Both the position numbers and the translations under genes were made by a program. A stretch of DNA of 34,391 bases from assembly GCA_900316625.1 (NCBI GenBank), contig ONDO01000018.1, forward strand, positions 1 through 34,391, written 5' to 3'. Positions within the stretch are counted from its first letter, which is position 1; the number at the start of each line of letters is the position of its first letter. This stretch comes from an uncultured Lachnospiraceae bacterium. GTDB lineage: Bacteria > Bacillota > Clostridia > Lachnospirales > Lachnospiraceae. Shown piece by piece: positions 1 to 34,391 of the stretch. The notes beneath the pieces are model-generated. The model had not been told where the DNA came from. It ran no database searches and worked only from the letters and a program-made list of their open reading frames with translations.

Positions 1-13
1 ATTCTCCTGCCGT

Positions 14-2287
14 CTAGATCCTCTGAAGATGCCAGGTGTCGCCTTCATACGCGCCCAGGAAGGGGAGTGGAATACCGGCATTCATAAGGAGAGAAGCAGG
101 ATAATCTGCATCCAGCTCTTCGATGTGGTAGATGGCCTCCTGATCCAGCCCCTTCAGGCGAAGGAAGCGTGTAAGGGGATTGCCTTTCGCATCCGTCATG
201 ACGAAGCTAACCAGAGCACGATCCTGTTCCTTAGAGACGAACTGCCAGGCAGACAGATCATCATCATAGCCAAGCGCATTCGGAAGACAATCAAGTCCCT
301 GCCCCATGGGGGAAGCCAGGCGGAAGTAATCACCCTCATGTGAGAGTGCGTAGTCCTGCTTGAAGGACTTGATCTGCTCGCGAATCTGCGCTTTTTCCTC
401 ATCAGAGAGAAGGGTGGGATCCAGTTCGTATCCGAAGGAACCAGCGGAAGCAACCACGCCCCTGGTATGAAAGGGAGTGATGCGGCCGGTCTGATGATTG
501 GGAACGGCAGATACATGAGAACCTACAGCGGAAATCGGATAACCGAAGGAAGTTCCATACTGGATCTCTAAGCGGTTGATGGCGTCTGTATTATCACTAC
601 ACCAGATTTGAGGTGTGTAGTAGAGCATACCGGCATCGAATCGTCCGCCACCGCCACTGCAGCCTTCGATCAGAAGGTCAGGATAGGTGCGATTTAAGCG
701 CTCTAAGAGCTCATAGAGACCCAGAACATAGCGATGCGAAACCTCGCCCTGACGATCCGCCGGAAGGGCCTTGGAATAGAGATCAGACAGGCTACGGTTC
801 ATGTCCCACTTGACGTAAGAGATGTGCGCATTGTCGAGGATCTCCTTCATCTGTTCCCAGATGCAGTCGACAACTTCCTTGCGGGAGAAATCAAGAACGA
901 GCTGGAATCTGGATCTTACCGGATCTCTTCCGTGAATCTTCAGTGCATAGTCCGGATGAGCACGATAGAGATCAGAATCTTCACTGATTGCCTCCGGCTC
1001 GAACCAGAGACCGAAGAGAAGGCCACGATCATTTACAGCCTTTGCAAGTTCGCCCATGGAACATCCCAACTTATCAGTATTCACCTTCCAGTCACCCAGA
1101 CCGGAAGTGTCGCCTTCGCGCTTTCCGAACCAACCATCATCGAGGACCAGAAGATCCATGCCCAGGTCTCTTGCAGAATCAGCAAGAGAAGAGAGCTTGT
1201 CTCCATTGAAATCGAAGTAGGTTGCTTCCCAGTTGTTGAGAAGAACGGGACGCATCTTTGTCTTCCATCCACCACGGATGACGGACTTGTTGATAAAGTT
1301 ATGAATTCGGTTTGTGAGAGTGGAAAAACCAGCTTCCGAATAAGAGAGGATGACTTCCGGAGCAGTGAAAGTCTCACCGGCGGAGAGCTTCCAGGAGAAG
1401 GTGCTGTCGCCGGCACCCATGGTAAGTCTTGTCTGTTTAAACTGATCCATCTCTGCTGTCATGTGGAAGTTACCACTGTACATAAGGTGGATACCATAGC
1501 ATTCACCAGCGTCCTCTGTCGCATTCTTCGTAGACAGCATGACGAAAGGATTGTACTGGTGTGAGGTAGTCCCTCTGGAAGAACCGATGCTAAAGATACC
1601 ATGACCGAGGGCGTGCTTCTGGGGCAGGCGCTCCATTACATGTCTTCCGTGGAAGATGGTAAGGTCGTAGGCACCATAGCTATAGTCCAGATTCAGGCTG
1701 GATACATGCTCTAAACGGACAGGATCAGAGCCATTGTTTCGAATTCTTACGGCACGCGTGATGACATCCTCCTCATAGAAGACACCATAGAGCAGATCAA
1801 CTTCTACGCCGGATACCTTGTCCCTAAGCGTGATGCAGAGAGATTCTGCGTTATCTTCTTTAGAGAAGCAGAGGGAAGAAGCATGAGGGCTGATCCAGTC
1901 CTTGGCAGGATTTGCGGCATAAGATGCGGGAAGCCCTTCTAAGGCATACTTTCCTTCGCTCATCTTAAGGCTATGGAAACGTAGATCGCATCCGTAACTT
2001 CCGTCTTCGTTCTTCATTTCCAGAGCCGTAGAGCGGTAGTCTGCTCCACCATATACGGAGTACTCCTGGGGAAGATGGTCGAGGGAATAGGTGCGGTCAT
2101 TACCTGCATCGTAAGGATTGCCGGAGAAACCATGATCTCTGGGAACGATCAGGATGGATGCGTCACCAGAGATTTTGCTGCCATAGTAGAGATGAAGGAG
2201 AAAACCGTACTGGTCAATCTTCATCTGGTAGGTGGAGTGAAGAGTCTCAAGGGTAATGAGCTTCTGATCTTCGCTGATTCTTATCAT
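14..2287 (-). CDS. GH36 alpha-galactosidase, intracellular
   Basis: It releases terminal alpha-1,6-galactose from raffinose-type sugars or melibiose in the cytoplasm. The 757-residue length is usual for bacterial GH36 enzymes. A beta-sandwich N-terminal part (to about 330) precedes the barrel, which shows VLDDGWFG (381-388), LFGLWFEPEA (424-433), the nucleophile motif KWDMNR with Asp495, and WCSDNTD with the probable acid/base Asp565. The 70-residue spacing of these Asp residues matches characterised family members. EGCSGGGGRFD (541-551) is also typical. There is no signal peptide, so the substrate must be imported. The ATG at 2287 has AGAGGA five bases upstream. It is the last gene of the leftward sugar operon, 26 nt after the LacI-family gene. 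The family assignment is firm. The preferred sugar (raffinose, stachyose or melibiose) is inferred from the neighbours. Confidence 0.96.
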   Translation of the reverse strand: MIRISEDQKLITLETLHSTYQMKIDQYGFLLHLYYGSKISGDASILIVPRDHGFSGNPYDAGNDRTYSLDHLPQEYSVYGGADYRSTALEMKNEDGSYGCDLRFHSLKMSEGKYALEGLPASYAANPAKDWISPHASSLCFSKEDNAESLCITLRDKVSGVEVDLLYGVFYEEDVITRAVRIRNNGSDPVRLEHVSSLNLDYSYGAYDLTIFHGRHVMERLPQKHALGHGIFSIGSSRGTTSHQYNPFVMLSTKNATEDAGECYGIHLMYSGNFHMTAEMDQFKQTRLTMGAGDSTFSWKLSAGETFTAPEVILSYSEAGFSTLTNRIHNFINKSVIRGGWKTKMRPVLLNNWEATYFDFNGDKLSSLADSARDLGMDLLVLDDGWFGKREGDTSGLGDWKVNTDKLGCSMGELAKAVNDRGLLFGLWFEPEAISEDSDLYRAHPDYALKIHGRDPVRSRFQLVLDFSRKEVVDCIWEQMKEILDNAHISYVKWDMNRSLSDLYSKALPADRQGEVSHRYVLGLYELLERLNRTYPDLLIEGCSGGGGRFDAGMLYYTPQIWCSDNTDAINRLEIQYGTSFGYPISAVGSHVSAVPNHQTGRITPFHTRGVVASAGSFGYELDPTLLSDEEKAQIREQIKSFKQDYALSHEGDYFRLASPMGQGLDCLPNALGYDDDLSAWQFVSKEQDRALVSFVMTDAKGNPLTRFLRLKGLDQEAIYHIEELDADYPASLLMNAGIPLPFLGAYEGDTWHLQRI

Positions 2288-2313
2288 CTATTTCCTCTTT
2301 ATCTATCTATGTG

Positions 2314-3300
2314 TTAATGAACCGCCGTAGACTCACGTTCTACGAGAGTGACGGGAAGGATCGTGTTGGTAGGAACCTTCTTGCCTTCGTTTACGTCAGT
2401 AATGATGGATACGGCGCGGTGGACGATCTCATCCATGGGCTGGCGGATGGTCGTGATGGTAGGAGAAGTTCTCTTGGTAAGGTCGACATCATCGAATCCG
2501 ACGACCTTGATCTGATCCGGAACTGAGATGCCTCTTCGATTACATACCTGGAGAACTTCAGCTGCGATCATATCGGAAGTGCAGAAGATGCCGTCACAGT
2601 CGGGATGCTCGTCGAGAACCTGTTCGATCAGAGGGTAGTATTCCATGTTGTTATATTCATCGGGGGAACTACGGTATACTGCACATGCACAGTGATTACG
2701 AACAGCCACACGAAGGAAACCATCTTCACGGGTATCACCAGGCATCTGGGTCGTGTTCATGGTGCCGATGACAACCATATCCTTACAGCCATGCGAAATC
2801 AGATGTTCCGCAGCAGCCTCGCCACCAGCGATGTTGTCACACTGGATAGAATGCGCCTTACCGATGGCGTTTCGCTCGACGAGAACAATAGGAATATGGA
2901 ACTGCTCGAGGATTTCTTCACTGATATCTGCTGAGAAGAGCACAACACCAGCGACAAAGTTATTCTGACAGATGCGAAGGACATGTTCTTCCTTCTCCTC
3001 ATCACCGCCGGAATTGTAGACGAAGAGCTTGTAGTTGTTCTTCGTGCATTCCTTCTCCAGTTTGGAGAGAACCTTGGCGAAGTAAGGATGAATAATATGC
3101 GGAACAACAACCGTAATGATGTCGAGTGTTTTCTTGGACAGAGCCTGAGCGAGGGCGTTGGGTGTGTAGTTCAGCCGTTCCATGGCATCGTACACTTTCT
3201 TCCTGGTCTTTACACTGATGTATCCGCGGTTGTTCATGACGCGCGATACGGTTTCAACTGCTACCCCTGCTTCCTTGGCCACGTCTTTAATGGTCGCCAT
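2314..3300 (-). CDS. LacI-family transcriptional repressor of sugar utilisation
   Basis: This is a DNA-binding sugar sensor of 328 residues. The N-terminal helix-turn-helix (about 3-25, with recognition helix VETVSRVMNN) and hinge (YTPNALAQAL) are canonical. They are followed by a periplasmic-binding-protein-like effector domain (about 60-328). The ATG at 3300 has AAGGGG seven bases upstream. It lies between GH32 and alpha-galactosidase in the same operon, so it is probably autoregulated. The best operator candidates are the even palindromes with core TGNCAANCGNTTGNCA at 7819-7836 and 18362-18385. Central-CG palindromes of this size are what LacI-family dimers bind. Its effector is unknown, with sucrose, raffinose or a breakdown product possible. 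The pairing of this regulator with those operators is inferred from context. Confidence 0.93.
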   Translation of the reverse strand: MATIKDVAKEAGVAVETVSRVMNNRGYISVKTRKKVYDAMERLNYTPNALAQALSKKTLDIITVVVPHIIHPYFAKVLSKLEKECTKNNYKLFVYNSGGDEEKEEHVLRICQNNFVAGVVLFSADISEEILEQFHIPIVLVERNAIGKAHSIQCDNIAGGEAAAEHLISHGCKDMVVIGTMNTTQMPGDTREDGFLRVAVRNHCACAVYRSSPDEYNNMEYYPLIEQVLDEHPDCDGIFCTSDMIAAEVLQVCNRRGISVPDQIKVVGFDDVDLTKRTSPTITTIRQPMDEIVHRAVSIITDVNEGKKVPTNTILPVTLVERESTAVH

Positions 3301-3341
3301 GTTAAAACCCCTTTTTCTAGTAACATTTTGCAGTCCTCTGA

Positions 3342-4703
3342 TCAGAATGACTGATCTACATGAAGGATGCGCCCTTCAGCGTCGAGACTCTCTCGAGCAA
3401 GACGGTCGCTGATCACCGTCCTGCCATCAATCTCCTTCGTAAATGAAGAGCTTTCCCGTATGAATTCCTGTTTGATGTAATAAGAACCCTCTTCACCGCC
3501 CAAGGTGAATTCTCTCGGAATACTCATCAGTCCATTCCAGAGTTCGCCGTGGTTTTCTGTTCGGAGCCAGGAAATCTGAACGATTCTTCCATCGGTTCCG
3601 AAGGCAGTCTGTGACGCATAGGGACTCACACCCTTTGTGTCAAAGAGTGATTGCATCTCCTGGATTTCGTGAAATTCACGTCCGTCGAAGCTGCCCAGAT
3701 AATAGAATCCGTCTGCGGAAGTGAAAGCCCAGACTTCTTCCTCGCCACGTTTTAGGCAGAAGAGATCAGGACACTCCCACATAGGAGGATAGGAGAATTC
3801 CTGTGTTTTCTCCCAGTGCAGAAGATCTGTACTGCGAAGAATGGCAAAAGCATTTGCTTCCAGGAACAATACCATGATATAACTCTTGCTCGCTTCGTGC
3901 CACAGTATCTTAGGATCTCGATTCTCTCTTGTATATTCTGCGAGTTCGAAAGCAGGGTAGGGCAGAAGAGTTTCTCCTCCATCCAGAGAATAAGCGAGTC
4001 TCTGTGTGAAGTGAACATCTCCCTTATGCTTCTTTCCTTCATGGATGAGAGGGTTTCTGCCTGCATAGGTATAGAAGAAGAGGATGGCGTCCTTGGGCAG
4101 GCCGAGAAGCCCTCTTTCATTAAGAAGAGAGCATCCGGAGAAGCTGCTGCCGGAACGGTCCGGAAGGAGGACATCCCCTCGGAAATGGTAGTGCAGTCCG
4201 TCTGTTGAATAGGAACTTCCCCAGGACATATTCTGCCATTGGCGGTCCATAGGATTGTGCTGATGATAGAGAATCCACTGTCCATTCTGGTAGGTAAAGC
4301 CATTGGGGTCATTGAGGAAGCCATAAGGAGCGTGATAGTGAAGCTCGTCTTCTGGCTGCTCTTCCCACTTGGGGCTGTCGACGAAATGGATATGGTTAAG
4401 GTAAGCCATGATTCTGTCGGAATCGATAGCTTCTCCTTCCTGGGGAGAGAGCATGACAAGCAGAGTCTTCTGACTCTTAACAGACTTCGATGCAGGCTCT
4501 TCATTTACGAAGAGGTCGCCCGGTAACTTCAAGTAGGTAAAACCGTCTGGTTCGTGTGAAGCAGAATCGGTGACGGGAATATTCAGGTGGAAGATCTCTC
4601 TCTCTCCCATGAGGACAGAGAAGGTGCTGTATTCGTTGTCGAGGGAATCTGTTGCCCAGATGGGGCAGGCCATATATTGGCCGGTAATCGTCAGATGGAT
4701 CAT
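3342..4703 (-). CDS. GH32 beta-fructosidase (sucrose/raffinose/fructan hydrolase), intracellular
   Basis: It hydrolyses terminal beta-fructosyl bonds. Catalytic motifs are LNDPNG (nucleophile Asp132), ENRDPK (Asp263, transition-state stabiliser) and MWECPDLF (acid/base Glu310). The open frame extends upstream to a TTG at 4730, but the ATG at 4703 has GGAG five bases before it and is preferred, giving 453 residues. The layout is odd. About 120 residues precede the catalytic motif, where most family members start almost at once. Only about 100 residues follow the last conserved block region, too few for the usual full C-terminal beta-sandwich. There is no signal peptide. It lies between the permeases and the repressor. 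Activity on sucrose, raffinose or short fructans cannot be separated by eye. Confidence 0.92.
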   Translation of the reverse strand: MIHLTITGQYMACPIWATDSLDNEYSTFSVLMGEREIFHLNIPVTDSASHEPDGFTYLKLPGDLFVNEEPASKSVKSQKTLLVMLSPQEGEAIDSDRIMAYLNHIHFVDSPKWEEQPEDELHYHAPYGFLNDPNGFTYQNGQWILYHQHNPMDRQWQNMSWGSSYSTDGLHYHFRGDVLLPDRSGSSFSGCSLLNERGLLGLPKDAILFFYTYAGRNPLIHEGKKHKGDVHFTQRLAYSLDGGETLLPYPAFELAEYTRENRDPKILWHEASKSYIMVLFLEANAFAILRSTDLLHWEKTQEFSYPPMWECPDLFCLKRGEEEVWAFTSADGFYYLGSFDGREFHEIQEMQSLFDTKGVSPYASQTAFGTDGRIVQISWLRTENHGELWNGLMSIPREFTLGGEEGSYYIKQEFIRESSSFTKEIDGRTVISDRLARESLDAEGRILHVDQSF

Positions 4704-4791
4704 ATATTCTCCGATTTGTTCAAAATACAATGATTACAACTTAATTTATATAGAGTGATGGTTAGGAACTATTCAGATACAAAGATGACAA

Positions 4792-4816
4792 GGGAGCCCG
4801 CAGTATGCGAACTCCC
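4792..4816 (-). promoter_or_regulatory. Intra-operon hairpin between permease and GH32 genes
   Basis: GGGAG and CTCCC arms pair, with an inner GCA/TGC pairing, in the 127 nt gap between the second permease and the GH32 gene. No good uridine run follows on the leftward strand. It is more likely a processing or stabilising stem, or a weak terminator that lowers enzyme expression relative to the transporter, than a full stop. Confidence 0.4.
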
Positions 4817-4830
4817 CTGCCTTTATGGAT

Positions 4831-5691
4831 TTAGCCCTTCACTGCTCCGGAAGTAACACCTTTGACGATGAACTTCTGTAAGAACAGATACAGGATCAGG
4901 ATAGGAAGCATTGCAAGAAGCAGTGCTGCCATTACAAGACCGATGTCTGTGGAATAGGTTCCATAGAACACCTTGGTGGAGATTGGAATTGTGTAGAGAT
5001 CCTTCTGGGTAAGTACCAGGGAAGGAAGCAGGTAGTCATTCCAGAATGCCATAGCATCGATGATAGCGACGGTAGCAGTGGTCGGTCCGAGAAGAGGGAA
5101 TACGATCTTCCAGAAGGTCTGCCATCTGGTACATCCATCAATGTAAGCCGCTTCTTCAAGCTCCCTGGGGATGTTGGTATGAATGGCACCGTGATACATG
5201 AAGGTTGCCATGGATACGCTGAATCCGACATGGAGAAGGATCAGGGTCAGTCTGTGGTTCAGGACACCTAAGATACCGCCGTAGACGGATACGAGGGGAA
5301 CCATCAGAACCTGGAAGGGAATAACCATGGAAGCAATCATTGCTGCGAAGAAGATTGCACAGGCTTTCCACTTGTTACGAACGATAACGTAAGCTGCCAT
5401 ACAGGAGAAGAGGATGGTAAGTACGGTTGCAGAGATCGTAATGATCAGAGAGTTCGTAAATACCTTCCAGAAATTCATCTTCTCCATTGCTGCGGGGAAG
5501 TTATCGAGGGAGAAACCGTGAGATCCGATCAGAGCGAGCGGAGCGGTATTAATATCTGCCTTGGTCTTGAACACATTAATGATAACAAGGACGAAGGGGA
5601 ATACGAAGATGACGAAGAGGACACAGAGCAGGATGAACCTGAGTGTCTTCTGCACCTTCTGAGACATGGATTCTTCAACATGTGTATTCAT
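4831..5691 (-). CDS. Carbohydrate ABC transporter permease (MsmG/MalG type)
   Basis: This is the second inner-membrane subunit of the oligosaccharide importer, 286 residues with about six membrane segments. The first is at roughly 15-37. The cytoplasmic EAA loop EEAAYIDGCTRWQTFWKIV, which docks onto the ATPase, is intact, and the C-terminus FIVKGVTSGAVKG is typical of MalG-like sugar permeases. Its ATG overlaps the stop of the upstream permease by four bases (ATGA), so translation is probably coupled. No ATPase gene is present. In Gram-positive sugar importers of this class a shared MsmK-type ATPase encoded elsewhere usually serves, and I infer the same here. Confidence 0.95.
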   Translation of the reverse strand: MNTHVEESMSQKVQKTLRFILLCVLFVIFVFPFVLVIINVFKTKADINTAPLALIGSHGFSLDNFPAAMEKMNFWKVFTNSLIITISATVLTILFSCMAAYVIVRNKWKACAIFFAAMIASMVIPFQVLMVPLVSVYGGILGVLNHRLTLILLHVGFSVSMATFMYHGAIHTNIPRELEEAAYIDGCTRWQTFWKIVFPLLGPTTATVAIIDAMAFWNDYLLPSLVLTQKDLYTIPISTKVFYGTYSTDIGLVMAALLLAMLPILILYLFLQKFIVKGVTSGAVKG

Positions 5692-6566
5692 GCTTCCACC
5701 TCTCCTTTCTTACCAACATAAACCTGAGTTACACCGATGATTGCGCAGACGATGAAGAGGATCAGAGCCTCGGCCTGGCCGACACCATAGTTTCTGTAGG
5801 TGAATGCGGTGTTATATACGTGCATCGCTGCGAGTTCGGAAGATCCGAAGGGATCGCCGTTGGTCAGGGACAGGTTAACGTCGTAGACTACGAAGCAGCG
5901 GGTAATGCTAAGGAATAAGCACTGTACGAAAGATGCTCTCATCAGAGGAAGGATGATCTTGCGGAGAGCCTGTCCGGGATTACATCCGTCAATCAGTGCA
6001 GCCTCTTTCAGAGACTCGGGAACGCTCATGAAACCAGCAACATAGATCAGCATCATGTATCCGGCATACTGCCATACGGATACTAAGATGAGACAGAACA
6101 TTGCACCAGCTTCGGTAGCAAGAAGAGAAGGAACATTGCCTCCGGAGATAGCGGAAGCGATGGAAACGAATGCACGATTGAAAACAAACTGCCATACGTA
6201 ACCAAGTACGATACCACCAATCAGGTTCGGAACGAAGAAACCTGCGCGGAAGAAGTTCTGACCCTTGATGCCCCGGGTAACCAGGTAAGCAAGAGCAAAA
6301 GCGACTAGATTAATAAGAATGACTGCGAAAAATGAATAAATGAAAGTTCTTCCAAGAGATGCCCAGTATGATGAATCATGAAAGGCATCAATGTAGTTCT
6401 GGACACCGACGAAAGGTTTATTAAGAGCTACGCCGTCCCAGCTTGTAAAAGTAAGGTAGAAACCATAGATCAGGGGTACAATGACGGTTCCAACAAAGAG
6501 AACCAGTGCGGGACCCGCAAACATCAGAAACTGCCTTACCTTAAAGGACATTTTGTTGTTATCCAT
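5688..6566 (-). CDS. Carbohydrate ABC transporter permease (MsmF/MalF type)
   Basis: This is the first permease subunit of the importer. The frame opens at a GTG at 6617, but the ATG at 6566 (MDNNKMSFKVRQ) has GGAGG eight bases upstream and gives the normal 292 residues with the first membrane helix at about 14-36. The EAA loop reads LKEAALIDGCNPGQALRKI. It ends in the four-base overlap with the second permease. It follows the binding-protein gene by 82 nt, a gap that holds a strong hairpin. Confidence 0.94.
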   Translation of the reverse strand: MDNNKMSFKVRQFLMFAGPALVLFVGTVIVPLIYGFYLTFTSWDGVALNKPFVGVQNYIDAFHDSSYWASLGRTFIYSFFAVILINLVAFALAYLVTRGIKGQNFFRAGFFVPNLIGGIVLGYVWQFVFNRAFVSIASAISGGNVPSLLATEAGAMFCLILVSVWQYAGYMMLIYVAGFMSVPESLKEAALIDGCNPGQALRKIILPLMRASFVQCLFLSITRCFVVYDVNLSLTNGDPFGSSELAAMHVYNTAFTYRNYGVGQAEALILFIVCAIIGVTQVYVGKKGEVEA

Positions 6567-6591
6567 TAGGGCTTCCTCCATAAAATAGGTT

Positions 6592-6623
6592 GATGCAGCG
6601 CCCCGAAGTCGAGGCACTGCATC
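6592..6623 (-). promoter_or_regulatory. mRNA hairpin between binding-protein and permease genes
   Basis: Arms GATGCAGCGCC and GGCACTGCATC pair over 11 bp with one mismatch, and a smaller CGGCC/GGCCG stem lies just upstream in the transcript. Such stems after binding-protein genes commonly protect the upstream mRNA 3' end, giving more binding protein than permease. That role is inferred. Confidence 0.55.
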
Positions 6624-6648
6624 GATTCCCGGCCGAGGCCGTTATAAA

Positions 6649-7707
6649 TTAGTGCTGGGAAAGAGTTGCGCTCTTCCAGTAGTCGTTGATCTCAGATGCG
6701 AAGGTTGCACGATCAGACTGACCTGCAAGGTACTTCTGGAAGGAGGTCCCACCAAGCTTTGCATAGTGATCATCCGGCAGGTAATCGTAGCTGGGGAGGA
6801 GCTGTCCTGCATCAGCATATTCCTTAACGGACTTGCCAAGAGGATCAGCTACAGGAAGGGTGATGTTGGTGAATGCAGGAACAAGTGCACACTTGTTTAC
6901 AAGGCCATCCTGACCGGCTTCGGAAGTAACGAGCCAGTTAAGGAAGTCCTTAGCCTGCTTCTGCTGCTCTTCAGTAGCGGAGTTGTCAACGAAGAAGTAT
7001 TTGGAACCACCGCCAACAAGAAGGGTGTTGAACTTGCCATCCGTGTTCTGAGGAACGGGAATCATGCCAAGACCATCGGTGTAGTCATAAGCGTTGAGTA
7101 CGGACCAATCCCAGTTACCACCGAACATGAATGCGATTTCGCCATCAGCGAGTTTCTGAAGTACTTCCTTGAATCCGTCCAGAGTCTGGCAGGAAGCAGG
7201 ATCGAAATCTTCACCAGTGATGTTCTTGATAGCAGTTGCGTTGTAGATAACGCCACGAGCTTCAATACATACGGGCATTCCATAGGTTGCACCGTCAACA
7301 CCGATTGCGTAGTTGGTGTTCTTGGTCCATTCTTCACCGGAAAGGTCAACAGCATGTTCCTTACCCATAGAGTAGATATCCTTTGCATCTACCATGGAGA
7401 TGGTGTAAGGATTACCGGAAGCGTAAGCAGTAGACAGATCAGTTGCTACGGTGCTTCCGGTTCCCTGTACGGTAACTTTTACAGGTACGCCGGTCTCTTT
7501 GGTGTAAGCCTTAGCGATGTCTTCCATCTGAGACTGGATCTCAGTCTTGGAATTGTAGATGGTGATTCCTGCTGCGCTTCCGTTAGAAGCTGCTTCGGAT
7601 CCCTTGCCGGAACCGTTGCCTGCGGTCTTAGAACCACATCCAACCATCATTGTTGCTGCCATGCTGGCTGTCATTGCGAGTGCCAGAAGACGTTTCTTGT
7701 TTTTCAT
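6649..7707 (-). CDS. Sugar ABC transporter substrate-binding lipoprotein, apparently internally shortened
   Basis: This is the extracellular lipid-anchored receptor that captures sugar for the two permeases downstream. A signal peptide (KNKKRLLALAMTASMAATMM) is followed by lipobox MVGC with Cys24 and a Gly/Ser-rich linker to about 47. The family 1 solute-binding fold follows. The ATG has AGAGGAG upstream. At 352 residues it is shorter than the usual 410-440. From family knowledge, roughly 75-85 residues are expected between the helix DGFKEVLQKL (177-186) and the strand GEIAFMFGGNWDW (189-201), but here they are directly joined. This looks like an in-frame deletion in the C-terminal lobe, biological or from assembly. 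As first gene of the operon, it follows the operator-promoter at 7797-7836. Confidence 0.9.
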   Translation of the reverse strand: MKNKKRLLALAMTASMAATMMVGCGSKTAGNGSGKGSEAASNGSAAGITIYNSKTEIQSQMEDIAKAYTKETGVPVKVTVQGTGSTVATDLSTAYASGNPYTISMVDAKDIYSMGKEHAVDLSGEEWTKNTNYAIGVDGATYGMPVCIEARGVIYNATAIKNITGEDFDPASCQTLDGFKEVLQKLADGEIAFMFGGNWDWSVLNAYDYTDGLGMIPVPQNTDGKFNTLLVGGGSKYFFVDNSATEEQQKQAKDFLNWLVTSEAGQDGLVNKCALVPAFTNITLPVADPLGKSVKEYADAGQLLPSYDYLPDDHYAKLGGTSFQKYLAGQSDRATFASEINDYWKSATLSQH

Positions 7708-7796
7708 GAGTAACTCCTCTTTGCTATTTGCACTTTTTGATTCATGAAAAAAAGATTTCTATTCGAGCAATTTCCTTGCTTGCTCTGTATGTTGTG

Positions 7797-7825
7797 ATAA
7801 TACCTAGGAGAAGGTGAAATGCCAA
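7797..7825 (-). promoter_or_regulatory. Sigma-A-type promoter of the raffinose/sucrose operon
   Basis: On the minus strand, -35 TTGGCA (7825-7820) is followed by exactly 17 bp and -10 TATTAT (7802-7797). The -35 lies inside the palindrome at 7819-7836, so a bound repressor would block polymerase. A second, weaker possibility is TTTACA-18-TATTTT further upstream (about 7900-7871). Confidence 0.7.
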
Positions 7826-7836
7826 TCGGTTGACAT
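7819..7836. promoter_or_regulatory. LacI-family operator (imperfect copy)
   Basis: Sequence TGCCAATCGGTTGACA plus one flanking pair on each side forms an even palindrome centred on CG, with 7 of 9 positions symmetric. Its core matches the perfect palindrome at 18362-18385. A LacI-family gene is in the operon it controls. Binding is inferred. Confidence 0.75.
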
Positions 7837-8090
7837 ACGATTTGTCAATTTGAAACTAAAATAAGCAGATAAAAATATGCAAGATGCACAAAAACTGTAA
7901 AGGGATTGACAGAAAGCCACGTGAAAGAGTAATTCTAATTGAAGACTTAATTTCGGTCCTTATAAGGAAGCAGCATACGTACATGAGGAATAGGAGTGTA
8001 CGAATCTTCTGAATGGAAAGAAGTGGCTGGCACGGAACTATGGATTAGATCCATATGGTTTTGTATGGTTAAGACATGAATTCACATAAT

Positions 8091-8132
8091 AAAACCTCAG
8101 TATCCCTGATGTAGAGGATACTGAGGTTTTTT
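8091..8132. terminator. Strong intrinsic terminator, bidirectional
   Basis: A perfect 15 bp stem (8091-8105 with 8116-8130) with a 10-base loop. A run of T follows on the plus strand, and A-rich sequence precedes it. It ends the leftward gene at 8157-8765 and also any rightward transcript from the gap. Confidence 0.85.
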
Positions 8133-8156
8133 AGGTCATATCTGGTGTCAGAAATA

Positions 8157-8765
8157 CTACTTCCTGGTCGGGAATTGTTCTGCCAGTTCACAGATCAGAT
8201 GTACACAGGTATCTTCGCCGAGGTTTCCACTATCAAGGGCAAGATCATAGTTCTCATACTTGCCCCAATGCTGGTCGGTGTAGTAGCGATAGTAGGTGCG
8301 ACGCTGCTTGTCCTTCTTCTCGATACGCTTCTCGACACCCATTTCCTTCATGTCGCCATAACGCTCGAGAACTCTCTTCTTACGATGTACCATATCTGCA
8401 TGAATGAGAATATTCAGGCAGGGAACACCGGCCTTTCTCAGGATGTAATCGGAGCAACGTCCGACGATAACGCAAGGCCCCTTCTTAGCTGCATCTAAGA
8501 TAACCTTACGCTGTGCCAGGAAAATCTCATCCTGTGGGCTCTGGAAGTACATGGTGCTGGCTGCAGAGATATCGAACCACTTGCTGGCAGAAGAAGTTGC
8601 TTCTCCCTGCTCTTCGATCAGTTCCTTGCAGTAGCCACTCTCCTGAGCTGCGCGATTGACGATCTCACCATCATAGAAAGGTATGCCAAGCTTTTCGGCT
8701 ACCTTCTCGCCGATGGAATGTCCACCACTACCGAATTCTCTACTGATTGTTATAACGGGATACAT
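8157..8765 (-). CDS. Cytidylate kinase-like family protein (AAA_26)
   Basis: This is a P-loop protein of the family that resembles cytidylate kinase (ITISREFGSGGHSIGEKVAEKLGIPFYDGEIV at the N-terminus). The substrate is not established for this family, so CMP kinase activity should not be assumed. GSGGHSIGE replaces the usual GxxGxGK Walker A, as is typical of the family. A later conserved segment, CVIVGRCSDYIL, and Arg-rich lid region HRKKRVLERYGD are present. The frame opens at 8801, but the ATG at 8765 has AAGGTG upstream and starts directly at the beta strand, giving 202 residues. It lies behind the coaX terminator and is probably transcribed alone. Confidence 0.88.
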   Translation of the reverse strand: MYPVITISREFGSGGHSIGEKVAEKLGIPFYDGEIVNRAAQESGYCKELIEEQGEATSSASKWFDISAASTMYFQSPQDEIFLAQRKVILDAAKKGPCVIVGRCSDYILRKAGVPCLNILIHADMVHRKKRVLERYGDMKEMGVEKRIEKKDKQRRTYYRYYTDQHWGKYENYDLALDSGNLGEDTCVHLICELAEQFPTRK

Positions 8766-8840
8766 AAGATCACCTTCCCCTCTCAGCGGCTCCTGCCACA
8801 TTTGATGTCTGTATCTATATTCTAGTCAAAATATACAGAA

Positions 8841-8868
8841 ACCGCAAGACGAAGAGACGCCTTGCGGT
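8841..8868 (-). terminator. Intrinsic terminator after coaX
   Basis: Perfect arms ACCGCAAG/CTTGCGGT (8841-8848, 8861-8868), followed on the minus strand by TTTCTGTATATTTTG. It lies 25 nt past the coaX stop. Confidence 0.65.
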
Positions 8869-8892
8869 AATAATATACATATTCGATCGTTC

Positions 8893-9657
8893 TTAGTGAT
8901 TTCTGTCGTAGATCAGCTTAAGACCAACCATCATAAGGTCATTGTTCAAAGTTATATCATGATTACATTTCGGGATGATAACGCGGGAAAGTCCCCCGGT
9001 AGCAACGACATTGGTCTGATAACCAAGCTCCTGCCAGAAGCGATCGATCATACCATCCACCAGAGCAGCCTGACCATTAATGATACCTGACTTCATACAG
9101 TCTATGGTATTGGTGCAGATGAAACGCTTGGGGGAGGAGAGAGAGACCCGGGGTAACTGGCTGGTATCACTAACCAGAGCTTCCAGAGAGGATCTGACAC
9201 CAGGGACGATGACGCCGCCGACATAATCGCCGTTCTTACTGATGACGGTAATGGTGGTAGCGGTTCCCATGTCGATGACAATACAGGGAGCACCGTAGAT
9301 TTCCTTGGCTGCAACGGAATCCACGACGATATCTGCGCCAAGTGTCTTGGGATTGTCAATCTTGATATCCAGACCGGTCTTCAGTCCGGCGCCGACAACC
9401 ATGGGAGTGATACCGATTAATTTCTTAATTGCTGATTTAATAATGTGAACAAGCGGAGGAACTACAGAACTCATAATGCTGCCAGTAATCTCGTCTCCAG
9501 TCAGTCCGTGAACCTCGAGTGCATTCTTGATCAGTACGGCATATTCGAGTTCTGTACGATCAATATCTGTAGAGATACGCTCCTGGAAGACGATGCCCTG
9601 CTCGTCAACAACGCCGAGTTCGATGTTTGTGTTTCCGATGTCTATGGTAAGTATCAT
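8893..9657 (-). CDS. coaX: Type III pantothenate kinase
   Basis: It phosphorylates pantothenate with ATP, the first committed step of coenzyme A synthesis. Type III enzymes are acetate/sugar-kinase-fold proteins not feedback-inhibited by CoA. Visible motifs are the phosphate-binding DIGNTN (5-10), GADIVVD with its catalytic Asp, IDMGTATTITV and the GGVIVPGV loop. The 254-residue length is standard. The ATG at 9657 has GGAGG eight bases upstream. It follows coaBC by 66 nt in the same direction, so two steps of one pathway are probably co-transcribed. Confidence 0.96.
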   Translation of the reverse strand: MILTIDIGNTNIELGVVDEQGIVFQERISTDIDRTELEYAVLIKNALEVHGLTGDEITGSIMSSVVPPLVHIIKSAIKKLIGITPMVVGAGLKTGLDIKIDNPKTLGADIVVDSVAAKEIYGAPCIVIDMGTATTITVISKNGDYVGGVIVPGVRSSLEALVSDTSQLPRVSLSSPKRFICTNTIDCMKSGIINGQAALVDGMIDRFWQELGYQTNVVATGGLSRVIIPKCNHDITLNNDLMMVGLKLIYDRNH

Positions 9658-9723
9658 TGATCTAGCCTCCGCAAAATATGGTTTCGTTCTACATTTACGA
9701 AGAGGAGTCTCTTCTGTGATGGA

Positions 9724-10911
9724 TCAGGAAAGTGCGATGAGCGCCTGGTCGAGAATACGGTCACCGACTTCGTCCTTGGACATGAGGGGAAGATCCGTGG
9801 ATCCTTCTCTGGTTAAGAGGACGACCTTGTTGGTGTCCGTGCCGAAGCCGGCGCCGGTGTCGCGGATAGAGTTCGCAACGATCATGTCGGCACCCTTCTT
9901 GTCGAGCTTTGCAGAAGCGTTGTCGAGGAGATTCTCACTCTCCATTGCAAAACCGACGATGTACTGGGGTTTTGCGGGACGATTGTGGCCGACGGTGTTT
10001 AAGATGTCGATGGTTCGCTCCATAGGAATGGAGAAGTCTTCATCGCTCTTCTTGATCTTCTCGGGAGCGATAGTGGTGGGACGGTAGTCGGCAACGGCTG
10101 CTGCGAAGATCATGATGTCTTCTTCCTCAGAACGCTTAAATACAGCATCTGCCATATCCTGGGCGCTTACGATGTGGACAAGCTCCACACCTTTGGGGTC
10201 CTTGAGATTGGTTTTGCCGGTAATCAGGGTTACCTCTGCGCCGCGTCTTGCGGCAGAACGCGCGATGGCATAGCCCATGCGACCGGTGGAATGGTTGGTC
10301 AGGAAGCGGATGGGATCTAAGGCTTCTTCTGTTGGACCTGCTGTGACGAGAACTTTCCTGCCAGCGAGGTCATGATCGTGGGAGAGGTAGAGCATACCTT
10401 CCTCGAAGAGTTCGTCCACAGGAGGAAACTTGCCGGTGCCTACGTCGCCACATGCGAGAAGTCCGGACACGGGCTTGAGTTCGCGGTAGCCGTAGGAGGC
10501 GAGTTTCTTCATATTATCCTGGAAGATGGGATTTAAGTACATGTTGGTATTCATTGCAGGAGCAATGAGGACGGGGCAGGTGCAGGCCATGATCGTGGTG
10601 GTTGCCATGTCATCGGCGATGCCGTTGGCAAGCTTGCCGACGATGTCTGCGGATGCGGGAGCGACCATAACCAGGTCAGACTGCTTTGCGAGCGAGATGT
10701 GCTCGACAGAATAATCAAAATTCCGATCAAAGGTATCGATCAGACACTTGTGCTGAGTAAGAGTTTCGAAGGTCAGCGGATGGATGAAATTTGTTGCGTT
10801 CTTTGTCATGATGACATGGACATCAACGCCAGCCTTAACAAAGGCGTGTGCCAGATCCGCTGCTTTGTAAGCTGCGATCGATGCAGTTACAACGAGAAGT
10901 AGATGTTTCAA
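9724..10911 (-). CDS. coaBC: Bifunctional phosphopantothenoylcysteine decarboxylase / phosphopantothenate-cysteine ligase
   Basis: It catalyses the second and third steps of coenzyme A synthesis. The N-terminal flavoprotein decarboxylase half (1-180) has catalytic His71 in EHISLAK, the PAMN motif (118-121) and Cys154 in GLLACGDVGTGK. The C-terminal ligase half (from about 185) has KVLVTAGPTEEALDPIRF, Asn206 in LTNHSTGRMG and the KIKK motif (285-288). The 395 residues are full length. The start is a TTG at 10911 with AAGGA six bases upstream. The family N-terminus LLLVVTASIAAYKAADL begins immediately, which supports it. The promoter at 10989-11017 drives it leftward. Confidence 0.97.
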   Translation of the reverse strand: MKHLLLVVTASIAAYKAADLAHAFVKAGVDVHVIMTKNATNFIHPLTFETLTQHKCLIDTFDRNFDYSVEHISLAKQSDLVMVAPASADIVGKLANGIADDMATTTIMACTCPVLIAPAMNTNMYLNPIFQDNMKKLASYGYRELKPVSGLLACGDVGTGKFPPVDELFEEGMLYLSHDHDLAGRKVLVTAGPTEEALDPIRFLTNHSTGRMGYAIARSAARRGAEVTLITGKTNLKDPKGVELVHIVSAQDMADAVFKRSEEEDIMIFAAAVADYRPTTIAPEKIKKSDEDFSIPMERTIDILNTVGHNRPAKPQYIVGFAMESENLLDNASAKLDKKGADMIVANSIRDTGAGFGTDTNKVVLLTREGSTDLPLMSKDEVGDRILDQALIALS

Positions 10912-10988
10912 GTGCCTTCCTTTCTGCTTCTGTTCCCGAGACTGGTCTTCGCAATCTCATATCCGGGATACAAACAGGTTACTCGGAA

Positions 10989-11017
10989 AAAATATCACAG
11001 TAGAATGGGTGTGTCAA
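10989..11017 (-). promoter_or_regulatory. Promoter of coaBC-coaX
   Basis: On the minus strand TTGACA (11017-11012), a 17 bp spacer and TATTTT (10994-10989), 78 bp upstream of the TTG start. Confidence 0.65.
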
Positions 11018-11106
11018 TGAAGGAAAAGCCTATAAGGATGCTTGTTCTGGCATTTTGATGGACAGAAGCGGTAGCAAATTCTAATCTTCTGTAATAATAT
11101 GAAAAT

Positions 11107-12078
11107 ATGACGAAAATACGTAACTTAAATAAAGAAAAAGAGACAGGAAGAGGTCCCCTTTCAAGCGTACTTCAGGGTGGCCTTATGTTTCTTATGCTCA
11201 TACTGATTGGAATCATCGCGTTCGGAATCTGTCTGCTCTGTGTAAATCCCTCCTTGCATAAGAGGCTTGGACAGGGAATCCGGAGACTGAAGAATCCGGA
11301 CCTGGCGGTGGAGGATGAACCTCTTTTCGAGGCTTACGCCAGCGCAGAGGGGAATCTGGACGCGGAAGTGACTGGTGAACAGAACCTGGCTCCGAATACG
11401 AATCCAGGCACTGAACAAGATGGTGAACAGGACCTGGATCCGGGAACTGTTAGGGGTGCGTCTTCGGACTCCACCGGGAATCTCCCTGGCATTGAGAATG
11501 GATTGGAGAATACCTACGAACCCGGTTTCTATGTGAATCCGGATGCTGTGATTCGAGATGGTTATTATATTCGGGTGAACCGGCAGGCCAATACGGTGAC
11601 GGTCTATACTTATGACGAAGCCGGAGAGCCAACAGTTCCTGTGCGTGCTATGGTATGTTCCGTCGGAGAATGCTGGTCGACACCGACTGGAATCTATCAT
11701 ATGTCGACGAAGTATCGCTGGCGGGAACTGCTTGGACATGTCTACGGACAATATGCGATTCGAATCTATAAGGGAATCATGTTTCACTCGGTTCCTTATC
11801 GCAGGACAAGACCCAACACCCTTGTTGCAGGGGAATATAACAAACTGGGAGAGAATGCATCTCATGGATGCATCCGTCTCTGTGTAAGAGATGCTAAGTG
11901 GATCTACGATACGATTCCATCGAAGACAACAGTGGAGATCTATGACAGTGAAGATCCGGGGCCACTTGGCAAGCCAGAGATCATTCCTGTGCCGGAAGAA
12001 GACGAGAGAACAGGTTGGGATCCGACAGATACGGACCCGGAGAATCCTTTCTTTACGGGGGTAGAGGAGTCGAACTAG
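11107..12078 (+). CDS. Membrane-anchored L,D-transpeptidase (YkuD domain)
   Basis: It forms or modifies peptidoglycan cross-links outside the membrane. The order is a short basic N-terminus, one membrane helix (about 21-46), an acidic, Asn/Gly/Pro-rich spacer (62-135), then the YkuD catalytic domain (about 152-280). The domain has His227 in MFHSVP and the active-site motif ASHGCIRL with nucleophile Cys255. A tail rich in Asp, Glu and Pro ends the 323 residues. The ribosome binding site before the ATG at 11107 is weak, but no later start keeps the membrane helix. The gene is divergent from coaBC and is followed by cytidine deaminase. Confidence 0.93.
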   Translation: MTKIRNLNKEKETGRGPLSSVLQGGLMFLMLILIGIIAFGICLLCVNPSLHKRLGQGIRRLKNPDLAVEDEPLFEAYASAEGNLDAEVTGEQNLAPNTNPGTEQDGEQDLDPGTVRGASSDSTGNLPGIENGLENTYEPGFYVNPDAVIRDGYYIRVNRQANTVTVYTYDEAGEPTVPVRAMVCSVGECWSTPTGIYHMSTKYRWRELLGHVYGQYAIRIYKGIMFHSVPYRRTRPNTLVAGEYNKLGENASHGCIRLCVRDAKWIYDTIPSKTTVEIYDSEDPGPLGKPEIIPVPEEDERTGWDPTDTDPENPFFTGVEESN

Positions 12079-12153
12079 GAAGCGTGCGTAGAAATGGACA
12101 GAAGACAATCCAAAAGGCGGACGGCAGATCAGGCAGAAGATGGAGGAAGAAGG

Positions 12154-12570
12154 TTGACAGATCGTGAGTTGATGGAAGAGGCGGTGAAGGCCAGGGAGTA
12201 TTCCTATGCACCCTATTCAAACTGCCATGTCGGTGCAGCCCTCCTTTCCAAGGATGGCAGGGTATTCCGCGGCTGCAATATCGAGAATGCCGCCTTCGGC
12301 CCTACCAATTGTGCAGAACGCACCGCCATCTTCAAGGCAATTTCAGAAGGTGTTAGAGATTTCGAGAAGATCGCTGTCGTTGGCGGACGAGGCGAGCAGA
12401 TCTCAGGTCATTACCCGCCCTGCGGTGTCTGCCGGCAGGTATTAAGAGAGTTCTGTCCGGACACAGAGCATTTTGTAGTCCTGCTTGGGACTCCGAAAGA
12501 AATCAAGAGCTTCACCTTAGAGGAACTCCTGCCGGAGAGTTTTGGACCGGATGATGTGACATCGATATAG
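12154..12570 (+). CDS. cdd: Cytidine deaminase
   Basis: It deaminates cytidine and deoxycytidine to uridine forms in pyrimidine salvage. Zinc-site motifs are NCAERTAIF (with the catalytic Glu) and PPCGVCRQVL. The APYSNCHVGAALL segment is typical. The frame extends upstream to an ATG at 12094, adding a charged stretch with no family counterpart. The TTG at 12154 has GGAGG seven bases before it and gives 138 residues, the normal size, so I prefer it. The last codons contain the -35 of the next gene's promoter. Confidence 0.93.
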   Translation: MTDRELMEEAVKAREYSYAPYSNCHVGAALLSKDGRVFRGCNIENAAFGPTNCAERTAIFKAISEGVRDFEKIAVVGGRGEQISGHYPPCGVCRQVLREFCPDTEHFVVLLGTPKEIKSFTLEELLPESFGPDDVTSI

Positions 12571-12584
12571 AAGTCTTGTATAAT
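12556..12584 (+). promoter_or_regulatory. Promoter of the SPFH-dus pair
   Basis: GTGACA (12556-12561, inside the 3' end of cdd), a 17 bp spacer and a perfect TATAAT (12579-12584), 42 bp before the ATG of the SPFH gene. Confidence 0.75.
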
Positions 12585-12626
12585 AGAATTTAGTTTTTTA
12601 CTGATCAGAATGAATGGAGGAGAGTT

Positions 12627-13652
12627 ATGGCATTTTTGATCATTCTTTTGGTACTGATTTTAATTCTGTTCTTCACAAATGTTAGAATCGTACCCCAGGC
12701 AAAGGCTTATGTAATTGAGAGACTTGGTAAGTATAAGACAACATGGGAGGCTGGTCTTCGCGTTAAGCTCCCTCTGATTGACCGTGTTGCGAAAATAGTA
12801 TCCCTGAAGGAGCAGGTGCTTGACTTCCCTCCTCAGCCGGTTATTACCAAGGATAATGTTGTAATGCAGATCGACTCTGTTGTATTCTGCAAGGTTTTTG
12901 ATCCCGCCCTCTTCACCTATGGTGTAGAGAATCCCATGAGCGGTCTTCAGAACCTCTCCGCAACAACTCTTCGTTCCATCATCGGTGAGATGGAACTCGA
13001 CCAGACACTCACCAGCCGTGAAGAGATCAACGGCAAGATGCAGGCAGTTCTCGATGATGCTACCGATCAGTGGGGTATCAAGGTTACCCGTGTTGAGATT
13101 AAGAACATCAATCCTCCCAGAGAGATCGAAGAGGTTATGACCAAGCAGATGCGTGCAGAACGCGAACGTCGTCAGACAGTCCTCGAGGCACAGGCTCATC
13201 AGGAAGCAGTTGTTTCCCGTGCAGAAGGTGATAAGAAGGCTAAGATCCTCTCTGCAGAAGCTGAGAGAGATGCACAGATTGCTCTTGCAGAAGGTAAAGC
13301 AAAGTCCATCCGCCTGGTATATGAGGCAGAAGCAGCTGGTATTGAAAAGTTAAATCAGGCTAGAATTTCCGAACCTGTTCTCAAACTGAAAGGTATTCAG
13401 GCACTCAAGGATGTTGCAGATGGTCGTGCTACCAAGATTTACATGCCCAGTGACATCGCTTCATCCGTATCCAGCCTTGGCCTGATCGGCGAAGCAATTG
13501 GTATCGGTGATGCAACCCCTATTGACAAGAAAGCAAAAGCAAAACCCGCTCCCAAAGCAGATCCTTGCATTGACGAGAACACCGGCAAGGGTGGCGTTGA
13601 AGCGGCTTATACGACACAGATGATTCAGTCTTCTATGGAGACCCAGAACTAA
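12627..13652 (+). CDS. SPFH/Band 7 membrane protein (stomatin/QmcA-like)
   Basis: This is a membrane scaffold protein of the stomatin/prohibitin superfamily, thought to organise membrane microdomains or protease complexes. An N-terminal hydrophobic helix (2-17) precedes the SPFH domain (about 20-190: VPQAKAYVIERLGKY, GLRVKLPLIDRV, TTLRSIIGEMELDQTLTSREEIN). A long Ala/Glu-rich coiled coil follows (about 170-245) and then a Lys/Pro/Ala-rich tail. The ATG has GGAGGAGA upstream. The NfeD partner often found beside such genes is absent. Its stop codon directly abuts the ATG of dus. A second, more distant SPFH protein is encoded at 21374-22279. Confidence 0.93.
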   Translation: MAFLIILLVLILILFFTNVRIVPQAKAYVIERLGKYKTTWEAGLRVKLPLIDRVAKIVSLKEQVLDFPPQPVITKDNVVMQIDSVVFCKVFDPALFTYGVENPMSGLQNLSATTLRSIIGEMELDQTLTSREEINGKMQAVLDDATDQWGIKVTRVEIKNINPPREIEEVMTKQMRAERERRQTVLEAQAHQEAVVSRAEGDKKAKILSAEAERDAQIALAEGKAKSIRLVYEAEAAGIEKLNQARISEPVLKLKGIQALKDVADGRATKIYMPSDIASSVSSLGLIGEAIGIGDATPIDKKAKAKPAPKADPCIDENTGKGGVEAAYTTQMIQSSMETQN

Positions 13653-14735
13653 ATGAGAATTGACTTCGCTCCGATGGAGGGAATCACGGGCTATCCTTTT
13701 CGCAATGCATTCGAAGAATGTGCGGGTGGGATAGCCCGTTACTTTACTCCATTCATAAATGTAAATCAGAATTTAAAATTTGGCAGTCCTGAAGAAAGGG
13801 ATATCGCCATGGAGCACAACCGTGTTGGCGAACTGGTTCCTCAGCTTCTGACCAACCATGCCGACCAGTTGGCGTGGGGAATGATCGAACTCACAGAAAG
13901 GGGCTTCTCTGAAGTGAATCTGAATCTGGGCTGCCCTTCTGCAACGGTTATGAAGAGGCACAGGGGCTCCGGACTGCTTGAAGATCCCGAGGAACTTGGA
14001 ATGCTGTTGGAAGAAGCGGTGAATCGTTGCAAGAAGCAGGGCTACCGTTTTGATGACCGTTCCTATGAAGATATGATTTTCGAAGATGCGAGAAGCATGA
14101 GCAGGATAGAGACCGGCGGTAGAATAGAACGTGATCCGTTTCATAAGACCATCCGCTTCTCGGTTAAGACCAGAATAGGAATGATGGATTCCGGCCGCAT
14201 GGAGGAACTGGTGCATGTATATAACAGCCTTCCTCTCTGTGAGGTAGAAGTGCATCCTAGAATCGGAAGCCAGGGTTACGGCGGAAGTCCGGATCTGGAT
14301 CGTTATGAACGCTTCCTGAATATGTCCAAGCATGCCGTCGTCTACAATGGCGATATCCGTACTGTGAGAGATGCAGAACGGATACAGGATGATTTTCCGG
14401 CAACAGCTGCAATTATGATTGGACGTGGGCTTGTTGCAGATCCATTTCTTGCGATAGATATTAATAATGGATTTAATAAATTTGAGATTAGTCCGGAACG
14501 CGTAAGAGAGCTGAGAGACTTCCACGAGGTTCTCTTTGATAACTACAGAGAGTACATGGGAGAAGATCGTAATGCCATGTCCCGCATGAAGGAATTCTGG
14601 GTCTACTTCGGAACCGGTCCATATTTCTCAGAAGGAAGAGAGCGGGATAAGGGACTGAAAGAGATTCGAAAAGCTAAGAACCGAAGCGAATATGATGCGG
14701 CGGTTGAGAAGATGTTCCGATCAATCGAGATATAG
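13653..14735 (+). CDS. tRNA-dihydrouridine synthase family protein
   Basis: It is an FMN enzyme that reduces uridines in the tRNA D-loop. FAPMEGITGYPFR begins the barrel. LNLGCPSATVMKRHRGSGLLEDP carries the catalytic Cys94, SVKTRIG is the FMN/RNA-binding Lys motif, and VVYNGDIRT and MIGRGLVADPFL are the phosphate-binding strands. About 35-40 residues rich in charged groups (about 125-165) are inserted between the catalytic Cys block and the Lys motif, longer than in the commonest Dus proteins. Its ATG touches the preceding stop with no gap and has only a distant GGAGA, which suggests translational coupling. It ends 23 nt before a bidirectional terminator. Confidence 0.92.
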   Translation: MRIDFAPMEGITGYPFRNAFEECAGGIARYFTPFINVNQNLKFGSPEERDIAMEHNRVGELVPQLLTNHADQLAWGMIELTERGFSEVNLNLGCPSATVMKRHRGSGLLEDPEELGMLLEEAVNRCKKQGYRFDDRSYEDMIFEDARSMSRIETGGRIERDPFHKTIRFSVKTRIGMMDSGRMEELVHVYNSLPLCEVEVHPRIGSQGYGGSPDLDRYERFLNMSKHAVVYNGDIRTVRDAERIQDDFPATAAIMIGRGLVADPFLAIDINNGFNKFEISPERVRELRDFHEVLFDNYREYMGEDRNAMSRMKEFWVYFGTGPYFSEGRERDKGLKEIRKAKNRSEYDAAVEKMFRSIEI

Positions 14736-14757
14736 AATAAAATATAATCTAGAATTA

Positions 14758-14793
14758 AAAACGCCACAACCATGATTTTGGATGCGGCGTTTT
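14758..14793. terminator. Bidirectional terminator between convergent dus and ECF genes
   Basis: Arms AAAACGCC/GGCGTTTT with partial further pairing inside. The A and T ends make it usable in both directions. Confidence 0.75.
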
Positions 14794-14829
14794 GGATATA
14801 TAAAGCGCTTATGTACGATTCTGATCGTT

Positions 14830-15369
14830 TCACTCGCCTGGATTGTTCTCAATCATCTGAAGGATCCGCTTCATGGCAAGATCGATCGGCCTGTATAGAA
14901 CTAGGCAGATAATGAAATTGCTGACTCCGTGAACGATGTCCCAGGGAATTCCTGCTACCCACCAGGTGAAAGCCATGTAAGGCCCACCGATGAAGATGTA
15001 GACGATGGAGCATAGGGCACCGAAGGAGAGCCCGTAGATGGCTGAAACGAAGCTGCAGAACCAGACATTGGCATGCTTTCGGAAGAGCCAGATCACGAGA
15101 ATCAGAAGGGGCCAGACATAGAGATACATGATGACCCAGGAATGAAGGCCGTGCCAGGCAATCTCGAGGATGGTGAAGGCGGTGGCACTGAAGATCATCT
15201 TAAGGCCGAAGGCCAGTGTGAACATAATGAGTAGAAAGCTTACGAGTTCCACATTGGGAACTGCTTCTAAAACCTTCTTCGAGACCTCGAGGATGGCAGT
15301 TGTCATCCCGAGGATCGCGATATTCTGAACACTTAAGCCGGACTTATGAGAAAGAGAATTCTTACTCAT
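14830..15369 (-). CDS. ECF transporter S component, probably cobalamin
   Basis: This is a membrane substrate-binding subunit of an energy-coupling-factor vitamin importer, 179 residues with about six helices. It has a short cytoplasmic start (NSLSHKSGLSVQNIAILGM) and an aromatic-rich middle (HSWVIMYLYVWPLLILVIW). No EcfA or EcfT is nearby, so it would use a shared energising module. It starts 9 nt after the stop of the DUF4430 gene, and both lie downstream of a cobalamin riboswitch. That context, not the protein sequence, is the reason to propose a B12 or corrinoid substrate. Confidence 0.8.
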   Translation of the reverse strand: MSKNSLSHKSGLSVQNIAILGMTTAILEVSKKVLEAVPNVELVSFLLIMFTLAFGLKMIFSATAFTILEIAWHGLHSWVIMYLYVWPLLILVIWLFRKHANVWFCSFVSAIYGLSFGALCSIVYIFIGGPYMAFTWWVAGIPWDIVHGVSNFIICLVLYRPIDLAMKRILQMIENNPGE

Positions 15370-15377
15370 AGGATATC

Positions 15378-15791
15378 TTACTGTGCCAGGGTGTATTCAA
15401 ACTTGAATGCATCACCATCATTAACGGGCTGGGAGTCAGCACCATACTGACCATATTCGCCGTTAACATAGATGGACCAGTAAGCGCCATCTGTGTCATA
15501 AACTGCAGACTGACCATTGATCTTATTGATCATAAAGCCGTATTCGCTGTCTTCACCTTCATAGGTGAAATCAGTGTTCTTGGTAAGCTCATCCATGACG
15601 CCACGGAGGTATTCCTGATCGGTGGAACCTTCGTAAGTCTTAGATGCGCCGTCCTTGTCAACAACTTCGACGGTGTAGTTCTTGCTTCCGGTGATTGTCT
15701 TAGGCTTTGCAATGTTATATACGATTGCAAGTGCACAAACGAGAACCGCCAGGATGACGGCGCCTAAGATTACTTTTGTTTTCTTTTTCAT
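15378..15791 (-). CDS. Membrane-anchored DUF4430 (transcobalamin-like C-terminal domain) protein
   Basis: This is an exported, N-terminally anchored protein of 137 residues. It has a basic start MKKKTK, a membrane helix (about 7-26), then a DUF4430 domain (about 38-135) with the typical ending YWSIYVNGEYGQYGADS, VNDGDAFKFEYTL. The Pfam/InterPro family resembles the C-terminal domain of animal transcobalamin and intrinsic factor. The frame stays open to 15971, but that extension lies in the riboswitch. The ATG at 15791 has AGAGGAG upstream. As the first gene under the riboswitch and just before an ECF S component, it is a candidate surface corrinoid-capturing factor. Ligand binding is inferred. 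Confidence 0.85.
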   Translation of the reverse strand: MKKKTKVILGAVILAVLVCALAIVYNIAKPKTITGSKNYTVEVVDKDGASKTYEGSTDQEYLRGVMDELTKNTDFTYEGEDSEYGFMINKINGQSAVYDTDGAYWSIYVNGEYGQYGADSQPVNDGDAFKFEYTLAQ

Positions 15792-15829
15792 GTCTACTCC
15801 TCTAAGCCCCAACGCCAGGGCAGGAATCC

Positions 15830-16020
15830 TGACTTGGACAGGTCTCCTGACTCGGAAGTTCTGACGATGCAGTTGATACGCCTTCTCAGAGTTGTAGAGT
15901 ATGGCTCTACATTTCCAATGGCATCCGTATCTTGCTCCCATACAGTAGTGGCTGCTGTTCCGGCCTTGCACCGGATTCCCTATTAAGCTCGCCGCCGTAG
16001 CGGTTTCGCATCCAAATCCA
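15830..16020 (-). promoter_or_regulatory. Cobalamin riboswitch
   Basis: Reading leftward, the stretch shows the recognised core in order: a GCGAAACCGCTACGGCGGC stem region, TTAATAGGGAATCCGGTGC, GGCCGGAACAGCAGCC, ACTACTGT, a variable arm (with AATGTAGAGCC/CTCTACA pairing), and the B12 box GTCAGGAGACCTG (about 15837-15850). The ATG of the DUF4430 gene lies about 45 nt further on. CAGGATTCCTG and a GC-rich stretch precede the AGAGGAG ribosome binding site, so control of translation initiation is likely. Boundaries are approximate to 10-15 nt. Confidence 0.9.
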
Positions 16021-16151
16021 TTAATAAGTTCGAAAGGGATTTTATCATATTAAAGTGAAGAATGCTATTAGTATATTGTCATTATCAGTTATCAGTTATA
16101 AAATGAGCCTATATTTCCGGAAAAGAAAAACAAAACAGAAAAGAGGTTACC

Positions 16152-17087
16152 ATGACTCTTCAACAGATTCGATATGTCATTACGATTGCAGAAAAGGGCT
16201 CTATGAATAAGGCCTCGGAGACACTGTTCGTGTCCCAGCCCACGCTCACCAGCGCTATCCGTGAGTTAGAGATGGAAATCGGAATTACCATCTTCATCCG
16301 TACCAGCCGTGGCGTCTTCCTTACCGCGGAAGGTGAAGAGTTCCTTGCGGATGCGAGACAGCTCTTCCAGGAATATCAATGGATCAACGATAAGTATTCG
16401 GATGCCAAGACTGTCAGACAGAAGTTCTCTGTATCCACCCAGCATTACAGCTTCGTGGATAAGGCCTTTGTAGAGACCGTAAAGCAGTTCGGAACATCTT
16501 CCTTCGATTTCTCTATTCGGGAGGAAGAGACTGCACGCGTGATTCAGAATGTCCGCGAGATGCGCTCACAGATTGGCATTCTCTATGAATCTGATTACAA
16601 TCGTAAACTTCTCACCAAGCTTCTAAATGAAGGCGGTCTTGAGTTCCATCACCTGATTGACTGCAATGCATACGTCTACATCTGGAAAGGCCATCCGCTT
16701 GCTGAGGAAGAGTACATCACCTTCGAACAGCTGACAGATTACCCTTGCCTCTCTTTCGATCAGGGCAAGGATGCATCGAACTACCTGGCTGAGGAGATTC
16801 TGACAGAGAACGAATACCCCCGTGTGATCCACACCACGGACCGCGCCACCATGCTGAATCTGATGGTTGGCCTGAACGGCTACACCCTCTGCTCCGGTAT
16901 CATCTGCGAGGAACTGAACGGCAGTGATTACATCGCGGTTCCCTATAAGGGGGATGAAGAGAACATGAATGCCGTGATGGAGATCGGATATATCCAGAAG
17001 AAAGGATATGTTCAGAATCATATCGGACAGACCTTCCTTAAGGAAATCAAGAATTACCTGGGCATTCCGCTAGAAGACGAAGTTTGA
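16152..17087 (+). CDS. LysR-family transcriptional regulator
   Basis: This is a 311-residue regulator with an N-terminal winged helix-turn-helix (LQQIRYVITIAEKGSMNKASETLFVSQPTLTSAIRELE in outline, about 3-40) and a co-inducer domain (about 90-300). The ATG has AGAGG upstream. It is divergent from the cobalamin riboswitch operon and upstream of the two-cluster ferredoxin gene, from which a good terminator separates it. Its targets cannot be read from the sequence, and either neighbour is possible. Confidence 0.94.
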   Translation: MTLQQIRYVITIAEKGSMNKASETLFVSQPTLTSAIRELEMEIGITIFIRTSRGVFLTAEGEEFLADARQLFQEYQWINDKYSDAKTVRQKFSVSTQHYSFVDKAFVETVKQFGTSSFDFSIREEETARVIQNVREMRSQIGILYESDYNRKLLTKLLNEGGLEFHHLIDCNAYVYIWKGHPLAEEEYITFEQLTDYPCLSFDQGKDASNYLAEEILTENEYPRVIHTTDRATMLNLMVGLNGYTLCSGIICEELNGSDYIAVPYKGDEENMNAVMEIGYIQKKGYVQNHIGQTFLKEIKNYLGIPLEDEV

Positions 17088-17101
17088 AGACAAAGTTTAG
17101 G

Positions 17102-17132
17102 GAGAATGTGGTTTTTGCCACGTTCTCTTTTT
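17102..17132 (+). terminator. Intrinsic terminator after the LysR gene
   Basis: GAGAATGTGG pairs with CCACGTTCTC (one G-U) around a six-base loop, followed by a T-rich tract. Confidence 0.85.
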
Positions 17133-17242
17133 CTCTTTTCTGATAGGATAGCATTCATTAGGGGGTGCTTCGGAAATGTAGAGCAGCCCATAAGTATTGT
17201 GAATGTCTGGCCGTGGGCCCAGGCATAGAAAGAGGAGTAAAG

Positions 17243-18082
17243 ATGGTACGTCAGATTATCCATATTGATGAAGAAAAGTGTAATGGTTGTGGCCTCTGCG
17301 CAACAGCATGTCATGAAGGTGCGATTGACATTGTGGATGGCAAGGCAAAGCTCATGCGTGAGAATTTCTGTGATGGTTTTGGAGATTGTCTCCCCGGATG
17401 CCCGACCGGAGCAATTACTTTCGAACAGCGTGAAGCACCCGAATATGATGAAGCAGCGGTAAAGGAAGCACAGGAGAAGAAGGCATTAGATGAGAAGGGA
17501 AGAGAACTCTTCCGCGCAGCGACTCCTTTCCCTATGGGAGCACCTTCCGGAGTGCCCGGAGTGACTGCAGGTGCAGGTCTGCATCAGGGTGGCTGCCCTG
17601 GTTCCCGTACCATGACCATGCATAGAGAAGATGCACAGAGTGGCTGCCCTGGTTCCCGTATGGCCCAGTTTGCTCGCCAGGAAGAAGAGGTGGCACCAGC
17701 ATTTCGTCCTGTCTCCCGTCTCGAACAGTGGCCGGTACAGATTAAGCTTCTGCCCACCAGAGCTCCATTCTATGATGGAGCCAAGCTTCTTATCGCAGCA
17801 GACTGTACTGCCTATGCCTATGCAAACATGCATGAGCAGTTCATGAAGGGCAAGATCACCCTGATTGGCTGCCCCAAACTCGATGACATAGACTATTCCG
17901 ATAAGCTGACAGAGATTATTGCGAATAACGATATCAAGTCGGTAACCGTTGTTCGTATGGAAGTTCCCTGTTGCGGTGGTCTTCAGCATGCTGCAGAAGT
18001 TGCCCTTCAGAGATCTGGTAAGTTCATTCCCTGGCAGGTAGTTACCATCTCCAGAGATGGTGAGATTCTCGACAGATTTTAA
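17243..18082 (+). CDS. Two-cluster 4Fe-4S ferredoxin-domain protein with GCPGSR repeats
   Basis: This is a cytoplasmic iron-sulfur protein of 279 residues. The N-terminal ferredoxin domain has C13-x2-C16-x2-C19-x3-C23 and a second motif C43-x5-C49-x3-C53-P. A charged helix (65-92) and Gly/Pro linker lead to two copies of GCPGSR (117-122 and 134-139), then a C-terminal domain of about 110 residues with ADCTAYAYANMHEQF, IGCPKLDD and VPCCGGLQHAA. The ATG at 17243 has AGAGGAG upstream, and the open frame to 17165 is ignored. The extra Cys residues may bind another cluster or partner. The role is unknown to me beyond electron transfer or redox sensing. Confidence 0.85.
   Translation: MVRQIIHIDEEKCNGCGLCATACHEGAIDIVDGKAKLMRENFCDGFGDCLPGCPTGAITFEQREAPEYDEAAVKEAQEKKALDEKGRELFRAATPFPMGAPSGVPGVTAGAGLHQGGCPGSRTMTMHREDAQSGCPGSRMAQFARQEEEVAPAFRPVSRLEQWPVQIKLLPTRAPFYDGAKLLIAADCTAYAYANMHEQFMKGKITLIGCPKLDDIDYSDKLTEIIANNDIKSVTVVRMEVPCCGGLQHAAEVALQRSGKFIPWQVVTISRDGEILDRF
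17589..17660 (+). repeat. Exact 21 bp direct repeat encoding GCPGSR
   Basis: Copies at 17589-17609 and 17640-17660 are identical over 21 bases and exactly 51 bp (17 codons) apart. Synonymous positions are also identical, which suggests recent duplication or gene conversion rather than only protein-level selection. Confidence 0.85.
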
Positions 18083-18086
18083 TAAT

Positions 18087-18150
18087 GGCAGCCTTGCCTG
18101 TGATATATGTCTGTTTTCAGGACAGATTATCATGGGCAGGCTGCCTTTTT
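18087..18150 (+). terminator. Terminator after the ferredoxin gene
   Basis: A long stem with arms GGCAGCCT/AGGCTGCC extended by GCC/GGC and TGAT/ATCA pairing with a small bulge, then five T. It starts 5 nt past the stop codon. Confidence 0.85.
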
Positions 18151-18293
18151 CGTTGGAAAAGAAAATAGTCAGAATACCTTTTTGGCTTATGTTTGTAAGA
18201 TTATCAATCATTGGAATTATATTGTTAGTAATGCTTATTTTCCATAAGCCAATTATTGTTACTGTTAGGAGGTACTTAGCATATTTCTCATAA
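18132..18293 (+). CDS. Doubtful small membrane protein ORF
   Basis: A 53-codon frame encodes a basic N-terminus and a strongly hydrophobic helix (about 17-38), then VTVRRYLAYFS. The ATG lies inside the terminator stem and has no ribosome binding site. The frame is AT-richer than neighbouring genes. A shorter form from the internal Met20 is equally weak. I list it because hydrophobic-plus-basic small proteins are often missed, but spacer DNA is more likely. Confidence 0.2.
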   Translation: MGRLPFSLEKKIVRIPFWLMFVRLSIIGIILLVMLIFHKPIIVTVRRYLAYFS

Positions 18294-18320
18294 CCTAATG
18301 AGAACGGAAGGGCTTTAGCA

Positions 18321-18349
18321 ATGTCCGGCATATATCTTTAGCCGGACAT
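18321..18349. repeat. Perfect 9 bp inverted repeat upstream of the sucrose phosphorylase operator
   Basis: ATGTCCGGC and GCCGGACAT flank an 11-base loop, 13 bp before the perfect operator. There is no T run on either side, so a simple terminator is unlikely. It may be a regulator site or an insulating stem. Confidence 0.5.
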
Positions 18350-18361
18350 AATTTGTGAAAA

Positions 18362-18404
18362 AATATGTCAACCGGTTGACATATTGAATCAAAGTGACTA
18401 TTTA
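18362..18404 (+). promoter_or_regulatory. Perfect 24 bp operator overlapping the promoter of the kinase-sucrose phosphorylase operon
   Basis: The palindrome at 18362-18385 has core TGTCAACCGGTTGACA and flanking AATA/TATT arms with no mismatch. Its right half contains a consensus -35, TTGACA (18376-18381). A 17 bp spacer leads to TATTTA (18399-18404). A TATAAT at 18403 is too far away (21 bp) to pair with this -35. The same core lies at 7819-7836 with the same distance between its centre and the -35. A LacI-family repressor, probably the one encoded at 2314-3300, is the expected ligand. Confidence 0.85.
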
Positions 18405-18474
18405 TAATCATACAAAACATAAAGCCTATTGCTCAGCGAATATAGATGATTTTCATAGAAATGGAAGAAAACGT

Positions 18475-19425
18475 ATGTTACAGGAAAAGTTAGAAAAGCT
18501 CATTGCAGACAACAATCTCTCCATGCCTGAAGTTACACCCGATATCCCTCATGGTGATATGCCTGGTGATAAGGTTGAGATCGGCGAAGACCACATCAAG
18601 AAGGCAAACGTTATATTAAAGGCTCTGATTCCTATGATGGCAGAGCAGGCTAAGAAGGAGAACAAGAATAAGTTCGTTCTGACCGTTTGCGGTGGTTCCG
18701 GCGTAGGTAAGTCTGAGATCGCATCTCTTTTGTCTTACTACTTCAATCAGAACGGTATTGGTTCTTACACCATGTCCGGTGATAACTATCCTTTTCGTAT
18801 TCCTATGTATAACGATGCGGAACGTCTTCGTGTCTTCCGTTACGAGGGCATCCGGAAGATGCTCTCTGACGGTGTCTACACCGAAGAGCGTTTTAAGACA
18901 CTTCATGGTTTCATGAAGAATGGTGACGATGCGAACAAGAATCATGTTGCAGAGTATCCCTGGATGGCATCCTACCTCGAGGGTGGTCGTATGGGGCTTG
19001 AAGGCTATCTTGGAACTCCGAACGAGACCAACTTCAAGGAAGTAGAAGCTATCCTGAATCAGTTCAAGGCTGGCGATGAGAAGATCTTCATGAAGAGAAT
19101 GGGCCGTGAAGATACCGAACTCTGGTACTCTGAGATCGATTTCTCCGAAGTCAACGTGCTCATCATCGAGTGGACACACGGTAATAATGATTCTTTCACC
19201 GGTGTTGATATCCCCGTTCTTCTGAACTCCACCCCTGAGGAGACTCTTGCACACAGAAAGGCAAGAAACAGAGACGGCGCGATCGACAGCCCCTTCACCA
19301 CCATGGTTCTCGAGATCGAGCAGGAACTTCTGAAGAGCCAGGCTCACAAGGCTAAGATCATCATCTCCAAGGGCGGAGAACTCTGGAACTATGATGACTA
19401 CAAGGTAAATATGGGTCTCTGCTAA
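18475..19425 (+). CDS. P-loop kinase of unknown substrate, sucrose phosphorylase operon
   Basis: This is a 316-residue nucleotide-binding protein. After an N-terminal helical part (1-65), strand KFVLTVCGG leads into Walker A GGSGVGKS (73-80). MSGDNYPFR (100-108) resembles the substrate-Asp region of uridine kinase/phosphoribulokinase-type enzymes. VNVLIIEWTHGNN looks like their second acidic strand, and RKARNRDG may be a lid. The frame opens at a GTG at 18394 inside the promoter. The ATG at 18475 with GGAAG seven bases upstream is preferred. Similar proteins are often labelled adenylylsulfate kinase-like, but nothing here supports sulfate metabolism. Its place between a sugar operator and a sucrose phosphorylase suggests a sugar or sugar-phosphate substrate such as fructose or glucose 1-phosphate. 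This is inference only. Confidence 0.8.
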   Translation: MLQEKLEKLIADNNLSMPEVTPDIPHGDMPGDKVEIGEDHIKKANVILKALIPMMAEQAKKENKNKFVLTVCGGSGVGKSEIASLLSYYFNQNGIGSYTMSGDNYPFRIPMYNDAERLRVFRYEGIRKMLSDGVYTEERFKTLHGFMKNGDDANKNHVAEYPWMASYLEGGRMGLEGYLGTPNETNFKEVEAILNQFKAGDEKIFMKRMGREDTELWYSEIDFSEVNVLIIEWTHGNNDSFTGVDIPVLLNSTPEETLAHRKARNRDGAIDSPFTTMVLEIEQELLKSQAHKAKIIISKGGELWNYDDYKVNMGLC

Positions 19426-19488
19426 AGGAAGACCGGCTCTTTGTTCGAAGAGTTATCGCACTTGTGTGAATCGCTATGAGGTAGAAAA

Positions 19489-21168
19489 ATGGCTAAGAGA
19501 AATATAAGCAGCGGCCCTATGCTGAATGCATATCCTGACAGCATCGGCGGCACATTAGAAGATATCGTAAATGTACTGAAGACAGACGATGTTAGGGGAG
19601 CATTTGATTCCTTCTACATCCTTCCTTCCGTATTCAACACCGATCTGGATCGTGGATTCTCTGTGATCGATTATTCCATCAATGAAGAACTGGCTTCCCG
19701 CCAGGCCATTGAAGATATCAAGAATCTGGGTGTGAGCCTGAAGCTGGACTTCATCTTAAATCACCTGTCCGTTCTGTCTCCCCAGTTCCAGGACATCATT
19801 ACAAATGGTGAGAATTCCAAGTATAAGGACTTCTTCATCAACTGGAATAAGTTCTGGGAAGGCCATGGTCAGATGACCGAAGAAGGTTATATCCAGCCGG
19901 ATGCAGATATCATTAAGGATATGTTCTTCCGTAAGCCGGGACTTCCCATTCTCATGATCCGTTTCCCGGATGGTAAGGACGTTCCTTACTGGAACACCTT
20001 CTATCAGGAAGTTCGCTACGATAAGGTGGACGCACAGGATCTGATGAAGATGGCAAGACTTGCCGGAGAGAAGATGCAGTATATCACTGCTGAGATACTC
20101 TCTAAGAAGATCAATGCAGCTATCGATGAAGGAAAGACTCCTTCCGAGATGGACTTTGCAGGATACGAATCCTATCGGCAGCTTGTCGTCGACGGCCTCG
20201 AAGCAAACCGTAAGTATCTTGGTCAGATGGATCTGAATATCCAGTCTGATCTGGTTTGGGAATATTATGATACGGTTCTTAAGACTCTCGCTGAGTATGG
20301 TGCCCGCATTGTACGTCTGGATGCATTCGCATATGCACCCAAGGCACCCGGCGAAAAGAACTTCATGAACGAACCCGCAACCTGGGATACCCTGGAGAGA
20401 GTTCAGAAGATTGCTGATAAGTACAACCTTCAGCTTCTGCCTGAGATTCATGCATCCTACGGCGAGAAGACTTATGAGGTCCTTGCAGCTAAGGGTTACA
20501 TGACCTATGACTTCTTCCTTCCCGGCCTTCTCATTGACGCGCTCGAGAGCCATAACGGAGCGCATCTTGCTGATTGGGCGCGCGAGATGAAGGCGAATGG
20601 AATTGATACCGTTAATATGCTGGGCTGCCATGATGGTATTCCTCTTCTTGATCTGAAGGGAATTCTCGCTGAAGACCGTATCCAGAACCTGATCGACATC
20701 GTTGTCTCTCGTGGCGGATATGTTAAGGATCTTCATGGTGCCAAGAACATGTACTACCAGGTAAATGCCACGTATTATTCTGCTCTCGGCGAAGATGATA
20801 AGAAGATGCTCTTAGCACGTGCAATCCAGATGTTCATGCCCGGTAAGCCTCAGGTATGGTATCTTGACCTCTTCCAGGGCAAGAACGATCACGAAGCCGT
20901 GAAGCGCGCAGGCGCAGGCGGCCACAAGGAGATCAACCGTACCAATCTCTCTCCCGAAGATATCAAGGAGAGACTGACCTGGCCTTCCGTTCAGGAACAG
21001 CTTAAGCTCCTGAAGTTCCGTAAGGAATGCAAGGCATTCGGCTTCGATGCTGATTTTGATGTGACAGTGGATGGCGCTAACATGACCATGATCTGGTCTA
21101 AGGACGGCGCTAAGGCGACTCTGAAGGCCAACCTCGCTGATTACAGCTACGAGATCATCACCGAATAA
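19489..21168 (+). CDS. GH13_18 sucrose phosphorylase-like enzyme with an inserted helical segment
   Basis: Family members phosphorolyse sucrose (or a related glucoside) to glucose 1-phosphate. Features include ADSIG-like opening YPDSIGGTLED, LDFILNHLS, the nucleophile Asp278 in RIVRLDAFAYA, acid/base Glu319 in LLPEIHASYGEK, and GCHDGIP with Asp382. YQVNATYYSALG and EINR (481-484) match the C-terminal part. At 559 residues it exceeds the usual 480-510. About 65-70 extra residues (roughly 178-246) lie between the WNTF segment and the strand before the nucleophile. The loop after HDGIP that shapes the acceptor/phosphate site is shorter than in Bifidobacterium and Leuconostoc enzymes. Sucrose is likeliest given the operator, but sucrose 6-phosphate or another glucoside is possible. 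GAGGT precedes the ATG. Confidence 0.88.
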   Translation: MAKRNISSGPMLNAYPDSIGGTLEDIVNVLKTDDVRGAFDSFYILPSVFNTDLDRGFSVIDYSINEELASRQAIEDIKNLGVSLKLDFILNHLSVLSPQFQDIITNGENSKYKDFFINWNKFWEGHGQMTEEGYIQPDADIIKDMFFRKPGLPILMIRFPDGKDVPYWNTFYQEVRYDKVDAQDLMKMARLAGEKMQYITAEILSKKINAAIDEGKTPSEMDFAGYESYRQLVVDGLEANRKYLGQMDLNIQSDLVWEYYDTVLKTLAEYGARIVRLDAFAYAPKAPGEKNFMNEPATWDTLERVQKIADKYNLQLLPEIHASYGEKTYEVLAAKGYMTYDFFLPGLLIDALESHNGAHLADWAREMKANGIDTVNMLGCHDGIPLLDLKGILAEDRIQNLIDIVVSRGGYVKDLHGAKNMYYQVNATYYSALGEDDKKMLLARAIQMFMPGKPQVWYLDLFQGKNDHEAVKRAGAGGHKEINRTNLSPEDIKERLTWPSVQEQLKLLKFRKECKAFGFDADFDVTVDGANMTMIWSKDGAKATLKANLADYSYEIITE

Positions 21169-21212
21169 ACATTGAGTTCTTCGTAAATATAGATCGTTTC
21201 CAAATAAGGCAG

Positions 21213-21260
21213 AAAAATTCCCAGACCTTGAGCTGATCTTGCTCTCGGCCTGGGATTTTT
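21213..21260 (+). terminator. Terminator of the kinase-sucrose phosphorylase operon
   Basis: AAAAATTCCCAGACC pairs with GGCCTGGGATTTTT around a loop of about 18 bases, with the T run in the right arm. The A and T ends may allow use in both directions. Confidence 0.75.
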
Positions 21261-21373
21261 CTACGGATTGCTCTATATTTCCGAAGGAGTAACTCTGTCA
21301 AAAGGGATAATTTATTCTGAGAAGTAGTACTTGTTATACCGGTAATTCTGCTGCAGGAGAACTCCTTGTATGC

Positions 21374-22279
21374 TTATTCTGCTGCGGGAGTAGCCGGAGT
21401 GGTGTTGATGATGGGCTGTGAATCTTCCGGAACAACAACCAGGTTACCCTTGCCACCGATGTATTTCAGTGTGTCGTAGTAATGCTGCTTTAAGACCTTT
21501 TCGGTAAGAGAAGAATCGAGGATGGCATTGGCATCTGCTTCGCCCTGCGCATCGATCTTCTTGGTCTCAGCCTGGACCTTGGCGGTTTCCTGCTCGTTTA
21601 AGGCCTGCTGCTTTGCAATCTCAGCGGACTGAGCTTCTGCATATTTGCTGGTGATGGTTTCGGGATAACGAACATCCTGAACAGAAACCTGCTCGACATG
21701 AAGGCCATCCGCTTCCCACTTGTTCGCGAGTGCTTCCTGAACTGCCTTAGTGAACTGGCTACGATCGGTCAGCATTGTGATGGTGTCGTACTTTCCGGAT
21801 ACTTCGCGGGTTACAGAACGAACATCATTGGAGAGATAAGACTGGGTGTAGTTGGTCTGAGTGCCATAGTCAGCATAGAGCTGCTCGGCAGCGGAAGGAT
21901 CCAGAGAGTATACAACCTGGATGTCAATATCGGCAGAGGCACCGGACTTATCATTGATAGTAACATCAGGACCGTTGGCAGCACCGCCGTCATAACGGTA
22001 GTCGGCATCGCCATAGAAGTTGATCAGGTTGTTACGGGTATCATAGGAAACTTTGCTTACCCAGGGAGCCTTGAGATGAAGACCAGGTTCTGAAGTGGAA
22101 CCTAAGATCTTGCCGTCCCAGTTCTTCTGAACGATAGCTTCGCCGATGTCCTGTGTATAGAAACAGTGGCGAAGAATGATCAGTGCAAGGATTGCGATGA
22201 TTACTCCGATCACAAAGCCTTTGCCGATGCGTGGATTAAGATTTACGGTCTGACTTGCACCATTTTTGTTTTTAAACAT
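21374..22279 (-). CDS. SPFH/prohibitin-family membrane protein
   Basis: This is a membrane-anchored protein of 301 residues. It has a cytoplasmic start (MFKNKNGASQTVNLNPRIGKG), a membrane helix (about 22-37), then a prohibitin-like SPFH domain: GEAIVQKNWDGKI, EPGLHLKAPWVSKV, ADIDIQVVYSLDPSAAEQLYADYG, EVSGKYDTITMLTDRSQF. A coiled coil rich in Ala, Glu and Gln (about 210-255) and a Pro/Thr/Ala tail follow. The frame extends to 22357, but the ATG at 22279 has GAGGAGAG upstream. It is divergent from the lipoprotein gene and has no protease or NfeD neighbour. It is only distantly like the SPFH protein at 12627-13652. Confidence 0.91.
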   Translation of the reverse strand: MFKNKNGASQTVNLNPRIGKGFVIGVIIAILALIILRHCFYTQDIGEAIVQKNWDGKILGSTSEPGLHLKAPWVSKVSYDTRNNLINFYGDADYRYDGGAANGPDVTINDKSGASADIDIQVVYSLDPSAAEQLYADYGTQTNYTQSYLSNDVRSVTREVSGKYDTITMLTDRSQFTKAVQEALANKWEADGLHVEQVSVQDVRYPETITSKYAEAQSAEIAKQQALNEQETAKVQAETKKIDAQGEADANAILDSSLTEKVLKQHYYDTLKYIGGKGNLVVVPEDSQPIINTTPATPAAE

Positions 22280-22416
22280 AAGTGTTCTCTCCTCATGTAT
22301 ACGAAAATTAGTTACATGCCTTATGGTAACAGACTGCATCATAAATGCCATACCCAATTCATGATAATTAGAGTAAAATATATCGACAGATTTAGAGAAT
22401 TAACGAGGTGACTTAC

Positions 22417-23055
22417 TTGAAAAAATTAGTCCAGCTTATCGCATGCCTTATATTTATCACGGCCCTGTCTACAGGTTGTGGAGACAGTCAGAAAAATATC
22501 AGTGAGCTTCGTGGGCAGGAATCGACGGAGCCGGAAGGAAGCATAGAATACCTGCTGGATCACAGCACGTCGATCAGTCTGCAGTATGAGTATGATCTGG
22601 CACATGGCGGTGCGACCGGCAAGCAGTATACCCTGTCTCTTACGGGGGACCATGCGACCTTTACTTCTTATACAGAAGAGAATAAGAGGGGAATCTATCG
22701 GAGCAGTGACAGGAGTTTAGAGGAGTATGAGACCCTGATGAGGCTGATTCTGTCTTCCCATCCGACGCTCTGTGAACCGGAAGAAAGCCAGAAGGCAGCC
22801 GGGGCAGGGCAGGCGGACCAGAAAGAACAGGATGAAGAGGAAGATATCAACCGTGAAGATGATGAGTTAGAGAACCTTGAGGATGACGAGAAGGACCCTG
22901 TTCTGGATAAAGCTGTCGTAATCCTTGGAAGACTGACGGCAGACGGTCCGGAGGCAACTTATGTCTTCACGCCGGAAGACGATAGGGATATTAAGACCTA
23001 TATGAGAGAGATGAAGGACGACAGCGAGATCACTTCCTACAAGGCACTCTACTAA
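22417..23055 (+). CDS. Acidic lipoprotein of unknown function
   Basis: This is a probable surface lipoprotein of 212 residues. The signal peptide KKLVQLIACLIFITAL is followed by STGC with Cys21. An N-terminal domain (about 35-110) precedes a very acidic linker (about 120-160, rich in Glu, Asp and Gln) and a final segment AVVILGRLTADGPEATYVF. The frame opens at a GTG at 22408 that overlaps the ribosome binding site. The TTG at 22417, five to six bases after GAGGTG, is the better start. I do not recognise a family. A 13 bp tandem array begins one base after its stop codon. Confidence 0.75.
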   Translation: MKKLVQLIACLIFITALSTGCGDSQKNISELRGQESTEPEGSIEYLLDHSTSISLQYEYDLAHGGATGKQYTLSLTGDHATFTSYTEENKRGIYRSSDRSLEEYETLMRLILSSHPTLCEPEESQKAAGAGQADQKEQDEEEDINREDDELENLEDDEKDPVLDKAVVILGRLTADGPEATYVFTPEDDRDIKTYMREMKDDSEITSYKALY

Positions 23056-23056
23056 G

Positions 23057-23225
23057 GTCTTCCATTAAGAACTTCGGTTAGGGCCTTCAGTCAGGATCTT
23101 CGGTTAGGACTTTCAGTCAGGATCTTCGGTTAGGATCCTCGATTGGGACCTTCCGTTAGGATCTTCGGTTAGGGCCTTCAGTTAGGACCTTCAGTCAGGA
23201 TCTTCGGTTAAGGAATTCTTCCAGG
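23057..23225. repeat. 13 bp tandem repeat array, 12 copies
   Basis: Twelve consecutive 13 bp units (23057-23212) approximate ATCTTCGGTTAGG, with variants GCCTTCAGTCAGG, ACCTTCCGTTAGG and ACTTTCAGTCAGG, and then one degenerate unit. The middle TCGGTTA and TCAGTCA forms partly alternate, giving a 26 bp higher period. It fills almost the whole gap between two convergent genes. A 13 bp period is not a codon multiple, so it is not coding. Confidence 0.92.
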
Positions 23226-23227
23226 CC

Positions 23228-23893
23228 TTAGTGTGCTATGACCTTGAAGTGGTTCTTCTGATAATCGATGAGTCCATCTTTCTTCATCTTACTGAGCTCC
23301 TTAGAGAGGGCTGTCCGGTCCAGGTTGAGATAATCCGCCAGCTGCTGTCGGTCGAAGGGAATATCGAACATCTCGGTTCCGGCCTGGCGGGCTTCCGTGG
23401 TGAGATAGGCGAGGACCTTCCCTCGGATGGTTTTCGGTGCGGTGTGGAAGATACGACCAGATAAGACCAGGTTCTTCTTCAGGGCAAGGGAGAGCATGTT
23501 AGACCGCATCTTTGCTATCTGTGCATCTGTTTCAGGCATGTCCTGTTTCAGTGCATCTGCTTTAAGGAAGAGCACTTTCGAATCCTCGGTTGCCACCACG
23601 TCGACGGGCAACATGGCATGATCTAGCATAGCGTATGTCTCCGCGAAGTACTGTCCTTCGGAAATGTGGGACAGGATCGTTCTGTTTCCCCATTCGTCAT
23701 TGAGCTGGATATCGGCGCCACCACTTACGATGAGCCCGATAGAATCGGCGATGGAGCCAGCAGAAAGGATCGTTTCACCTTTCTCGAAGAGAGTTGTTCT
23801 GTATTGAAGGGCGAGGAGCAGGGGCATGATCTCTTCTTCACTTATGGTGCGGAAGAGGAGTGTCTTCTGTAGGAATGCGTAATCAATATCCAT
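23228..23893 (-). CDS. Crp/Fnr-family transcriptional regulator
   Basis: This is a 221-residue regulator with a cyclic-nucleotide-binding-type sensor domain (about 10-125, GETILSAGSIADSIGLIVSGGADIQ, SEGQYFAETYAML), a dimer helix and a C-terminal winged helix (FDRQQLADYLNLDRTALSKELSKMKKDGLI). No Cys cluster for a 4Fe-4S group is seen at the N-terminus, so it is not a classic oxygen-sensing Fnr. The ATG at 23893 has GGAGGT upstream. Many clostridial relatives control nitrosative-stress or hcp genes, but no such target is visible here. It may act on the divergent hypB operon. Confidence 0.93.
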   Translation of the reverse strand: MDIDYAFLQKTLLFRTISEEEIMPLLLALQYRTTLFEKGETILSAGSIADSIGLIVSGGADIQLNDEWGNRTILSHISEGQYFAETYAMLDHAMLPVDVVATEDSKVLFLKADALKQDMPETDAQIAKMRSNMLSLALKKNLVLSGRIFHTAPKTIRGKVLAYLTTEARQAGTEMFDIPFDRQQLADYLNLDRTALSKELSKMKKDGLIDYQKNHFKVIAH

Positions 23894-24272
23894 AGCTACC
23901 TCCGGAATCAGGACTGGTCCAAAGTAATATCGTTGAAATGTATGCTAAGAGACATATAGGATACAAGCATGTGGTAGATTCCACGTAATTTGAGACTAAC
24001 ATGAATGAATCGCTGCTGCAAGCAATACCATGTCATTACAGGCAATGCCATGTCATTACAGGCAATGCCATGCCACTATAGGCAATGCCATGCTACTACA
24101 GGCAATTCCATGCTATTCCAAACACACAAAATGACCAATGGTCGGGAAATTGCTATTCATATTCCAGAAAGCATGGTAAAATAGATAGACCGAATATGAA
24201 CAGACCTTGTATGATGCAGGCATCTGTGAGCAAGAGAAGTTAAGACAGATATGTAGAAAAGGATTAAAAATT
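23894..24272. other. 379 bp gap between Crp/Fnr gene and hypB operon
   Basis: It holds the 20 bp tandem array (24022-24121) and, after it, AT-richer sequence with a possible -10 (TAAAAT, about 24178) for the rightward operon. The matching -35 is unclear. No ORF with a plausible start is seen. Confidence 0.5.
24022..24121. repeat. 20 bp tandem repeat array, 5 copies
   Basis: Five head-to-tail units of GCAATGCCATGTCATTACAG, with one to six changes each. The last copy is the most degenerate. It lies upstream of the hypB operon. Confidence 0.92.
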
Positions 24273-24953
24273 ATGTCTGATAGAGCTTTTGAAGTCCTTG
24301 AAACCAAAGAGCGCGTGATCGAAGACAATGATCGTGTTGCAGCTGAGGTTCGTAAGGAACTGAAGAAAAATAAAACATTCCTCATCAACCTGATGGCAAG
24401 TCCCGGAGCAGGTAAGACCACAACGCTCTGCCGTACCATCAATGCCTTGAAGGATCGTTATAAGATCGGTGTTATGGAAGCGGATGTGGATGATGATATC
24501 GATGCACAGCGCGTTACCGAAGCCGGAGCCAAGGCAATTCAGCTTCATACCGGTGGCTCCTGCCATATGGATGCGGATATGACTATGCGTGGCCTCGAGG
24601 GCCTCGGACTCGAAGGATTAGACATCGTTTTCCTTGAGAATGTTGGTAACCTTGTTTGCCCTGCAGAATTCGATGTTGGTGCAAATAAGCGTGTTGTCAT
24701 CCTGTCTGTACCGGAAGGTGATGATAAGCCCCTCAAGTACCCCCTGATGTTCACAGTTGGTGATGTTCTTCTCATCAATAAGTTTGATACCTGCGAGATT
24801 TTCGATTTCAGCTTAGATCAGGTAAAGGCGAATGTGGCTCCCCTGAATCCCAAGATGCAGGTTCTTCCCCTGTCTGCAAAGACCGGTGATGGATTTGATC
24901 AGTGGATTGAGTGGCTTGTGGCTGCTGTAGAAGCAGAGAGGAGTGCGGAATGA
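24273..24953 (+). CDS. hypB: HypB-type nickel-insertion GTPase, copy 1
   Basis: This is a SIMIBI-class GTPase that delivers nickel during [NiFe]-hydrogenase (or related nickel enzyme) maturation. Walker A is ASPGAGKTT, MEADVDDDIDA is the switch region, and the dimer-interface metal ligands are visible as SCHMD (Cys-His) and VGNLVCPAEFD (Cys). NKFD is the guanine-specificity motif and LSAKTGDG the G5 loop. There is no His-rich N-terminal store. The frame opens at 24207, but the ATG at 24273 begins the family-like N-terminus and gives 226 residues. It is followed, with a four-base overlap, by a second hypB. No hypA or hydrogenase gene is in the window. Confidence 0.9.
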   Translation: MSDRAFEVLETKERVIEDNDRVAAEVRKELKKNKTFLINLMASPGAGKTTTLCRTINALKDRYKIGVMEADVDDDIDAQRVTEAGAKAIQLHTGGSCHMDADMTMRGLEGLGLEGLDIVFLENVGNLVCPAEFDVGANKRVVILSVPEGDDKPLKYPLMFTVGDVLLINKFDTCEIFDFSLDQVKANVAPLNPKMQVLPLSAKTGDGFDQWIEWLVAAVEAERSAE

Positions 24954-25624
24954 AAGTAATCGAACTGAATGCGTCCGTTACAGATTCTAATGATCGCGAT
25001 GCGGACCAGCTTCGTCAGGATACCAAGGACCAGGGAACTCTGATCGTTAATATCATGTCCTCCCCTGGATCTGGTAAGACAACCCTTCTGTCCCGTGTGA
25101 TCACTGATATGAAGGAGAAGATCTCCATCGGCGTTATGGAGGCAGATATTGCAAGTGATGTAGATGCGATTAAGATCCAGAATCTTGGCGCGGAATCTAT
25201 CCAGGCTCACACCGATGGTATGTGCCATATGGATGCCGGCATGACAAGACGCGCTCTTGAGGCTATGGATAATAACAGGCTCGACCTCATCTTCCTTGAG
25301 AATGTCGGCAATCTGATCTGTCCTGCAGAATTCGATACCGGAGCAGGCAAGGATGTTATGATCCTCTCCATTCCGGAAGGCGATGATAAGCCCCTTAAGT
25401 ATCCCCTTATGTTCTCCACCAGCCATGCGCTCGTGATTACCAAGATGGATGCCCTTCCTTACTTCGACTTCGATATGGACAAGTGCGTTTGCCGTGTGAA
25501 GAGACTGAATCCGGACATCAAGATCTTCCCTGTATCTGCAAAGACGGGTGAGGGAATGGAAGCTTTCGAAAACTGGCTTTTCGAAGCTCAGGCTGAATGG
25601 AAGAACGAATCACTGATACAATAA
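24950..25624 (+). CDS. hypB: HypB-type nickel-insertion GTPase, copy 2
   Basis: This paralogue of the preceding gene has 224 residues. Walker A SSPGSGKTT, MEADIASDVDA, metal-site motifs MCHMD and VGNLICPAEFD, TKMD as the guanine motif and VSAKTGEG are all intact, so both copies look functional. Its N-terminus (MKVIELNASVTDSNDRDADQ) and parts of the surface differ clearly from copy 1, so it is an old duplication or separate acquisition, not a recent one. The ATG at 24950 overlaps the upstream stop (ATGA) and has AGGAG upstream, implying coupled, near-equal expression, and perhaps a heterodimer. Confidence 0.9.
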   Translation: MKVIELNASVTDSNDRDADQLRQDTKDQGTLIVNIMSSPGSGKTTLLSRVITDMKEKISIGVMEADIASDVDAIKIQNLGAESIQAHTDGMCHMDAGMTRRALEAMDNNRLDLIFLENVGNLICPAEFDTGAGKDVMILSIPEGDDKPLKYPLMFSTSHALVITKMDALPYFDFDMDKCVCRVKRLNPDIKIFPVSAKTGEGMEAFENWLFEAQAEWKNESLIQ

Positions 25625-25696
25625 AAGTTAGTTCTCTATAACATAGAAACCTATGATACAATTCATCCGTTGGACGCTAGAAGGGATGAAGAAATC

Positions 25697-26320
25697 ATGG
25701 GTTTCTTTATATTTGTCATTAATTCTGTAGCGCTTGGTGTCGGTCTTGCCATGGATGCCTTCTCTGTCTCCATCGCTAACGGTCTCCGCGAGCCGAAGAT
25801 GAAGGCACGCCGTATGTGTACGATTGCTGGCGTATATGCCGTTTTCCAGTATGCGATGCCTGTCATTGGCTGGTTTTGTGTACATACAGCAGCGAAGAGA
25901 TTTGAAGCCTGCCAGAAGTTTATCCCCTGGATCGCACTCCTTCTTCTTGCCTGCATCGGTGGCAAGATGTTAAAGGAAGGCATTGAGAACGTAAGAGATA
26001 AGCGCCGTGCAGAAGAACTCGAAGAAGAGGAAGCAGAACTCTCCGGTAAGGGAGAAGTTGCTCCCGGTGAACTGATGCTACAGGGCCTTGCAACCGCAAT
26101 CGATGCTCTGTCGGTTGGATTTACAATTGCAAGTTATGACGCCCTTCAGGCGAATGGCTCTGCACTGATCATCGGTCTGGTTACCTTTGGTATCTGCGTG
26201 GTCGGTCTTCGCTTCGGTAAGAAGTTTGGAGAGAAGCTTTCTGATAAGTCAACCATCGTCGGTGGTCTGATCCTGATTGCCATCGGTCTTGAGATTTTTC
26301 TGACCGGAATTCTCGGTTAA
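25697..26320 (+). CDS. mntP: MntP-type manganese efflux pump
   Basis: This is an inner-membrane exporter of excess Mn(II), 207 residues, six membrane helices in two homologous halves. Conserved Asp-containing motifs are AMDAFSVSIANGL in the first half and AIDALSVGF in the second. A charged cytoplasmic loop (RDKRRAEELEEEEAELSGKG) separates them. The frame opens at a TTG at 25670, but the ATG at 25697 begins directly before helix 1. The upstream gap of 72 nt is too short for a yybP-ykoY manganese riboswitch. It follows two HypB genes in the same direction, so a metal-handling cluster is suggested, though its own promoter cannot be excluded. Confidence 0.92.
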   Translation: MGFFIFVINSVALGVGLAMDAFSVSIANGLREPKMKARRMCTIAGVYAVFQYAMPVIGWFCVHTAAKRFEACQKFIPWIALLLLACIGGKMLKEGIENVRDKRRAEELEEEEAELSGKGEVAPGELMLQGLATAIDALSVGFTIASYDALQANGSALIIGLVTFGICVVGLRFGKKFGEKLSDKSTIVGGLILIAIGLEIFLTGILG

Positions 26321-26470
26321 GAAATATATTTTTTTTTTCGGTCGAAATCCCCTAATTAGGACAGAGAGTTTATTGCAAATTGCCGAATAGAAGGAAATTC
26401 TCAGAGATGTTATGATAAGAGTGTATTTTTGCTCGAATCACGAATCGGGGTATCCGGGGAGACATAGTCT

Positions 26471-27814
26471 ATGAAAGAGATCTATGAAACATTCGACACT
26501 TTGCTAGAGGATCTTGCGGCAGAATATGGTGATAAACCCGCAATTGCCTTTCATCCAAACGACGAAGAAGAATACATTACATATGCTGAACTTAAAACTG
26601 CTATCTTCGATAAAGCAGAGGAGTATGTGAAGCAGTATGGGAATCCCCACAGGGTTCCAAAGGATGAGAATGATAAGCCACCGGCTACCATTCTGATCCA
26701 TGAGCTCCTGTCTAAGGATTGGATCATCGATGCTGTAGGAGCAATCGTGGCGGGCTTCCAGACAGCTCTTGTGGATGTTACGGTAGAAGATGATGACATT
26801 CCACGTGTGTGGGAGAACTGCATCGAATACCATCCGGAATCATTTCTATTTTTTACTTCAGGTACAACTTCAAAGGGAAGGGCGGTCGTACTGACACAGA
26901 CGGCCCTGCTTCGCTGTGCCTGGAACGGACAGAAGATGTTACCCTGTAGCTCAAAAGACCGTCTGCTATCCGTTCTTCCCCTCACTCATGTCTTCGGCTT
27001 CGTATGCGGATTCCTCTGGCCTCTGACCCAGGGAGCAACCATACAGCTCGGCACTGGTGTCAGGGGACTGGCAACAGATCCTGTGAATTATAAGCCGACC
27101 ATCATGAGCCTGGTACCGACCATGTTAAAATTCCTTCTGCAGGTGGACGGATTGAATCCGGAACTTGGTATCATCCTGGTTGGTGGTGGTCCCTGTGATC
27201 AAAGTCTGATCGATGCAACCCGCCGCAAGGGTGTCAGCCTCTACTTCGGGTATGGACTTACTGAGACGGCATCTGGCATCGCTATCTCGAGCAGAGAAGG
27301 AGATCCCTATGCCATGCGACTCTGCCCGGATACATTGATTGAAATCGGTGAGAAGGGAGAACTTCTGGTAAAGACTCCTTGTATCATGGAGAGCTATTAT
27401 AATGATCCGGAAGCAACCCGGCGGAAGCTGGTAGACGGCTGGTTCCATACGGGAGACCTGGCCTTCGTTGATCGTGGTACTCTGCATGTCATCGGCCGCA
27501 TGACGGATGTTATGGTGCTTCCAGGCGGGGAGAAGATGTTCTGCACGGAACTCGAAGCACAGTTATCATCCAAGCTACAGAGAGATGTCGCCCTTTGCCT
27601 TAGGGATAATGAACTGACCATCATCGTGGTCGCCAGTGAACACAATCGAAGAGAGATTGAACATCAGATTGATCAATGGAATGATCGCACCAGTGATAGC
27701 AGACAGATCCGTCGCATTGAGATCCGGACCGCGCCCCTTCCCAGAAGCGGAACCGGTAAACTGCAGCGTTGGAAGTTATATACTTCAGATTCTGATTCTT
27801 ACCGGCCAGGGTAA
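26471..27814 (+). CDS. AMP-forming acyl-CoA synthetase/ligase family protein
   Basis: It is an adenylate-forming enzyme that activates a carboxylic acid with ATP. Core motifs are intact: FFTSGTTSKGRAVV (127-140), GYGLTETASG, HTGDLAF, GRMTDVMVLPGGEKM and the C-terminal catalytic Lys in RSGTGKLQRWKL. At 447 residues it is at the short end because the N-terminal domain is reduced (only about 120 residues before the phosphate-binding loop). There is no carrier protein, thioesterase or beta-oxidation gene nearby, so the substrate is open. The ATG has GGGGAG upstream. A hairpin follows at 27849. Confidence 0.88.
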   Translation: MKEIYETFDTLLEDLAAEYGDKPAIAFHPNDEEEYITYAELKTAIFDKAEEYVKQYGNPHRVPKDENDKPPATILIHELLSKDWIIDAVGAIVAGFQTALVDVTVEDDDIPRVWENCIEYHPESFLFFTSGTTSKGRAVVLTQTALLRCAWNGQKMLPCSSKDRLLSVLPLTHVFGFVCGFLWPLTQGATIQLGTGVRGLATDPVNYKPTIMSLVPTMLKFLLQVDGLNPELGIILVGGGPCDQSLIDATRRKGVSLYFGYGLTETASGIAISSREGDPYAMRLCPDTLIEIGEKGELLVKTPCIMESYYNDPEATRRKLVDGWFHTGDLAFVDRGTLHVIGRMTDVMVLPGGEKMFCTELEAQLSSKLQRDVALCLRDNELTIIVVASEHNRREIEHQIDQWNDRTSDSRQIRRIEIRTAPLPRSGTGKLQRWKLYTSDSDSYRPG

Positions 27815-27848
27815 AGAACGCTCTGCCGGGATCATATAGAATATTTAC

Positions 27849-27877
27849 ATGCCCGTCGCATCTCGTGTGGCGGGCAT
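27849..27877 (+). terminator. Terminator-like hairpin after the ligase gene
   Basis: ATGCCCGTC/GGCGGGCAT arms with a G-U pair and loop. The following T tract is weak (TTCCTGAT), so efficiency is uncertain. Confidence 0.5.
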
Positions 27878-27913
27878 TCCTGATATGAAGTAAAGGACAG
27901 TGCATGTGTAAAC

Positions 27914-28021
27914 CGATAAGGGATTCAAGGAAGAGCACAAGTAGATAAAGCGATAAGGAACTTAAAGGAAGAGCACAAGTAGATAAAACGATAAGGAACT
28001 CAAGGAAGAGCACAAGTAGAT
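27914..28021. repeat. 37-38 bp direct repeat, 3 copies
   Basis: Units start at 27914, 27951 and 27989. Each carries CGATAAGG, then AAGGAAGAGCACAAGTAGAT, with few differences. The third ends at 28021 and is followed by the palindrome ATCGATATCGAT. It lies just upstream of the birA-like gene. Confidence 0.92.
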
Positions 28022-28052
28022 CGATATCGATTTCGAGGAAAAGGATTGTAAG

Positions 28053-28865
28053 ATGGCAACAAGGGATAAGATTCTAAGCCTCCTGGAAGAACATAAAAAT
28101 TCCTATGTCTCCGGTGTGGAGATAGCGGAGAAACTCGGCCTGTCCAGAAATGCAATCTGGAAGGCAATTGAGGAATTAAGAAAATCCGGATATAAGATTG
28201 ATGCAGTAACCAGACGTGGCTACTGTCTTACGGAATGCCCGGACTACCTGACGGAAGAGGGTGTTCGGAAGAACGTTATATTTCCCATAGAGTTCTATGA
28301 CGAGATCGGCTCTACGAATGTAAGAGCCAAGGAACTTGCCATCGCTGGGGCTTCATCACCGACGGTGGTGCTTGCCGCAAGCCAGAATTCGGGAAATGGA
28401 AGTCGAAATCATAGCTTCTATTCACCCAAGGGCGGCATCTATCTTAGCCTGCTACTACGACCGGATGAGCACTTCCCGGAAGAGGTATTAAGCAATCCGC
28501 AAGAGATGAAGAAACTTGCAGGAGAAGCGGCTGTATCGGCGGTAAGAGACGTGTGCGGTCTGGAATTAAGTTACGAGAAGAATGATCTCTATCTGGGCGA
28601 GAAGAAGGTCGGGGGAATTCTGACCGAAGCTGGCAAGGAATACGAGAGCGATTATATCCAGTGGGTGGTAATCGGTATCGGGCTCAATGTAAGAATCCGC
28701 CAGGAGGACTTCCCGGAGGAGATTCGGGAGCGCGCAGGTTCCCTTATGACGGTGAAAGAAGATAAGGGCGCAGCACCTGCTGATCAGGAGGCGCCTCCAT
28801 ATAAAGAAAGCGAGCCAGTTATGAACCGACTCGCTTCTGCCTTAATTCTGAACCTTCTTCAGTGA
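28053..28865 (+). CDS. BirA-like protein (biotin-protein ligase/repressor family) with altered active-site motifs
   Basis: The family attaches biotin to carboxylases and, with an N-terminal helix-turn-helix, represses biotin genes. Here 270 residues contain the DNA-binding domain (about 3-60: GVEIAEKLGLSRNAIWKAIEELRKSGY) and the central domain (IGSTNVRAKEL, SPKGGIYLSLLLRP, KKVGGIL, VIGIGLNVR). However, the biotinyl-AMP loop, normally GRGRxGR, reads GNGSRNH (114-120), and KWPND reads YEKND (174-178). The usual C-terminal SH3-like domain is missing. The gene ends 24 bp inside the convergent EamA gene. AAAGGA precedes the ATG. It may be a weak ligase, a regulator only, or decaying. Confidence 0.85.
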   Translation: MATRDKILSLLEEHKNSYVSGVEIAEKLGLSRNAIWKAIEELRKSGYKIDAVTRRGYCLTECPDYLTEEGVRKNVIFPIEFYDEIGSTNVRAKELAIAGASSPTVVLAASQNSGNGSRNHSFYSPKGGIYLSLLLRPDEHFPEEVLSNPQEMKKLAGEAAVSAVRDVCGLELSYEKNDLYLGEKKVGGILTEAGKEYESDYIQWVVIGIGLNVRIRQEDFPEEIRERAGSLMTVKEDKGAAPADQEAPPYKESEPVMNRLASALILNLLQ

Positions 28866-29819
28866 GGGATAGATCTGCGCGATCACGGTTGCTGCAAACA
28901 TAAGGCTCGCACCAAACATCTCAACACCGGTCATGGCCTGGCCTAAGATGATCCAGGCTGAGACGGCGGAGATCACAGATTCTAAGCACATGATGAGGGA
29001 TGCGATGGCAGGATTCAGATCCTTCTGACCAATGGTCTGCAGGGTGTAGGCAACGCCGCTCGAGAAGATACCGACATAGAGAAGTGCCGGAAGGGCATGC
29101 CCTATGTCTTCCGGCGCGGGACCTTCCATGAAGATCATGAAGAAGGAAGCTTCCACTGCGCAGACGAAAAATTCAACCATGCTAAGATAGACAGCTCTGC
29201 ATCTGGGAGAGTAGCGATCCAGGAGAAGAATCTGAATGGCAAAGAGGACCGAACAGAGGACCTCTAAGAGATCTCCAAAGGAGAAGCCGGAGGCATCATT
29301 TCCGAAGAGACAGAGGAAGTACATGCCAAGTAAGGATAGGCCGGTACAGACCAGGAGGTAGGGCTTGATCCTGTGACCGAAGAAGATACCAAGCAGGGGT
29401 ACCAGGATGACATAGACTGCGGTGAGGAAGCCTGCTTTTGCGACACTGGTGTAAGCGATACCGATCTGCTGGGAGACGGATGCAGCGCAGAGGGCTGTGC
29501 CTGCCAGAAGCCCACCGAGAAGTTCAGCCTTGGTGAAGGGCCCAATCATGTGCTGCTTCAGTATCTGATCTTCCTCCTTCCGCGTCTCCATGGAAGATGG
29601 CTTGTCATTCTTTGTGGACGTTTTCTTCCTGCGGAGATGATCCGTAAGGAAGGCGACCGGAATCAGAAAGAGGACGGCAATGTAATTTCTTAGAGCTGTA
29701 AATGTAAAGCCTCCTACATAAGAGCCGCCCTGGGCCTGCGCTACAAAAGCGGTACCCCAGATGAGCGCGGCAATGAGAAGAAAGCCGGAATTGCGAAGTT
29801 GAGTCGAATCTTTTTTCAT
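28842..29819 (-). CDS. EamA/DMT-family transporter
   Basis: This is a drug/metabolite-type membrane transporter, 325 residues with about ten helices in two EamA repeats (ALIWGTAFVAQA opens the first, GIFSSGVAYTLQTIGQKDLNPAIASLIMCLESVISA lies in the second). A charged loop of about 35 residues (64-98) after helix two is longer than usual. The substrate is unknown. AGGAG precedes the ATG. Its 3' end overlaps the birA-like gene on the other strand by 24 bp. Confidence 0.92.
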   Translation of the reverse strand: MKKDSTQLRNSGFLLIAALIWGTAFVAQAQGGSYVGGFTFTALRNYIAVLFLIPVAFLTDHLRRKKTSTKNDKPSSMETRKEEDQILKQHMIGPFTKAELLGGLLAGTALCAASVSQQIGIAYTSVAKAGFLTAVYVILVPLLGIFFGHRIKPYLLVCTGLSLLGMYFLCLFGNDASGFSFGDLLEVLCSVLFAIQILLLDRYSPRCRAVYLSMVEFFVCAVEASFFMIFMEGPAPEDIGHALPALLYVGIFSSGVAYTLQTIGQKDLNPAIASLIMCLESVISAVSAWIILGQAMTGVEMFGASLMFAATVIAQIYPSLKKVQN

Positions 29820-29935
29820 GGATACTCCTATCTATATCTAGATTATAAAACATTTGAAAGTATCTCTGACAATTCTTTCAAATATTAAATTTTCATGTAA
29901 AATACATCAGTAGGTTTTATAAAGGAAAATAAAAA

Positions 29936-30619
29936 ATGGAACAAATATTAATTCTAGCTTCAGCATCTCCGAGACGTAAGGAACTGATCGAACAGATGGG
30001 CCTTAGCCCTATGATCGTGAAGAGTCGTGTGGAAGAGAAGATTACAAAAGATACGCCGTCTTCTGTTGTGATGGAACTGTCACGACAGAAGGCAGAAGAC
30101 GTAAAGCTCCATCTGGTGGAATACCTGGTTATGCAGGGTATCGAAGACCTGTCTGCACCACAGGATCTCGAGCCCACCAAAGATGAGATCTGGAATCCGG
30201 ATCAGGCCCTGGTGCTGGGGGCAGATACGGTTGTCGCAGTGGATGGTAAGATTCTCGGAAAACCAAGGACACACGCAGAAGCTGCGAATATGATCCGCGC
30301 ATTGCAGGGCAGAAGTCACGAAGTTTATACCGGGGTAACCATCTTCGGAACTCTAAAAGACGACCAGGCTACAGATCATAACGCATCTATGGGCTGCTCT
30401 ACATTTTACGAAGAGACAAAGGTGCATGTGGCTGCAATGACTGAGGAAGAGATCCTGGCCTATGCACGCACGGAAGAACCCATGGATAAGGCAGGTGCTT
30501 ATGGGATCCAGGGCAGCTTCGGAAAGTATATCAGTGGAATCGAGGGAGACTACTACAATGTGGTGGGGCTTCCGATCGCACATGTCTATCAGGAATTGAA
30601 GAAGTTCTTACAGTTATAG
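29936..30619 (+). CDS. maf: Maf-family nucleotide pyrophosphatase
   Basis: It hydrolyses non-canonical or damaged nucleoside triphosphates (dTTP/UTP-type in this branch) and was first linked to septum inhibition. Motifs are LASASPRRKELIEQ (phosphate loop), LGADTVVAVDGKILGKP, EVYTGVTI, and KAGAYGIQGSFGKYISGIEGDYYNVVGLP. About 30 additional residues (LVEYLVMQGIEDLSAPQDLEP in part, 79-110) before GADTV bring the length to 227, above the usual 190-200. It is the first gene of a tight three-gene rightward operon. Confidence 0.93.
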   Translation: MEQILILASASPRRKELIEQMGLSPMIVKSRVEEKITKDTPSSVVMELSRQKAEDVKLHLVEYLVMQGIEDLSAPQDLEPTKDEIWNPDQALVLGADTVVAVDGKILGKPRTHAEAANMIRALQGRSHEVYTGVTIFGTLKDDQATDHNASMGCSTFYEETKVHVAAMTEEEILAYARTEEPMDKAGAYGIQGSFGKYISGIEGDYYNVVGLPIAHVYQELKKFLQL

Positions 30620-30632
30620 AAAGAGGCTAACA

Positions 30633-30866
30633 ATGGCTATGAATCCGGCAGCTATGATCAAACTCATGACAATGAGACAGAAATTCAATAACAACCACCC
30701 TAAGGTGGAATCCTTCCTGCAGAAGGTCCTCTTCAGTGGACTTCCGGAAGGAACGGTGATCGAGATGACCGTTACCAAGCCGGGTACGGATCCGGTGACC
30801 TGCAATATGAAGGTGACTCCGGATGACCTTGAGATGATGAACGAACTGAAGAATCTGCAGAATTAG
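30633..30866 (+). CDS. Conserved small protein of unknown function
   Basis: This is a 77-residue protein starting MAMNPAAMIKLMTMRQKFNNNHP, with a Met-rich amphipathic N-terminal helix, a central beta-prone segment (GTVIEMTVTKPGTDPV) and an acidic helix (TPDDLEMMNELKNL). AGAGG lies before the ATG. The gaps to maf (13 nt) and to the HD gene (14 nt) show one operon. I do not recognise a characterised family. The regular codon use and spacing make it a real gene. Confidence 0.8.
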   Translation: MAMNPAAMIKLMTMRQKFNNNHPKVESFLQKVLFSGLPEGTVIEMTVTKPGTDPVTCNMKVTPDDLEMMNELKNLQN

Positions 30867-30880
30867 GAAAGAATAGTGAT

Positions 30881-31750
30881 ATGTACAGATTAGACAGAGA
30901 CCATGTGAAAGAGGTCTTTAAAACATACACCGATGCTTACGATTCATCGGATCCTAAGATTGCGCTGAAGATCGAGCATACCTACCATGTGGCTGAGGTC
31001 GCAGACCAGATTGCGATGTCGCTGAACTTCTCGAAGGAGGATCAGGATCTGGCATGGCTTCTGGGCATGCTGCATGATATAGGAAGATTCGAGCAGGTAA
31101 GACGCTACGGGACTTTTATCGATGCGAAGTCCATTGCCCATGCTCTTATGAGTTGTCAGGTGCTCTTCCCGGAAGCTTACCAGGTAAAGGAGCATTTCTT
31201 CGATGAGATGCCGAACGGCAGGATGGGCAGAGTGGAAGATTATCTGAAGGGTATGGCTGAGGAGGCTTGTCCTAAGGACTGGCCCCAACTGATCCACAAT
31301 GCAATCTCCCTTCATTCCGCTTTCCGTCTTCCAAAGGATCAGCCTGAGAGGGAGAGGCTCTTCTCCAGTATTCTTAGGGATGCCGATAAGGTGGATATCT
31401 TCCGTGTGAATATCGAGACTCCCCTTACAGATATTATAAATTGTACGGAAGAAGAGATTCGCTGTAGTGATACTTCACCTGCAGTGGAAGAGGCGATGAA
31501 GGAGCACCATGTAGTGCAAAGAAGAGCGGATTACATCATGACGGCAGCGGACCATATCGCATCACATGTATGTCTTGCTTTTGAACTGACTTTCCCCAAG
31601 AGCAGAGAGATTGCCATGGAGCAAGGATATCTGAAACAACTGCTGGAGTTCCGAAATGAGAGCAGGGTGACCTGTGATCTCATGGAGAAAATGGAGAGAG
31701 AAGTTGAGAATTACTTCGCGCAGCATGCAAACGATATTATCTACTTCTAA
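30881..31750 (+). CDS. HD-domain phosphohydrolase
   Basis: This is a metal-dependent phosphohydrolase of the HD superfamily, 289 residues. Metal ligands are His33 (IEHTYHVAEVA), His65-Asp66 (LGMLHDIGRFEQ) and the later Asp in ILRDADKVDIF. An LHSAFRLPKD segment may add a further His. The substrate is unknown, with a nucleotide or signalling nucleotide possible. It is the last gene of the maf operon, with a strong terminator 70 nt beyond. Confidence 0.88.
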   Translation: MYRLDRDHVKEVFKTYTDAYDSSDPKIALKIEHTYHVAEVADQIAMSLNFSKEDQDLAWLLGMLHDIGRFEQVRRYGTFIDAKSIAHALMSCQVLFPEAYQVKEHFFDEMPNGRMGRVEDYLKGMAEEACPKDWPQLIHNAISLHSAFRLPKDQPERERLFSSILRDADKVDIFRVNIETPLTDIINCTEEEIRCSDTSPAVEEAMKEHHVVQRRADYIMTAADHIASHVCLAFELTFPKSREIAMEQGYLKQLLEFRNESRVTCDLMEKMEREVENYFAQHANDIIYF

Positions 31751-31819
31751 ATGTAATGAAAAAATGTAATAACAAAATGTGTTTTATACAACATCTTGTG
31801 GTCTGCATTGTGTTAGAAT

Positions 31820-31874
31820 TACCTCAGGACGATTGCCGTAGATCTGCGGTGAATGGTCCGGAGGTATTTTTTTT
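31820..31874 (+). terminator. Terminator of the maf-HD operon
   Basis: TACCTC..GGAC pairs with GGTCC..GAGGTA in a long, slightly mismatched stem with an inner CCG/CGG pairing, followed by eight or more T. Confidence 0.88.
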
Positions 31875-32009
31875 GAAAAAGTTGTATGCAAACGATGCAT
31901 CCTAAGATGAGATTGGTATTTTTTAAAAAGTGCCATTTTATGCGACCTTTTCGATGATAATTTGTGCATTTTTGTAAAACTGTATACAATCTTGCACTTC
32001 TTTACAAAC

Positions 32010-32027
32010 ATGTGAAAAAATTAACAC
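32010..32027. promoter_or_regulatory. Rex-like redox operator upstream of pflB
   Basis: TGTGAA-AAAA-TTAACA matches the half-site layout of Rex sites (TTGTGAA/TTGTTAA, four-base A/T spacer, inverted copy) with one internal asymmetry and only the outermost pair lost. Rex senses NADH/NAD+ and controls fermentation genes in Gram-positive anaerobes. No rex gene is in the window, so the link is inferred. Confidence 0.6.
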
Positions 32028-32119
32028 TGTTAGTATTGCCAAACAATCATTCCTAATGTATGATTGTCGAAGTTAGAAAAGAAACACTAAATATAGTTTT
32101 ATACGAGGAGAGAGTGAAA

Positions 32120-34366
32120 GTGAGAGAAGAATGGCGCAGCTTTAAAGGCACTCATTGGACAGATGGTGTAGATGTCCGTGACTTCATTCAGCAGAACTAC
32201 ACCCAGTACGACGGAGATGAGAGCTTCCTTGCAGGCCCCACCGACGCTACGGATAAGCTCTGGGGCAGACTTCAGGAGCTCCAGAAGGAAGAACGTGCAC
32301 ATAAGGGCGTTCTCGATATGGAGACCAAGATTGTATCTGACATAGATGCATATGGTCCCGGATATATTGATGAGTCCATGAAGGATCTCGAAAAGGTTGT
32401 TGGTCTTCAGACGGACAAGCCCCTGAAGAGAGCATTCATGCCTTACGGCGGAATCAAGATGGCAGAAGAATCCTGCAAGATGTATGGATATGAGCCGGAT
32501 CCTGAACTTCACAAGATTTTCACCGAGTACCACAAGACGCATAACCAGGGTGTATTCGATGCTTACACTCCTGAGATGAAGCTTGCACGTCACTCCAAGA
32601 TCATTACCGGTCTTCCTGATACTTATGGCCGTGGACGTATCGTCGGCGACTACAGAAGAGTTGCTCTCTATGGTATTGATTACCTGATCGAGCAGAAGCA
32701 GGATGACTTCAATAACTGTGGCGATGGCAGCATGTACGATGAGATCATCCGTCAGAGAGAAGAGCTCGCCGATCAGATCCGTGCTCTTCGTAAGATGAAG
32801 AAGATGGCTGAGTCTTATGGCTTCGACATCTCCAAGCCCGCTAAGAACGCACGTGAAGCATTCCAGTGGCTCTACTTCGGTTACCTTGCAGCTGTTAAGT
32901 CTCAGAACGGTGCTGCAATGTCTGTTGGTCGTGTATCAACCTTCCTCGATATCTATATCGAGCGTGACCTGAAGGAAGGTACTCTTACCGAGACCGAGGC
33001 GCAGGAACTGGTTGACCACATGGTAATGAAGTTCCGTATGGTTAAGTTCGCTCGTATCGAGTCCTATAACAACCTCTTCTCCGGTGATCCCGTATGGGCT
33101 ACCCTTGAAGTCGGTGGACTTGGTGGTGACGGACGTCATATGGTAACCAAGAACGACTATCGTTTCTTACATACTCTTGAAAACATGGGACCTTCTCCGG
33201 AACCCAACCTTACTGTTCTCTACTCCAGGAGACTGCCTGAGAACTTCCGTCGTTATGCTGCTAAGATCTCCATCGATACCAGCTCCATCCAGTATGAGAA
33301 CGATGATGTAATGCGTCCGATCTGGGGCGATGATTACAGCATCTGCTGCTGTGTATCTGCTACCCAGACCGGTAAGGAGATGCAGTTCTTCGGCGCACGT
33401 GCAAACCTTGCTAAGTGCCTTCTCTACGCTATCAATGGTGGTGTCGATGAGAAGAACAAGATGCAGGTAGGCCCTGAGTACAAACCCATCACTTCCGATG
33501 TCCTTGACTTCGATGAAGTTATGGAGAAGTACGACAAGATGATGGATTGGCTTGCAGGTCTCTATGTAAACACCCTGAACCTGATTCAGTATATGCATGA
33601 CAAGTACTACTATGAGGCAGCTGAGATGGCACTCATCGATACCGATGTTCGCCGTACCTTCGCTACCGGTATTGCAGGTTTCTCTCATGTAATCGACTCC
33701 CTGTCCGCTATCAAGTACGCTACCGTACATGTAGAGCGTGATGAGGATGGACTTGCAGTAGGTTACAAGATCGATGGTGACTTCCCTCGTTACGGTAACG
33801 ATGATGACCGTGCAGATGAGATCGGTGTATGGCTCTTAAAGACCTTCATGAAGAAGCTCACCAAGTTCCATACTTATCGTAATTCTGAGCCTACCACCTC
33901 TATCCTTACCATTACTTCCAACGTAGTATACGGTAAGAACACTGGTATGCTCCCTGACGGACGTGAGGCTTGGACTCCTCTTAGCCCCGGAGCCAACCCC
34001 TCTTACGGCGCAGAGACCAGCGGTCTTCTTGCTTCCCTCAACTCTGTTGCTAAGATTCCTTACGAGTATGCACTCGACGGTATCTCCAACACCCAGTCCA
34101 TGAACCCTGAGGCGCTTGGAAACAGCGAAGATGAGCGTATCACCAACCTGGTATCCGCCCTTGACGGTTACTTCATGAATGGTGCTCATCACCTTAACGT
34201 TAACGTATTTGGCCGTGAGAAGCTCATCGATGCGATGAACCACCCCGAAAAGCCTGAGTACGCTAACTTCACCATCCGTGTATCCGGATACGCAGTTAAG
34301 TTCATCGACCTTACCAAGGAACAGCAGATGGACGTAATCAGCCGTACCTTCCACGAGAAGATGTAA
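32120..34366 (+). CDS. pflB: Pyruvate formate-lyase (formate C-acetyltransferase)
   Basis: It converts pyruvate and CoA to acetyl-CoA and formate by a glycyl-radical mechanism, central to anaerobic sugar fermentation. The frame is open from 32060, but the GTG at 32120 has GAGGAG nine bases upstream and gives the family start [13 protein letters not shown], so 748 residues. The active-site Cys pair is at 410-411 in [10 protein letters not shown], with an extra Cys at 409, and the radical Gly is at 723 in RVSGYAV, 26 residues from the C-terminus. The ending [11 protein letters not shown] is typical. pflA, the activating enzyme, would be expected downstream, outside the window. Confidence 0.97.
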
Positions 34367-34391
34367 TTCATTCGTGACTGATTGAGTCTCC

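What the first reader, a model, noticed from the sequence alone, without database searches (positions are those of the whole stretch)
18475..21168. Unassigned P-loop kinase locked to a sucrose phosphorylase-like enzyme
A Walker A kinase with a uridine-kinase/phosphoribulokinase-like layout sits first in a two-gene operon under the sugar operator. Phosphorolysis of sucrose yields fructose and glucose 1-phosphate, and no recognisable fructokinase is in either sugar locus. The protein may be a non-homologous fructokinase, a glucose 1-phosphate kinase making the 1,6-bisphosphate cofactor of phosphoglucomutase, or a kinase preparing the phosphorylase substrate. This is the best candidate for an undescribed enzyme here.
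Basis: partly seen in the sequence, partly recalled or inferred. Interest (0 to 1): 0.75.

Follow-up and report, generated by a model that had tools for sequence, protein, structure and literature searches.

The report
Sucrose kinase paired with phosphosucrose phosphorylase
The unknown kinase is most likely an enzyme that adds a phosphate to sucrose so that the neighbouring enzyme can split it, which would explain where bacteria get a sugar phosphate whose source has been called unknown.

Summary
Both genes are real. The kinase (18475-19425 +) is a stand-alone relative of the sucrose-kinase domain of Ruminococcus gnavus AgaSK. The phosphorylase (19489-21168 +) is not an ordinary sucrose phosphorylase: it has the KxxYYQ loop and the phosphate-pocket residues of the strict sucrose 6F-phosphate (S6FP) phosphorylases, so its substrate should already carry phosphate on the fructose.

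All 30 kinase homologues from a neighbour-blind search have a relative of this phosphorylase directly downstream. In four taxon samples (772 genome entries) 55 of 55 genomes with a strong kinase hit have it, and 57 of 57 with a strong hit to it have the kinase or, in two, a divergent form beside it. Often both form one polypeptide. The gene for the crystallised Ilumatobacter coccineus enzyme overlaps such a divergent kinase. The 18 Lachnospiraceae genomes with only other GH13_18 enzymes lack the kinase.

Best explanation: sucrose + ATP -> S6FP -> glucose 1-phosphate + fructose 6-phosphate. Sucrose kinase activity is published, but at glucose C6, which does not fit the partner; a 2020 review calls one source of S6FP unknown. 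The window gene is a new variant of a known enzyme; the phosphorylation site is the testable point. No chemistry was tested here.

The parts
18475..19425 (+). Stand-alone sucrose kinase (SK), 316 aa: Walker A residues 73-80, SGDNYP 101-106, IEWTHGNND 231-239, R261/R264/R266
   Evidence: ORF; alignment; residues G73,S75,G76,G78,K79,D103,R117,G180,E232,T234,D245,T257,R261,R264,R266 are the same in 70 of 70 SK rows (41 positions were printed); AlphaFold2 mean pLDDT 90.2; PRK/UDK-type fold. Catalytic roles are inferred.
19489..21168 (+). Sucrose 6F-phosphate phosphorylase (SPP), GH13_18, KxxYYQ type, 559 aa
   Evidence: D278, E319, D382 = IcSPP D223, E264, D327; R148, K413, Y422-Y423-Q424, K480 = IcSPP R152, K364, Y376-Y377-Q378, K434 (matched on the alignment; residue roles from PMC6720575)
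18366..18381 (.). 16-bp palindromic LacI-type operator upstream of the SK-SPP operon
   Evidence: function inferred
7820..7835 (.). Second copy of the operator (2 mismatches) upstream of the sugar ABC importer operon
   Evidence: function inferred
6649..7707 (-). Sugar ABC importer, solute-binding protein
   Evidence: Pfam SBP_bac_8 / SBP_bac_1
4831..6617 (-). Two sugar ABC permeases (5688-6617 and 4831-5691)
   Evidence: NCBIfam hits below equivalog cut-offs
3342..4730 (-). GH32 enzyme of the same regulon
   Evidence: Pfam PF00251; scrB_fam 97.4 bits, cut-off 356.4
2314..3300 (-). LacI-family regulator, candidate binder of both operators
   Evidence: binding inferred
14..2287 (-). GH36 alpha-galactosidase, a separate gene here but fused to SK in AgaSK
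   Evidence: Pfam Melibiase 493 bits; matches the GH36 part of GH36-SK fusions

Best explanation
The kinase is an ATP:sucrose 6F-phosphotransferase. Sucrose, or sucrose freed from raffinose by the GH36 enzyme of the same regulon, enters unphosphorylated through the ABC importer. The kinase phosphorylates it on C6 of the fructose half. The next gene's phosphorylase then cleaves sucrose 6F-phosphate with inorganic phosphate to glucose 1-phosphate and fructose 6-phosphate. The cell spends one ATP per sucrose, releases no free hexose on this route, and needs neither fructokinase nor glucokinase for it. Shown here by sequence: homology to the AgaSK kinase domain, the SPP residue set, the co-occurrence, the fusions, the shared operator. 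Published for relatives: sucrose phosphorylation by AgaSK, strict S6FP specificity of RgSPP and IcSPP. Inferred: sucrose as the substrate of this protein, fructose C6 as the site, the transported sugar and the direction of flux.
For: (1) Homology to a proven sucrose kinase: GH36-SK fusions of 938 aa (L131) and 932 aa (L132) carry the domain at the C-terminus. The GH36 part of L053, the same gene as L131, matches PDB 2YFN 'alpha-galactosidase-sucrose kinase AgaSK' at 954 bits, next best 475. Its kinase domain matches the SK profile at 2.7e-49 and 2.6e-21. (2) Partner specificity: of 85 SK-linked SPP rows (77 distinct strings) every row with a letter there has R148 (84/84), K413, Y422, Y423, Q424 (80/80 each) and K480 (76/76); K419 in 77/80. 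Y422 (0/33) and K480 (1/33) set them apart from 33 other GH13_18 rows; R148 (19/33), K413 (16/33), Y423 (30/33) and Q424 (26/33) do not. (3) 30 of 30 loci found without regard to neighbours have an SPP relative immediately downstream (L003 and L019 hold only its first part, L030 only the end of the kinase). (4) Same-genome test: strong SK (E <= 1e-40) 23, 2, 2, 28 and strong SPP (E <= 8e-138) 23, 4, 2, 28 in samples of 299, 246, 80, 147 genomes; every strong SK has SPP, and the two extra SPPs (G819, G883) adjoin a weaker SK-like kinase. (5) Single-polypeptide SK-SPP ORFs in 9 of 30 loci, 4 of 23 and 27 of 28 genomes, with 6 label changes on the SK tree, at least 2 forced by strongly supported branches. 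(6) The SPP gene identical over 523/523 residues to 6S9U overlaps a divergent SK by 4 bp. (7) A kinase of the same short type lies 21 bp before a TtSPP-type enzyme (GFDVHQ loop) in G1023, followed by an MFS transporter, which would bring in free sugar. (8) No TIGR01996 sucrose-PTS hit in the own genome nor in 20 of 37 other SK genomes.
Against: The published statement for AgaSK is phosphorylation at C6 of glucose (PMC7688924 abstract and introduction, citing Bruel 2011, not held and not read); the 2020 paper identifies the product as S6P by mass spectrometry. No assay or docking was done here. The window kinase is 34-46% identical to the AgaSK-type domains and has about 40 residues (roughly 125-164) that they lack, so specificity could have drifted. 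A GH32 gene sits in the same regulon and could hydrolyse sucrose or a sucrose phosphate. SK-like kinases of about 220 aa, as weakly similar as those of G819 and G883, occur without SPP: G792, G814, G907, G928 and, with GH65 or GH65-like neighbours, G961, G977, G1024. Two other TtSPP-like loci (L070, L071) have no SK-like ORF within the roughly 1.5 kb fetched on each side. The genome is 83.65% complete, so absence of a PTS is not certain; 17 of 37 SK genomes have some TIGR01996-like protein, 1 over the cut-off of 559 bits and 5 more at 496-547.
Confidence: 0.8

Rival explanations
1. As published for AgaSK: the kinase phosphorylates C6 of glucose, giving sucrose 6G-phosphate for a GH32 hydrolase; SPP in the same operon handles a separate, imported S6FP.
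For: Stated in PMC7688924 (abstract, introduction) and used in the model of PMC6521584; a GH32 gene lies in the window's regulon.
Against: The window's GH32 finds no match in the 30 SK loci while SPP is in 30 of 30 (some loci are short). 57 of 57 strong-SPP genomes have SK or an adjoining SK-like kinase. Fusion of SK to SPP is hard to explain if SK's product is not SPP's substrate. IcSPP, given glucose 1-phosphate and more than 30 acceptors, used only fructose 6-phosphate (PMC6720575).
Confidence: 0.1
2. Fructokinase serving the GH13_18 enzyme or the GH32 enzyme.
Against: The partner's residues are those of enzymes that release fructose 6-phosphate. 18 Lachnospiraceae genomes with only other GH13_18 enzymes have no such kinase. 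AgaSK's kinase phosphorylates sucrose with Km 1.0 mM alone and 3.1 mM in the fusion (PMC7688924).
Confidence: 0.04
3. Glucose 1-phosphate kinase making glucose 1,6-bisphosphate for phosphoglucomutase.
For: Sucrose phosphorylase and SPP both make glucose 1-phosphate.
Against: It should then accompany sucrose phosphorylases too, and in the Lachnospiraceae sample it does not; homology is to a sucrose kinase.
Confidence: 0.02
4. Nucleoside or adenylylsulfate kinase that happens to sit here.
For: Weak profile hits to apsK and uridine kinase; PanK/UCK/PRK-type fold.
Against: Scores far under curated cut-offs (23.6 of 163, 19 of 138.7, 15.7 of 180 bits); 30 of 30 homologues next to an SPP relative.
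Confidence: 0.01

Closest known systems
AgaSK of Ruminococcus gnavus E1, kinase domain (PMC7688924, PMC6521584)
   Same: Homologous P-loop kinase domain; gene cluster with an SPP and a sugar ABC importer; GH36 in the same regulon
   Different: Here a stand-alone 316-aa protein, 34-46% identical to AgaSK-type domains, with about 40 extra residues; GH36 is a separate gene about 16 kb away. The published product is sucrose 6G-phosphate, while the partner here should demand 6F.
Separate kinase gene of Clostridium sp. L2-50 (named in PMC7688924)
   Same: Kinase not fused to GH36, in an SPP cluster
   Different: Described there only as a split form of AgaSK; its sequence was not compared here
Strict sucrose 6F-phosphate phosphorylases IcSPP (6S9U) and RgSPP
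   Same: Catalytic triad, KxxYYQ loop and the phosphate-pocket residues tested; 53% identity to the IcSPP-identical protein of L167
   Different: 559 aa against 523 aa; RgSPP itself was not compared, only SPPs of AgaSK-type loci
TtSPP (6S9V)
   Same: Same reaction by publication
   Different: Different pocket (Arg134, His344, GFDVHQ loop); published context is a PTS and a phosphofructokinase (PMC7178133)
Uridine kinase / phosphoribulokinase superfamily (PF00485)
   Same: Predicted fold; short SK relatives reach the PF00485 cut-off of 22 bits: L167 26.9, L232 33.4, L233 50.1, L169 33.2
   Different: The window protein itself reaches no member family's cut-off

Membership tests
AgaSK-type sucrose kinase | Sequence homology to the C-terminal domain of AgaSK | tested here: met
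   GH36-SK fusions, one with a GH36 part matching 2YFN at 954 bits, carry the domain. The R. gnavus E1 kinase sequence itself was not in hand.
AgaSK-type sucrose kinase | Walker A nucleotide-binding motif | tested here: met
   GGSGVGKS, residues 73-80
AgaSK-type sucrose kinase | Fused to a GH36 alpha-galactosidase | tested here: not met
   Separate ORFs 14-2287 and 18475-19425. So it is a homologue of the kinase domain, not an AgaSK.
AgaSK-type sucrose kinase | Gene cluster with SPP | tested here: met
AgaSK-type sucrose kinase | ATP-dependent phosphorylation of sucrose | not testable with these tools
   Needs purified protein
Strict sucrose 6F-phosphate phosphorylase (EC 2.4.1.329) | GH13 nucleophile, acid/base and transition-state Asp | tested here: met
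   D278, E319, D382
Strict sucrose 6F-phosphate phosphorylase (EC 2.4.1.329) | KxxYYQ loop A and Arg152/Lys364/Lys434 (IcSPP numbering) | tested here: met
   K419, Y422-Y423-Q424, R148, K413, K480. Of these, Y422 and K480 separate the class from 33 other GH13_18 rows; K419 largely (5/33).
Strict sucrose 6F-phosphate phosphorylase (EC 2.4.1.329) | Activity on S6FP and none on sucrose | not testable with these tools
   Published for RgSPP and IcSPP only
Sucrose phosphorylase (TIGR03852, EC 2.4.1.7) | N(L/V)D(I/L/V)YQ loop A and curated score | tested here: not met
   Loop reads KNMYYQ; 321.2 against 334.4 bits
Uridine kinase (PRK05480) | Curated cut-off score | tested here: not met
   15.7 of 180 bits
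Adenylylsulfate kinase | Curated cut-off score | tested here: not met
   PRK03846 23.6 of 163 and apsK 19 of 138.7 bits

The most novel reading that the evidence does not exclude
The published regiochemistry of AgaSK is wrong: the whole SK family makes sucrose 6F-phosphate and is its missing source. It is also one branch of a wider family of P-loop disaccharide kinases, each tied to a phosphorylase that splits the phosphorylated disaccharide: GH13_18 SPPs of two different pocket types, and, for related short kinases, GH65 phosphorylase loci with a HAD mutase and, in one locus scanned, a trehalose-6-phosphate synthase/phosphatase. That would be a PTS-free 'phosphorylate, then phosphorolyse' route spread over at least four phyla, in its most evolved form a single kinase-phosphorylase polypeptide.
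Probability: 0.4. Interest if true: 0.78.

Novelty: new variant of a known kind. Interest (0 to 1): 0.6.

Why it matters
Two published results from one R. gnavus gene cluster do not fit together: a kinase said to make sucrose 6G-phosphate and a phosphorylase selective for sucrose 6F-phosphate. [quoted passage not shown] The pairing and the fusions say that the kinase is the source. One NMR spectrum or one coupled assay would settle it. Proteins annotated as sucrose phosphorylase or as uridine, adenylylsulfate or unknown kinases at such loci would be reassigned.

Tried and rejected
Fructokinase, glucose 1-phosphate kinase and nucleoside/adenylylsulfate kinase were considered and rejected (see rivals). 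A PDB sequence search with the kinase gave only weak P-loop matches (best 4e-5). The VIA-align library was not available. The promoter scan found no site on the + strand near the operator: 3 promoter-like sites, all on the - strand, against 5.7 expected. SK/SPP identity correlation over 2415 pairs is r = 0.72, which common descent alone could give, so I do not lean on it. One Lachnospiraceae SK hit (G108) was dropped: it is an adenylylsulfate kinase (PF01583, 210 bits). Weak kinase hits in G709, G737, G759, G797, G808, G872, G903 (E 1e-6 range), G981 and the second hit of G995 were not followed up. In the tallies SK-like kinases with E near 1e-10 to 1e-12 and no SPP (G792, G814, G907, G928, G961, G977, G1024) and G1023 are not counted as SK, although the two in G819 and G883, equally weak, adjoin an SPP; they are listed under evidence against. 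The SPP profile was built almost wholly from SK-linked SPPs of one pocket type, so TtSPP-like enzymes fall in the weaker class; between E 8e-138 and 1.9e-85 no genome's best hit fell. Overlap between the two actinobacterial samples was not checked. Of 86 loci rows 16 repeats or fragments were left out of the tree. Searches for prior description: 'sucrose 6F-phosphate' + 'sucrose kinase', 3 papers; 'ATP-dependent sucrose kinase', 0; 'sucrose kinase', 11; 'sucrose 6F-phosphate phosphorylase', 10; 'disaccharide kinase', 2. No listing and no passage that I read describes an SK-SPP fusion or S6FP as the kinase product, but the library lacks most subscription papers and most listed papers were not opened.
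Full report
What is there. The finding covers two ORFs on the + strand, 18475-19425 and 19489-21168. A perfect 16-bp palindrome lies at 18366-18381 and a 14/16 copy at 7820-7835, ahead of a sugar ABC importer, GH32, LacI-type regulator and GH36 on the - strand. The two loci therefore look like one sucrose/raffinose regulon.

The phosphorylase. TIGR03852 (sucrose phosphorylase) scores 321.2, under its cut-off of 334.4. The best solved structure is 6S9U (E 3e-163). PMC6720575 (abstract, passages and the first part of section 4 seen) gives 6S9U as the strict sucrose 6F-phosphate phosphorylase of Ilumatobacter coccineus, with Arg152, Glu264, Lys364, Gln378 and Lys434 as the predicted contacts of the fructose 6-phosphate half. 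PMC7178133 (passages seen) gives KXXYYQ as the loop A motif of the strict SPPs and N(L/V)D(I/L/V)YQ as that of sucrose phosphorylases. The window protein has R148, E319, K413, K419-N-M-Y422-Y423-Q424 and K480. In one search, over 85 SK-linked rows (77 distinct strings), every row with a letter keeps R148 (84), K413, Y422, Y423, Q424 (80 each) and K480 (76); K419 is kept in 77 of 80. Among 33 other GH13_18 rows (sucrose-phosphorylase, glucosylglycerate-phosphorylase-like and TtSPP-like loops mixed) Y422 is 0 of 33 and K480 1 of 33, but R148 is 19, K413 16, Y423 30 and Q424 26 of 33, so those four alone would not discriminate. The enzyme should need phosphate on the fructose half.

The kinase. 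No family cut-off is reached and no PDB chain matches well by sequence. The AlphaFold2 model from 27 sequences has mean pLDDT 90.2. Foldseek places it among pantothenate kinases, uridine-cytidine kinases, 3C8U and phosphoribulokinases (best E 5.5e-7; TM by query 0.37-0.49 in the 50 rows shown). The decisive homology came from whole genomes: two Lachnospiraceae proteins of 938 and 932 aa carry GH36 in front and this kinase domain at the end. The GH36 part of the first matches 2YFN, AgaSK, at 954 bits with the next best at 475; that of the second at 748 bits. Lafond 2020 (PMC7688924; abstract, sections 9 and 15, passages seen) reports that the AgaSK kinase phosphorylates sucrose with Km 1.0 mM alone and 3.1 mM in the fusion.

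Coupling. A search of GTDB contigs by kinase peptides alone gave 30 loci, and all 30 have an SPP relative directly downstream (cut short by the contig in L003 and L019). The window's GH32 finds no match in the 30 and its GH36 one in 4 (L004, L005, L006, L022); several loci are short, so these are lower bounds. In 299 Lachnospiraceae genomes the kinase profile hits 24; G108 is an adenylylsulfate kinase and was dropped, leaving 23. Strong SPP hits occur in exactly the same 23. Another 18 have only weaker GH13_18 hits (best E 1e-58 to 2e-85) and no kinase; the 7 of these whose loci were read all have an NLDIYQ loop (L109-L115) and no SK-like ORF in the fetched flank. Three genomes (G015, G170, G214) have both classes. 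In 246 Actinomycetota genomes 2 have strong SK and strong SPP (G700, G878); 2 more have SPP (E about 1e-138) with a divergent SK beside it (G819, G883). In 80 genomes of the family of Mangrovibacterium 2 have both, and in 147 of the family of Propioniciclava 28 have both. The sum is 55 of 55 strong SK with SPP, and 57 of 57 strong SPP with SK or a divergent SK, in 772 genome entries. These genomes are not independent, but the contig loci cross Bacillota, Actinomycetota, Bacteroidota and Gemmatimonadota (titles). A class-level relative outside the family (G611) has GH36-SK-SPP in a row.

Exceptions. Short SK-like kinases of about 220 aa, as weakly similar as those of G819 and G883, also occur without SPP. 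In G792 and G814 they overlap an ORF of 724 or 699 aa without known family. In G907 the kinase follows ABC-importer genes at a contig end. In G928 it precedes a beta-phosphoglucomutase-GH65 fusion. In G977 it follows a GH65 gene and a HAD gene, with a trehalose-6-phosphate synthase/phosphatase divergent to them; G961 and G1024 look the same by eye. These kinases reach the PF00485 cut-off where scanned. They suggest that SK is one branch of a wider sugar-kinase family.

Fusions. Kinase and phosphorylase are one ORF in 9 of the 30 contig loci (L016, L017, L019, L020, L022, L024, L027, L028, L031; L019 cut by the contig end) and in 4 of 23 Lachnospiraceae genomes (789, 815 and 834 aa, and one cut by a contig end). 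They share one open frame in 27 of 28 Propionibacteriaceae-family genomes (20 of those loci re-read as ORFs, 20 of 20 fused). On a tree of 70 SK rows the fusion label needs 6 changes (gains or losses), and at least 2 are forced by strongly supported branches. PMC7688924 describes fusion of the kinase to GH36; fusion to SPP appears in none of the passages I saw.

Two further tests. The gene overlaps by 4 bp a 217-aa kinase that matches the SK profile at 1.6e-29. Second, in G1023 a kinase of the same short type (6.6e-27) lies 21 bp before a GH13_18 enzyme closest to TtSPP (6S9V, 458 bits) with the GFDVHQ loop, and an MFS transporter gene follows. Against this, two other loci with the GFDVHQ loop (L070, L071) show no SK-like ORF within about 1.5 kb; the published TtSPP operon holds a PTS and a phosphofructokinase gene instead (PMC7178133). 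The review notes that evolution found two acceptor-site architectures for SPP activity; in G1023 the same kinase type serves the second one. What the two SPP types share is S6FP.

Why the other guesses fail. A fructokinase or a glucose 1-phosphate kinase should accompany sucrose phosphorylases at least as often; in the Lachnospiraceae sample it does not. Import by PTS is not the general source: TIGR01996 is absent from the own genome and from 20 of 37 other SK genomes; 1 of 37 is over the cut-off and 5 more come close (496-547 of 559 bits). From general knowledge, not a call, the sucrose PTS phosphorylates the glucose half in any case.

The conflict in print. PMC7688924 says that AgaSK phosphorylates sucrose on C6 of glucose (citing Bruel 2011, not held, not read) and that RgSPP uses S6FP. 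PMC6521584 (section 21 and passages seen) proposes import of dietary S6FP. PMC7178133 calls the source currently unknown, as an alternative to a PTS. The genomic evidence says that the kinase makes S6FP. I put sucrose as the substrate at about 0.9 and fructose C6 as the site at about 0.85; both are inferences until assayed.

Verdict. The window gene is a stand-alone, longer form of a known sucrose-kinase domain, in an operon with its phosphorylase. What is new, as far as the searches show, is the breadth, the kinase-phosphorylase fusions, the kinase beside both SPP types, and the reading that the published phosphorylation site is wrong or differs from that of the rest of the family.

Noticed in passing
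L130 3697-5847 (also in L012 and L037): A 716-aa ORF with an N-terminal PF00144 beta-lactamase-fold domain (155 bits) fused to a C-terminal sucrose kinase, followed by SPP; possibly an esterase acting on acylated sucrose (guess).
   Followed up: partly
L172 2-640 and 782-3985: SK-like short kinase followed by a 1067-aa beta-phosphoglucomutase-GH65 fusion: a candidate disaccharide kinase-phosphorylase pair for another sugar.
   Followed up: partly
L233 464-6769 (L234 and L235 alike by eye): A short PF00485-type SK-like kinase in a row with a GH65 gene and a HAD gene, next to a divergent trehalose-6-phosphate synthase/phosphatase: could be a trehalose or related disaccharide kinase.
   Followed up: partly
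L169 4957-7775 and L170 5709-8452: SK-like 215-aa kinase whose gene overlaps by 4 bp a 724- or 699-aa ORF without any Pfam or NCBIfam match and, for L169, without any PDB match.
   Followed up: partly
L042 2379-3862: The SPP gene of G214 is split into two overlapping ORFs in different frames downstream of an intact kinase; assembly error or decay not decided.
   Followed up: no
window 12627-13649 and 21374-22357: Two SPFH/Band 7 proteins on opposite strands, the second directly downstream of and convergent with the SK-SPP operon.
   Followed up: no
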